Part shown: positions 1 to 50,272 of the stretch, one piece after another | Numbering within the stretch: the stretch's first letter is position 1 | How the letters are laid out: every line of letters begins with the position of its first letter | Assembly: GCA_936940865.1 (NCBI GenBank) | Contig: CAKZJB010000190.1 | Span: 1 to 50,272, forward strand | DNA: 50,272 nt | Direction: 5' to 3' | From: an uncultured Asticcacaulis sp. | Lineage (GTDB): Bacteria > Pseudomonadota > Alphaproteobacteria > Caulobacterales > Caulobacteraceae | The notes under the pieces: generated by a model | Told to the model about the DNA's origin: nothing | Database searches by the model: none | What the model saw: only the letters and a program-made list of their open reading frames with translations | Translations under genes and position numbers: made by a program

Positions 1-68
1 CCATAAGCTCGACACGTTGCGAGCTTGGACGGATACAGGGTGCCTGACGCATCTGATTGAGACAAAGA

Positions 69-98
69 AGCCCTCCCGGTCCGCCGGGAGGGCTTTTT
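69..98 (+). terminator. Intrinsic terminator of an upstream gene
   Basis: An 11-bp perfect stem (AGCCCTCCCGG at 69-79 with its complement at 84-94) and a 4-base loop run into TTTTT. It ends a transcript entering from the left edge. Only about 45 bases of that unit are inside the window, too few to identify a gene; one frame stops at 45-47. Confidence 0.85.
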
Positions 99-118
99 CG
101 TTGCGCTGCCAGCAAGAA

Positions 119-234
119 CCCCCTCCACCGCTTCGCGGTCCCCCTCCCCATGCCGTGCATGGGGAGGAGAACTGGCGCACCTTTCTTCTCCCCATCGCCA
201 GATGGGGAGGGGGACCACGAAGTGGTGGAGGGGG
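119..234. repeat. Composite inverted repeat, intergenic
   Basis: The 33-base arms at 119-151 and 202-234 are inverted copies differing at two positions. Each arm holds its own small hairpin (ACCGC-TTC-GCGGT on the left, ACCAC-GAA-GTGGT on the right), and the two differences keep both hairpins paired. Between the arms, two more hairpins (144-166 and 188-209) share the CTCCCCAT/ATGGGGAG stem. This is non-coding and resembles the CCCCTCC-type intergenic repeats of alphaproteobacteria. The frames open across it are low-complexity artefacts. Confidence 0.8.
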
Positions 235-360
235 CGTAGCCGACCGAAGGGCGGCGAAGCTAATGGAAGACGCCATTTGGCGGCAGATCGCCTATTTCCG
301 GCGAAAATCCGACTGGTGTCCCTAATACCGGACGCTAAACTCGCCGCAACGGAGAGGCCC

Positions 361-987
361 ATGATCCTGATCGGCCAGTACGATTCGCCTTTTGTCCGCC
401 GCGTCGCCATCGCGATGACGCTTTACGGCATGACGTTCGAGCACCGCCCGTGGTCGACCTTCGGCGAAGGCGACCTGATCGCGCCGTTCAATCCGTTGCG
501 CCGCGTGCCGACACTCGTCCTCGACGACGGCGGCGTCATCATCGACAGCGCCTGCATCGTCGACTGGATCGACGAACAGGCGGGCGACAAGGCGCTGATC
601 GCCAGATCCGGTCCGGACCGCCAGAAAGCCCTCTACCATATAGCGCTCGCTACCGGCTTCTCCGACAAGGCGGTCGCCATGTTCTACGAGAAGGTCCTGC
701 ACGAAAAGACCTCCGACATATGGTTGCCGCGCCTGCAAACCCAGATCGGCGCCGCGCTCGACTGCCTGAACGTCATCCGGGCCGAGGCAAAAACGCCTTG
801 GCTCCTGGGATCGGCGCTGACCCACGCCGATATCGCGCTCGGCGCCTCGGTCCGCCATGCCATCGAGGCGCACAAGACCGCTATCGACTGGTCGCGATGG
901 CCGGCCCTGGTCGCGCATAGCGAAGCCTGCGAAGCGCTCGACGTCTTCAAGGCGATCTACCAGCCTTTCAAGGGACCCGGTGATTAA
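361..987 (+). CDS. Glutathione S-transferase family protein
   Basis: 208 residues, the usual size of a cytosolic GST. The N-terminal 80 residues read as a thioredoxin-like G-site domain: a DSPFVRR turn near residue 8 where the catalytic Ser/Cys/Tyr normally lies, the cis-proline motif VPTLVLDDG near residue 47, then DSACIVDWI, the usual ES/DS glutathione contact. The rest is the helical C-terminal domain, with TPWLLGSALTHADIALG as the N-capping box. The ATG at 361 follows a GGAGAGG ribosome site; the frame stays open to 202 through the upstream repeat, but that extension is not protein-like. The substrate cannot be inferred. It appears to be transcribed alone. Confidence 0.87.
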   Translation: MILIGQYDSPFVRRVAIAMTLYGMTFEHRPWSTFGEGDLIAPFNPLRRVPTLVLDDGGVIIDSACIVDWIDEQAGDKALIARSGPDRQKALYHIALATGFSDKAVAMFYEKVLHEKTSDIWLPRLQTQIGAALDCLNVIRAEAKTPWLLGSALTHADIALGASVRHAIEAHKTAIDWSRWPALVAHSEACEALDVFKAIYQPFKGPGD

Positions 988-1053
988 CCATCCCGCTTAG
1001 CCCGTTTTTCACCCTATCGGGCTAGGGTAGGGGACCACCACCCGGACCGCGAC

Positions 1054-2208
1054 ATGCCTCAGATTATCGATTGCCTGTGCCCGCACGATTTGACACCAGC
1101 CGATGAAGCGCGATGGATGGCTTTCGTCGCCGGACGCGATGACCTGACCGGCCCCTATTTCGACGTACGCTATGTCAAGGCGATCGCCGCGGCCGTGCCG
1201 TGCGCCGGCATCGCGCGCGTCCGTGACGGCGACGAGGTCGTGGCCTATTTTCCTTACCAGCTCCGTGCGCGTGTCATGCAGCCGCTCGGCGCGCCGCTCA
1301 GCGATTACCACGGCCTGATTGCCGCGCCCGGCACCACCATCGACTTCGACGGCCTGCTGCGCGCCGCCGGCGCCCGCCGCCTCGAATTCCAGGGCTGGAT
1401 CGGCCAGGCGCCCCAAACCGAGGGCAAGGGAGAGGGCGTAGCCTTGCGCCGCCGTGTCGCCGATATCCGCCAGGGCTACGACGCCTGGTGGCAGGCCCAG
1501 GACCATGAACACCACAAGTTTTTCAAGAATATCGGCCGCTGCCAGCGCAACGTCGAAAAGGACTTCGGCGGCTTTGCCTTCACCTGGGAGCACGTCACGC
1601 CCGAAGTCATGGACTGGGTGCTCGCCCGCAAGCGCGAACAGTACCGCGAAAGCGGCATGCACGACGTTTTCGGCTGCGGCTGGACGCGCGCCATGCTTGA
1701 CGCGCTGGCCGCCGACGATGTCGACGGTTATGGTCTCCGCGCCGGCGTCTTCCGCCGCGACGGCCAAATCGTCGCTGCCGAGATCGGGCTGATGGGCGGC
1801 GGAGAGGTCCATCTCTGGTTTCCGGCCTACGACCCGGCCTACTACCGCTATTCGGTCGGCATCCTCCTGGCCGTCGCTATTATCAGGGCGGCCGCCGACC
1901 TGGGCCTGCAACGCGTCGACTTCGGCACGGGGGGCGAGGACTACAAGGCGCCTCTGACCGTTGACCAGGGCGAATGCCGCGAGGCCGTCTTCGAACCGAA
2001 TGTCCCGCTGTTGCGCCGCGCCGCCGATGTCGCCATTGACGCCCTGCCCATGACGCGCTGCCGCATCAAGGCGCTGCGCCTGTCACTCCACCGGCGTGTC
2101 AGCCTGATCCGCGCGACCGAAACCAGCGCGGCCGGATGGGGCAGGGCGCTTGTCGCCCTGGGGCAGCGCTTTATGGTGCGGCGAAGCGCGGCAAAAGCTG
2201 CGAGATAA
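1054..2208 (+). CDS. GNAT/FemAB-like acyltransferase (CelD/BcsL type, HfsK-like)
   Basis: 384 residues. The second half has the Acetyltransf_6 pattern (PF13480): basic KFFKNIGRCQRN near residue 155, an AAEIGLM strand, then YSVGILL and a glycine-rich end DFGTGGEDYK near residue 290. That end is typical of the CelD/BcsL and FemAB-type peptidyl or N-acyl transferases. HfsK of Caulobacter, which modifies holdfast polysaccharide, belongs to this family and carries the same motifs, so a cell-surface polysaccharide role is plausible. The specific assignment is inference because no other holdfast genes are nearby. It is monocistronic, between the GST gene and the ribosomal cluster. Confidence 0.75.
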   Translation: MPQIIDCLCPHDLTPADEARWMAFVAGRDDLTGPYFDVRYVKAIAAAVPCAGIARVRDGDEVVAYFPYQLRARVMQPLGAPLSDYHGLIAAPGTTIDFDGLLRAAGARRLEFQGWIGQAPQTEGKGEGVALRRRVADIRQGYDAWWQAQDHEHHKFFKNIGRCQRNVEKDFGGFAFTWEHVTPEVMDWVLARKREQYRESGMHDVFGCGWTRAMLDALAADDVDGYGLRAGVFRRDGQIVAAEIGLMGGGEVHLWFPAYDPAYYRYSVGILLAVAIIRAAADLGLQRVDFGTGGEDYKAPLTVDQGECREAVFEPNVPLLRRAADVAIDALPMTRCRIKALRLSLHRRVSLIRATETSAAGWGRALVALGQRFMVRRSAAKAAR

Positions 2209-2270
2209 TCGGAAATGACGCCTGCGATTTACCGCGGGCTTATTTTCTTGGCCTTTCGGCGATTCAGCCC

Positions 2271-2299
2271 TTGACCTTCGCGAGTCGTCCACGTATATC
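2271..2299 (+). promoter_or_regulatory. Promoter of the S10 ribosomal operon
   Basis: TTGACC (2271-2276), a 17-base spacer and TATATC (2294-2299) form a near-consensus housekeeping promoter. It also fits the Caulobacter form TTGACGS-N10-14-GCTANAWC. A start near 2306 would give a leader of about 240 bases before rpsJ. Confidence 0.7.
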
Positions 2300-2458
2300 C
2301 GCGACCTCTGTTGGATCGGCTGTGGCGTCGTTTGGCGCCAGACGCGGTCTGCAAGCATTTACCCAAGCCGTCCGGCGCCCTTATCTATAAGGATTTGGAC
2401 GGATTGATCAGCGGCCCGCGGCAGTGAAAACTGGCGTTGGGCTTTGTTTTTGCGGATT

Positions 2459-2516
2459 ACGCGTCCGGAGGGGGTAACCCCACGGGCTGGTCTTTGAAAT
2501 GGTTCACTGGACGCGT
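2459..2516 (+). promoter_or_regulatory. Structured 5' leader of the S10 operon
   Basis: An 8-bp inverted repeat (ACGCGTCC at 2459-2466, GGACGCGT at 2509-2516) closes a loop that contains a GGGG-TAA-CCCC hairpin (2471-2481). It lies 30 bases before rpsJ, where a ribosomal-protein autoregulatory structure would be expected. No T-tract follows, so it looks more like a translational element than a terminator. The rest of 2209-2545 holds no gene that I can support. Confidence 0.45.
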
Positions 2517-2545
2517 TTGCGCACCCTTTGAGGAAAACGAGCGAT

Positions 2546-2854
<309 letters not shown>

Positions 2855-2864
2855 GGGGCGCACG

Positions 2865-3614
2865 ATGAGCCAGACTCAACGCACGGGCCTGATCGCCAAG
2901 AAGCTGGGCATGACCCGCTTCTTCGATACCGATGGCTCCCATGTGCCGGTAACGGTGCTTTCGCTCGACGGCTGTACGGTCGTCGCCCAGCGTACCAAGG
3001 CCCGCGACGGCTATTCCGCGCTGCAACTCGGCGCCGGTACCCGCAAGGCCAAGAATACCTCGAACGCCGAGCGCGTCCGTTTCGCCAAGGCTCAGGTCGA
3101 GCCGAAGGCGGTCCTGACTGAGTTCCGCGTGTCCGAAGACGCTTTGATCGACGTCGGTGCGGAGTTCACCGCCGATCACTTCGTTGAGGGCCAGCGCGTC
3201 GACATTCAGGGCATCACGATCGGTAAGGGCTTTGCCGGCGCCATGAAGCGCTGGAACTTCGGCGGTCTTCGCGCCACCCACGGCGTTTCGGTCTCGCACC
3301 GTTCGCACGGTTCGACCGGTAACCGCCAGGATCCGGGCCGTACCTTCCCGGGCAAGAAGATGGCCGGTCACTACGGTGTCGAAACCGTCACCACCCTGAA
3401 CCTGCAGGTCGTCCGCATCGATGCCGAGCGCGGCCTGGTTTTCATCCGCGGCGCCGTCCCGGGTGCGGAAGGTTCCTACGTCAAGATCCGCGACGCGGTG
3501 AAGAAGGCGGCTCCGGCCGGTCTGAAGTTCCCTGGCGCGATCAAGTCCAAGGATGCTGCCGCGGCGCCGGCTCCGGCCGCTGAAGAAGCTCCTGCTCAAG
3601 AGGGCGCGGAATAA
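2865..3614 (+). CDS. rplC: 50S ribosomal protein L3
   Basis: 249 residues, about 40 more than E. coli L3. The core is intact: [13 protein letters not shown] at the start, and [18 protein letters not shown], which includes the glutamine (Q155) methylated by PrmB. The extra length is a C-terminal Ala/Pro/Glu tail ([19 protein letters not shown]), as in many alphaproteobacteria. L3 is an early-assembly protein near the peptidyl-transferase centre. It is followed after 2 bases by rplD. Confidence 0.97.
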
Positions 3615-3616
3615 TC

Positions 3617-4249
3617 ATGAAACTCGACGTCATCAAACTCGACGCCTCGGCTGCCGGTTCGGTGGATGTGTCCGATCTCGTTTTCGGGATCGCGGACATC
3701 CGCACCGACATCCTGTCGCGCGTCGTCAACTGGCAGTTGGCCAAGCGCCGCGCCGGTACGCACAAGGTCCAGACGCGCAATGAAAATTCGCGCACTGGCA
3801 AGAAGATGTACAAGCAGAAGGGCTCCGGCGGCGCCCGTCACGGTTCGCGCCGTGCGCCGCAATTCGTCGGCGGCTCGCGCGCTTTCGGTCCGGTCGTCCG
3901 TTCGCACGGCTTCGACCTGCCGAAGAAGGTCCGCGCGCTCGGTCTGCGTCACGCCCTGTCGTCCAAGGTCAAGTCGGGCTCGCTGGTCATCCTCGACCAG
4001 GCCGTTCTCGACGCCCCCAAGACGGCGGCGCTCAAGGCTTCCTTCGAAAAGCTGGGCCTGAAGAACGCTCTCTTCATCGCCGGCCCGGAAGTTGACGCCA
4101 ACTTCGCTCTCGCTTCGCGCAACATCCCGAACATCGACGTCCTGCCGACCGCGGGCCTGAATGTCTATGACATCCTGCGCCGCGAAAAGCTGGTCCTGAC
4201 GAAGGCGGCGGTCGAAGCCATCGAAGCCCGCTTCGCTGTGGAGGCTTGA
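3617..4249 (+). CDS. rplD: 50S ribosomal protein L4
   Basis: 210 residues. The tentacle loop that enters the exit tunnel is recognisable ([20 protein letters not shown], then [14 protein letters not shown]). The C-terminal globular part ends [21 protein letters not shown]. In Gammaproteobacteria L4 represses its own operon through the S10 leader; whether that holds here is unknown. The stop codon is 5 bases before the rplW start, so coupled translation is likely. Confidence 0.97.
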
Positions 4250-4254
4250 AGATA

Positions 4255-4551
4255 ATGGCTGCTACCATCCGCAATTTCGACGTCCTCCTGGCGCCGCACA
4301 TCACCGAAAAGTCGACCATTCTGTCGGAACAGAACAAGGTCGTCTTCAAGGTGGCGCTCGACTCCAGCAAGGACGAAGTCGCTTCCGCCGTCGAAGCCAT
4401 CTACAACGTCAAGGTCACCAAGGTGAACACCATCGTCACCAAGGGCAAGACCAAGCGTTTCAAGGGCATCAAGGGCCGTCGCAGCGACGTCAAGAAAGCG
4501 ATCGTCACCCTGGCCGAAGGCCAGTCGATCGACGTTACGACCGGTCTGTAA
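4255..4551 (+). CDS. rplW: 50S ribosomal protein L23
   Basis: 98 residues from the ATG at 4255. The frame can be read from a TTG at 4246 overlapping the rplD stop, but that adds three non-family residues. Family signatures are [11 protein letters not shown] near the start and the basic loop [21 protein letters not shown]23 lies at the tunnel exit and is the docking site for trigger factor and SRP. It is in the S10 operon, 15 bases before rplB. Confidence 0.97.
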
Positions 4552-4566
4552 GGAAGGCGTGATCCC

Positions 4567-5403
4567 ATGGCATTAAAGACATTCAATCCGACTTCGCCGG
4601 GCCGCCGTCAATTGGTCCTGGTCGATCGTTCGGAACTTCACAAAGGGCGTCCTGAAAAATCGCTGGTCGAGGGTCTGACGAAGACCGGCGGCCGTGGCGC
4701 CCAGGGCCGTGTCGCCGTCCGTTTCCGCGGCGGCGGAGCCAAGAAGCTCTATCGCGTCATCGACTTCAAGCGTCGCAAGTTCGACGTGCCGGCGACGGTC
4801 GAGCGTCTGGAATACGATCCGAACCGTTCGGCGTTCATCGCGCTGATCACCTATCAGGACGGTGAGAAGGCCTACATCCTGGCGCCGCAGCGCCTGAAGG
4901 CCGGCGACACCGTGATCGCTTCGGAAAAGGTCGACGTGAAGCCTGGCAATGCGGCGCCTCTGCGCAGCCTGCCGATCGGCACGATCATCCACAATGTCGA
5001 GCTGAAGCCGTCCAAGGGCGGTCAGCTGGCCCGTTCGGCCGGCGCCTACGCCCAGCTGGTCGGCCGCGATGCGGGCTACGCCCAGATCCGTCTCGGCTCG
5101 GGCGAACTGCGCATGGTGCTTGACACCTGCATGGCGACCGTCGGCGCCGTTTCGAACCCCGACCACATGAACACCAACCTGGGCAAGGCTGGTCGTTCGC
5201 GTCACTTAGGCTTCCGTCCGCACGTTCGCGGCGTCGCCATGAACCCGGTCGACCACCCGCACGGCGGTGGTGAAGGCAAGACCTCGGGCGGCCGTAACCC
5301 GGTCACGCCTTGGGGTGTTCCCACCAAGGGCCGCAAGACTCGTACCAACAAGGCGACGGACAAGTACATCATCCGTTCGCGTCACGTTAAGAAGGCTCGC
5401 TAA
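4567..5403 (+). CDS. rplB: 50S ribosomal protein L2
   Basis: 278 residues, the expected length. [17 protein letters not shown] opens the protein, the OB and SH3-like folds follow, and the conserved [14 protein letters not shown] lies near residue 225; its histidine is required for peptidyl-transferase activity in E. coli. The tail [13 protein letters not shown] is basic. L2 joins the subunits by binding 23S rRNA domain IV. It is followed 3 bases later by rpsS. Confidence 0.98.
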
Positions 5404-5406
5404 ACC

Positions 5407-5685
5407 ATGGCTCGCTCCGTATGGAAAGGACCCTTCGTGGATGGCCACCTTCTGAAGAAGGCGGAAACCGCGCAAGCGTCCGGTCGCAAAGAGGTCATCA
5501 AGACCTGGTCGCGTCGTTCGGTCATCATGCCGCAATTCGTCGGTCTGACGATGGGCGTCTACAATGGCCAGAAGCATGTGCCCGTCCTCATCAACGAGGA
5601 CATGGTGGGCATGAAGCTCGGTGAATTCTCGCCGACGCGCAACTTCCCCGGCCACGCCGCCGACAAGAAGGCGAAGAAGAGGTAA
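5407..5685 (+). CDS. rpsS: 30S ribosomal protein S19
   Basis: 92 residues, full length. [20 protein letters not shown] and [20 protein letters not shown] are diagnostic of uS19. It binds 16S rRNA in the 30S head with S13 and contacts the A-site finger. The gene is spaced by 3 bases from both rplB and rplV, and the order L2-S19-L22-S3 is the conserved bacterial one. Confidence 0.98.
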
Positions 5686-5688
5686 GTC

Positions 5689-6072
5689 ATGTCGCAGACC
5701 AAGAATCCGCGCCGCGTCGAAGCCAACGAAGCCCGCGCCAAGCTGGTTTCGGTGCGCATTTCGCCGCAGAAGCTGAACCTCGTCGCGCAATCGATCCGCG
5801 GCCTCAAGGTGCAACGCGCCCTGAACGAGCTGGAATTCTCGCGCAAGCGCATCGCCAAGGACGTCCGCAAGGCGCTCTATTCGGCGATCTCGAACGCCGA
5901 GAACAACCACAACCTCGACATCGACAACCTGGTTGTCGCCGAGGCTTTCGTGGGCAAGGGCATCGTCATGAAGCGCTTCGCCTCGCGTGCCCGCGGCCGT
6001 TCGTCGCGCATCATGAAACCCTTCTCCGAACTGACGATCGTCGTTCGTGAACTCGGCCAGGAGGCTGCATAA
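5689..6072 (+). CDS. rplV: 50S ribosomal protein L22
   Basis: 127 residues, slightly longer than the E. coli protein because of a short N-terminal extension ([14 protein letters not shown]), common in alphaproteobacteria. The rRNA-binding core [19 protein letters not shown] and the tunnel hairpin [19 protein letters not shown] are intact. No macrolide-resistance-type change is obvious in the hairpin, though I cannot align it here. The stop overlaps the rpsC start by one base (TAATG). Confidence 0.97.
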
Positions 6073-6833
6073 TGGGTCAGAAAGCCAACCCCGTCGGCCT
6101 TCGCCTCGGCATCAACCGTACCTGGGATTCGCGCTGGTTCGCCGCGCGCACCGAGTACGCCAAGCTGCTGCACCAGGACCTGAAGATCCGTAAGGAACTG
6201 AAGCAGAAGCTGAACGCCGCCGGCGTTTCGCGCATCATCATCGAGCGCCCGCACAAGAAGTGCCGCATCACCATCTACGCCGCCCGTCCGGGCGTCGTGA
6301 TCGGCAAGAAGGGCGCCGACATCGACAAGCTGCGCAAGGATATCTCCGCGCTGACCGATGGCGAAGTGTTCCTCAACCTGGTTGAAGTCCGCAAGCCGGA
6401 AGTCGACGCCCAGCTGGTTGCCGAATCTATCGCTCAGCAGCTGGAACGCCGCGTTGCGTTCCGGCGCGCCATGAAGCGTTCGATCCAGTCGGCCATGCGC
6501 CTCGGCGCCAAGGGCATCCGGATGAACCTGTCGGGCCGTCTTGGCGGCGCTGAAATCGCCCGCATGGAGTGGTACCGCGAAGGCCGCGTGCCGCTGCACA
6601 CCCTGCGTGCCGACATCGACATGGGCTTCGCCGAGGCCCTGACCACCTACGGCATCATCGGTGTCAAGGTGTGGATCTTCAAGGGCGAAGTCCTTGAGCA
6701 CGATCCGATGGCCCAGGACAAGCGCTGGAGCCAGGAAGCGTCGGGTCCGTCGTCGAGCGAGCGCCCCGAGCGTTCGGATCGTGGCGACCGTAACCGCGGC
6801 CCGCGCCGCGATCGTAACCAGAAGGAGGCCTAA
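6072..6833 (+). CDS. rpsC: 30S ribosomal protein S3
   Basis: 253 residues. [20 protein letters not shown] is the family start. The KH domain has [18 protein letters not shown] near residue 75, and [20 protein letters not shown] marks the C-terminal domain. About 30 residues beyond the E. coli end form a charged, Ser/Arg/Asp-rich tail ([20 protein letters not shown]), typical of this class. S3 forms part of the mRNA entry channel and its helicase. It starts on the last base of rplV. Confidence 0.98.
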
Positions 6834-6836
6834 GCC

Positions 6837-7271
6837 ATGATGCTTCCTAAGCGTACCAAGTACCGCAAGGCCTTCAAGGGCCGCATCCATGGTAATGCCA
6901 AGGGCGGTTATACGCTGAACTTCGGCTCCTACGGCCTGAAGACGACCGAACCGGAACGCCTGACGGCGCGCCAGATCGAAGCCGCCCGCCGTGCCATTAC
7001 GCGTCAGATGAAGCGTCAAGGCCGCGTGTGGATCCGCGTCTTCCCCGACCTGCCCGTGACGGGCAAGCCGGCCGAAGTCCGGATGGGCTCGGGCAAGGGC
7101 GCGGTCGATTACTGGGCGGCGCGCGTCGCCCCGGGCCGTATCCTGTTTGAAATCGACGGCGTGCCGGACGATATCGCGCGTGAAGCGCTTCGTCTGGGCG
7201 CTGCCAAGCTGCCGGTGGCTACCCGCGTCGTGACCCGTATCGACGCCGGCATCGCCCAGGCCGCGGAGTAA
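6837..7271 (+). CDS. rplP: 50S ribosomal protein L16
   Basis: 144 residues. [21 protein letters not shown] and [20 protein letters not shown] are clear uL16 signatures. Two adjacent ATG codons (6837 and 6840) are available; the second gives MLPKRTKY, closer to the usual MLQPKRTKY start, so the true protein may be one residue shorter. L16 organises the A-site tRNA pocket. It is 3 bases after rpsC and 5 before rpmC. Confidence 0.96.
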
Positions 7272-7276
7272 TAGCC

Positions 7277-7483
7277 ATGACGAAGATCGCCGAATTGCGC
7301 TCCAAGACGACGGATCAGCTGCACGAGCAGCTCCTGTCGCTCAAGAAGGAGCAATTCAACCTGCGTTTCCAGAAGGCGACCGGCCAGCTGGAAAAGACTC
7401 ACCGCGTCAACGAAATCCGCAAGGACGTCGCTCGCATCCAGTCTCTGCTGACGGCTCAAAAGGCCGCGGCGAAGACGGCCTAA
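7277..7483 (+). CDS. rpmC: 50S ribosomal protein L29
   Basis: 68 residues, entirely helical as expected of uL29. The conserved stretch [20 protein letters not shown] is followed by [14 protein letters not shown], and the tail is Ala/Lys-rich. L29 lies beside L23 at the tunnel exit. It is in the spc part of the cluster between rplP and rpsQ, the usual order. Confidence 0.96.
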
Positions 7484-7496
7484 CAAGGAATAGACC

Positions 7497-7733
7497 ATGC
7501 CCAAGCGCATTCTCGAAGGTCTGGTTGTTTCCGACAAGGGCGACAAGACCGTAGTTGTGAAGGTGGAACGCACCATCCTGCACCCCGTTCTGAAGAAGAC
7601 GGTGCGTAAGTCGAAGCGTTACCACGCCCACGACGAAAACAACGCGTACAAGACCGGCGACGCCATTCGTATCATCGAATGCGCGCCCAAGTCGAAGCTC
7701 AAGACGTGGGAAGTCCTCCCGCGCGATCAGTAA
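7497..7733 (+). CDS. rpsQ: 30S ribosomal protein S17
   Basis: 78 residues with the uS17 OB fold: [20 protein letters not shown], the strand [20 protein letters not shown], then [19 protein letters not shown]17 is a primary 16S rRNA binding protein. The ribosome site AAGGAA lies 6-7 bases before the ATG. It is preceded by rpmC and followed by rplN. Confidence 0.97.
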
Positions 7734-7756
7734 CCCGAACTAGGAAAGTTTAAGTC

Positions 7757-8125
7757 ATGATTCAGATGCAAACTAACCTGGACGTCGCCGACAACTCCGG
7801 CGCCCGCCGGGTCATGTGCATCAAGGTGTTGGGCGGCTCCAAGCGCCGCTACGCCTCGGTGGGCGACCTGATCGTCGTGTCGGTCAAGGAAGCGATCCCG
7901 CGCGGCCGCGTCAAGAAGGGCGACGTCCTGCGCGCCATCGTGGTCCGCACGTCCAAGGACATTCAGCGTAAGGACGGTTCGGTCATCCGTTTCGACACCA
8001 ACGCTGCCGTCATCGTCAACAAGTCTTCCGAGCCGATCGGCACCCGCATCTTCGGACCGGTTCCGCGCGAACTCCGCGCCAAGAACCACATGAAGATTAT
8101 TTCCCTGGCTCCGGAGGTGATCTGA
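7757..8125 (+). CDS. rplN: 50S ribosomal protein L14
   Basis: 122 residues, the strictly conserved length of uL14. [20 protein letters not shown] at the start and [20 protein letters not shown] near the end are diagnostic. L14 contacts 16S rRNA helix 14 in an inter-subunit bridge and binds the silencing factor RsfS. The stop TGA shares its last base with the rplX ATG (TGATG), a sign of translational coupling. Confidence 0.98.
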
Positions 8126-8439
8126 TGGCCGCAAAGATTAAGAAGGGCGACGCCGTCGTCGTCCTGACCGGCAAGGACAAGGGCCGTCGCGGCACCGTCC
8201 TGAAGGTCCTGCCGACCGAAGGCCGTGTGGTCGTCCAAGGCATCAACATGGTCCAGCGCCATACCCGCCCGTCGCAAACCAACCCGAACGGCGGCATCGT
8301 CAACAAGGAAGCGTCGCTGCACGTTTCCAACGTCGCCCTGGTCGACGCCAACGGCAAGCCGACCCGCGTCGGTTTCAAGGTCGAAGGCGACAAGAAGGTG
8401 CGCGTTGCCAAGACGACCGGAGACGTCATCAATGGCTGA
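8125..8439 (+). CDS. rplX: 50S ribosomal protein L24
   Basis: 104 residues. The KOW motif is present ([20 protein letters not shown]), as is the conserved [20 protein letters not shown] loop. L24 is an assembly initiator binding the 5' end of 23S rRNA. Its 3' end overlaps the rplE start by 8 bases, and its start overlaps rplN by 1 base. Confidence 0.97.
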
Positions 8440-8992
8440 TACTGAAGTTTACACGCCGCGCCTCAAGTCGGTCTACCTGGAGAAGATCCGGGCCGCCATG
8501 AAGGAAGAGTTCGGCTACACGAACGAAATGCAGGTCCCCAAGCTCGACAAGATCGTCGTGAACATGGGGATCGGCGAAGCCACCGCGGACTCCAAGAAGG
8601 TCCAGGCGGCCATCAAGGACCTGGCGGCCATCACCGGCCAGAAGCCCGCTCCGACCCGCGCCCGCAAGTCGATCGCCGGCTTCAAGCTGCGCGAAGGCAT
8701 GGTCGTCGGCGCCAAGGTGACGCTGCGCAAGGAACGTATGTACGAATTCCTGGACCGCCTGATCACGATCGCGCTGCCGCGCGTGAAGGACTTCCGCGGC
8801 CTGAACGGCAATTCCTTCGACGGCCGTGGCAACTATGCCATGGGCCTGAAGGAACACATCGTGTTCCCGGAAATCAACTACGACCAGATCGATCAGATGT
8901 GGGGCATGGACATCGTCGTCTGCACCACGGCCACGAGTGACAAGGAAGCCAAGGCGCTTCTGAAGCACTTCCAGTTCCCGTTCATGTCGTAA
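8432..8992 (+). CDS. rplE: 50S ribosomal protein L5
   Basis: 186 residues from the ATG at 8432 ([15 protein letters not shown]). The same frame is open back to 8225 inside rplX, but that extension is Arg/Ser/Pro-rich shadow sequence and is rejected. Signatures are [36 protein letters not shown] and [20 protein letters not shown]5 binds 5S rRNA and the P-site tRNA. The start lies 8 bases inside rplX, so translation is probably coupled. Confidence 0.97.
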
Positions 8993-9011
8993 GGGCGGGG
9001 AGAGAGAACCA

Positions 9012-9317
9012 ATGGCAAAGAAATCCGCTGTCAACCGCAACGAGATGGTCAAGAAGCTGGTCGCGCAATACGCCGCCAAGCGCGAGGCCCTCAAGGCGAC
9101 CGCCAACGACGAAAGCCTGCCGCTGGAGGAGCGCTTCGAAGCCCGCCTCAAGCTGGCCAAGCTGCCGCGCAACTCGAACCCGACGCGTATCCGCAACCGC
9201 TGCGAAATCACCGGTCGCCCGCGCGCCTTCTACCGCAAGCTCAAGATGAGCCGTATTTCGCTGCGCAAGCTCGGCAACGAAGGTCAGATCCCTGGTCTGA
9301 CCAAGGCCAGCTGGTAA
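9012..9317 (+). CDS. rpsN: 30S ribosomal protein S14 (zinc-free form)
   Basis: 101 residues, the long zinc-independent uS14. The C-terminal region reads [20 protein letters not shown], with a single cysteine in place of the two CXXC pairs of the short form. [14 protein letters not shown] is the conserved linker. S14 sits in the 30S head near S3 and S10. The ribosome site is the GGGGAGAGA stretch before 9012. Confidence 0.97.
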
Positions 9318-9332
9318 GGGAAGGGGACCACT

Positions 9333-9731
9333 ATGTTTGTTAATGATCCTCTCAGCGACATGATCGCGCGCATCAAGAATGCGGCCCAGCGCCAGCGTTC
9401 GAAGGTGCTGACGCCCGCGTCGAAGCTTCGCGCCCGCGTGCTCGACGTGCTCAAGGACGAAGGCTACATCCGTGGCTACGAAGTCCTGGAAGTGCCGGGT
9501 GAGTTCCCGCAGTTCGAAATCGAACTGAAGTACTTCGACGGCCAGCCGGTCATCGCGGAAATCGCCCGCGTGTCCAAGCCGGGCCGCCGCGTCTATTCGT
9601 CGATCAAGGACCTCAAGCCGATCAAGAACGGCCTGGGGATCTCGATCCTGTCGACGCCCAAGGGCGTCATGTCTGACACCGCTGCCCGCGAACAGAACGT
9701 CGGCGGCGAAGTCCTCTGCCGCGTCTACTAA
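9333..9731 (+). CDS. rpsH: 30S ribosomal protein S8
   Basis: 132 residues. [20 protein letters not shown] is the N-terminal signature and the C terminus [20 protein letters not shown] is diagnostic. S8 is a primary 16S binder, and in E. coli it is the repressor that binds spc mRNA at L5; I did not identify an obvious S8 mimic site at the rplE start here. The next gene follows 37 bases later. Confidence 0.97.
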
Positions 9732-9768
9732 GCGCGGCAGTTCGGACACTTAAGGCAAAGGTTATATT

Positions 9769-10302
9769 ATGTCTCGTATCGGCAAGAAGGCCATTACTGT
9801 CCCGGCGGGCGTGAATGTCACGCTCAGCGGCCAGGATGTGGCCGTCAAGGGCCCCAAGGGCCAGCTCGCCTGGAAGGTCGTCGAGGAAATCGAAGTCCGC
9901 CAGGAAGGCAACGTCATCCACATCACGCCGCGTGGCGACACCCAGCGCCACCGCGCCATGTGGGGCCTGTCGCGCACCCTGATCGCCAACATGGTCAAGG
10001 GCGTCACCGAAGGCTATGAAACGACCCTGGAAATGGTCGGCGTCGGTTACCGCGCCGCCATGAAGGGCACGACGCTGTCGCTGCAGCTCGGTTTCAGCCA
10101 CGATGTCGATATCGTTCCGCCCGCCGGCATCAAGTTCGACACCCCGAAGCAGACCGAAATCAAGATCTCGGGCATCGACAAGCAGCAGGTCGGCGAAATT
10201 GCCGCCAAGATCCGCAAGATCCGTCCGCCTGAACCCTATAAGGGCAAGGGCGTCAAATATGCCGGCGAAAAGGTCCGCCGCAAGGAAGGCAAGAAGAAGT
10301 AA
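9769..10302 (+). CDS. rplF: 50S ribosomal protein L6
   Basis: 177 residues. It opens [20 protein letters not shown] and the C-terminal domain ends [19 protein letters not shown], both typical of uL6. Two repeated alpha/beta folds are expected. L6 lies at the base of the L7/L12 stalk near the factor-binding site. It is followed 3 bases later by rplR. Confidence 0.97.
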
Positions 10303-10305
10303 GCC

Positions 10306-10659
10306 ATGGCTCTGTCTCCTCGTGAACAATTGGCTCGCCGGGCGCAACGCAACCGCACGCGCCTGAAGAAGCTGTCGAATGGCCGCCCGCGTCTGTCGGT
10401 CTTCCGTTCGGACAAGAACATCTATGCCCAGATCATCGACGACGCCAACGGCGTGACGATCGTGGCGGCTTCGTCGCTGGAAGGCGACAAGAAGCAGGGT
10501 TCGAACCAGGCGGCCGCCTCGGAAGTCGGCAAGCTGGTCGCGCAGCGCGCTATCGAAAAGGGCGTCAAGGACGTCGTCTTCGATCGCGGCGGCTACATCT
10601 ATCACGGTCGCGTCAAGGCGCTGGCGGAAGCCGCGCGTGAAGCCGGCCTCAATTTCTAA
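10306..10659 (+). CDS. rplR: 50S ribosomal protein L18
   Basis: 117 residues. [20 protein letters not shown] and the C-terminal [20 protein letters not shown] are uL18 signatures. L18 brings 5S rRNA into the central protuberance with L5. The N-terminal 20 residues are basic, for RNA binding. It lies between rplF and rpsE in the conserved spc order. Confidence 0.97.
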
Positions 10660-10668
10660 GGAACTCTC

Positions 10669-11244
10669 ATGGCTCGTCCCAGCGAAAATCGTTCCGAGCG
10701 CCGCGAGCGCACCGAGGAGCCCTCGGAGTTCGTAGAAAAGCTCGTCGCCATCAACCGCGTCGCCGCCACCGTCAAGGGCGGCCGTCGCTTCTCGTTCGCT
10801 GCTCTGATGGTCGTCGGCGACCAGAAGGGCCGCGTCGGCTACGGTCACGGCAAGGCGCGCGAAGTGCCGGAAGCCATCCGCAAGGCGACCGAAGAAGCCA
10901 AGAAGTCGATGATCCGCGTTCCGCTTCGCGAATCGCGCACGCTGCACCACGACGGCTACGGCCGCTGGGGCGCGGGCAAGATTCAGATGCGCGCGGCCCC
11001 TCCGGGCACGGGCGTCATCGCCGGCGGTCCGATGCGTGCCGTTCTTGAAACCCTCGGCGTCTCGGACGTCGTCGCCAAGTCGCTCGGCTCGTCGAACCCC
11101 TACAACATGGTGCGCGCCACCTTCGAAGCTCTGAAGGTCCAGTCGTCGCCCCGTCAAATCGCTTCGAAGCGCGGCAAGAAGGTCGGCGACCTCCTGGCCC
11201 GCCGTAACGACGGTGCCTCGGCGCCGGACGCAGTGGAGGGCTAA
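10669..11244 (+). CDS. rpsE: 30S ribosomal protein S5
   Basis: 191 residues, longer than the E. coli protein by a charged N-terminal extension ([14 protein letters not shown]). The core has [37 protein letters not shown] and a C-terminal RPQ-like region. S5 contributes to decoding fidelity and to the mRNA-entry helicase. Its last codons contain GGAGGG at 11235-11240, which serves as the ribosome site for rpmD. Confidence 0.97.
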
Positions 11245-11247
11245 GTC

Positions 11248-11424
11248 GTGGCCACGATCAAGGTAAAGCAAACCGGATCTCCGATCCGCCGCACGAAGGA
11301 CCAGCGCGCGACGCTGGCCGGTCTGGGCCTCAACAAGCTCGGCCGCGTGTCGGAACTCGAAGACACCCCGTCGGTCCGCGGCATGATCGCCAAGGTCCAG
11401 CACATGGTCGTCATCGTCGACTGA
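11248..11424 (+). CDS. rpmD: 50S ribosomal protein L30
   Basis: 58 residues, starting at a GTG (11248) preceded by GGAGGG at the correct distance. The sequence [20 protein letters not shown], then [20 protein letters not shown] and a terminal MVVIVD, is plain uL30. It ends the first block of the spc operon. The gap to rplO is 182 bases, unusually long for this pair, and holds a hairpin and a promoter-like site. Confidence 0.96.
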
Positions 11425-11453
11425 TTTCGTCGTTTGACGGAACACTATCCCCG

Positions 11454-11490
11454 AGGGGGCCTGCTTTGGCAGTGCCCCCTTTGGTATTTT
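11454..11490 (+). terminator. Hairpin between rpmD and rplO (attenuator or terminator)
   Basis: AGGGGGC (11454-11460) pairs with GCCCCCT (11474-11480), and an inner CTGC-TTTG-GCAG stem stacks on it with one unpaired T. TTGGTATTTT follows. The stem is strong but the T-tract is interrupted, so partial termination or an RNA processing site is likely. Confidence 0.6.
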
Positions 11491-11513
11491 CCAGAGTCGG
11501 GACAAGACTCTTC

Positions 11514-11541
11514 TTGCAAAATTTGCATACCCCGCTAATAG
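11514..11541 (+). promoter_or_regulatory. Candidate promoter for rplO
   Basis: TTGCAAA (11514-11520), 13 bases, then GCTAATAG (11534-11541). Spacing and the GCTA core fit the Caulobacter housekeeping form TTGACGS-N10-14-GCTANAWC, though the match is partial. It lies directly after the rpmD-rplO hairpin. Confidence 0.35.
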
Positions 11542-11606
11542 CGAGGGCTCGAAAATCAACGCCGAGTGGGCCGTGCGGCCTGCGTAACTGAGAAGGAACA
11601 GGCAAA

Positions 11607-12092
11607 ATGACGAAGCTGAATGAACTTCGCGACAACGAAGGCGCCACCAAGGGCCGCATGCGCGTCGGCCGTGGCCCCGGTTCGGGCAAGGGCAAGACGT
11701 CCGGCCGCGGCGTGAAGGGCCAGAAGTCGCGTACCGGCGTGTCGTTGCTGGGCTTCGAAGGCGGTCAGATGCCGCTGTACATGCGTATGCCCAAGCGCGG
11801 CTTCAACAATCCGTTCGCCCTCAAGTTCGCTGAAGTGAACCTGTGGCGCCTGCAGGACGCCATCGACGCCGGCAAGCTCGATATAAGCTCGCCGATCGAT
11901 GCCGCCGCCCTGGTCAAGGCCGGTGTCATCCGTCGCGAGCTCGACGGCGTGCGCCTGCTCGGTGAAGGCGAACTGAAGGCCAAGGTGAACCTGACCGTCT
12001 ATTCGGCGACCGCCTCGGCCGCCAAGGCCGTTGAAGCCGCCGGCGGTACGCTGACCCAAACCCGTCCGGCGAAGACCGAAGCCTCCGCCTGA
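11607..12092 (+). CDS. rplO: 50S ribosomal protein L15
   Basis: 161 residues. [20 protein letters not shown], the glycine-rich [20 protein letters not shown] and the motif [20 protein letters not shown] identify uL15. The C-terminal domain carries [19 protein letters not shown] and an Ala-rich end. L15 is a late-assembly protein deep in the 50S subunit. The ATG follows GAGAAGGAACAGG. Confidence 0.97.
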
Positions 12093-12100
12093 GCGCGAGA

Positions 12101-12130
12101 TTGACGTTTTCGTAACGCTACCCATATGGT
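12101..12130 (+). promoter_or_regulatory. Candidate promoter for secY-adk
   Basis: TTGACG (12101-12106), an 18-base spacer and TATGGT (12125-12130). The -35 matches the consensus at five of six positions and equals the alphaproteobacterial TTGACG. It starts 8 bases after the rplO stop, giving secY a leader of about 100 bases. Confidence 0.5.
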
Positions 12131-12239
12131 GCGGGTGAGCGGGGCAGGGGCTTTAAGGATTCGCTCCTCCCGCCACGCCACCCGCATCGTTGGGATATAA
12201 GCACAAGGTCCGTCACAGGACCCGAAGTCGAGGGTATTT

Positions 12240-13622
12240 ATGGCATCCGCAGCCGAGCAACTAGCCGCGAACCTGAATTTCAACGCCTTTTCCAAGGCGA
12301 CGGATCTGCACAAACGCCTGCTGTTCACGCTCGGCGCGCTTATTATCTACCGGCTCGGCACCTACGTGCCGTTGCCTGGCATCAACATGACGGCGTTCGC
12401 GCAGGCCTTTTCCGGCCAGTCGCAGGGCATGCTGGGCATGATGAACATGTTCTCCGGCGGCGCCGTGCAGCGCATGGCTGTCTTCGCCCTGAACCTGATG
12501 CCCTACATTTCGGCGTCGATCATCATCCAATTGATGGGATCCGTATACGCGCCGTGGGAAAAGCTGCGCAAGGAAGGCGGCGAAGCCGGCCGCAAGCAGC
12601 TCAACCAGTATACCCGCTATCTTACCGTTTTCCTTGGATTGCTTCAGTCGTTCGGAATCGCCGCGGCCATGCAGAACGGAGGCCTGGCCCTGCATCCCGG
12701 CCCGTTCTTCCTGATTTCCTCGATGGTTACGCTGACGGGCGGCACCCTGTTCCTGATGTGGCTGGGTGAGCAGATCACCGCGCGCGGCATCGGCAACGGC
12801 TCGTCGATGATCATCTTCGCCGGCATCGTCGCCGTGCTGCCGAAGACGCTGGGCGGGCTGCTCAGCCAGGCTAAGGAAGGCCAGCTCAACTCGTTCGTAC
12901 TGGTCGTGATCCTGGTCGTGCTGATCGCGGCGATCCTGTTCATCGTGTTCATGGAACGCGCGCAGCGCCGTCTGCTGGTGCAATATCCCAAGCGCCAGGT
13001 CGGCAACCGCATCATGGGCGGCGAAAGCTCGTTCATGCCGCTGAAGGTGAACACGTCGGGCGTCATCCCCCCGATCTTTGCGTCGTCGCTGCTGTTGATG
13101 CCGACCTCGATCCTGACCTTCCTCGGCAAGAACCCGGACAAGATCCCGCCGTTCCTGCAATGGTTGCCGTCCCTGACGGGCGTATTGCAGCACGGCCAGC
13201 CGGTCTTCATGATTCTCTATGCCGTGATGATCATCTTCTTCTCGTTCCTCTATACGTCGCTGGTCTTCAACCCCGACGAGACGGCCGAGAACCTGCGCAA
13301 GTACGGCGGCTTCCTGCCGGGCATCCGGCCGGGTAAGCGTACGGCGGAATACCTCGATTACGTGCTGACCCGCATTACCGTCATCGGCGCCGGCTACATC
13401 ACCATCGTCTGCCTCCTGCCGGAGGCCCTGATCGCCAACCTCGGCAACAGCTTTTATTTCGGCGGCACCTCGATCCTGATCGTGGTGACCGTGACGATGG
13501 ACACGGTGGCGCAGATTCAGTCGCACCTGCTGGCGCACCAGTATGACGGCCTGATCAAGAAGTCCAAACTCAAGACGGGCGCGAAGGCGACCGTGCCCGC
13601 CCGCCGGGGGCTGGGCCGGTAA
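12240..13622 (+). CDS. secY: Protein translocase subunit SecY
   Basis: 460 residues with about ten membrane segments, the channel of the Sec translocon. The plug-adjacent motif GTYVPLPGIN lies near residue 39. ALNLMPYISASIIIQLMG (TM2) and the cytoplasmic loop GIGNGSSMIIFAGIVA are conserved, and the C-terminal loops contain PGIRPGKRTAEYLDYVLTRI, which contacts SecA and the ribosome. It partners with SecE and SecG, not encoded here. It is followed 11 bases later by adk; secY-adk is the usual pair. Its own leader and promoter-like site separate it from rplO. Confidence 0.98.
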   Translation: MASAAEQLAANLNFNAFSKATDLHKRLLFTLGALIIYRLGTYVPLPGINMTAFAQAFSGQSQGMLGMMNMFSGGAVQRMAVFALNLMPYISASIIIQLMGSVYAPWEKLRKEGGEAGRKQLNQYTRYLTVFLGLLQSFGIAAAMQNGGLALHPGPFFLISSMVTLTGGTLFLMWLGEQITARGIGNGSSMIIFAGIVAVLPKTLGGLLSQAKEGQLNSFVLVVILVVLIAAILFIVFMERAQRRLLVQYPKRQVGNRIMGGESSFMPLKVNTSGVIPPIFASSLLLMPTSILTFLGKNPDKIPPFLQWLPSLTGVLQHGQPVFMILYAVMIIFFSFLYTSLVFNPDETAENLRKYGGFLPGIRPGKRTAEYLDYVLTRITVIGAGYITIVCLLPEALIANLGNSFYFGGTSILIVVTVTMDTVAQIQSHLLAHQYDGLIKKSKLKTGAKATVPARRGLGR

Positions 13623-13633
13623 GGGGAGAGAAA

Positions 13634-14194
13634 ATGAACATTATCCTGTTCGGACCGCCGGCCGCGGGCAAGGGCACGCAGGCCAAGCTTCTGGTCGAGC
13701 GTCACGGCATGGTTCAGCTGTCGACCGGGGACATGCTCCGCGCGGAAATCGCGTCTGGGTCCGACCTCGGCAAGAAGGTCAAGGACATCCTGGCCGCCGG
13801 GCTTCTGGTTTCGGACGAGATCGTCATCGACCTGATCACCGCCAATCTTCCCAGGGCGGAAGCGGCCGGCGGCGCCATTTTCGATGGCTTTCCGCGCACC
13901 CTGGCCCAGGCCGAGGCGCTGGACAAGCTTCTGGGATCGCGCGGCAGCCTGATCGATCGTGTCGTCCGGTTGAAGGTCGATGAGAAGGCGTTGGTCGAAC
14001 GTATCGAAAAGCGCTTCCACGACCAGGGGCGGGCCGACGACAATCCCGAGACCTACAAGGAGCGGCTGGCGGTTTACAACGCCCAGACCGCGCCCTTGCT
14101 GCCTTACTATGCCGCACAGGGCAAGCTGCGGGAGGTGGACGGCATGGGGCCGGTCGAGGATATTGCCGCGCGCATCGAAAGCGCGCTGGCGTAG
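13634..14194 (+). CDS. adk: Adenylate kinase (short form)
   Basis: 186 residues, the short type without the zinc or beta-sheet LID insertion. The P-loop is GPPAAGKGTQ (residues 7-16), with Ala in place of the commoner Gly. STGDMLR, FDGFPRTLAQA and the arginines of the NMP and LID regions (ERIEKRFHDQGRADDNPETY) are present. It interconverts 2 ADP with ATP and AMP in the cytoplasm. It is co-transcribed with secY. The region after it holds a hairpin and a dispersed repeat, not rpmJ or infA. Confidence 0.97.
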   Translation: MNIILFGPPAAGKGTQAKLLVERHGMVQLSTGDMLRAEIASGSDLGKKVKDILAAGLLVSDEIVIDLITANLPRAEAAGGAIFDGFPRTLAQAEALDKLLGSRGSLIDRVVRLKVDEKALVERIEKRFHDQGRADDNPETYKERLAVYNAQTAPLLPYYAAQGKLREVDGMGPVEDIAARIESALA

Positions 14195-14248
14195 GTTTCA
14201 AAAGTTTCAAATCGTCTGGTGACAGAGGGTTTGTTCAAGGCTGGTTTT

Positions 14249-14267
14249 CCGAATGTGAAACATTCGG
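14249..14267 (+). repeat. Hairpin downstream of adk
   Basis: CCGAATGT-GAA-ACATTCGG is a perfect 8-bp stem. It has no T-run and directly abuts the cloverleaf-like repeat. It may be a stability or processing element at the 3' end of the secY-adk transcript. Confidence 0.5.
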
Positions 14268-14360
14268 CAAGGCCAACCGGCCGCCCGAGGCTTTGCGCTC
14301 AAGGAGCGAAGCGTTAGTGCTTCGCATGGGCGAGGAGCCTCGCGGCGCTTGAGCACAAAG
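14266..14360. repeat. Dispersed cloverleaf-like intergenic repeat, copy A
   Basis: A closing stem (CTTTG-c-GCTCAAG at 14291-14303 with CTTGAGC-a-CAAAG at 14348-14360) encloses two hairpins: GCGAAGC...GCTTCGC (14306-14325) and GCGAGG-AG-CCTCGC (14330-14343). This is a three-way junction. The upstream part GGCAAGGCCAACCGGCCGCC is shared with copy B at 44145-44232. It has no protein-coding sense, and it is not a tRNA because there is no canonical T or D loop. Confidence 0.7.
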
Positions 14361-14416
14361 CGTAAAAAAGGTGTGAGCGGGAGACATTCCGCTTGCATTT
14401 TTTGTGAATTAGACCA

Positions 14417-14444
14417 TTGACGGGAGCCAAATCCCTTCTATAAG
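14417..14444 (+). promoter_or_regulatory. Promoter of the rpsM-rpsK-rpoA operon
   Basis: TTGACG (14417-14422), a 16-base spacer and TATAAG (14439-14444): five of six matches in each box, the best promoter-like site in the window. A start near 14451 leaves a leader of about 125 bases before the rpsM GTG. Confidence 0.7.
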
Positions 14445-14575
14445 GGGCAGCTTCCGCGAAAACACGCGTATGAGCCCTTGGCCAGGCCGGGTCCGGCATG
14501 GCTGGGACGCATACGTGTCATCTTTCGTTTTATGAATACGTCCGCGAAGCCGGGCGTGTTGCAGGAGATCACCTC

Positions 14576-14944
14576 GTGGCCCGTATCGCTGGCGTCAACA
14601 TACCGACCAACAAGCGCGTCATCATCGCGCTCCAATACATTCACGGCATCGGTCCGAAGAATGCCGAAGAGATCGTCAAGAAGGTTGGCATCGAAGACGC
14701 CCGCCGCGTCAACCAGCTTTCGGACGCCGAAGTGCTGCAGATCCGTGAAACCATCGACCGCGATTACACGGTCGAAGGCGACCTGCGCCGTGAAGTTTCC
14801 ATGAACATCAAGCGCCTTATGGACCTGGCCTGCTACCGCGGCCTGCGTCACCGTAAGGGCCTGCCTGTGCGCGGTCAGCGCACGCACACCAATGCGCGCA
14901 CGCGCAAAGGCCCGGCAAAGCCGATCGCCGGCAAGAAGAAGTAA
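14576..14944 (+). CDS. rpsM: 30S ribosomal protein S13
   Basis: 122 residues from a GTG start (14576) preceded by CAGGAG. The frame remains open to 14498, but those 26 residues are not family sequence. [14 protein letters not shown], the helix-hairpin-helix [20 protein letters not shown] and the basic tail [20 protein letters not shown] identify uS13. S13 bridges the subunits and contacts P-site tRNA. It is the first gene of the alpha operon here. Confidence 0.97.
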
Positions 14945-14953
14945 GGGTAGCCT

Positions 14954-15343
14954 ATGGCCAAGGAACCTTCACGCGTTAAAAAACGCGAACGCAAGAACAT
15001 CACTTCGGGCGTCGCTCACGTCAACGCCTCGTTCAACAACACGATGATCACCATCACCGACGCGCAAGGCAATGCCGTGTCGTGGTCGTCGGCCGGCATG
15101 ATGGGCTTCAAGGGTTCGCGTAAGTCGACCCCGTATGCTGCTCAGGTCGCCGCCGAAGACGCCGGTCGCAAGGCGATCGAGCATGGCGTCAAGACGCTGG
15201 AAGTCAGCGTCGCCGGTCCGGGTTCGGGCCGTGAATCGGCTCTGCGCGCCCTGCAGGCGGTGGGCTTCACCATCACGACCATTCGTGACGTGACGCCGAT
15301 CCCGCACAACGGCTGCCGCCCGCCGAAGCGTCGTCGCGTTTAA
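14954..15343 (+). CDS. rpsK: 30S ribosomal protein S11
   Basis: 129 residues. [20 protein letters not shown] and the C-terminal [16 protein letters not shown] are uS11 signatures. It forms the 30S platform near the E-site mRNA. No rpsD follows: in most Alphaproteobacteria S4 is encoded elsewhere, and the S4 feedback loop of the E. coli alpha operon therefore need not apply. Confidence 0.98.
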
Positions 15344-15366
15344 TCGCATACTCCCTATTTTGTCGT

Positions 15367-15388
15367 CGCCCTGGCTTTCGCCGGGGCG
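15367..15388 (+). terminator. Hairpin between rpsK and rpoA
   Basis: A 9-bp stem CGCCCTGGC/GCCGGGGCG (one T-G pair) with a TTTC loop, followed by a weak pyrimidine stretch (GCCTTTCC). It is probably an attenuator or processing hairpin that lowers rpoA expression relative to the ribosomal genes. Confidence 0.5.
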
Positions 15389-15413
15389 GCCTTTCCTGTC
15401 TTGAGGGACGTAA

Positions 15414-16430
15414 ATGATCGAAAGAAACTGGCAACAGCTTATTCGTCCTGAGAAGCCACAAGTCGAAGCGGGGTCTGACCCCTCACGCAAAATGCGTCTG
15501 ATCGCCGAACCGCTGGAACGCGGCTTTGGTGTCACGCTCGGCAACGCGCTGCGTCGCGTACTTCTCTCGTCGCTGCAGGGCGCCGCTGTGACCTCGGTCC
15601 AGATCGACGGCGTGGTGCACGAATTCTCCTCCATCGAAGGCGTTCGCGAAGACGTCGTCGACATCATCCTGAACATCAAGCAACTGGCCCTGCGCATGCA
15701 TGCGGAAGGCCCGAAGCGCATGGTGCTCCGCGCCACGGGCGCCGGTCCGGTGACCGCCGGCCAGATCGACGTCCCGGCCGACATCGAGGTGCTGAACCCC
15801 GACCACGTGATCTGCACGCTGGACGAGGGCGCAAGCGTCCGCATGGAATTCACCGTCCAGAACGGCAAGGGCTACGTCCCGGCCGACCGTCTGCGCCCGG
15901 AAGACGCACCCATCGGCCTGATCGCGGTCGACGCGCTCTATTCGCCGGTCAAGAAGGTCGCCTATCGCGTCGAGCCGACCCGTCAGGGCCAGTCGCTCGA
16001 CTACGACAAGCTGATCCTCGACGTTGAGACTAACGCCGCGGTGACGCCGGTCGATGCGGTGGCGTTCGCCGCCCGCATCCTGCAAGACCAGCTGCAGATC
16101 TTCATCACCTTCGAAGAGCCCAAGGCTCCGGTCGTGGAAGAAGGCAAGCCCGAGCTGCCGTTCAACCCGGCGCTGCTCAAGAAGGTCGACGAACTGGAAC
16201 TCAGCGTCCGTTCGGCGAACTGCCTGAAGAACGACAACATCGTCTATATCGGCGACCTGATCCAGAAGACGGAATCGGAAATGCTCCGGACCCCGAACTT
16301 CGGCCGCAAGTCGCTGAACGAAATCAAGGAAGTCCTGGCGTCGATGAACCTGTCGCTCGGCATGGACATCCCGAACTGGCCGCCCGAGAACGTCGAGGAC
16401 CTGGCCAAGAAGTTCGAAGACCAGATTTAG
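15414..16430 (+). CDS. rpoA: RNA polymerase alpha subunit
   Basis: 338 residues. The N-terminal dimerisation domain (about 1-230) has [20 protein letters not shown] and [18 protein letters not shown]. After a linker, the C-terminal domain (about 255-325) contains [20 protein letters not shown] and [19 protein letters not shown], the helix-hairpin-helix that binds UP elements and activators. It follows rpsK and is separated from rplQ by a strong terminator. Confidence 0.98.
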
Positions 16431-16439
16431 TCCCTTACA

Positions 16440-16478
16440 TTCAAAGTCCTTCGCGCTTTGCGCTCAATGGACTTTGAA
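16440..16478 (+). repeat. Perfect 10-bp hairpin after rpoA
   Basis: TTCAAAGTCC (16440-16449) and GGACTTTGAA (16469-16478) enclose a 19-base loop. It stands 10 bases after the rpoA stop and just before the intrinsic terminator. A 3'-end stability element is the likely role. Confidence 0.6.
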
Positions 16479-16492
16479 CGTGATCCAATACA

Positions 16493-16540
16493 GGGAAAGC
16501 CAGGCGCGGGACGGCTCGTCGCCTGGCTTTCCCTTTTTTT
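16493..16540 (+). terminator. Strong intrinsic terminator between rpoA and rplQ
   Basis: A perfect 14-bp stem (GGGAAAGCCAGGCG at 16493-16506 with its complement at 16520-16533), a 13-base loop and a run of seven T. This is one of the strongest terminators in the window, yet it splits two genes that are adjacent and usually co-transcribed. Confidence 0.85.
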
Positions 16541-16545
16541 GAGGG

Positions 16546-16605
16546 AGCCATTCTTGCGAATGGCTTTGTCGCTTACCGGGAAAGACCAAGACCTTGTCCC
16601 GGTAA
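16546..16605 (+). promoter_or_regulatory. Structured leader upstream of rplQ
   Basis: Two consecutive hairpins: AGCCATTC/GAATGGCT (16546-16565) and TTACCGGG/CCCGGTAA (16573-16605, 17-base loop). They fill the gap between the rpoA terminator and rplQ. I found no convincing promoter in 16541-16734. The structures may control rplQ separately. Confidence 0.45.
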
Positions 16606-16734
16606 CCTCCGTGTCCCCCGGGATGCGGACGTCCGGAACGGGCAGGGGCCGATCGGTCGCCTGGCCTTCGCTTTCGGGCTCGTTTTTGGGGCCGCGCTGA
16701 GCCAGAGCGCCGTGCGGTCTTATGGAGAAAAGTC

Positions 16735-17151
16735 ATGCGTCACGGCTCCGGCTATCGCAAACTCGGTCGTACGACCGCCCACCGCATCGCCATGTTCGCC
16801 AACATGTCGGCCTCGCTGATCAAGCACGAACAGATCGTCACCACCCTGCCGAAGGCCAAGGAACTGCGCCCCTTCGTCGAAAAGCTGGTGACGCTCGCCA
16901 AGTCGGGCACGCTGCACGACCGCCGCATCGCCATCTCGCGCGTTCGCGACGTGCCGCAGGTGGCCAAGCTGTTCGACGTGCTGGCCAAGCGTTATGAAAA
17001 CCGTAACGGCGGCTATATCCGCATCCTGAAGGCCGGCTTCCGTCACGGCGACAACGCGCCGATGGCCGTCATCGAGTTCGTCGATCGCGACGAAAGCGCC
17101 AAGGGCCAGGATTCGGGCCCGGTGCTCGAAGCTGCCGGTGAAGAAGAATAA
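16735..17151 (+). CDS. rplQ: 50S ribosomal protein L17
   Basis: 138 residues. [20 protein letters not shown] and [20 protein letters not shown] are bL17 signatures; Gly at position 4 and the GYRKLGR motif agree with the family. A short acidic tail extends the C terminus. It is the last gene of the ribosomal supercluster, 304 bases after rpoA, and is followed by its own terminator. Confidence 0.97.
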
Positions 17152-17184
17152 TCCTTCTTCTCGCGTTTACACAGAATTTACAGA

Positions 17185-17210
17185 AGGCCTCCGGTTTTCG
17201 GGGGCCTTTT
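17185..17210 (+). terminator. Terminator of rplQ
   Basis: AGGCCTCCG pairs with CGGGGGCCT around a short T-rich loop and runs into TTTT. It ends the ribosomal supercluster. The stretch 17211-17385 beyond it shows no gene. Confidence 0.75.
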
Positions 17211-17385
17211 CGTTTCAACGGCTTCCGCGGGGCAAGGGTTCAGTTAACGGGGCTGTGATCGGTTGTCATGACACTGTTATTTCGCCAATGCAGCGAACGC
17301 GGTTAAGGTCGCTCGTGCGGGGGCCTGTTTTCGAGCAGCAGGCTGCCGTCAACTTTTCCGCAGTCAATCTCAAATGGAGGGCATC

Positions 17386-17547
17386 ATGATCACTGACGAC
17401 TATGGTAGCCGCGTGGCCGACGACGCTCACGACGTATTCGACGGGCTCGTATTGAGTGATGACCTGACGCTCGAAGCCGCCGATGCGGCAGAGGGGGCCG
17501 TGGTGTTTTCCGAGCCGCTTCTGGACCGTATCCGGACGTCCGACTAA
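17386..17547 (+). CDS. Small acidic orphan protein
   Basis: 53 residues, 15 of them Asp or Glu (MITDDYGSRVADDAHDVFDG at the start), with no Cys and no membrane segment. I do not recognise a family. Support for it being real: an ATGGAGG ribosome site 6 bases before the ATG, a clean stop, and a dedicated terminator 28 bases later. Stretches of D/E with alternating hydrophobics suggest a soluble helical protein, possibly a partner of a basic protein. It is flanked by rplQ and a lipoprotein phosphodiesterase, neither of which suggests a role. Confidence 0.6.
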   Translation: MITDDYGSRVADDAHDVFDGLVLSDDLTLEAADAAEGAVVFSEPLLDRIRTSD

Positions 17548-17574
17548 GGGCCGGTTTCAAATTTGAGCATGGGG

Positions 17575-17607
17575 AGCCGTCCGCTGGCCGCGGGCGGCTT
17601 CTTTTTT
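17575..17607 (+). terminator. Terminator of the small acidic gene
   Basis: AGCCGTCCGC (17575-17584) and GCGGGCGGCT (17590-17599) form a 10-bp stem with one T-G pair and a 5-base loop, followed by TCTTTTTT. Confidence 0.85.
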
Positions 17608-17697
17608 GTCATGAAGAATTCACGGGCGACAGCTTGACGGCGGCGATCCGGAGCCGCAACAGTCGGTTGCTGCTGTAACCTGCCCGCGTGTTGATCC

Positions 17698-18954
17698 ATG
17701 ACCTCTTTCCGGTCGTTCGTCCTCGTCGTCATTTCCCTGGCGCTGTCCGCCTGCGCCTCCGCGCCCCGGCCTGAAGCCGCCGCGCCCGTGCCTTTGGTCG
17801 TTGTCTCGATCGACGCCTTCCGGGCGGACTTTTACGATCGTGGCCTGACGCCCAATCTCAAGCGCCTGGGCGACGGAGGGGCGCACGCCGTCATTCATCC
17901 GTCCTTCCCCAGCCTGACCTTTCCCAACCACTATACGCTGGTGACGGGCAAACGTCCCGATCACCACGGCATGGTCGCCAACTATATGTACGACGCGACC
18001 CATCCCGCGGACCCAGCGGATCCGAAGGCGGCTTACTTCACCAAGGAAAAGTCGGGGGACGGTTTCTGGTGGGACGAGGCCAGGCCCGTCTGGGTCAGTG
18101 CGGAGCGCGCCGGCATCGCGTCGGCCAGCGTTTACTGGCCGGGCACCCAGGCCGAGATCGACCATACGCGGCCGGCGCATTGGCTCGACTACGACAAGAC
18201 CACGACCAGCAATGACCGGGTCGACAAGCTGCTGGCCTGGATGGATCTGCCGGCCGGTCAGCGTCCGGGCCTTTATCTGCTCTACCTCGACCAGGTCGAT
18301 GTGATCGGGCACAAGTACGGCCCCGATTCGCCGGAGATCAACGCCGCCATATCGGAGGCCGACGCCGCGATCGGCCGGCTGGTCGATGGCATGAAGGCAC
18401 GCGGTATCACCGCGAATATCCTGGTGGTTTCGGACCACGGCCTGACAAGCGTTTCGCCGCAGCGGACCTACTTCCTGTCCGACCTCCTGGGGCGCGACGG
18501 CCTGGCGCCCGACGCCAGATCCGATCCGCGTTATGAACTGATCTATTGGGGCTCGATCGCGCTCGTCCGGCCGCTGCCGGGCGGAGACGCCGCGCTCGAC
18601 AAACTGACGAAGACGCATTTCGACCACATGCGGTGCTACCACAAGGGGGACATCCCGCCGCGCCTGCGCTACGGCCACAATCCGCGCGTGACGGAGATCG
18701 TCTGCATTCCCGAACTGGGGTGGCAGGTGGCCGGCCTCGCCATTGACCAGAATCTGGGCAATCACGGCTATGACCCCGCCTATAGCGACATGAACGCCAT
18801 CTTCATCGCCAATGGTCCGGGAATCCGTCCGGGTGTCGAATTGCAGCCGTTCGACAATGTCGATGTCTATGACGCCGAAATGTCTCTGCTGCATCTCAGG
18901 CCGGAGCCGAATGACGGAACGCTCGGGCCGGTTAAGCCGGCGCTCGTTCCCTAA
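17698..18954 (+). CDS. Lipoprotein nucleotide pyrophosphatase/phosphodiesterase (NPP-like)
   Basis: 418 residues. A signal peptide ends in the lipobox LSAC (Cys19), so the mature protein is a lipoprotein facing the periplasm. The alkaline-phosphatase superfamily core of PF01663 is complete: metal ligand D39 (SIDAFRADF), the nucleophile T74 in SLTFPNHYTLVTG, D201 and H205 (DVIGH), D246-H247 (SDHG) and H356 (NHGYD). It should hydrolyse phosphodiester or pyrophosphate bonds of nucleotides or related substrates with two zinc ions. No good ribosome site precedes the ATG. It appears to be a single-gene unit. The substrate cannot be read from sequence. Confidence 0.85.
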   Translation: MTSFRSFVLVVISLALSACASAPRPEAAAPVPLVVVSIDAFRADFYDRGLTPNLKRLGDGGAHAVIHPSFPSLTFPNHYTLVTGKRPDHHGMVANYMYDATHPADPADPKAAYFTKEKSGDGFWWDEARPVWVSAERAGIASASVYWPGTQAEIDHTRPAHWLDYDKTTTSNDRVDKLLAWMDLPAGQRPGLYLLYLDQVDVIGHKYGPDSPEINAAISEADAAIGRLVDGMKARGITANILVVSDHGLTSVSPQRTYFLSDLLGRDGLAPDARSDPRYELIYWGSIALVRPLPGGDAALDKLTKTHFDHMRCYHKGDIPPRLRYGHNPRVTEIVCIPELGWQVAGLAIDQNLGNHGYDPAYSDMNAIFIANGPGIRPGVELQPFDNVDVYDAEMSLLHLRPEPNDGTLGPVKPALVP

Positions 18955-19013
18955 ACACATGGCGCTGCCCGAGGTTTTCCGTTAAGGAGGGCCAAAACGG
19001 GGAAACTATCCAT

Positions 19014-20264
19014 ATGCCTAATCCCGCGCCGCGACGGCAGGCGGCCGCCGCCTTCGTCCTTGTCACCGTCTTTCTAGACATGCTGTCGATCGGCATCATG
19101 GTGCCGGTGCTGCCGCAACTGATCAAAAGTTTCGTCGGCGGGTCGGTGTCGGCGGCCGGCATGTGGACCGGCATATTCGGCCTGGCGTGGGGCCTGGCGC
19201 AGTTCATTTTCTCGCCGATCCAGGGGGGGCTGTCGGACAGCATCGGGCGCCGGCCGGTGATTCTGGCGTCGAACTTCGGCACCGGCGTCGATTACCTGCT
19301 GATGGCGATGGCGCCGAACCTGTGGTGGCTGCTGGTCGGGCGCGTCATCAGCGGCATCACAGCCGCCAGCATTTCGACGGCCTATGCCTATATGAGCGAC
19401 GTCACCCCGCCGGAGGGCCGGGCCAGGGTGTTCGGCACCATGGGCGCCGCGTTCGGCATCGGGTTTATCGTAGGACCTGCGGTCAGTGCTTTCCTGGGGC
19501 ATCAGAACCCGCACCTGCCGCTCTATTTTGCCGCGGCGCTGAGCCTGCTCAACTTCCTTTACGGACTGTTCGTTCTTCCTGAATCGCTGCCCCGCGACCG
19601 CCGCAGGCCCTTCTGCTTCAAGGCGGCCAGTCCGGGAGGCGCCGTGAAGTTCCTGTCGCGTTCGGGCCAGGTGCTGCGCCTGGCCGGCATGTACCTGCTG
19701 ATGATGTTTTCCCAGAACGTCTATCCCACGACCTTCGTGCTCTATGCGGGCTATCGCTTCAACTGGGGCATGCGCGAAGTCAGCCTGTGCCTGTCGGCGG
19801 TCGGCGTCATGGCGGCCATCGTCCAGGCCGGCCTGACAGGGATGATCGTCAAGCGTATAGGCGAACGCCGCGCCATGTTCATCGGCCTGGTCTGCGCGGC
19901 TGTCGCCTTCCTGGGCTATGGCCTGGCGCCGACCTGGTGGAGTTTCGTCATCTTCATGCCGATCGGCGCCTTCGGCGGCCTGGCGGCCCCGAATATTCAG
20001 TCGCTGATGACCGGCCACGTTCCCCTGACGGAGCAGGGGACGCTGCAGGGCGCCAATTCCGCCCTGTCGTCCATGGCCAACATGCTGGCGCCGCTGGTTT
20101 TCGGCACGGTCCTGTCTGCGGTCACGCGCCCGGAAGTATCGCGCATGTTCAGCGGGGCGGCTTTCTGCGTGTCGGGCCTGTTCGTACTGCTCGCCCTGTT
20201 CCTGTCGTTCGGCGTTCGCCAGAAGGCCAAGGCCACTCCGGTGACAGAGCCGGAAGCTGCCTGA
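19014..20264 (+). CDS. MFS transporter, TetA-like (TCR/Tet family)
   Basis: 416 residues with 12 predicted membrane segments. Motif D1-like DMLSIGIMVPVLP lies in TM1, motif A QGGLSDSIGRRPVIL in the loop between TM2 and TM3, and the antiporter motif C region FGIGFIVGPAVSAFLG in TM5. This is the drug/proton antiporter branch that includes TetA. The motifs predict proton-driven export, but specificity for tetracycline cannot be claimed and no TetR-type regulator is adjacent. The ribosome site is weak (GGAAAC at 19001). It follows the phosphodiesterase in the same orientation with a 59-base gap. Confidence 0.85.
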   Translation: MPNPAPRRQAAAAFVLVTVFLDMLSIGIMVPVLPQLIKSFVGGSVSAAGMWTGIFGLAWGLAQFIFSPIQGGLSDSIGRRPVILASNFGTGVDYLLMAMAPNLWWLLVGRVISGITAASISTAYAYMSDVTPPEGRARVFGTMGAAFGIGFIVGPAVSAFLGHQNPHLPLYFAAALSLLNFLYGLFVLPESLPRDRRRPFCFKAASPGGAVKFLSRSGQVLRLAGMYLLMMFSQNVYPTTFVLYAGYRFNWGMREVSLCLSAVGVMAAIVQAGLTGMIVKRIGERRAMFIGLVCAAVAFLGYGLAPTWWSFVIFMPIGAFGGLAAPNIQSLMTGHVPLTEQGTLQGANSALSSMANMLAPLVFGTVLSAVTRPEVSRMFSGAAFCVSGLFVLLALFLSFGVRQKAKATPVTEPEAA

Positions 20265-20358
20265 TTGTGGCGCAATCGGGCATGGCGCCAGCCTTGATAC
20301 CGCCGCATTGCTTTCTACATGATCGGGCATATCCTTTTCTTCACAGGGGAGCGTCCGA

Positions 20359-21807
20359 ATGAACCTGCGCAAATTGTCGTCCCGCCTGATGGCCGGTCTG
20401 TCGGTAGCCGCGATGCTGGCGGCCTGTTCACCCAGCCATTCGCAGGACCAGCCGAAGTTTTCCGGAACGGGCTTCGGCCAGACGCCGTCCGGCGCCGGGC
20501 GGAAGGTACCCGATTCGGCCGCCGGCATGCGTATGTCGTTCTCACCGGTCGTCAAGGCCGTGGCGCCGGCCGTGGTCAATGTCTATGCCCGCGGCGTGAC
20601 GCGCCAGGCGGTCGATCCGTTCTGGCAGATGTTCGGCGGTTCGCAGCCGCGCGCCCAGGAAAGCCTGGGGTCCGGCGTCATCGTGCGGCCGAACGGCATC
20701 GTGGTGACCAACAACCATGTTATCGAAGGCCTGCAGGAATTCATGGTCGTGCTCAACGACCGCCGGCAATATCCGGCCAAGGTCATCCTGGCCGATCCGC
20801 GCACCGACCTGGCCGTGCTCCAGCTTCAGGCCAAGCCCGGCGAGACCTTCCCGACCCTTCAGCTCGAAGACGACCGCAATGTCGAGGTCGGCGACCTCGT
20901 CCTGGCCATCGGCAATCCGTTCGGTGTCGGCCAGACCGTGACCAACGGCATCGTTTCGGCGCTCAACCGCACCCAGGTCGGCAGCGGGGACGGTTCCTAT
21001 ATCCAGACCGACGCGCCGATCAATCCCGGCAATTCCGGCGGCGCCCTGGTCGACATGGATGGCAAGCTGATCGGCATCAATTCGATGATCCTGTCCGGCT
21101 CGGGCCAGTCCTCGGGCGTTGGCTTCGCCATTCCGTCGGCCCTGGTGTCCCGTGTCGTCGCCAGCGCGGTCGGCGGCCAGAGCCATGTTCAGCATCCCTG
21201 GCTGGGCGCCCGGGGCGATACCGTGACGGGTGATATCGCCAGGTCGCTGGGCATGGACCGGCCACAGGGCGTGCTGGTGTCCGACGTCTATCGCGGCAGT
21301 CCGGCAGAAGCCGGCGGTCTCCGGGCAGGGGATGTGATTCTCAGCATCGACGACCAGCCGGTGAACGACTCCGCGGGTATGCGCTACCAGATCAATCTGA
21401 TGCAGCTCAACCAGACGGCGGACCTGAAGGTGCTGCGCGGCGGCAAGACCCTGGATATCAAGGTCAAGGCCACGGCGCCGTCGGCGACGCCTCCGCGCGA
21501 TGAGCGCACCTTGCGCGGCCAGAACCCATTCTCGGGGGCGCACGTCGTGAACCTGTCACCGGCGGTTGCCGACGACCTGGGCATCGATCCCTTCGATGCG
21601 CCTCAGGGCGTAATGATTTCGGCGATCGATTCGGCGCAGAGTTATGCGGCCGGTGTCGGGCTGCTGCCGGGCGATATCATCCGTCAGGTCAACGGCCGCG
21701 CGATCGCCACCACGGCCGACCTCGACGCCATCGTGAAGGCCGGGGCGCGGACCTGGCGCATCACCATCCAGCGCGGGGATCAGGTCATTACGGCGCAGTT
21801 CTCTTAA
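20359..21807 (+). CDS. DegP/HtrA-type periplasmic serine protease
   Basis: 482 residues. An N-terminal signal ends in LAAC, so it is probably lipid-anchored rather than free as DegP is. The catalytic triad is complete: H120 (TNNHVIEG), D150 (TDLAVL), S226 (GNSGGAL). Two PDZ domains follow, about residues 260-355 and 390-478 (GVLVSDVYRGSPAEAGGLRA and GVMISAIDSAQSYAAG). It should degrade misfolded envelope proteins. The ribosome site is GGGGAG before the ATG. Alternative: a DegQ or MucD-like paralogue. Confidence 0.9.
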   Translation: MNLRKLSSRLMAGLSVAAMLAACSPSHSQDQPKFSGTGFGQTPSGAGRKVPDSAAGMRMSFSPVVKAVAPAVVNVYARGVTRQAVDPFWQMFGGSQPRAQESLGSGVIVRPNGIVVTNNHVIEGLQEFMVVLNDRRQYPAKVILADPRTDLAVLQLQAKPGETFPTLQLEDDRNVEVGDLVLAIGNPFGVGQTVTNGIVSALNRTQVGSGDGSYIQTDAPINPGNSGGALVDMDGKLIGINSMILSGSGQSSGVGFAIPSALVSRVVASAVGGQSHVQHPWLGARGDTVTGDIARSLGMDRPQGVLVSDVYRGSPAEAGGLRAGDVILSIDDQPVNDSAGMRYQINLMQLNQTADLKVLRGGKTLDIKVKATAPSATPPRDERTLRGQNPFSGAHVVNLSPAVADDLGIDPFDAPQGVMISAIDSAQSYAAGVGLLPGDIIRQVNGRAIATTADLDAIVKAGARTWRITIQRGDQVITAQFS

Positions 21808-21896
21808 TGAATACGCTGAACGGGCGGTAACCCTGTTATTTAGCGGGCGGTTAAACGGCAAGGCCTATACTTCGGGAAATTTCGAAGGAGTTTGCC

Positions 21897-22103
21897 GTGA
21901 CCGCGCCCGTGTCAGCGCCCGTTTCGAACACCGCAAAGCTGCCCTATGTCGTGCAGACGCATCACACCGCCCCGCCGTCGGCGCAGGGCGGCGCGGATAC
22001 CAGCAGACATGGTCCCGCCTTTACCATCAGCCTGTCGGTGAATGCCCAGGCGGCGTTGAAGGGCAAGGAAGGCCACACCACCAAGATGGGCGACGGGCGT
22101 TAA
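21897..22103 (+). CDS. Small orphan protein, GTG start
   Basis: 68 residues. The GTG at 21897 follows AAGGAG at ideal spacing. The sequence is Ala/Pro/Ser-rich in the first 25 residues (TAPVSAPVSNTAK), has a histidine pair in VQTHHTAPPS, and ends basic (KGKEGHTTKMGDGR). It has no signal or membrane segment, and I do not recognise a family. The stop codon lies inside the 5' arm of its own terminator. It stands alone after the DegP-like gene. Confidence 0.6.
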   Translation: MTAPVSAPVSNTAKLPYVVQTHHTAPPSAQGGADTSRHGPAFTISLSVNAQAALKGKEGHTTKMGDGR

Positions 22104-22144
22104 TCCAAACGGTTGCAAGGACCGTTTGGATTAATGCTTTTTTG
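22101..22144 (+). terminator. Terminator overlapping the stop of the small gene
   Basis: TAATCCAAACGGT (22101-22113) and ACCGTTTGGATTA (22121-22133) form a perfect 13-bp stem with a 7-base loop; a T-run follows at 22138-22144. The TAA stop is the first triplet of the stem. Confidence 0.8.
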
Positions 22145-22241
22145 CAGCTCGAACGCCGCCGCACGGGCGGCCCCGATGGCTCGCGGCCCAGAAGCGTTGT
22201 CCTAACGCCGAAGCGTCGGCCCGGTTCTCTCCTTGAGGACT

Positions 22242-22284
22242 GGCCCCCTTGCCAACGGCGATGTAGCGCCGTTGGAGGGGAGCC
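22242..22284. repeat. Long intergenic hairpin upstream of rarA
   Basis: CCAACGGCG (22252-22260) pairs with CGCCGTTGG (22267-22275). The stem continues after a 2-base bulge as CCCCT/AGGGG and GGC/GCC. No T-run follows, so it is not a classical terminator. The remainder of 22145-22241 is GC-rich with small dyads; I see no gene there, though it has loose likeness to the cloverleaf repeats. Confidence 0.55.
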
Positions 22285-22323
22285 AAATTATGTCGCTGTA
22301 GGACCAGGGCTCGTGTTAAGCTA

Positions 22324-22351
22324 TTGAAACCGGAACGTTTCGTTCTATATT
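22324..22351 (+). promoter_or_regulatory. Promoter of rarA (leaderless transcript likely)
   Basis: TTGAAA (22324-22329), a 16-base spacer and TATATT (22346-22351). The -10 box ends only 6 bases before the rarA ATG at 22358, so transcription would start at or next to the start codon. No ribosome-binding sequence precedes the ATG. Confidence 0.6.
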
Positions 22352-22357
22352 TGTTTC

Positions 22358-23701
22358 ATGGCGTCTCCTCCCATGGCCGACCTTTTCGGCAACACCGAAC
22401 CCCTCATGCGCGACCCTCTGCCCAAGGTGGACGCGGGCGCGAAGCCGCTGGCCGACCGCCTGCGGCCGAAGTCGGTCGACCAGGTCGTCGGCCAGGACCA
22501 TCTGCTGGGGCCCGACGGCGCCATCGCGCGGTTGATACAGCGTGGGTTTCTCCCCTCGCTCATCCTGTGGGGGCCGCCGGGGGTGGGCAAGACGACGATC
22601 GCGCGTTTGCTGGCGGAAGCCGCCGGCTACGATTTCCAGCAGATTTCCGCCGTCTTCTCCGGTGTCGCCGACCTGAAGAAGGTGTTCGAGGCGGCCGCCC
22701 AGCGCCATCGCATGGGCGCGCGCACGGTGTTGTTCGTCGACGAAATCCACCGCTTCAACCGCGCCCAGCAAGACAGCTTCCTGCCCTATGTCGAGGCGGG
22801 CGTGGTGACCTTGATCGGCGCCACGACCGAGAACCCGTCGTTCGAACTCAACGGCGCGCTCCTGTCGCGCTGCCAGGTCTTCGTGCTGAAGAAGCTCGAC
22901 GACGCGGCGATGGACAAGCTTGTTGCCCGTGCCGAGGAGCATTTCGGCCACGCCCTGCCGCTGACCAGGGCGGCGTATGATACTCTGAAGGCGTTGAGCG
23001 ACGGCGACGGCCGCTACCTGCTGAGCCTGGTCGAGTCGCTGGACCATATGGGTTTTGAGGACAAGCTCGATACGGATGACCTGCTGGCTCACCTGCAAAA
23101 GCGCCGCCCGAACCACGACAAGGACCGCGAAGGCCACTACAACCTGATCTCGGCCCTGCACAAGTCGGTACGCGGCTCCGACCCCGATGCGGCGCTGTAC
23201 TGGCTGGCGCGCATGCTGAACGGCGGCGACGATCCTTTGTTCATCGCGCGGCGCATGATCCGCATGGCGTCGGAAGACATCGGCAATGCCGATCCCATGT
23301 CGCTGCTGCTGGCCCAGGCGGCGCGCGACGCCTATGAGACGCTGGGCTCGCCGGAAGGCGAACTGGCCCTGGCCCAGGCCGTCGTGCACATGGCCTCGGC
23401 GCCCAAGTCGAACGCCGTCTACACGGCCTTCAAGCAGGCGCAGCAACTGGCGCGCGAAACCGGCCATCTCGATCCGCCCGCGGTCATCCTCAATGCGCCG
23501 ACAAAGCTGATGAAGGATATCGGCTACGGTGCGGGCTATATCTACGATCCCGACGATCCCGATGGTTTCTCGGGGCAGAACTATTTTCCGGACGGCATGG
23601 CCCGGCCCAGCTTCTATACGCCCAAGGGCGAGGGGCACGAGGGCAAGGTCCGCCAACGGCTTGAACACTGGGCGCAACTGCGCGCGGAGAAGCGGCGGTA
23701 A
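22358..23701 (+). CDS. rarA: Replication-associated recombination protein A (RarA/MgsA)
   Basis: 447 residues, the family length. AAA+ ATPase with Walker A GPPGVGKTT near residue 71, Walker B VLFVDEIHRFN near residue 125 and sensor motif GATTENPSFELN. The C-terminal MgsA domain (GSDPDAALYWLARMLNGGDD, then EDIGNADP) is intact. RarA acts at stalled forks and on the clamp loader and SSB. The start is ATG 22358; a second ATG at 22373 (MADLFGN) is also possible. No ribosome site is seen, consistent with leaderless initiation. A DUF805 gene follows after 18 bases. Confidence 0.95.
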   Translation: MASPPMADLFGNTEPLMRDPLPKVDAGAKPLADRLRPKSVDQVVGQDHLLGPDGAIARLIQRGFLPSLILWGPPGVGKTTIARLLAEAAGYDFQQISAVFSGVADLKKVFEAAAQRHRMGARTVLFVDEIHRFNRAQQDSFLPYVEAGVVTLIGATTENPSFELNGALLSRCQVFVLKKLDDAAMDKLVARAEEHFGHALPLTRAAYDTLKALSDGDGRYLLSLVESLDHMGFEDKLDTDDLLAHLQKRRPNHDKDREGHYNLISALHKSVRGSDPDAALYWLARMLNGGDDPLFIARRMIRMASEDIGNADPMSLLLAQAARDAYETLGSPEGELALAQAVVHMASAPKSNAVYTAFKQAQQLARETGHLDPPAVILNAPTKLMKDIGYGAGYIYDPDDPDGFSGQNYFPDGMARPSFYTPKGEGHEGKVRQRLEHWAQLRAEKRR

Positions 23702-23719
23702 GGCAGAATTGGGGGGCCT

Positions 23720-24232
23720 ATGATATTTGTCCAGGCGATGATGCTCCTGGTGCTGCTGGTCGGCGGCGCCATTGCCGCGGTGGTCAGCTTCCTGGTGCTG
23801 CTGCCGATAACGTTGGCCATCAAGCCGCAAGGACCGAACCGCTATGGCCGGGAATCGGCGACACGGACCCTGCGTGCGGCGATCGCGGGCGGGGTCCGGC
23901 GCAGCTTCGACTTTTCGGGCCGCGCCAACCGGCTCGATTTCTGGGCCTTTGCGGTCACCGTAGCCGTCCTGTGCGGCCTGGCCTTCGTGACCTTTGTCGC
24001 CTTGGTGATCATATGGGGCGACAATACGTCCCTGTGGCTGGCGGCGCCGTTGTTGGTTATTCCGGCGCTGGCCGTGCCGAGCCTCAGCATGGCGGTGCGC
24101 CGCCTGCACGACGTCAATCGCTCAGGCTGGTGGCTGCTGGTGCTTTTCGTGGCCGGCATATTGATTCTCTTCTACTGGTTTGTGCAGCCCTCGCAATCCG
24201 AGGCGAAAGAAAGGGCTGCCGTCTTCACCTGA
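23720..24232 (+). CDS. DUF805 membrane protein
   Basis: 170 residues. An N-terminal membrane helix (residues 5-30) and a loop with PNRYGRES precede the DUF805 domain: FSGRANRLDFWAFAVTVAV, two further helices, then AVRRLHDVNRSGWWLLVLF. DUF805 proteins are inner-membrane proteins of unknown function. The N-terminal helix and the PNRYG motif, normally found at the C-terminal end of such proteins, look rearranged. It is probably co-transcribed with rarA. A second DUF805 gene lies at 27037. Confidence 0.82.
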   Translation: MIFVQAMMLLVLLVGGAIAAVVSFLVLLPITLAIKPQGPNRYGRESATRTLRAAIAGGVRRSFDFSGRANRLDFWAFAVTVAVLCGLAFVTFVALVIIWGDNTSLWLAAPLLVIPALAVPSLSMAVRRLHDVNRSGWWLLVLFVAGILILFYWFVQPSQSEAKERAAVFT

Positions 24233-24277
24233 TGTCCGTGCATTGACGCCAAAGGGTGCGCCGGGTAGGGGAGGCGC

Positions 24278-25090
24278 ATGGCCAAGCATTCCCCTCAGCA
24301 TCTGAAAGCGCTGCAAACCCAGAAGCCGCGCCCGAAACAGGTGCCGAAATTCATTCCCGCCTCGAAGCTTCCGCAAAAACTGTCGGATGAGGAGGTCGCG
24401 TGGGTGAAGTCCATGGTGATCTATGAAGACGCCGACATCATGGGCTTCAACAAGCCTTCGGGGCTGTCGTCGCAGGGCGGTCGCGGCGACGGCCATAACC
24501 TTGACGACATGATGTGGGCGTTTGCGAAATCGAACGGCAAGCGGCCCAAGCTTGTTCACCGGCTCGACCGCGACACCTCGGGCATATTGCTGGTCGCGAA
24601 GACGACACCCGTGGCGTCCTTCCTCGGCAAGGCGATGATCCGGCGGGAATTCGCCAAGACCTACCTGGCGATCGTCGCCAATGCCGCCGTGCTGCCGGAC
24701 ACCGTCACGGTCAAGGCGGCGTTGCGCCGGGAAGAGATCGGCCGCGAAGCCTGGTCGCGCGTCTGCGAGGACGATCACGCTGAGGCCCTGGCGGCCGAGA
24801 CGCGTTTCGAGGTGTTGAGCCGGGCGGGCGACGCCGCCCTGGTTCGCTGCTGCCCCCATACGGGCCGCATGCATCAGATCCGCGTCCATCTCCAGCATCT
24901 CGGCTGTCCGATCGCCGGGGATGTGCGCTATGGCGGCGCTCTGACGCTGGAGGGCCACCGCGTGCCGCGGCTGATGCTGCACGCCCTGACCCTGACCTTC
25001 CCGCATCCGGCGGGCGGGCAAAAGACCCTGTCGGCGCCCCTGGCCGAAGATATGGCGCAATTGGCGGACGCCTTGTCGCTTAAGGCTTAA
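24278..25090 (+). CDS. RluA-family pseudouridine synthase
   Basis: 270 residues. The catalytic motif HRLDRDTSGILLVAKT places the active Asp at residue 97. VIYEDADIMGFNKPSGL is the preceding conserved strand, and RTGRMHQIRVH-like sequence (HTGRMHQIRVHLQHLG) appears near residue 200. There is no recognisable S4 domain in the first 45 residues, which are basic instead. The family isomerises uridines in 23S rRNA or tRNA; the target site cannot be assigned. It starts 45 bases after the DUF805 gene on the same strand. Confidence 0.9.
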   Translation: MAKHSPQHLKALQTQKPRPKQVPKFIPASKLPQKLSDEEVAWVKSMVIYEDADIMGFNKPSGLSSQGGRGDGHNLDDMMWAFAKSNGKRPKLVHRLDRDTSGILLVAKTTPVASFLGKAMIRREFAKTYLAIVANAAVLPDTVTVKAALRREEIGREAWSRVCEDDHAEALAAETRFEVLSRAGDAALVRCCPHTGRMHQIRVHLQHLGCPIAGDVRYGGALTLEGHRVPRLMLHALTLTFPHPAGGQKTLSAPLAEDMAQLADALSLKA

Positions 25091-25113
25091 CGCGGCGTTT
25101 ACCGTCTTGTTTC

Positions 25114-25174
25114 AGCGTTTTGTAAACGCTTACATCTAACCTGAGTTGCTTGATGCCGGTGAAAGTTTCACCGG
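25114..25174 (+). promoter_or_regulatory. Two palindromes upstream of the TadG-like gene
   Basis: AGCGTTT-TGT-AAACGCT (25114-25130) and CCGGTGAAA-G-TTTCACCGG (25156-25174) are perfect dyads of 7 and 9 bp. The first overlaps a possible promoter; the second lies in the leader 33 bases before the ATG. They may be operators or RNA hairpins. Confidence 0.45.
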
Positions 25175-25207
25175 TCGGTTGGGGCTGGGCAATTTCAGGG
25201 TGACTCG

Positions 25208-26929
25208 ATGGCGCTGCTGCGCAGGTTCCTTAAGCGTTTCCGGGATGCTGTACGCGGCAATGTGACCGCCGCAACCGCAGTCGCCATGTTGCCGTTGGCG
25301 GCGGCCGTCGGGGGAGGCGTGGACTTCAGCAATGCGGTGGCCGCCCGGGTGAGGCTACAGGACGCGGCGGACGCCGCGGCTATCGCTGCCGCGCTCGATA
25401 CGACCGGACAGCTTGCCACTCAGCAGACGGCCGCCAACACGGCCTTCACGGCCAACATCCAGAATTCGAGCCTGAGCAACGACAGCCCGTCGGGGCAACT
25501 GTCCGTGACAACGGACAACAACGTGCAGACCATGGTCTATACGGCAAAGGCGACGGTAAAGACCTATCTGATCGGCCTGGTCGGTATTCAGTCCATTCCG
25601 CTCAGCGTGACCGCAAAAGCCGGTGTCACCATGAATTCCGCCGAAATCGCCTTCGTGCTCGATAATACGGGCTCGATGTCGCAGAACAGCAAGATGACCA
25701 CGCTCAAGGCCGACCTCGACAGCGTCCTCGCGTCGCTGGCCGATTCGAGCGGCAGTTCGGGGCGCACCAAGGTCGCGTTGATCCCCTTCGACACCCAGGT
25801 CGCCTTAAGCGACGTCTCCGGCATGACCGGCTATACCGGCAGTTTCACGGCCGTCAGCCAGACCTATACCTGTTCCAGCCTGTCGACCGGGCAGTGCAGC
25901 GCCGTCACGACCAATGCGACCTCGCTGTGTTCGAGTATCAGCAGCAGCTACGGCAGCACGGCGGCGTCCAGCTGTTCGTCGAACGCGGTGAATTACACCA
26001 AGACCTCTGGCAGCTACTATTACGTCTACACCTCGACCTGGTTCAGCAATCCCAATTATAACAGCAGCTGCTATTATTATTGCTACAACAACTACAGGTA
26101 TCTGACCTATTACCGGGTCGCCGCCTACAGCGTCGGCGGCAGTTCCGCGACCCAGGCCGGCAATTCCTCGTCTCAGGGCTATTATACGTCGTCCGCCAGC
26201 GCCGTTACGCCATACTATGTCGGCTACAGCAACTATTCGCAGTATAGCGGCACTATCACCTACGCCTATCCGACGGCCGGCGGTTACAATTCCGGTGCGA
26301 CGACGGTCTACAAGGACAACAACACCATCACGGCCAATTCGGACCTGCTGGGCGTGGGCACGCAGAACTGGTCCGGGTGCGTGATCGACCGTACCCAGCC
26401 CTACGACGTGCAGTCCGACGCGCCGTCGAGCAGCAATACCGACACCCTTTATCCGGCGTCGAAGTGCGCCACCAACTCGCTGCTGCCGATCATGGACCTG
26501 ACGACCGACATTTCGGCGGCGCGGACCTATGCGGCCAAGATGACGCCGGCCGGCAATACCAACATTACCATAGGCATCCAGTGGGGCATGGAGGTGCTGT
26601 CGCCGACGGCGCCCTTCACCAACGGCGTGGCCTTCACCGACACCACGGTCAGCAAATACATGATCGTGCTGACGGACGGTATCAATACCCAGAATCGCTG
26701 GACCACCAATGCCACGCAGATCGACGCGCGTACGGCGCAGGCCTGCACCAATGCGAAAAACCTGGGCATCACGGTGTTCACGGTCAGGCTCGAGGATGGC
26801 AATTCCAGCATGCTGCAGGCCTGCGCCTCGCAGACCGGCTACTACTACAATCTGACCAATGCCAGCCAGTTGAGCGGCGCGCTCGGCAATATCATGAAGT
26901 CGATCAAGAAGATCCGTCTGACGCAGTAA
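25208..26929 (+). CDS. TadG-like pilus-assembly protein with von Willebrand A domain
   Basis: 573 residues. The first 60 match the TadE/TadG-like N terminus (PF13400): basic RFLKRFRDAVRGNV, then a membrane helix and DFSNAVAARVRLQDAADAAA. A von Willebrand A domain begins near residue 147 with the MIDAS motif DNTGSMS (D152) and continues after a large insertion with NTNITIGIQWGM and YMIVLTDG. The insertion, about residues 220-370, is rich in Tyr, Ser, Gly and Asn and holds several Cys (SSCYYYCYNNY). The protein is probably exported and anchored, and may act in Flp pilus assembly or in adhesion, but no other tad genes are adjacent. Confidence 0.82.
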   Translation: MALLRRFLKRFRDAVRGNVTAATAVAMLPLAAAVGGGVDFSNAVAARVRLQDAADAAAIAAALDTTGQLATQQTAANTAFTANIQNSSLSNDSPSGQLSVTTDNNVQTMVYTAKATVKTYLIGLVGIQSIPLSVTAKAGVTMNSAEIAFVLDNTGSMSQNSKMTTLKADLDSVLASLADSSGSSGRTKVALIPFDTQVALSDVSGMTGYTGSFTAVSQTYTCSSLSTGQCSAVTTNATSLCSSISSSYGSTAASSCSSNAVNYTKTSGSYYYVYTSTWFSNPNYNSSCYYYCYNNYRYLTYYRVAAYSVGGSSATQAGNSSSQGYYTSSASAVTPYYVGYSNYSQYSGTITYAYPTAGGYNSGATTVYKDNNTITANSDLLGVGTQNWSGCVIDRTQPYDVQSDAPSSSNTDTLYPASKCATNSLLPIMDLTTDISAARTYAAKMTPAGNTNITIGIQWGMEVLSPTAPFTNGVAFTDTTVSKYMIVLTDGINTQNRWTTNATQIDARTAQACTNAKNLGITVFTVRLEDGNSSMLQACASQTGYYYNLTNASQLSGALGNIMKSIKKIRLTQ

Positions 26930-26946
26930 TGGCGGTTTCGGCCTGG

Positions 26947-26985
26947 GCAAAATCCGGTCCGCGGGATTTTGCTCTGGCTTTTTGC
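26947..26985 (+). terminator. Probable terminator after the TadG-like gene
   Basis: GCAAAATCC (26947-26955) pairs with GGATTTTGC (26964-26972); TCTGGCTTTTT follows. The T-run is displaced by six bases, so efficiency is uncertain. Confidence 0.5.
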
Positions 26986-26991
26986 CATGAC

Positions 26992-27034
26992 GCGCATTTA
27001 AATCGAAACCCGCTGCACACTTTTCGGAATGCGC
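26992..27034. repeat. Palindromic CGAAA/TTTTCG repeat, copy 1
   Basis: GCGCATT (26992-26998) and AATGCGC (27028-27034) form the outer arms; CGAAA (27004-27008) and TTTTCG (27021-27026) the inner ones. The core CGAAACCCGCTGCACACTTTT resembles a palindromic element that I recall as widespread in Rhizobiales and other alphaproteobacterial genomes. Copy 2 is at 47589-47654. Confidence 0.7.
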
Positions 27035-27036
27035 TC

Positions 27037-27450
27037 GTGAATGCAAAGATCGACTGGGGAAACCTGTTCTTTTCCGCCACCGGGCGGATACGGCAACTGC
27101 ATTTCCTGATCGGCGCCGCCGTGCTCCTCCTCTTGCTGTGCCTGTACGAATCGGCAGTGAAGGGGGCCTTGCAGTTCGTTACGGGCTGGATCGTCTATCC
27201 CATCCTCTTCCTCATGGGCGCCTGTGTCCTGTCCAAGCGGCTGCACGATCGCGGCCGGTCCGGCTGGTGGTCGGCGGTCATCCTGCTGGCCATCGTCATG
27301 GTGTGGCCGGCGCCGACCGGCTTTTTCGACTTCCTGGCCGTGCTGGTTTTGGCGTGGGCCGTCGTCGACCTGGGGGTCATGCCCGGTGAACGCGGCGACA
27401 ACCGGTACGGCCGCACGCTTTTCAGGCTGAAGCCGCGCGAGCAGGCTTAA
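27037..27450 (+). CDS. DUF805 membrane protein (second copy)
   Basis: 137 residues from the GTG at 27037; the same frame is open far upstream through the TadG-like gene but is shadow there. DUF805 features: NLFFSATGRIRQLHFLIG, KRLHDRGRSGWW and the terminal GDNRYGRTLF, with four hydrophobic helices. It starts 2 bases after the palindromic repeat, and the only Shine-Dalgarno-like bases (GGA) lie inside the repeat arm. Its function is unknown. Confidence 0.78.
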   Translation: MNAKIDWGNLFFSATGRIRQLHFLIGAAVLLLLLCLYESAVKGALQFVTGWIVYPILFLMGACVLSKRLHDRGRSGWWSAVILLAIVMVWPAPTGFFDFLAVLVLAWAVVDLGVMPGERGDNRYGRTLFRLKPREQA

Positions 27451-27518
27451 GCCTCTCTTTGGCCTTGTTTTCCCCGGCAGGTTCGCCATAGTGATGCGAC
27501 AAACTGGGGGGCAGGGAC

Positions 27519-28586
27519 ATGCACATCCGCAACATCGTGGCGACGGCCGTTCTGACGGCTGCGCTTTTCAATACCGCTCCGGCGCTTGCCGCCGGGTCTT
27601 CGGCTGACATTGCGGCGCCGTCATCCGCTTCGGCGTCCATGTCGCCGGAAGAAGCGGCCAAGGCGGAACTCGCCGCCAAGACCAAAATCGTAGCAGGCCT
27701 GCACCCGAAAACAGGCGACATCCCGATCGCCGAAGCCGACGCGACGCTCAAGCTGGGCGACAACTACTACTTCCTGGACAAGGACGATACGCGCAAGGTC
27801 CTGGTCGACGTCTGGGGCAATCCGCCCGGCATGGCGGACGGTGTCCTGGGCATGGTCGTGCCCAAGGGTAAGACGCCGATCGACGACTGGGGCGCGGTGG
27901 TGACGTACGAAAAGACCGACTACGTCTCGGACGACGACGCGGCGACCGCCAACTACGATTCCTACATCAAGCAGATTCAGGACGGCGAAAAGGACGAAAA
28001 CGCGCAGCGAAAAAAGGACGGCTATTCGACCATGCACCTGGTGGGTTGGGCGCAACCCCCGTCCTACGACAAGACCCATCACTATCTGATCTGGGCGCGC
28101 GACATCCAGTTCTCGGACCAGTCGGCGGATACGCTCAACTACGATATCCGCCTTCTGGGCCGCCGCGGCGTACTGAGCCTGAACATGGTCGCCACCATGC
28201 CGGAGCTGGCCAGCATCCGGGCCCAGGCGCAGCAACTGGCCCTGGCCGGCCAATACAATGTCGGGGCGCGCTATCAGGACTATCAGAAGGGCGACGCCAA
28301 GGCCGCCTTCGGCCTGGCCGGCCTGGTCGCGGCGGGCCTGGGCCTGGCGGCTGCCAAGAAGCTGGGCCTGCTCGCCGTCATTCTGGCCTTCGGCAAGAAG
28401 ATCATCGTCTTCGTGCTGGCCGGCTTCGCGGCGATCGGGCGCTGGTTCAGCTCGATCTTCGGCAAGAAGAAAAAGGCGGCCGCTGCAGCCCCGCGGCCGG
28501 CCTTCGACGATCCCGTCGAGGCGCCGGCGCCGCTGCCCGACGGCAGCCCAGTCACGGAAAAAACGCAGCCGTCCGAGGATGCTTAA
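27519..28586 (+). CDS. DUF2167 membrane protein
   Basis: 355 residues. A cleavable signal ends at ALAAG (about residue 25). The central domain [29 protein letters not shown] and [18 protein letters not shown] is characteristic of DUF2167 (PF09935), a large extracytoplasmic domain of unknown function. Membrane helices follow near residues 260-315 ([39 protein letters not shown]), then a basic and Pro-rich cytoplasmic tail. The stop codon TAA overlaps the lipB stop on the opposite strand. The ribosome site GGGGGGCAGGG is offset by a few bases. Confidence 0.85.
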
Positions 28587-29311
28587 GCGGTTTCCACCGG
28601 TCCGAAGACCGCTTCGAAGCTCATGCGCAGGGCGTAGTCGACCTCGTCCATGGTCACCGGCAAGCCGAGGTCGAGCAGGGAGGTGACGCCGTGTTCCGTG
28701 ATGCCGCAAGGCACGATGCCGCCGAAGTGGCTGAGATCGGGCTCGACGTTCAGGCTGATCCCGTGGAAGCTGACCCAGCGCCTGAGCTTGATGCCGATCG
28801 CGGCGATCTTGTCTTCGGGATATGTCTGTTCGGATGACGCAGACGCCAGCGGCCCCTTGTCCCTGCGCTCGACCCAGACGCCGACGCGGCCGGGGCGGAT
28901 CGCGCCCTCGACATTGAAGCGCCACAGGGTGTCGATGACCCAGTGCTCCAGGGCTTCGACGAACAGCCGGACGTCCTTTTGCCGGCGGTTGAGGTCCAGC
29001 ATGACATAGACGACGCGCTGGCCGGGGCCATGATAGGTGTATTGCCCGCCGCGCGCGCTGCGGAAGACCGGAAAACGATCGGGGGCGATCAGGTCGGTAT
29101 CTCTCGCCGAGACGCCGGCCGTATAGAGCGGCGGATGTTCGACCAGCCAGACGCATTCGCGCGCCCGGCCTTCCGCGATCGCGGTCGCGCGCGCTTCCAT
29201 GAAGGCGACGGCGTCGGGGTAGGGGACATACCCCTCAGCCACGATCCATTCGGGCGCGGGACCGCCGTCGTTAAGGAAAAAAGGAGGGGTCTTTAACGTC
29301 TCATCAAGCAT
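28583..29311 (-). CDS. lipB: Octanoyl-[acyl carrier protein]:protein octanoyltransferase LipB
   Basis: 242 residues. [12 protein letters not shown] near residue 80 and [17 protein letters not shown] near residue 165 are the family signatures, and the catalytic thiol is the Cys in FGGIVPCGI. It transfers octanoate from ACP to lipoyl domains of the 2-oxoacid dehydrogenases and GcvH; LipA then inserts sulfur. The start at 29311 is chosen as the first ATG; a shorter start is possible because the first 25 residues are variable in the family. It is divergent from the FliN-like gene. Confidence 0.95.
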
Positions 29312-29410
29312 GACTTGTCATTGTGGTGAAATGCCTTTTGGCGCAAGTGCCGAAACATCGCACGTCCAATATGGTGACGTGTCAGCACAAAACCTAGCAG
29401 GGGTTGTTGA

Positions 29411-29668
29411 GTGACCATTTCCCAGGTCGGGGCGGTTCCCGTCGAAATTTCGGTGCTCTTGGGCCGTTCGGTTCTCCCGATGCAGCAGCTTCTGCGCATG
29501 GGCCGCGGCGCCGTCATTCCGCTGGACGCGCGCGAGCATGACGAAGTGTGGATACTGGCCAACAACCACCCCGTCGCGCGCGGTGAAATCCAGATATTCG
29601 AAGAGAAGATTTCGATCGTCGTGACGCGCCAGGCCAATGTCTACGACTTCATGGCGCTGGGCAACTGA
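29411..29668 (+). CDS. Stand-alone FliN/SpoA-domain protein
   Basis: 85 residues from a GTG preceded by GCAGGGG. The whole protein is one SpoA (FliMN_C) domain: VPVEISVLLGRSVLPMQQLL, then GAVIPLDAREHDEVWILANN and ARGEIQIFEEKISIVV. In flagellar C-rings this domain forms the FliN saddle. It lacks any N-terminal extension and is not in a flagellar cluster, so it may be a FliN paralogue. A motor-switch role is inference. It is divergent from lipB with 99 bases between. Confidence 0.8.
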   Translation: MTISQVGAVPVEISVLLGRSVLPMQQLLRMGRGAVIPLDAREHDEVWILANNHPVARGEIQIFEEKISIVVTRQANVYDFMALGN

Positions 29669-29730
29669 CGTCAGCCCGGGCATGACGCAACAATAATCCA
29701 CATTCCCGCCAAATATTTCCGATAAAAGGC

Positions 29731-29759
29731 TTCACAAACGCGTTCAGGGTTGCTATGCC
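29731..29759 (+). promoter_or_regulatory. Promoter of tRNA-Leu
   Basis: TTCACA (29731-29736), a 17-base spacer and TATGCC (29754-29759), with GCTA immediately in front as in Caulobacter promoters. A start near 29766 is 14 bases before the mature tRNA. Confidence 0.5.
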
Positions 29760-29779
29760 CGCGCCTCTCCGGATGACGT

Positions 29780-29864
29780 GCGGTCGTGGCGGAATTGGTA
29801 GACGCGCAGCGTTGAGGTCGCTGTGTCGCAAGACGTGGAAGTTCGAGTCTTCTCGACCGCACCA
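29780..29864 (+). tRNA. tRNA-Leu (anticodon GAG)
   Basis: An 85-base class II tRNA with encoded CCA. The acceptor GCGGTCG pairs with CGACCGC. The D arm holds GGAATTGGTAGAC, and the anticodon stem CAGCG/CGCTG surrounds loop TTGAGGT with anticodon GAG (reads CUC and CUU). A long variable arm (TGTCGCAAGACGT) follows, then GTTCGAGTC in the T arm. It stands alone before mgtE. Confidence 0.97.
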
Positions 29865-29974
29865 TCGGCTCCTTTACCAGGGGGCGCATCCGGCGGGGGC
29901 GCCAAGGGGACGCCCGGATATCTCCCTGGAAAATTTGAGCGGCGTGCTGCGCCACGGATAGGGAGGCCTGGGCC

Positions 29975-31492
29975 ATGAGCCAGAAGTCCGAAACCGCTCA
30001 GAAGAAACCCGATCCCGACATCGAAACCAAGGGCCGCGACTGGCGTGACGACGAGGTCGAAGGCGCCAACCTGGTGACGCCCGAGGAGATCGAGGATTTC
30101 GCCCTCAAGGACGATTACGCCCTCAATCCGCAATATATCTCGCTGGTTATCGACGCCGCCGACCGCGGCGACGGCATGCGGCTGCGCGACCTGCTGGACG
30201 CCCTGCACCCGGCCGACGTCGCCGACCTTCTGGGCTTCCTGTCCGAGGACTACCGCGAGGAGGTCATTCCCTGGATTCCCGGCGACGCCCTGCCGGACAT
30301 CCTGCCCGAACTCGACGACGATATCCGCGACGAGGTTATCGAGACCCTGCACACCCAGGACATCGCCGAGGTGCTGCAGGAACTCGAATCGGACGACGCC
30401 ACCGCCGTCTTCGAGGATCTTGAGGAAGACCGGCAAAAGGCCGTCCTGGCCGCCATGCCCGAGGCCGAGCGCGAGCAGTTCGTCACCTCGCTGAGCTTCG
30501 AGGAAGAGACCGCCGGCCGCCTGATGCAGCGCGAGGTCATGGCCGCGCCCAGTTTCTGGAATGTCGGCCAGACCATCGACCACATGCGGGAGAACGGCGA
30601 GGACCTGCCCGAGCTGTTCTTCGACGTCTATGTCATCGACCCCAGCCATCGTCCCGTCGGCGCCTTGCCGGTGTCGCTGCTGATGCGCTCGAAGCGCGAG
30701 ATGCTGCTGTCGGCCCTGATGGAACCGGTCACCGAAATCACGGTCGACCAGGACCAGGAAGAAGTCGCCTACATCTTCGAGAAATACCATCTGATCTCGG
30801 CGCCGGTCGTCGACCAGTCGGGACGGCTGGTGGGGCAGATCACGGTCGACGACATCGTCAACATCATCCAGGAAGAAAGCCAGGAAGACATGCTGGCCCT
30901 GGCCGGGGTCTCGGAATCGGGCCGCGACGCGTCGATCTTCGGCATTGCCCGTTCGCGCTTCTGGTGGCTGCTGATCAATCTCGGCACGGCGGTGCTGGCG
31001 TCGGGCGTCATTTCCAATTTCGAAGGCGCCATCGGCCAGCTTGTCGCCCTGGCCGTGCTCAATCCGATCGTGGCGTCCATGGGCGGCAATGCCGGCACCC
31101 AGACCTTGACGGTCGCCGTGCGGGCGTTGGCCACGCGCGAACTGAACGCCGCCAACCTGTTGCGCACCGTATGGCGCGAAGTGGCTGCCGGGGTGCTGAA
31201 CGGTATTGCCTTCGCCATCGTCATGGGGGCGGTGACGACGCTGTGGATGAGCGTCTTCCAGCACGATATGGGCACGGACCTGGCGCTGAAGCTGGGGATG
31301 ATCATTGGACTGGCCATGGTCATCAACCTGTTCGCGGCGTCGATGGCGGGGATTCTGATCCCGCTGGCTCTCGACCGCATGGGCTACGATCCGGCCGCGT
31401 CGGCCACGGTTTTCGTCACGACCGTGACCGATTGCGTGGGCTTCTTCAGCTTCCTCGGCCTGGCCGTGGTCATCCTTCATCTTCATACATGA
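29975..31492 (+). CDS. mgtE: Magnesium transporter MgtE
   Basis: 505 residues. The MgtE N domain occupies about residues 55-165 (LLDALHPADVADLLGFL repeats). Paired CBS domains follow (residues 170-300; YHLISAPVVDQSGRLVGQIT), then five membrane helices with the pore signature NPIVASMGGNAGTQTLTVAV near residue 365. Mg2+ binding between N and CBS domains closes the channel in the known structures. The start at 29975 follows GGGAGG. Its 3' end is close to the spmX promoter. Confidence 0.95.
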   Translation: MSQKSETAQKKPDPDIETKGRDWRDDEVEGANLVTPEEIEDFALKDDYALNPQYISLVIDAADRGDGMRLRDLLDALHPADVADLLGFLSEDYREEVIPWIPGDALPDILPELDDDIRDEVIETLHTQDIAEVLQELESDDATAVFEDLEEDRQKAVLAAMPEAEREQFVTSLSFEEETAGRLMQREVMAAPSFWNVGQTIDHMRENGEDLPELFFDVYVIDPSHRPVGALPVSLLMRSKREMLLSALMEPVTEITVDQDQEEVAYIFEKYHLISAPVVDQSGRLVGQITVDDIVNIIQEESQEDMLALAGVSESGRDASIFGIARSRFWWLLINLGTAVLASGVISNFEGAIGQLVALAVLNPIVASMGGNAGTQTLTVAVRALATRELNAANLLRTVWREVAAGVLNGIAFAIVMGAVTTLWMSVFQHDMGTDLALKLGMIIGLAMVINLFAASMAGILIPLALDRMGYDPAASATVFVTTVTDCVGFFSFLGLAVVILHLHT

Positions 31493-31545
31493 TGCCGGTC
31501 GGGTAACTTGCCGCAATAGCTCCATAAATATCTTGTAAGTCCGTC

Positions 31546-31562
31546 TTGGTATGTGGTTTGCT
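31546..31562 (+). promoter_or_regulatory. Sigma-54-type promoter of spmX
   Basis: TTGGTATG-TGGT-TTGCT. The -24 GG is at 31548-31549 and the -12 GC at 31560-31561, exactly 10 bases apart as sigma-54 requires, and the -12 box TTGCT is consensus. In Caulobacter, spmX is activated by TacA through sigma-54, so both motif and position agree. The transcript would start near 31573, about 100 bases before the ATG. Confidence 0.72.
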
Positions 31563-31673
31563 AGATGTTAACCGCCGGGTCGTCCGGCGTATTGTTTTGG
31601 GGCAGGCGGGGGCGTGTAATCGGCCGCCATCCATGCCATAGGCCAGAAAAGCCGGATTGGGTCGGGAATAGGG

Positions 31674-34244
31674 ATGAGAGCGCGTTTGAAGGTCTCCCGC
31701 GCCGGAGTCGAACTGATCAAGAGTTTCGAGGGGCTGCGCACCACGGCGGCGCGTCTGCCTGACGGGCGCTGGACCCTTGGCTACGGCCATACCTTTTCGG
31801 CGCGCGAAGGCGCCACCGTCACCCAGGAAGATGCCGACGCCCTCCTGCGCTTCGACCTGCTGCCGATCGTCGACGCCATCAACAACCTTGTCCTGGTGCC
31901 GCTGAACCAGAACCAGTTCGACGCCCTTGTTTCGTTCTGCTTCAACATCGGTGTCGACAATTTCGCCGCCTCGACCGTGCTGAAGCGCATCAACGAAGGC
32001 AAGATGACCGAGGCCGCCCTGGCCATGGACAGCTGGCGCTCGGCCGAATTCAACGGCCAGACCTATGTGCTGGCGCCGCTGATCCGCCGCCGCGCCGCCG
32101 AAAAGAATCTGTTCCTGACTCCGGAAGAGGTTACGGGCAACGCGCCGTCGCTGCTGGTCCGCCCCGTAGAGGACGCTTCGCCGGCGCCCGCGCACCCTGC
32201 CGAGATCGAGGCGCCGGCCCCCGGCGGCATTCTGTCGGCCCGCCCGCTCGGCCAGCCGGAAGCCGCGCCGGTCGAACCGGCCCCGGGGACCTATACGCCC
32301 CCCTTCGAGATTTCCGCGACGCCTGCGCCTGTTCCCGCCACGGCGGCGCCGCAGCCTGCACAGCCCGCGGAACGCCAGGTCATCGACCTTGCCAGCTTCG
32401 CCCCGCGTCCGCAGGACGCCGCCCCGGCCAAGCCGACCATCCAACTGGTCGCCGACGTGGCGCCGTCCGTGCCCGGTGTGGTCGAACAGTCGCCGACGGC
32501 CTATGACTACGATCCGACGCCGGTTATGAGCCCCGAGGTCCAGGCCGCCCTGTTCCGGGCGCAGGAAGAACAACGGGCCGCCGAACAGCGCGCGCAGGAG
32601 CAGCGGTTGCAGGAAGAGGCCCGCCGTCAGGCCGAGGCCCTGGCCGCCGCACGCCTCGCCGAGGAAGTCCGCCAGCGCGAGGAACAGCGCCGCCGCGAGG
32701 AAGAGCGCCTGCAGGAGCTGCAGCGCCAGGAACTCTTGCGGCTGGAAACCGAACGCCTGGAGCGCGAGCGTCTGGACCGGGAGCGCCTGGACCGAGAGCG
32801 TCTGGAGCGCGAGGCCCAGATGCGCGCTGAACTGGCCCGCCTCGAACAGGAACGCCTGGAGCAGGAGCGTCGCGAGCGTGAGCGGCTTGAGGACGCCCGT
32901 GCCGAAGCCATTCGTCTCGAAGCGGAGCGCCTCGACCGGGAGCGCCAGGAAGCCGAGCAGCGCGAACAGGTCCGTCTCGAAGCGCAACGCCTTGAAGCCG
33001 AGCGGCTGGAGCGCGAGCGTCACGAGGCTGAACAGCGCGAACTGGCCCGTCTCGAAGCGGAGCGCCTCGACCGTGAGCGCGCCGAGGCCGCCCGTCTCGA
33101 AAGTGAGCGTCAGGAGGCCGCTCGTCAGGAAGCTGCCCGTCTTGAGCAGGCCCGTCTTGAGCAGGCCCGTCTTGAGCAGGCTCGCCTCGAACAGGAGCGC
33201 CGCGACAATGAGGAACGGGCGAGGCTGGCCGAGGCCGCCGAGCGGATGCGCGCCGAGCAGGCGCGGCTTGAACAGGCACGCCTGGAGCGCGAACGCCAGG
33301 AACGGGAACGTCAGTTGCAAACGGCGGCTGCGGGAGCCAGGGTCGCCGAGGACGCCGATGCTGAAAAGGCCCGCAAGGCGGAAGCCGCAGCCGCGCTGAT
33401 GCGTCTTTATTCGCCTTACGGCAGCGGTGCGCTCGGAAAGCCGCTGACGCCGCAACCGGTCGCCCAGCCCGTTGCGCCTCGGCCCGCGCAGCCGCAATCC
33501 GTCCAGCCCCAGCCCGTCGTTGCGGCTCCGGCGCCCGAACCGGCCGGCCTGTCCGTTCCCGAGCCGGAGGAAGACGATGAAGAGTCCGGCTTTGCCGGCG
33601 GCGCCAGTTTCACCCCGTTCCAGCCGGTCCAGTCGCCGTCGACCATGCCGCCGCCGACCGTGACCGCGCTCAACCCTTACGCCCGGCCGATCCAGAAGAC
33701 CGAGGGGCCGAAGGAAGCGCCGCGGGACGTGCTGGTCGAGGTGCCGCGCCCGGCGCCGGTCAATCCTGCCGCGCCGTCCAACGCGCCGTTCGCCGGCGCC
33801 CAGCCCGAGGCGCCGGCGCAAGCCCCGCACTGGCGCGAGCAGTTGAACCGCCCGCTGCCGGAAAACCGGCCCGAGGCGCCGGAACAGACCCGCTTCATGC
33901 AGGCTTCGACCGCGCCCGCCCAGGACGCCTTCGCGGACGACGAATGGACCTTCGACGGTGACCGCGTCGCCCTGTCCGCGGAAGAGGCCGAGGAGGAACA
34001 TGCCTCCTGGTGGCGCATGATCGTCTCCACGGCCTGGTGGATATTGTTCAGTTGCTTCGGCCTGGGCCTTCTGGGCTTTGCCGCCGCCGCCTACTGGCGC
34101 AGCGCCTACGATCAGGCCGTGTTGCGCGAAGGCCATCAGACCGATCTGATGATGCTGTCGGTGGTCATGGCCGCGGCGGGCATCTTCTTCGTCTGCGTCT
34201 CGGTCTGGCTGATCCTGAAGCGCCTGGGCGGCCTGAAGGACTGA
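31674..34244 (+). CDS. spmX: SpmX: muramidase-fold polarity factor with giant coiled coil
   Basis: 856 residues, about twice Caulobacter SpmX (431). Residues 1-150 are a GH24 lysozyme fold ([13 protein letters not shown], then [13 protein letters not shown]) with catalytic E19 and T34, but Leu28 replaces the usual catalytic Asp. Residues about 150-285 are Pro/Ala-rich. About 285-570 is a continuous Arg/Glu/Leu coiled coil ([16 protein letters not shown]). A second Pro-rich part leads to two membrane helices (about 783-802 and 826-848) at the C terminus. In Caulobacter the protein localises and stimulates the kinase DivJ at the stalked pole; in Asticcacaulis it defines the site of the sub-polar or lateral stalks, and the intermediate region is expanded. 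Ends 10 bases after GLKD near a bidirectional terminator. Confidence 0.87.
33138..33197 (+). repeat. 15-bp tandem repeats inside the spmX coiled coil
   Basis: Three nearly identical units of CGTCTTGAGCAGGCC (33138-33182; the last ends in T) and a diverged fourth (33183-33197) encode ARLEQ repeats. Near-identity of silent bases suggests recent duplication by slippage. Similar but older units encode ERLDR near 32770-32815. Confidence 0.85.
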
Positions 34245-34266
34245 GCATCGTCAAGCCCGGAACATG

Positions 34267-34302
34267 AAGGGAGAAGGACAAGGTCCTTCTCCCTTTTTAT
34301 TT
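34267..34302. terminator. Bidirectional terminator between spmX and the patatin gene
   Basis: AAGGGAGAAGGAC (34267-34279) and its exact complement (34283-34295) with loop AAG. TTTTATTT follows on the plus strand. The minus-strand gene reads into it, but that side carries only a short T-run. Confidence 0.82.
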
Positions 34303-36168
34303 GCTCTGGGCCTTGGGCGCAGGCTTCACCGTCTTGGGCGCAGGCTTCGCCGCCCTGGCTGGCGGCTTCGACGCCTCGTCGACATAGCTGGTGTCGTCCG
34401 GGGTGAAGGCCGGGATGTTCGGATGGACGCTGCGACCCATCTTGCGCAGGGTCGTGACCGGCGAGTCGAGCTGGGCCAGGGTCTCGACCGTGGTCTGGTA
34501 GCCGTTTTCGACGGCGCGGTCATAAGCCTTCCAGTCGCGGATTTCGACGCCGTCGGGCTCCGGGATAATCAGCAGGTCGGTCGCGGCGCGCGACTGCGCC
34601 AGGTCGGCGGCGGTGGTGATGGTCGCCGAACGCATCATGACCGAGACGATGGGCGGGCCGCGCCGCCATTCGCCGCGCGCGAACCAGGCGCTGACATGCC
34701 GGGTCGACAGGGCGCGGGGGTCGAGGCCGCGCGCCCGGGTGACGTCGACGCCGATGACGGTGCCGAGGTGCGTATTGCGCATCATGGTGGCGGGGAAGGA
34801 GCGCATGACGGCGCCGTCGACCAGCACCTGGCCGTCTTCGACGACGGGCGGCATGACGCCCGGCAGCGATATGGAGGCCCGGAGCGCCTCGCGCAGGCGG
34901 CCGGTCTTGTGGACCTTGAGCACACCGCTGGTCAGGTTCGACGACAGGCAGAAATAGGGCAGGGCCAGGTCTTCGATCATGGCCTCGCCGAAATGTTTCT
35001 CCAGCCGTTCGTCGACCTTCTTGCCGGACGTCATCGCGATGAAGGGAAAGGTGATGTCGTCGAGCGGCGATGTGTCGACGAAGGCATCGCGCAGACGGAC
35101 ATCGATCTCGTCATTGTCCCATTCCAGCGCGATGGTCGACGCCAGGATCGCGCCCATGGACGACCCGCAGACGAAATCGATCGGGATGTGGGCCTCGCGC
35201 AGGGCCAGGAGTGCGCCGATCTGGGCAAAGGCGCGGGCGCCGCCGCCGGAAAAGACGACGCCGACGCTGTGCCCGCACACGACGCGGGCGATGCGCGACA
35301 GGTCAGAGACGTCCTCGCGCCCGATATGGAACCAGCGCGTCGGCTTGATGGCGTCGAGCCAGGAGCGAGTCCGCCCCGGGATGGTGCCGCGGTCGCCGCG
35401 GTTTTCATAGGACAGGATCAGGTCGGGTGCGCGGTGCAGCAGCGATTTCTCGCCCTCGGTCTGCCACAGGTCAGGCTTCTCGCTGCCGTCGGCGACCAGG
35501 AAAACCTGGTCGACCTGGCGCGAGCTCAGGAGGCGCCAGTGGCTCTCATGTTTCTCGGCGACATGCAGGACATAGTCGTTTTCGGCCTCGATGCGCGAAA
35601 AGGCCTCGGGCGTCGTGCCGTGAAAGCCCTTGTCGAGGACGGCGACCTTGTAGCCCAGCGCGCGGACCTGGGTGGCGATGCGCTCGACCATCGGATGGAT
35701 CGGTCTCTCGCACACCGCGAAGAAGGCGAAGACGTTGGGCGTGACCGCCGGTATGTCGCGGCGGGCGCGCTCGATCATCTTGCGCGACAGGGCCATCAGC
35801 AGTTCGGGGTGGGTGTCGATGGCGCGGAAGAAGTCTTCGCGCGGCATGGCCAGCAGGTCGGAATCGCGCAGGGCCATGACGGTCGCCGTGTGCGGCGTGC
35901 CGGCGATCAGCGACATTTCGCCGACTGGTTCGCCCGGCCGGATAATGCCGATCAGGCTCAGTTCGTCGTGATCCTCGTCGTGACGGAACGCGCCCAGGCG
36001 TCCAGAACGCAGCAGGTAGAGGTGGTCCGATTCGTCGCCTGTGCTGAACAGCCGCGACCCGCCGGGCAGGGAAATTACGCTGGCCCCTTCGCCGAGCGAT
36101 GTGCCGAACAGGCTTTCCAGTGCCGCCTGCAGCGTCGGATTTGCCTTATGCTTCTTGTCTTCCGTCAT
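34297..36168 (-). CDS. Patatin-like phospholipase with N-terminal cNMP-binding domain
   Basis: 623 residues. Residues about 15-130 are a cyclic-nucleotide-binding fold (GSRLFSTGDESDHLYLLRSG; GEPVGEMSLIAGTPHTATV). The patatin domain (about 300-500) has the oxyanion loop SGGGARAFAQIG, the nucleophile in GSSMG near residue 335 and the dyad Asp in LVDGAVMRS near residue 450. This layout matches the neuropathy-target-esterase family, which deacylates lysophospholipids. The ATG at 36168 (MTEDKKHK) is preferred over an in-frame GTG at 36195. The tail is Lys/Pro-rich. The domains suggest control by a cyclic nucleotide, but binding is unproven. Confidence 0.9.
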   Translation of the reverse strand: MTEDKKHKANPTLQAALESLFGTSLGEGASVISLPGGSRLFSTGDESDHLYLLRSGRLGAFRHDEDHDELSLIGIIRPGEPVGEMSLIAGTPHTATVMALRDSDLLAMPREDFFRAIDTHPELLMALSRKMIERARRDIPAVTPNVFAFFAVCERPIHPMVERIATQVRALGYKVAVLDKGFHGTTPEAFSRIEAENDYVLHVAEKHESHWRLLSSRQVDQVFLVADGSEKPDLWQTEGEKSLLHRAPDLILSYENRGDRGTIPGRTRSWLDAIKPTRWFHIGREDVSDLSRIARVVCGHSVGVVFSGGGARAFAQIGALLALREAHIPIDFVCGSSMGAILASTIALEWDNDEIDVRLRDAFVDTSPLDDITFPFIAMTSGKKVDERLEKHFGEAMIEDLALPYFCLSSNLTSGVLKVHKTGRLREALRASISLPGVMPPVVEDGQVLVDGAVMRSFPATMMRNTHLGTVIGVDVTRARGLDPRALSTRHVSAWFARGEWRRGPPIVSVMMRSATITTAADLAQSRAATDLLIIPEPDGVEIRDWKAYDRAVENGYQTTVETLAQLDSPVTTLRKMGRSVHPNIPAFTPDDTSYVDEASKPPARAAKPAPKTVKPAPKAQSK

Positions 36169-36338
36169 GCGCTTCACACTGCAGCATATTGCCACCGCCT
36201 TATACGGAAGCCATATGTTTTACCGGTCTCTTTTTTAAGCGATGCTGTAAGACGGCGTCGCCTCCCTATATAGAGATGCGCCGAAATGGCTTCCAAGCTG
36301 TTAACCCTGCCAAATCGCTTGCCTCTGAAAGGACCTCC

Positions 36339-36740
36339 GTGGGAGACATCCATATCGTCAAGTTGTGCGTCGGCGCCGACAGTCTCGACGACCTGTTGAA
36401 CTGGGAAAAGGCGCGGGGCGCCGTATCCTACATTCATACGCGCAACCGTCCGACGCGGTATGAGGACCTGCTGGACGGCGGTTCGCTCTACTGGGTGATC
36501 AAGGGCGTGATCCTGTGCCGGCGCGAGATCGTGTCGTTCGATCTGGTCGACGACAAGGAAAACCCGCACTGGAAGATCGGGCTGAATACGAAGCACATCG
36601 CCACCGAAGCCCAACCGCGCCGCCCGTTCCAGGGCTGGCGCTATCTCAAGGCCGCCGACGCCCCGCGCGACATCGCCGAGGGCGAGCATGACCTGCCGCC
36701 GGAAATGGCCAGGGCGTTGAAGGAAGCGGGGGTGTGGTAA
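36339..36740 (+). CDS. DUF1489 family protein
   Basis: 133 residues from a GTG at 36339 preceded by GAAAGGA. IHIVKLCVGADSLDDLLNWE, the Trp-rich GGSLYWVIKGVILCRREI and KTKHIATEAQPRRPFQGWRY-like sequence (TKHIATEAQPRRPFQGWRYL) identify DUF1489 (PF07370), a conserved alphaproteobacterial family of unknown role. It is soluble, with no signal peptide. It ends 3 bases before the end of panC, which is convergent. An upstream frame from 36099 is not credible as coding. Confidence 0.88.
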   Translation: MGDIHIVKLCVGADSLDDLLNWEKARGAVSYIHTRNRPTRYEDLLDGGSLYWVIKGVILCRREIVSFDLVDDKENPHWKIGLNTKHIATEAQPRRPFQGWRYLKAADAPRDIAEGEHDLPPEMARALKEAGVW

Positions 36741-36743
36741 GGG

Positions 36744-37607
36744 TCAGACGGCGATATTGTCGATCAGGCGCGTCGTCCCCAGCCACACGGCGGCCAGCAG
36801 GCGTGCGGCCTCGGTGTCGGGCGTGATTTCCCCCAGCGTATCGGCGTCGCGCAGGGCGATATAGTCTATTTTGTCGAAGCCGGAATCGATCAGGTCGTCG
36901 CCGGCTTCGGCAATGGCGCGGTTGGTGTCGCCGCCCGCCTTCGCCACGCCCCGGATACGGTCGAGCGCCTGGTGAAGCCTGGGCGCCACGACGCGCTCCT
37001 CGGCGCTCAAGTAGGCATTGCGCGACGACAGGGCCAGCCCGTCCTTTTCGCGCACGGTCGGGTAGCCGACGACGTCGATATCCATGTCGAAATCGCGCAC
37101 CATGGCCCGGATCACGGCCAGCTGCTGAAAGTCCTTTTCACCGAAGACGGCGATGTCGGGGCGGACCTGGTTGAACAGCTTGGACACAACGGTCGCCACG
37201 CCCGAGAAGAATTGAGGGCGGAAATCGCTTTCCAGGCCCCGTGCCGGTCCCGCCATTTCGATGCGGCTGACGAAGCCTTTGGGATAAAGCACGTCGGGCG
37301 TCGGCAGGTAGACCAGGTCGCAGCCGGCTTCCCGAAGAAGTGCGACGTCCGCGGCCTCCTGGCGCGGATAGCGGTCGAGGTCCTCGGTCGGTGCGAACTG
37401 CAGGGGGTTGACGAAGATCGAAACCGCCACGACATCGCACAGGGAACGAGCGTGCCTGACGAGCGTGAGATGCCCTTCGTGCAACGCCCCCATCGTGGGT
37501 ACGAAACCGACTTTCCCCTTGTCTTTCCGTAACTTCGCCATTTCGTGGCGCAGTTCGGGCAGGGTGCGGACGGTCTGGAGATGTGCAGGGGATTGGGCGT
37601 CCGGCAT
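36744..37607 (-). CDS. panC: Pantothenate synthetase
   Basis: 287 residues. The HIGH-like motif VPTMGALHEGHLTLV near residue 36, SIFVNPLQFAPTEDL and the KMSKS-like region VREKDGLALSSRNAYL identify PanC. It condenses pantoate and beta-alanine with ATP to pantothenate, the precursor of CoA. It stands alone; panB is not in the window. It converges with the DUF1489 gene (3-base gap). Confidence 0.97.
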   Translation of the reverse strand: MPDAQSPAHLQTVRTLPELRHEMAKLRKDKGKVGFVPTMGALHEGHLTLVRHARSLCDVVAVSIFVNPLQFAPTEDLDRYPRQEAADVALLREAGCDLVYLPTPDVLYPKGFVSRIEMAGPARGLESDFRPQFFSGVATVVSKLFNQVRPDIAVFGEKDFQQLAVIRAMVRDFDMDIDVVGYPTVREKDGLALSSRNAYLSAEERVVAPRLHQALDRIRGVAKAGGDTNRAIAEAGDDLIDSGFDKIDYIALRDADTLGEITPDTEAARLLAAVWLGTTRLIDNIAV

Positions 37608-37730
37608 ATGATGAAGTCCGAAAAGTCATCGTGCGGTTTGTCTGGCGCGGGCGGGGCGCCCGTCATGGCAAACGCGCCTTAACCACGGTTCCTAACGCCG
37701 ACTTAAAAGCGTTATGGCACCATCGCCTCT

Positions 37731-38591
37731 ATGACCGAAGCCATGCCCATTCGTAAAGTCATAATTGTGTGCAGCGTCCTGGCCCTGAGCGTCGCCCTGG
37801 CGGGCTGCGACGACCATCCCATGGACCGCGTGCTTGCCGAAATCCACAATATCAAGGTCGACGCCAACGATCCGAACGACCGCGCCACCGTGGCCGATCG
37901 CCATTTCGACAAGAAGGACCTCGACCTTGCCGTCCAGACGGCCAGGGACCTCACCGTCAATTCGGGCGGGCTGCTCGACCGCAGCCACGCGGCCGGCAAG
38001 ACCGCATCGGACCCAAGCCTGTTTTCCACCACGCCGCAGGCGCCCAGGATGAAGATCGACGTCGTCGATCCCCTGCACGTGCCGCGTCCGGACAGTACCC
38101 AGCCGCTGGATGAGCGCGTTCGGGGCGTGGCCTTCGACGACGGCGGCGCCGCGCAGGCGGCTGCCGCGCGCGACCTGCCTGATATTCCGGTGGCAGAGGC
38201 CGCCCGATCGGCCATGGCGGCCATCGTCGCGGCCGCCCCCAGGGTTATGGCGGCGGCTATTCCGGACAAGGCCTCCGACGAAAGCGATTCGCAACGCGCC
38301 GACATTCCCGTGCCCAAGCCCGAGCCACGCGAGGCCGTCGCCGCGGCGGACATCCGCCACGTCCAGGTCGGCTCGTTCCGCTCGCTGCTGGCGGCCAAAA
38401 GCGCCTGGCGGGACATGCGCGGCCGCCATGCCGCGCTCGACGGCCTGAAGCCGGTCTTCGAAAAGGTCGTGACCCCGGCGGGGCGGACCCTGTTCCGGCT
38501 GAAGGTCGGTCCGGTGAAGAGTGACGCGCAGGCCAGGGCCCTGTGCGGCCAGCTCGATGTCCGCGATTCGTGGTGCGCCAAAGCGGGCTGA
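37731..38591 (+). CDS. SPOR-domain lipoprotein
   Basis: 286 residues. The signal peptide ends in the lipobox LAGC (Cys26 from the first ATG; an internal ATG at 37743 is also possible). The mature part is a low-complexity Ala/Asp/Pro spacer. The C-terminal 75 residues form a SPOR domain (VQVGSFRSLLAAKSAWRDM; TLFRLKVGPVKSDAQARALC), which binds septal peptidoglycan denuded of stem peptides. A division or cell-wall role is therefore likely. The MprF-like gene follows 82 bases later. Confidence 0.87.
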   Translation: MTEAMPIRKVIIVCSVLALSVALAGCDDHPMDRVLAEIHNIKVDANDPNDRATVADRHFDKKDLDLAVQTARDLTVNSGGLLDRSHAAGKTASDPSLFSTTPQAPRMKIDVVDPLHVPRPDSTQPLDERVRGVAFDDGGAAQAAAARDLPDIPVAEAARSAMAAIVAAAPRVMAAAIPDKASDESDSQRADIPVPKPEPREAVAAADIRHVQVGSFRSLLAAKSAWRDMRGRHAALDGLKPVFEKVVTPAGRTLFRLKVGPVKSDAQARALCGQLDVRDSWCAKAG

Positions 38592-38673
38592 CCTCTGTTC
38601 ATCCGTCCGGAGACGGGTATAATCCCGCGCTTCACAGTCGGGATGCCGCGCATCTCGTCCTGAGCCCGGGCCC

Positions 38674-40326
38674 ATGACCTCAAACTCCAGCGTTCAGCGC
38701 ATCCTTTTCGATTCGGTGACGAAGGCGATTCCGCGCCTGTTCGCGGTCGCCATGTTCACGGCCGGCGTGCTGCTGCTGATCGCGGTGCTGACGCCGATCG
38801 ACCGCGAGGTCATGCCGCTGGTCCGCCGCTGGCTGCCGCTGGAAGTGGTCGAAATCTCGCACATTGCCGGCATCGTCATCGGCGTGATGATGCTGTTCCT
38901 GGCGCGCGGATTGTGGGAGCGGATCGATACGGCCTGGTACATGGCCATTTCCCTGTTCTGCCTGGGGGCGGTGTTTTCGCTGACGCGCGAACTGGCGGTG
39001 CTGCCGGCCATCCTGCTGGGCCTGTGCGCCCTGCTGCTCATCCCGTGCAAGGGCGCCTTCAACCGCCGTTCGCAACTGATGAGCCTGTCGATCAATCCCC
39101 TGTGGGCCGGCCTGACCCTGGCGACCCTGGCGTTGATCGTCTGGCTGGGCTTCGATGTCTACGCCCGTATTCCCTATGCCCATTCGATGTGGATCGACTT
39201 CGGCTACCGCGCCGCCGTGCCGCGTTTCCTGCGCGGGTTGGTCGTGATGGGGGCGACGGTCGGCCTTCTCGGGCTGTACCGCCTGTTCGGCATCGCCAAT
39301 CGCGCCCCGCCCATGCCCGACGACGAGGACATGGATCAGGTGAAGGAGGTCGTCTCGACGGCGTCCAACCCCCAGGCCTGGCTGGCGCTTCTGCGCGACA
39401 AGCATATCCTGTGGAACGAGGCGCGGACGGCTTTCCTGATGTACGGCATCTCGGGCAAGCAGTGGGTCGTGATGGGGGAACCCGTGGGCGAGCCGTCCGC
39501 CGCCGAGCCCCTGTTCTGGACCCTCAAGGAGATGGCGTCGCTCAGGAATGCGCGCCTCAGCGTCTATCAGGTCGGACCGAAGCTCCTGCCATTGATGATC
39601 GATCTGGGGCTGCGGCCCTTCAAGATCGGCGAAGAGGCGCTGGTCGATGTCGGGACCTTCGGCCTGGCCGGCAAGAAGGGTTATGGCTTCCGCCAGACCC
39701 TGAAGCGTTTCGAGGGCCTGGGGGCGGAATTCGACGTTATCGCGCCCGAGGATGTCGATACGCACATGCCTGAACTCAAGGCCGTGTCCGACGCCTGGCT
39801 GAAAAGCAAGAACGCCAGGGAAAAGCGCTATTCGCTGGGCTGCTTCAAGCCGGAGTACATGCGCCTGACGCCGGTGGCGGTGGTGCGTCTGGAGGGCAGG
39901 ATCATGGCTTTCGCCAACCTGTGGCCGACCCAGGACAAGGCGGTGCTGACGCTCGACCTGATGCGCTACGATCCGGCATCGCCGCCCAGCATCATGGAGT
40001 ACCTGTTCCTTCGGCTGATCGCGTGGGCGCGCGACAACGGCTATGCCCATTTCAGCCTGGGCCTGGCGCCGCTGGCGGGACTGGAGGCCAAGCCGTTGTC
40101 CAGCGCCTGGCACAAGATCGCTTCCGTCATCTACCAGCTGGGTGGCGAAGTCTATAATTTCCAGGGCTTGCGTGCCTACAAGGAAAAGTTTCGCCCGCAC
40201 TGGGAGCCGCGTTATTTCGCCATCAAGGGCCAGGAGACGGCTCTGGGCGCCGCGCTTATGGCCGTGGTGGCCTTGGGCTCGCGGCAGCCAAAGGCACGTT
40301 ATGACGACGACGCCGAAGCGGCCTGA
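38674..40326 (+). CDS. MprF-like phosphatidylglycerol lysyltransferase
   Basis: 550 residues. Five to six membrane helices occupy residues 15-210, followed by a cytosolic DUF2156/GNAT-like catalytic domain (FLMYGISGKQWVVMGEPVGE; FGLAGKKGYGFRQTLKRFEG; HFSLGLAPLAGLEAKPLSS). The domain transfers Lys or Ala from tRNA to phosphatidylglycerol, reducing membrane charge. Membrane spans are fewer than in full MprF, so flippase activity may be reduced. A TATAAT-like box lies at 38618-38623. Its last 28 bases overlap the convergent kinase gene. Confidence 0.87.
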   Translation: MTSNSSVQRILFDSVTKAIPRLFAVAMFTAGVLLLIAVLTPIDREVMPLVRRWLPLEVVEISHIAGIVIGVMMLFLARGLWERIDTAWYMAISLFCLGAVFSLTRELAVLPAILLGLCALLLIPCKGAFNRRSQLMSLSINPLWAGLTLATLALIVWLGFDVYARIPYAHSMWIDFGYRAAVPRFLRGLVVMGATVGLLGLYRLFGIANRAPPMPDDEDMDQVKEVVSTASNPQAWLALLRDKHILWNEARTAFLMYGISGKQWVVMGEPVGEPSAAEPLFWTLKEMASLRNARLSVYQVGPKLLPLMIDLGLRPFKIGEEALVDVGTFGLAGKKGYGFRQTLKRFEGLGAEFDVIAPEDVDTHMPELKAVSDAWLKSKNAREKRYSLGCFKPEYMRLTPVAVVRLEGRIMAFANLWPTQDKAVLTLDLMRYDPASPPSIMEYLFLRLIAWARDNGYAHFSLGLAPLAGLEAKPLSSAWHKIASVIYQLGGEVYNFQGLRAYKEKFRPHWEPRYFAIKGQETALGAALMAVVALGSRQPKARYDDDAEAA

Positions 40327-42074
40327 ACGTCACTGATAAGTGCGCGCGCCAGCCCGTCGCGGCCCTGCGGCAGAAGCACCGGGCTTACCCCCATGTCCTG
40401 AAGCGCTTCCGCCTGGTCGCCGGCTGGAAGGAGGGCGACGATTTTCATGCGTGCCTCGGCCTGCGTGGCGCGCAGCGAGTCGAGGAAGGCCGAAAGCGTC
40501 TGGCGGTTGCCGTCGTCATCGAGGTTTTCGAACGCGCCCGTGCTGATGACACAGGCGTCGACGCCGCCCTTGCGCGCCAGGGACAGGGCGCGTTCCCGCG
40601 TCGTCGAGGTCAGGCAGCGGTGGCCGAGGCCTTCCAATTGGTCGCGCAGTTCCGCCGCGCGCAGGGCGTTATTGGCCAGGAGCAGGACACGCAGGGACGC
40701 GGCCTGGTCGGCGTCGGGTTGAGGCATTTCGGCGCGCGGGCGCGCGGGTGGAACGGCGTCGCGGTCGAACGGCAGGTCCAGCCAGAATTTGGAGCCGACG
40801 TCGAGCGTCGATTCCGCGCCCATGCCGCCCCCCATCAACTCGGCCAGGGACTTCGAAAGGCTGAGGCCAAGCCCGGCGCCCGGCGCGCCCGACGAGGTCC
40901 GGGCGATACGCGTGTGCGGCCTGAAGGCACGCTCAAGTTCCGATGGACTGAGGCCCGGGCCGGAATCGACGACCTTGACGCGGACCAGGCCGTCGGCCGC
41001 GGGCAGCAGCTTGAGCTCGACCCGGCCGGACGGCGTGTACTGGATGGCGTTGCCCAGCAGATGCCCCAGTATTTGCCTTACGCGCCGCGCATCGCCGATG
41101 GCGGCGCCCACGGGCTGCTCGGCCAGGGTCACAGTGAAGGCCAGGTCGCGGCCGCGCGCCAGTTCGGCAAAATCCGCGGCTGCCTGCTCGCAGATGAGGG
41201 CCAGGTCGAGCGGCGCCTGCTCGATGGCGATCTGGCCGGCCTGGGCCTCGTCATTGTCGAGCGTGGTCGTCAGGATGGTCTGCAGGCGCTCGACCTCGTC
41301 CAACGCGGTTTCGACCTGCTGGCGCGGCGCAGGCGCCCGGGCCAGGTGCGTCAAACCGAGGGAAAGCGTCTGGGCGACGCCGGTCAGGCCGGTCTTGACC
41401 TCGCGCGACAGGGTTTCCATCAGGGCGACCTTGCCGGCCGTCATGTCCTCGCGGGCGCGGGCGGCTTCGAGCGCCTCGTGCTGCAGGCGGTAGTGGTCGC
41501 GCATGTGTCGGTTCAAAATGATGCCCATGGCCAGGGCCAACACCAGGCCGCCGCTGATCAGGCGCGTGACGCCGGCGTCCTCATGCAGGGTCTGGAAGGC
41601 GTACATGGGGCCGGCCACGGCCAGGGGACCGAGAATGAGCAGGTAGAGCAGGACCGGGGCCGAGAAGAAGACGATGCCGATGGCCGCGCCGGCGCAGACC
41701 GTTACCAGCATGTCGGCCGTGGCCCCGCCCGATGGCGCCGTCAGGCTGACGATCAAAAGCACCAGCGTCCAGACGCCGCCGCCCAGGCCCTGGCGCCACA
41801 GGCGGCCGTTAAGCGCCTCGGGCGCATCGAGAGCGGCACGGGCCTCGGCCTGGCCGCGCAGCGCCAAGAAAATGGGCCAGGCAGCCGACAGGATCAGGAG
41901 ATACAGGGCCATCAGCCAGGGCGATACGCCGACGCGCGCCGCCCACAGGAACAGGGGCAGGCCGATGCCGAAGAAGCCCAGCACGTAGGGGAACATGCGT
42001 GCCTGCGCCCTGAGGCCATGGTCGAGGAGAACGGTATCCGGGACGGATGCGGATGCGGAGGGCGCGGACGTCAT
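40299..42074 (-). CDS. Hybrid histidine kinase-like protein lacking both phosphoacceptors
   Basis: 591 residues: six membrane helices (about 28-190), a dimerisation helix, an HATPase domain and a C-terminal receiver. The H-box reads LSREVKTGL, with Arg224 where the phosphorylated His stands. The ATPase motifs are intact (N342 in GNAIQYTPSG; DSGPGL at 370-375; GAGLGLSLS at 399-407). The receiver (from 461) lacks the acidic pair (LLLANNA at 464-470) and has Ser511 at the phosphoacceptor position. It is thus a pseudokinase, perhaps a binding scaffold like DivL. It is divergent from a DUF2336 gene, and its 3' end overlaps mprF by 28 bases. Confidence 0.86.
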   Translation of the reverse strand: MTSAPSASASVPDTVLLDHGLRAQARMFPYVLGFFGIGLPLFLWAARVGVSPWLMALYLLILSAAWPIFLALRGQAEARAALDAPEALNGRLWRQGLGGGVWTLVLLIVSLTAPSGGATADMLVTVCAGAAIGIVFFSAPVLLYLLILGPLAVAGPMYAFQTLHEDAGVTRLISGGLVLALAMGIILNRHMRDHYRLQHEALEAARAREDMTAGKVALMETLSREVKTGLTGVAQTLSLGLTHLARAPAPRQQVETALDEVERLQTILTTTLDNDEAQAGQIAIEQAPLDLALICEQAAADFAELARGRDLAFTVTLAEQPVGAAIGDARRVRQILGHLLGNAIQYTPSGRVELKLLPAADGLVRVKVVDSGPGLSPSELERAFRPHTRIARTSSGAPGAGLGLSLSKSLAELMGGGMGAESTLDVGSKFWLDLPFDRDAVPPARPRAEMPQPDADQAASLRVLLLANNALRAAELRDQLEGLGHRCLTSTTRERALSLARKGGVDACVISTGAFENLDDDGNRQTLSAFLDSLRATQAEARMKIVALLPAGDQAEALQDMGVSPVLLPQGRDGLARALISDVQAASASSS

Positions 42075-42205
42075 GCCGCTACCGTAACACGCAGAGATTG
42101 CCGTCAGGTTACGGTGGGCGGAGTCTTCATGGTAAACGGTTCGTTAGCACAAAGGCGCGAAACTGCATCAAGCCAGAGAATCGCCAGAGACCATCAAGGT
42201 TTGTC

Positions 42206-43396
42206 ATGACCGCATCCCTCATGTCCGATACCGCCGCCAACGCGCGTTCGCCCCTGTCACAGGATGACATCAAGCGTCTGGTCAAGAGCGGCAATGCCGA
42301 CGACCGCGCCGTGGCCACGCACAAGATCTGCCGGGTGATGGAGCGGGCCGAACTGGGAGAAGGCGACCGCGCCGCGGCGCAGGAGATCATCCGCATGCTG
42401 GCCCAGGACGCGGCCGAACTGGTCCGGCGGGCCCTGGCCGTAACCTTGCGAACCTCGGAACTGCTGCCGCACGACGTCGCCATGCAACTGGCGCAGGACG
42501 TGACGACGGTGGCCGTGCCGGTGCTGACCCATTCGCCGCTGTTCACCGACAAAGACCTGGCCGAGATCATCCGTTCGGGCGGGCCGGTCCGGCAGGTGGC
42601 CATCGCCAAGCGCGCCGAGCTGTCCGAGGCCGTGACCAATGTGATCGCCGAAAGCGCGGTCGAAGAGGCGGTGGTCGTTGCCTGCGCCAACGACAATGCG
42701 CGCTTTTCCGAAAACGGCCTCTCCAAGGTCGTCGACCGGTTCGAGCGTTCGGAAGTGCTGCACAGCGTGCTGGTCAATCGCCACGCCTTGCCGGTAACCA
42801 TCAGCGAGCGTCTGGTGCATCTGGTGAGCAGCAGCCTGCGCCAGCAACTGATCACGCGCCACGCCATCAAGCCGGAAACCGCGATCGAGATCGTCGCGGC
42901 GGCGCAGGAGCGCGCTACGCTCGACATGGCCGACGCTTCGGGCGCCAGCCACGATCCGCAAGGGTTGGTCCGCCACCTGATCGCAAACAACCGCCTGTCG
43001 CCTTCGCTTATCCTGCGGGCGCTGGCGCGTGGCCATATCGCCTTCTTCGAGCACGCCCTGGCCGAACTGTCGGGCGTGCCGCACGAACGCACCTGGTTGA
43101 TGGTGCACGATGCCGGTCCGCTGGGCCTGCGCGCCATCTACGACCGCGCGGGCCTGCCGGGACGCCTGTTCCAGACCTTCCGCATCGCCATGGATACCTG
43201 GCGCGGCCTGATGGCCGAAGCGGGCTATCTCGATCCCGTATCGTTCCAGGAGAAGCTGATCGAGCGTTTCCTGACCCAGGTGCCATTCGCGCCGCGCGAA
43301 GACCTGATCTATCTCTTTGAACGCCTGGATCGCGATTCCAGGGGCCGGAAGTGGGGAGAGGCGTCCGCATCGGCGCCGCTGGCCGAGGCGGCGTAA
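42206..43396 (+). CDS. DUF2336 domain protein
   Basis: 396 residues from the ATG at 42206 (an ATG at 42221 is also possible; the frame before 42206 is not protein-like). It is an all-helical protein with HEAT-like repeats: RRALAVTLRTSELLPHDVAM, RQVAIAKRAELSEAVTNVIA and LRQQLITRHAIKPETAIEIV, matching DUF2336 (PF10098). The family is common in Caulobacterales and has no assigned activity. It is soluble. It is divergent from the pseudokinase, and a bidirectional terminator separates it from the Hpt gene. Confidence 0.83.
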   Translation: MTASLMSDTAANARSPLSQDDIKRLVKSGNADDRAVATHKICRVMERAELGEGDRAAAQEIIRMLAQDAAELVRRALAVTLRTSELLPHDVAMQLAQDVTTVAVPVLTHSPLFTDKDLAEIIRSGGPVRQVAIAKRAELSEAVTNVIAESAVEEAVVVACANDNARFSENGLSKVVDRFERSEVLHSVLVNRHALPVTISERLVHLVSSSLRQQLITRHAIKPETAIEIVAAAQERATLDMADASGASHDPQGLVRHLIANNRLSPSLILRALARGHIAFFEHALAELSGVPHERTWLMVHDAGPLGLRAIYDRAGLPGRLFQTFRIAMDTWRGLMAEAGYLDPVSFQEKLIERFLTQVPFAPREDLIYLFERLDRDSRGRKWGEASASAPLAEAA

Positions 43397-43443
43397 TACC
43401 GAGGGCTATTGACATTGACTTGATCGCCGTTGGCACAAGAAAC

Positions 43444-43481
43444 AAAAAAGCCCGTTCAGATCGGTCTGAACGGGCTTTTTT
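43444..43481. terminator. Bidirectional terminator between DUF2336 and Hpt genes
   Basis: A perfect 17-bp palindrome: AAAAAAGCCCGTTCAGA (43444-43460), loop TCGG, complement at 43465-43481. T-runs occur in both directions. It ends both converging genes. Confidence 0.9.
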
Positions 43482-43498
43482 GTCTTTCCCCGGGGGAA

Positions 43499-43999
43499 TC
43501 AGGAATTGAGCTTGCCGATGGCGGTCAGGTGTTCCTTGACGCGGTCCTCCAGCGTTTCGCACAGAATCTTGCCGGTCGGATTGTCGTCGGTCTTGATCTG
43601 GTCGCGGACGGCGGCGCGGATGGCGTCGAGGTGCGCGTCCACCAGCTTGCGCGGAGCCTGCATGCGCTTGTCTTCTTCATCCAGCATCTTGCACAGCGAA
43701 CCGGCGATGCGGGTGATCAGCGGATAGCCGTAGGTCGTGCCCAGGCCCTTGAGATCGTGCGCGCGATAAAAGAGTTGCTCGCTGTTCTCGGACGTGTAGC
43801 CTTCGACCTTGATCTGGGCCTGGACGTCCTCGAGCTTCTTGACTTCGTCCAGCAGCCAGTCGCCGAATTGCGTCGAAAGGTCCGCCAGGGCGGCCTCGGC
43901 CTTGGCGATGGCTTCGGCATCGATCGCCCCAAGACGGCCGCCGACCTTGGCGCGCAAGGTGTTGGGGACCTGGATAATCTGGGCTTTCTCGATCGGCAT
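43499..43999 (-). CDS. Hpt phosphotransfer protein
   Basis: 166 residues from the ATG at 43999, 5 bases after an AGGAG site (a GTG at 44005 overlaps that site). A four-helix Hpt domain has the phosphorylation motif RAHDLKGLGTTYGYPL near residue 81, with the usual His-x-x-Lys-Gly. No transmitter or receiver domain is attached. It may relay phosphate between a hybrid kinase and a response regulator; the neighbouring hybrid kinase cannot act as a donor because it lacks its His and Asp. Confidence 0.88.
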   Translation of the reverse strand: MPIEKAQIIQVPNTLRAKVGGRLGAIDAEAIAKAEAALADLSTQFGDWLLDEVKKLEDVQAQIKVEGYTSENSEQLFYRAHDLKGLGTTYGYPLITRIAGSLCKMLDEEDKRMQAPRKLVDAHLDAIRAAVRDQIKTDDNPTGKILCETLEDRVKEHLTAIGKLNS

Positions 44000-44144
44000 A
44001 GGCACTCCTGGACGCGTTACGGTGCGGCTTTGGCTTAACCCTATCCGATGCGGGTTTAAGAAGAGCTAATGTGGCGAAGGTTTTTGATGGAAACGAACGC
44101 CGGCCTTCAGATGATAATGAAGTCTCCAGGCCGCGCAGCGGTTT

Positions 44145-44232
44145 GGCGAGGCCGACCGGCCGCCGCGCGGAGCTCTCAGGCAGCGAAGCGGAAAGGCTTC
44201 GCGATGCGCGCGAGCCCCCGCGGCGCCTGAGC
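44145..44232. repeat. Dispersed cloverleaf-like intergenic repeat, copy B
   Basis: GCTCTCAGGC (44172-44181) and GCCTGAGC (44225-44232) close a loop with CGAAGC-GGAAAG-GCTTCG (44184-44201) and CGCG-dyads (44207-44222). The 5' part GGCGAGGCCGACCGGCCGCC (44145-44164) is nearly the same as in copy A. It directly follows the nadK stop. The adjacent 44043-44144 shows no gene. Confidence 0.65.
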
Positions 44233-44237
44233 GGATA

Positions 44238-44996
44238 CTAAGAGGCGAACTGTTCGGTCAGCACGCGTTCATCGTAACCATTTCCGGCGTCGAAGAGCAG
44301 GGTCGCCTTCAGGTCCTCGGCCTCGCGGATATCGACGGCGGTCACGTCGCGGACCTCCGTCGTATCGGCGGTGGCGCTGATCGGACGCTTGTCGACTTCG
44401 ATGGCCTCGAAGCGAACCTGGGCGCTGTGCGGCAGGATGGCGCCGCGCCAGCGCCGGGGGCGGAAGGCGCTGATGGGGGTCAGGGCCAGGGCCTTGGCGG
44501 TCAGGGGGATGATCGGGCCGTGGGCCGACAGGTTATAGGCGGTCGACCCGGCGGGCGTGGCGACCAGCGCGCCGTCGCAGATCAGTTCGTCGAGGCGTAC
44601 GGTGCCGTCTATATAGATTCTGAGCTTGGCGCCCTGGTGGGTCTGGCGCAGCAGCGAGACTTCGTTGAAGGCTAGGGCTTCGTGCACGCTGCCGTCGCGG
44701 CGCACGGCGCGCATGGACAGCGGGCTGATCAGCGTGCTTTCGCTCTTGAGAATGCGCTCCAGCAGATTGTCTTCGGCGTAGTCGTTGAGCAAAAAGCCGA
44801 CGCTGCCGCGGTTCATGCCGAAGATCGGAATCTGGTCGCGCAGGTAGCGGTGGACGGTCTGCAGCAGGAAGCCGTCCCCGCCCAGCGCCACCACGACATC
44901 GGGTTTCGCGGCGGAACCGTAGATGGCCTTCAGCCGTGCGCAGGCGGCCTGCGCTTCGGGACGTTCGGATGCGGTGAAGTCGAGGCGCAGCGACAT
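44238..44996 (-). CDS. nadK: NAD kinase
   Basis: 252 residues, the short form. [11 protein letters not shown] near residue 39 holds the catalytic Asp; [20 protein letters not shown] and [16 protein letters not shown] near residue 150 form the NAD pocket. It phosphorylates NAD to NADP with ATP or polyphosphate. It ends next to the repeat. The DUF2336-like gene lies upstream on the same strand with an 81-base gap, so they could share a transcript. Confidence 0.96.
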
Positions 44997-45077
44997 GCTG
45001 TCTCCGGAGGTTTGTGCCTCTTTATCTCAGACGGCTTGAAAAAAGCAAAAGAAAGGGGCGTCGAACAGGTCCGGAAA

Positions 45078-46001
45078 TTACGCCGCGAGACTGGCCAGAA
45101 GCTTGCGCCTGGCATCGCAAGCGGACAGCGAAAAGACCGACAGGACCAGCGGGCGGTGGGCGGCATTGCACTGCGGTTCGCCATCGTGTCCGGCCTGCCA
45201 GCAGGACAGGAGGCTCAGAAACACGGCGCGGTCGATGTCGAGCGCGCGGCAGGTCATGGCCAGCGGCGTCGCCGACGCGCCCGTCAAAAAGCGCTGCAGG
45301 GCGGTTGCCTCGCAGCCGATGGCCTGGGCGGCGCCGACGATGAATCTCGCGGCATCCCCGGCCCGCAGCAGTCGGACCAGCCTCAGATTGCGGTGGCTGA
45401 GGCCGTCTTCGAGGTTCAGCTTGACGTCGGACTGGGCGAGGGACAGGCGCGGATTGGCCAGGATCGCCGCGCGGAGCATGACCCGGCTTTCGGACAGGCG
45501 GGCCAGCGCGGCCTGGTCTTCGGCATCGAATTCCAGCTTGTGATTCTCGGCGAGGGTCAGCAGGACCTCGTCGGAATTTGAGCGGATGAGCGCCCGGATG
45601 ACGCGCCAGTCGAGCCCCGGGCGGCCGGCGATCAACCGGTGATGCGCTTCGCCGGTCGCGGCGATCAGGGCCAGCAGCGCCTGGGTGTCCAGCATGGACA
45701 GGCGCGCCTTGAGCAGCGGCGCCGAAATGTCGATCGGCATGCGCGCCAGCTGGACGACCAGGTCCTGCTCGGTGCGGATGGGGGAGGGCGGAACCGCTTC
45801 GGCGGGCAGCGGCGCGGCTTCCGTCCGTACGGCATAAAGATGGCGGGCCGCATGAAAATCCGTGGTGGCGGCGGGCAGGGCGGCGCTCAGCGCATTCATA
45901 CCACCCGCGAGGGCGCTGTTGCCTCCGGCATCCGGGCGCAGGATGTTCAACGCAAGCACTGGCCTGTTCTCCAAACAAGCAAAGCCGAATCGGCTTCCCA
46001 T
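45078..46001 (-). CDS. DUF2336-like protein
   Basis: 307 residues from the ATG at 46001; a start at 45899 (MNALSAAL) gives 273 residues and begins nearer the conserved part. It is all helical: LKARLSMLDTQALLALIAAT, WRVIRALIRSNSDEVLLTLA and RVMLRAAILANPRLSLAQSD suggest HEAT-like repeats resembling DUF2336. The end is Cys-containing (SLLSCWQAG, SLSACDARRK). I do not assign a function. It is probably co-transcribed with nadK and divergent from the 46159 gene. Confidence 0.62.
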   Translation of the reverse strand: MGSRFGFACLENRPVLALNILRPDAGGNSALAGGMNALSAALPAATTDFHAARHLYAVRTEAAPLPAEAVPPSPIRTEQDLVVQLARMPIDISAPLLKARLSMLDTQALLALIAATGEAHHRLIAGRPGLDWRVIRALIRSNSDEVLLTLAENHKLEFDAEDQAALARLSESRVMLRAAILANPRLSLAQSDVKLNLEDGLSHRNLRLVRLLRAGDAARFIVGAAQAIGCEATALQRFLTGASATPLAMTCRALDIDRAVFLSLLSCWQAGHDGEPQCNAAHRPLVLSVFSLSACDARRKLLASLAA

Positions 46002-46158
46002 GATCAACTCTGGCGCGACGTGGTGAACACTTGCTTAACGGTCGCGGGGGGGCTGAAAAGCGACATTCTGACATTTTTGACACATGCGTTAATCTTGTCT
46101 CAATCGAAAGTGCATAGGCTATCCTTCCGTAGAGAGTAGAGGTCCGACAGGTCAGCGC

Positions 46159-47586
46159 ATGTCCGATTCCGAACCGGCCGCCCGTGGAGCTTGGGACAGT
46201 CCCCCAACCGCGCCCGCTTCCCCGGATGAAGCCCCGGCGTTCGCCGCTGGCGTCGACGGCCGCGAGACGCTGCCCCTGCATCGCGACGACGCCGTGGTCA
46301 TCGTCGACCGCCTGCGCGAGACCAGGGTCGATGTCACCGGCCGCGCCTTCCTTCTTAAGCTCGACACCCTGATCGTCCGCCTGGGCTCCAAATGGGAAGC
46401 CAAGGCCGACTATGTCTTCGAGCATTTGAAGACGACCTTCGAGCGCGGGTTCGAAGAACCCAACTGGTGCCTCAAGATCAATGACGACGCCTGGATGGCG
46501 CTGATGCCGGCGGTCGGGTCGCGCAAGGGCGCGCTGGCCATCGCCGACATCTGGCGCGACCTGTGCAACTTCTTTGTCGGCGACATGTCCTCGGTCGATA
46601 TTCCGATCTACGAGGTCACGATCGAAAGCATAGACACCTTCCGCCTCAACAAGATCGACCTCAACACCTGGTTCGGGCCGCATGAGGACGAACAGGGACC
46701 GTTGAAGGCCCGCGCCGTCGTCCCGGGTGAAGAGGGAGCCGCGAGGGGGCCGGGGAATTCGGGCGCGGGCGGAACGCCGATCCGGCCCATGATCGTGGCC
46801 GCGACCGTGACCTATGCCGGCCGCAACCTCAAGGTCGCCAGCGCCGCCGAGCCGCTCTTCGAAATGAAGAAGATGGTGATGATCGGTCATCGTCTCGAAG
46901 CCATGGTCATGGAGCATCTCGACAATACGCTGCTCGACCGCAAGGCCCTGGCCAATCTCGACTGGAACCTGCGCGAGCAGATCGACCTGGTGAACATCGA
47001 CCAGGGCCTGAAGCTGATGCGCATCAAGACGCCGGAACAGCGCAAGATGCTGATGGTCGTTCCCGCGGCGTTTTCGACCTTCGCTTCGGCGCGGGCGCGC
47101 CATCGCATCACCACCGAGGTGCAGAAGGCCGCCATTGAAATGGGCATGAAGGTCCTGTTCGAGGTCCGCGGCCTCGACGGCGTGCCGCCGCACCGCGTGC
47201 TGGAAATCGTGTCGATGATCAAGCCGTTCTGCATGACGGTGGTCGGTTCGGTCAGCCCCGACCGCAAGGTCATATCCTCGCTCAACAAGTGCGGTTTGTC
47301 AGGCGTCTGCATCGAATACGACGGCCAGAAACGCGACGAGGAGCAGCTCAAGGACTATCTGTCGGTCCTCAGCGCCGCCGCCAAGGTGTCCGCGGGGGCC
47401 TGCATGGTCCAGGGCTTCGACAATTACCGCCAGATGGCCGTGGCCCGTCTCGCCGGGGTGACCCACGCCAGCATGAAGACGGCGGCGCTCATGTCGCCAA
47501 AGGGGGCGGCGCATATGGCGCGCACCGCCGCCGACGCGCTTAAGGACACGTCGACGCCGCTAAGCTCGGCCCTTCCCGAGGCATGA
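46159..47586 (+). CDS. Conserved hypothetical protein, possibly degenerate EAL fold
   Basis: 475 residues, no signal or membrane segment. Two parts: about 1-150 holds ALMPAVGSRKGALAIADIWR and DLCNFFVGDMSSVDIPIYEV, and 220-475 is an alpha/beta region. In the latter, FEVRGLDGVPPHRVLEIVS, TVVGSVSPDRKVISSLNKCG and MVQGFDNYRQMAVARLAGV have the strand-helix rhythm of EAL phosphodiesterases, but the EAL and DDFG metal motifs are absent. Family membership is a guess; it would be inactive as a c-di-GMP hydrolase. The start follows an AGAGGTCCGACAGG stretch. Confidence 0.5.
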   Translation: MSDSEPAARGAWDSPPTAPASPDEAPAFAAGVDGRETLPLHRDDAVVIVDRLRETRVDVTGRAFLLKLDTLIVRLGSKWEAKADYVFEHLKTTFERGFEEPNWCLKINDDAWMALMPAVGSRKGALAIADIWRDLCNFFVGDMSSVDIPIYEVTIESIDTFRLNKIDLNTWFGPHEDEQGPLKARAVVPGEEGAARGPGNSGAGGTPIRPMIVAATVTYAGRNLKVASAAEPLFEMKKMVMIGHRLEAMVMEHLDNTLLDRKALANLDWNLREQIDLVNIDQGLKLMRIKTPEQRKMLMVVPAAFSTFASARARHRITTEVQKAAIEMGMKVLFEVRGLDGVPPHRVLEIVSMIKPFCMTVVGSVSPDRKVISSLNKCGLSGVCIEYDGQKRDEEQLKDYLSVLSAAAKVSAGACMVQGFDNYRQMAVARLAGVTHASMKTAALMSPKGAAHMARTAADALKDTSTPLSSALPEA

Positions 47587-47588
47587 TC

Positions 47589-47654
47589 TAGAGTCCTTGG
47601 TGGTCGCATGCTTTATGCGAAAAACCGGGGTCCACATTTTCGCAGCATGCTCTA
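47589..47654. repeat. Palindromic CGAAA/TTTTCG repeat, copy 2
   Basis: Outer TAGAG/CTCTA, then GCATGC (47606-47611 and 47645-47650), then TGCGAAAA (47616-47623) with TTTTCGCA (47637-47644). The core ACCGGGGTCCACA sits between. It covers the gap after the 46159 gene and includes the stop codon of the convergent metallopeptidase gene. Confidence 0.75.
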
Positions 47655-48509
47655 AAGTCTTCGGCTGAACGTATCGCAGTCGCCGGGATCGCCGTTCTCG
47701 TATCCGGCGCGGAACCACTTCATGCGTTGCGCCGAAGTGCCGTGGGTGAAGCTGTCCGGCACGACCACCCCTTGCGTTTCCTTTTGCAGCGTGTCGTCGC
47801 CGACCGACGCGGCGGCATTGATCGCCTCTTCCAGATCGCCGCTTTCCAGCCAGTTCATCTTGGTGTTCGACTGCCTGGCCCATACGCCGGCATAGCAGTC
47901 GGCCTGGAGTTCGAGACGGACCGACGCGCCGTTGGCGCCATGGCTGCCGCCGCGCTCTTCGGCCGCCGCGACCTGGTCGCTGGTCCCCAGGAGCTTTTGC
48001 ACGTGGTGGCCGACCTCGTGCGCGATGACATAGGCGCGGGCAAAATCGCCCTTGGCGCCCAGTTGCCGGTCCAGGGTGTTGAAGAAGTCGAGGTCGAGAT
48101 AGACGGTTTCGTCGCCGGGACAATAGAAGGGGCCCATGGCCGACTGGCCGGCGCCGCAGGCCGTACCGGTGCCGCCGCTGTACAGGACGATATGCGACGG
48201 ACGATAGGTTTCTCCCTGGCTGCGGAAGATGGCCGCCCAGGTATCGTCGGCCGAAGTATGGATGACGTCGGCGAAGCGGCAGGTTTCGTCGCCCTGCGGG
48301 CAGGCGCCGTTGGCGACATGCTGTTGCGGCGATTGCTCTTGCTGCAGGCTCTGCGTCACGCTCATCGTGGTGCGCGGATCGATGCCGAAGACGAAATAGC
48401 CGATCGCCGCCAGGATGATCGCGCCGATTCCCCCGCCGCCGATCAGGTGTGCGGGCCCAAGTCCGCGCCGGTCCTCAACCCCGCTTTCCCGTCCGTCTTC
48501 CCAGCGCAT
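47652..48509 (-). CDS. Neutral zinc metallopeptidase (YpfJ family)
   Basis: 285 residues. Near residue 30 a membrane helix (GGGGIGAIILAAIGYFVFGI) follows a Gly-rich linker. The PF04228 domain has the zinc motif HEVGHHVQ near residue 165 and the third ligand in LELQADCYAG near residue 205. Two cysteine pairs (NGACPQGDETC and the later DCDTF) suggest an oxidising location, so the peptidase faces the periplasm. Substrate unknown. The stop lies in the palindromic repeat. Confidence 0.9.
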   Translation of the reverse strand: MRWEDGRESGVEDRRGLGPAHLIGGGGIGAIILAAIGYFVFGIDPRTTMSVTQSLQQEQSPQQHVANGACPQGDETCRFADVIHTSADDTWAAIFRSQGETYRPSHIVLYSGGTGTACGAGQSAMGPFYCPGDETVYLDLDFFNTLDRQLGAKGDFARAYVIAHEVGHHVQKLLGTSDQVAAAEERGGSHGANGASVRLELQADCYAGVWARQSNTKMNWLESGDLEEAINAAASVGDDTLQKETQGVVVPDSFTHGTSAQRMKWFRAGYENGDPGDCDTFSRRL

Positions 48510-48720
48510 GCACGCTCTCCTTCTGCTTTGGCGGGAGCCTATAGCGCCTGTCGTTTCCCGGCAAGACGGGCAGGCGAGGGGATGGGCGCCGGCGCCATAA
48601 GCAGGGCATTATGGAGGCGGCCATGAAGTGGTTGAAATCGAAACCTGTCAGTTTATTAATTTTCGTTCACGCAGAGCCTGTGTTAGCCCTCTGCATCGCT
48701 TGTTTCCAAGGATACCTTTT

Positions 48721-50272
48721 ATGCGCGCTCTCCTGTTGGCCGCCTCGGCCCTGACCTTGCCCGGACTCGTGTTTTCAGGCCTGGCCCAGGCCGGGACGCC
48801 CGCCTTTCCAGATGGCAAGCTGCCGTCGGCCGCCCGCCCGTCGGCCTATAGGCTCGACCTGACCGTCGTCCCCGAAAAGGATCGGTTCTCGGGGCATACC
48901 GAGGTCGATATCACCCTGAAGGCCGGGCAGAAATCGCTGTTCATGCATGGCCGCGACCTAAATGTGACGCATGCCGTCGCCGTTCAGGACGGCAATGAGA
49001 TCGCGGTCACCTGGAAGCAGCTCGATCCGCTGGGGGTGGCCGAGGTGACCTTCGCCCAGCCGCTCAAGGCCGGCAAGGCGACCCTGAAATTCGATTATGA
49101 CGCCCCGTTCGGCGACAATCCGGCCGGCCTGTATCACATCAAGGTCGACGACCAGTGGTACGCCTGGACCCAGTTCGAATCGATCGACGCCCGCGCCGCC
49201 TTCCCATCGTTCGACGAGCCGGGCTTCAAGACGCCGTTCAAGGTGACGCTGACCACCAAGCCGGGCTTCGTCACTGCGTCGAACGCGCCTGAAGTTTCGC
49301 ACAAGGACGCTGCCGACGGTCTGGTGACGCACGTCTTCGCCCCGACCAAGCCGTTGCCGACCTATCTGGTCGCCATGGTCGTCGGGCCTTTTGCCGTCGC
49401 CGAAGGCGTCGCTCCGCCGACCCCGCAGCGCAAGTATCCCCTGCCGATCCGCGTCATCGCCACCCAGCCCAACAAGGACAAGCTCGACTTCGCGCTCAAG
49501 GAAACGCCGGCCATCGTGTCGCACCTCGAAGCCTACTTCAACATGTCCTTCCCCTATCCCAAGCTCGACCAGATCGCGTCCCCGGTCATGCCGGGCGCCA
49601 TGGAAAACGCCGGCGCCGACATCTATGGCGACGACATCATCATGCTGGATAAGGGCGCCTCGACCGTCCAGAAGCAGGAATTCGGCATGGTGGTGGCGCA
49701 CGAGCTGTCGCATCAGTGGTTCGGCGACTATGTCACCCCCGCCTGGTGGGACGACATCTGGCTGAACGAAAGCTTCGCCAACTGGATGGGCTATCGTATC
49801 GGCAACGAATGGCGTCCTGACCTGAATATCGGCGTCGGCGCGGTCGATGAAGCCTTCGGCGCCATGGGGACCGACGCCCTCAAGGTCGGCCGTCCGATCC
49901 ACCAGCCGATCACCAGCAACAGCCAGATCGACGCGGCCTTCGACAGCATCACCTACGGCAAGGGCGGGCAGGTCGTGGCGATGATCGCCGCCTATCTGGG
50001 CGACGAGAAGTTTCGCGACGGCGTGAGGCTGCACCTGAAGCGCTATGCCTATGGCACGGCGAACACCGACCAGTTCTTCGGGTCGCTCGCCGATGCCGCG
50101 CATGACCCCCGCGTGCTTGCCTCGCTCAAGAGCTTCGTCGATCAGCAGGGCGTGCCCGTGGTCCGCGTCGAGCGCACGACCGGCGGCCTCGCGGTCAGCC
50201 AGAAGCGCTATGCGCTGCTCGGCACCGAGTTGCCCGCACAAAGCTGGATCATCCCGCTCTGCGTGCGCGTCG
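48721..50272 (+). CDS. M1 family aminopeptidase, 3' truncated by the window edge
   Basis: 517 codons are present before the edge; the frame is open. A cleavable signal (MRALLLAASALTLPGLVFSG, ending AQAG) indicates export. The exopeptidase motif is PGAMENAG (residues 291-298), the zinc ligands are H327 and H331 in HELSHQW, and E350 in WLNESFANW. It removes N-terminal residues from peptides. Upstream region 48510-48720 has no gene; no clear ribosome site beyond AAGGAT at 48708 is visible. Confidence 0.92.
   Translation, partial: MRALLLAASALTLPGLVFSGLAQAGTPAFPDGKLPSAARPSAYRLDLTVVPEKDRFSGHTEVDITLKAGQKSLFMHGRDLNVTHAVAVQDGNEIAVTWKQLDPLGVAEVTFAQPLKAGKATLKFDYDAPFGDNPAGLYHIKVDDQWYAWTQFESIDARAAFPSFDEPGFKTPFKVTLTTKPGFVTASNAPEVSHKDAADGLVTHVFAPTKPLPTYLVAMVVGPFAVAEGVAPPTPQRKYPLPIRVIATQPNKDKLDFALKETPAIVSHLEAYFNMSFPYPKLDQIASPVMPGAMENAGADIYGDDIIMLDKGASTVQKQEFGMVVAHELSHQWFGDYVTPAWWDDIWLNESFANWMGYRIGNEWRPDLNIGVGAVDEAFGAMGTDALKVGRPIHQPITSNSQIDAAFDSITYGKGGQVVAMIAAYLGDEKFRDGVRLHLKRYAYGTANTDQFFGSLADAAHDPRVLASLKSFVDQQGVPVVRVERTTGGLAVSQKRYALLGTELPAQSWIIPLCVRV

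Follow-up and report, generated by a model that had tools for sequence, protein, structure and literature searches.

SpmX has been studied in Caulobacter crescentus. In this protein of about 430 residues, a GH24 lysozyme-like domain is followed by a proline-rich middle region and two membrane helices. Lysozyme activity was not found for it; the fold has been repurposed to bind PopZ and DivJ, and oligomerisation of the protein occurs through the middle region, in which a helix of 19 residues is predicted (PMC5347347). The middle region, approximately 200 residues long, forms condensates that hold DivJ (PMC8849385). The gene belongs to the TacA/sigma-54 regulon, in which spmX and staR are TacA targets, and TacA is described as ending in Ala-Gly (PMC7010744).

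In Asticcacaulis biprosthecum and A. excentricus, SpmX determines the site of the stalk. The middle region of the Asticcacaulis protein is expanded by more than 370 residues and has been called unstructured, and the residues that position the stalk have been placed either in this region or in the membrane part (Randich and Brun 2015, PMC4460556). The A. biprosthecum protein recruits and binds BacA (PMC12364344). Orthologs of TacA have been reported in Asticcacaulis (PMC5590869).

The locus described here lies in a stretch of 50,272 nucleotides (the window) within a draft Asticcacaulis genome of 5.07 Mb. Its features are collected in Table 1. The best NCBIfam match of the 856-residue open reading frame is the SpmX model, at 218.7 bits. 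This is below the curated cut-off of 700 bits; the model has 430 positions and suits the short Caulobacter form. The nearest solved chain to the GH24 domain is 6h9d (255 bits), with 119 of 149 residues identical; the second-best is an endolysin (93 bits). The PDB title of 6h9d is merely “Lysozyme”, and we take the chain to be the SpmX domain of A. excentricus. It is identical over 149/149 residues to the SpmX of four Asticcacaulis loci (L042, L044, L096, and L097).

A tree of GH24 domains with 51 rows places 24 Asticcacaulis and 18 other SpmX sequences together, apart from nine lysozymes (support 100/99). The first-pass annotation had named the open reading frame SpmX, allowing that its N domain might lie closer to phage endolysins. 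The tree shows the opposite and, together with the identity to 6h9d, upholds the name. The order of parts agrees as well, since the middle region is followed by two predicted membrane helices at the C-terminus. Within the tree, the window sequence joins A. biprosthecum, A. taihuensis, A. benevestitus, and A. solisilvae in a 10-member group that is not firm (93/88). Among named relatives, A. solisilvae BE327 has the most similar GH24 domain (94%). As judged from its sequence, the gene is the spmX of a species of Asticcacaulis close to A. biprosthecum, A. taihuensis, and A. solisilvae.

Table 1. Features of the spmX locus, in window coordinates.
Feature	Position	Strand	Basis or remark
mgtE, conserved 5' neighbour of spmX	29975..31492	+	Pfam/NCBIfam
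Sigma-54 -24/-12 element TGGTATGTGGTTTGCT	31547..31562	+	exact consensus; conserved upstream of spmX
Probable 5' leader	31573..31673	+	start near 31573, deduced from the promoter
Conserved downstream 17-bp element CGTATTGTTTTGGGGCA, candidate activator (TacA) site	31588..31604	+	match to YGTNYYRNNNTGGGTCA; composite recurs before a second gene
spmX	31674..34244	+	ATG start, 856 aa; Pfam, NCBIfam, 6h9d match, GH24 tree
GH24 lysozyme-like domain, residues 1-150	31674..32123	+	Pfam PF00959; 6h9d
E19	31728-31730	+	GH24 site
L28	31755-31757	+	GH24 site, E+9
T34	31773-31775	+	GH24 site
Proline-rich linker, residues 151-287	32124..32534	+	alignment; no structure predicted
Charged Pro/Gly-free segment, residues 288-553	32535..33332	+	predicted long alpha-helix, break near 451-458
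75-bp unit within the charged segment, 2.1 copies	32916..33070	+	tandem repeats
15-bp unit GCCCGTCTTGAGCAG, 3.1 perfect copies (repeat ARLEQ)	33135..33181	+	tandem repeats
Conserved 17-residue motif, residues 567-583, straight after the charged segment	33372..33422	+	
Conserved 12-residue block, residues 718-729	33825..33860	+	alignment
Two predicted membrane helices, residues 779-812 and 822-851	34008..34226	+	AlphaFold2 model

All 25 Asticcacaulis genomes searched give an spmX match. Comparisons within the genus use the 24 complete proteins, as L039, from the remaining genome, is cut short by the contig end. Of 77 loci counted by hand, 70 have mgtE directly 5' of spmX, with a gap of 66-232 nt in 69 of them and of 1801 nt in L047.

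Double length, which had been presented as if peculiar to this protein, is a trait of the genus: complete Asticcacaulis SpmX measures 690-895 residues in 24/24. Nine named Caulobacter loci with the short form have 411-429 residues, and Caulobacter sp. S45 (L065) has 381. Hyphomonas-like loci have 379-396, and the remaining family members fetched have 327-511. Two sister genera reach 622 and 648 residues through proline-rich expansion. The spmX locus of the window resembles those of A. biprosthecum and A. excentricus in gene, order of parts, length class, Leu28, and mgtE neighbour; it represents another species, and the length and repeat type of its charged segment differ. With C. crescentus it has in common the GH24 domain, the proline-rich middle, the two membrane helices, and a sigma-54 element accompanied by a downstream element. 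The C. crescentus protein lacks the long charged segment, however, and the Caulobacter sigma-54 element stands closer to the ATG (L088 and L103, 51-52 nt). As regards the gene itself, its length class, the changed lysozyme site, and control by sigma-54/TacA, the locus adds one more species to known biology.

The lysozyme-like domain matches the Pfam GH24 (phage lysozyme) family at residues 16-143 (E 3.7e-37). Lysozymes of this family have a Glu/Asp/Thr catalytic triad. The window protein keeps the Glu at residue 19 and the Thr at residue 34, and has Leu28 at E+9, the place of the Asp in active enzymes. All three residues had been read correctly at first pass. The Leu had also been treated as distinctive, and this did not hold: it occurs in 24/24 Asticcacaulis and in 48/50 other SpmX, with L065 and L152 as exceptions. 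Position 34 is more variable, with Thr in 15, Met in eight, and Ser in one of the 24 Asticcacaulis proteins.

Retention of E19 and T34 could be taken to mean that the domain is an active muramidase. This is highly improbable, given the Asp to Leu change in nearly all SpmX and the lack of activity described for C. crescentus (PMC5347347). Moreover, the domain lies ahead of the membrane helices and has no signal peptide, and so should be cytoplasmic. A role as scaffold, which the first-pass annotation had proposed, agrees with that published work.

The part of the protein that sets Asticcacaulis apart is the charged segment. In the window, the longest stretch without Pro or Gly covers residues 288-553, a length of 266 residues of which 53% are charged. 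Runs of this kind, 131-334 residues long, are found in 24/24 complete Asticcacaulis SpmX and in 0/34 other SpmX rows (some of them incomplete or duplicate). Among 20 further family members, the longest mid-protein run is 29. The segment is thus an Arg/Glu-rich, genus-specific insertion between the GH24 domain and the membrane helices.

Its charges are arranged in a regular way. Opposite charges at i+3/i+4 exceed shuffles in 24/24 proteins, with z of 4.1-10.9, values that are inflated by repeats of five or six residues. From offset 1 to offset 4, the charge correlation takes the values -0.17, -0.12, -0.26, and -0.27 in the 11 Asticcacaulis of the window's group, and -0.06, -0.17, -0.38, and -0.30 in the remaining 13. 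A bare 5-residue repeat would give equal values at offsets 1 and 4 and at offsets 2 and 3. Instead, offsets 3 and 4 show stronger pairing than do offsets 1 and 2.

The first-pass annotation had described an 856-residue form with a 285-residue charged coiled coil. The protein length and the charged stretch were right; the stretch is 266 residues long, and the coiled coil is not borne out. Hydrophobic power in the heptad band (3.4-3.75 residues) reaches at most 3.1 in any of the 24 Asticcacaulis segments. An SMC-type protein encoded in the same genome served as a positive control, and three of its stretches, each of 200 residues, give 6.9, 15.5, and 11.1. The windowed heptad-band mean is below shuffles in 23/24 segments (L094 is slightly above), while the control reaches at least twice its shuffles in 3/3 stretches. 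A canonical coiled coil was set aside because this signal is missing from the segment and present in the control. Oligomerisation of SpmX through a coiled coil, dimeric or tetrameric, would still suit the predicted long helix, as well as the oligomerisation of C. crescentus SpmX through a helix-bearing middle region (PMC5347347), and unusual non-heptad coiled coils remain compatible with the data. On balance we consider an oligomerising coiled coil unlikely.

The AlphaFold2 model of the window protein was built from 14 close aligned sequences and has a mean pLDDT of 57.5; its GH24 part is poor, as expected from such a shallow alignment. It contains helices at residues 287-451 (165 residues), 459-553 (95 residues), and 559-579, besides the two membrane helices. 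The first two of these have pLDDT mostly of 78-89, in a monomer prediction that is compatible with a dimer and in a sequence type that may be called helical from its charged composition alone. As a control, the Caulobacter SpmX (10 sequences, mean pLDDT 44.8) gives a sole mid-protein helix, the short one at residues 214-229 (16 residues).

Another reading holds that the expansion is essentially disordered and acts by condensation, as the middle region of C. crescentus does. The review of Asticcacaulis SpmX calls the expanded region unstructured (PMC4460556), and condensates that hold DivJ are described for the roughly 200-residue C. crescentus region (PMC8849385). The proline-rich parts that flank the segment on both sides also look disordered in the model. 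Yet 266 residues without Pro or Gly, an ordered pattern of salt bridges, and the helix prediction all speak against this reading for the segment itself, and we think it quite improbable.

A further candidate is suggested by the ARLEQ pentads, which could form the beta-helix of a pentapeptide-repeat protein. The Pfam Pentapeptide family (PF00805) gives 14.1 bits for the window and 18.7 bits for L031, both below the cut-off of 20.2, and L096 has no match. Weak PDB matches to the segment (best E 0.0025) include several that we take to be pentapeptide-repeat proteins. Since other species carry 6-residue charge repeats in place of pentads and a helix is predicted, a beta-helix is scarcely credible.

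The reading that fits best, and better than a coiled coil, is that of a single charged alpha-helix, as both the charge pattern and the model suggest. The segment has the i/i+3 and i/i+4 pairing, without a hydrophobic stripe, by which ER/K single alpha-helices are recognised. ER/K domains, such as those of myosins, show the same dense pairing of opposite charges. The likeness is one of kind, and homology is not claimed; here the repeats are of five or six residues and contain Leu, and the helix would belong to a bacterial, membrane-anchored scaffold. At 0.15 nm per residue, a 266-residue helix would span approximately 40 nm. A charged helix in SpmX is not described in the titles and abstract openings returned by our literature search, nor in the excerpted review text on Asticcacaulis SpmX.

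The repeats suggest how the segment changes in length. Among 141 tandem arrays in the 24 segments, the period is divisible by three in 140, and it is 15 bp in 74. By this sequence record, the length changes through in-frame duplications, mostly of 15 bp.

The segment is followed by a motif of 17 residues that is conserved throughout the genus (17/17 positions in 11 and 16/17 in 13 of the 24 complete proteins). Homology of this motif to the short AAxxVxxRLxxLL helix found in Caulobacter, Phenylobacterium-like, and Hyphomonas SpmX was considered and failed a PSSM test. With a matrix of 20 AAxxVxxRLxxLL segments, the motif ranks 21st-55th within the 24 proteins, and its score is reached by all shuffles. 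The sister-genus locus L086 (NVAAAAVMSARLFSPYG) looks intermediate and has the top PSSM rank in its own protein, a score that 31% of shuffles equal. Such a homology would be a tempting, though unproven, origin for the long helix.

The promoter of the gene is of the sigma-54 type. Its GG-N10-GC (31548-31561) is exact in spacing, and its GC lies 112 nt before the ATG, both as first annotated. The full consensus TGGYAYGN4TTGCW occurs in three places in the 5.07-Mb genome, against none for a reversed-pattern control, and 0/200 base-shuffles of the 300 nt upstream score as well under an ad hoc weighting. GG-N10-GC alone was discarded as evidence, as it is too common: four such sites lie within 160 nt of the spmX ATG. 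The longer pattern GG-N8-TTGC is present in 54/54 distinct 160-nt stretches upstream of spmX, which are related and hence not independent, where dinucleotide shuffles predict 4.9. With 19 further loci, a promoter lies in the accepted distance range in 71/73 distinct spmX leaders; those of L155 and L164 have none under the strict pattern.

Sigma-54 control, claimed at first pass, gains support from this conservation and from the genome, which encodes RpoN and a TacA-like activator. Nine PF00158 matches occur in the genome, three of which are full-length sigma-54 activators. Two are FlbD and NtrX, above their model cut-offs. The third is a response regulator of 486 residues, below every cut-off shown; it is 76% identical to its Caulobacter ortholog (L125), which ends in Ala-Gly, and itself ends in Val-Gly rather than Ala-Gly. 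As the activator left after the assignment of FlbD and NtrX, it appears TacA-like, there being no TacA model to name it. The genome also encodes a bactofilin and a PF10691 protein, presumably PopZ.

At the mgtE 3' end, where TacA sites had been suspected, an alignment of eight upstream regions shows a conserved CTTGT just before the promoter and no clear repeat. On the 3' side of the promoter lies a conserved 17-bp element, which is the better candidate for a TacA site. When the entire leader and a further 30 nt are scored, the best match to YGTNYYRNNNTGGGTCA falls 24-28 nt past the promoter GC in 71/71 promoter-bearing leaders (73 distinct leaders examined); the consensus was drawn from the same sequences, and the offset was not imposed. 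Element positions 2, 3, and 12 (G, T, and G) are invariant in the 71 leaders, and a score of at least 11/13 is reached by 58/71 leaders and by 68/7100 shuffles. The spacing between promoter and element is constant although the distance from promoter to ATG differs among Asticcacaulis groups (90-118 nt for the 11 grouped with the window, itself included, and 49-52 nt for the others). The element therefore belongs to the promoter and not to the start codon.

The element could alternatively be a repressor site or an RNA signal of the leader. It lies within the probable transcribed leader, at about +16 to +32, and sigma-54 activators usually bind further from the promoter. It is also only partly palindromic: two of seven pairs are complementary in 59 and 62 of 71 leaders, and the others in 15-41. 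Searched alone in five genomes, it is weakly enriched, with 12 matches (two of them spmX) against six for the control. Against this alternative stand the spacing from the promoter, fixed where the distance to the ATG varies, the lack of any Rfam match at the gathering threshold in 31400-34600, which includes the leader, and the recurrence of the element with a sigma-54 element before a second gene. The fixed spacing and this recurrence tie the element to initiation. We rate the alternative as a serious contender that falls somewhat short of probable.

The second gene was found by searching 119 genomes of the family for the composite of promoter, 24-29 nt, and element. There are 124 matches in 85 genomes, against 18 for a reversed control (hand sums). 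By hand count, 52 of the 124 are spmX, which is so by construction because the composite was derived from spmX leaders. The composite also precedes an unnamed protein of about 450 residues, which begins with MF(E/D)F.RELKR or similar and is the same in 18 genomes (17 of 20 loci read, plus L210). These genomes belong to six genera, and five of them are Asticcacaulis. The remaining 54 matches will include chance ones. In the window's genome the sole match is spmX. Since the composite is shared by spmX and the second gene, the element is likely a regulator site, and the composite a candidate TacA-controlled unit, with TacA as the obvious activator to consider. The protein has no Pfam match up to E 0.1 and no NCBIfam match above threshold (two members, one of which has a single sub-threshold NCBIfam match), and a 5-row profile has no PDB match up to E 0.1. 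Neither the element nor this gene is described in the titles, abstract openings, and text portions of the TacA literature searched.

Taken together, these findings suggest the following mechanism. TacA would activate the sigma-54 promoter of spmX, perhaps while bound at the downstream element. The SpmX so produced would be a scaffold and not a muramidase, and its charged segment would form one long, salt-bridged alpha-helix of 266 residues and about 40 nm. This helix may act as a stiff arm that links the membrane anchor to the lysozyme-like head, which would oligomerise and bind partners at the stalk site. As a whole, we hold this explanation to be probable by a small measure.

A wider reading joins the helix to the promoter; it is put forward tentatively, and as a whole it is doubtful. 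A rigid single alpha-helix, up to about 50 nm long and lengthened by 15-bp duplications, may have helped Asticcacaulis to relocate its stalk. Such a helix would keep the partner-binding head off the membrane and might determine where SpmX clusters, or on which membrane geometry it does so. The gene would be driven by an ancient and unusually compact sigma-54 unit, with an activator, probably TacA, bound downstream of the -12 element at a distance of 24-28 nt. This unit would also drive the conserved gene of about 450 residues, which would be a new candidate for membership in the swarmer-to-stalked programme.

The new and testable points are the helix reading of the segment and the downstream element shared with a second gene. 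If the core of the expansion is a stiff helix, the question of stalk positioning can be tested by altering the length and stiffness of that helix. Likewise, the downstream element is a concrete candidate for the activator site, and it leads to an unnamed gene that has the promoter plan of spmX in six genera.

In the search for the element alone, two matches outside spmX sit 25-27 nt from a GG-N8-(T/C)TGC. One is at the gene of a small protein in another genome (L188). The other is at the gene of a PAS_5 protein in the window's genome (L191), with the element facing the opposite way.

The composite found at spmX, a sigma-54 -24/-12 element followed by the conserved downstream element, also precedes an unnamed gene of about 450 codons in 18 genomes from six genera of the family: those of loci L223, L227 and L225 (see the table) and 15 more. 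Its protein has no match in Pfam (two members searched, up to E 0.1) or in the PDB (5-row profile, up to E 0.1).

An element-like site also lies where a PAS_5 protein gene starts (locus L191, from the window's own genome, G000). A GG-N8-TTGC motif is found 27 nt away, and the element is reversed in orientation.

Three full-length sigma-54 activators were found in G000, namely FlbD, NtrX and the TacA-like protein. None of the three was assigned as NtrC; this absence may be real, or may be a gap in the 245-contig draft.

Around spmX, a patatin-like gene is convergent with it in the window and at many Asticcacaulis loci. The gap between the end of mgtE and spmX is 1801 nt in one Caulobacter bin (L047), compared with 66-232 nt at the other 69 loci with mgtE upstream. 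An incidental effect of repeats and G+C-rich codon usage most likely accounts for the long open frame antisense to spmX.

Features discussed in this section
Feature	Location	Strand	Remarks
Patatin-like protein with cyclic-nucleotide-binding domain	34297-36195	-	Pfam domain matches
Open frame across spmX	31470-34136	-	888 codons
PAS_5 protein gene, start	L191 ~1500 = G000:C100 near 5519		
Unnamed gene, composite upstream	L223:574-1938	+	
Unnamed gene, composite upstream	L227:520-1857	+	
Unnamed gene, composite upstream	L225:613-1950	-	
Charged segment of SpmX	L096:4111-5049	+	
ORF	25208-26929	+	573 aa

In the A. excentricus-like SpmX (L096), the charged segment scores 18.6 bits against the Pfam "LED repeat", below the cut-off of 59. 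Elsewhere in the window, translating the 573-residue ORF shows an unusual Tyr/Ser-rich stretch in the central part of the protein.
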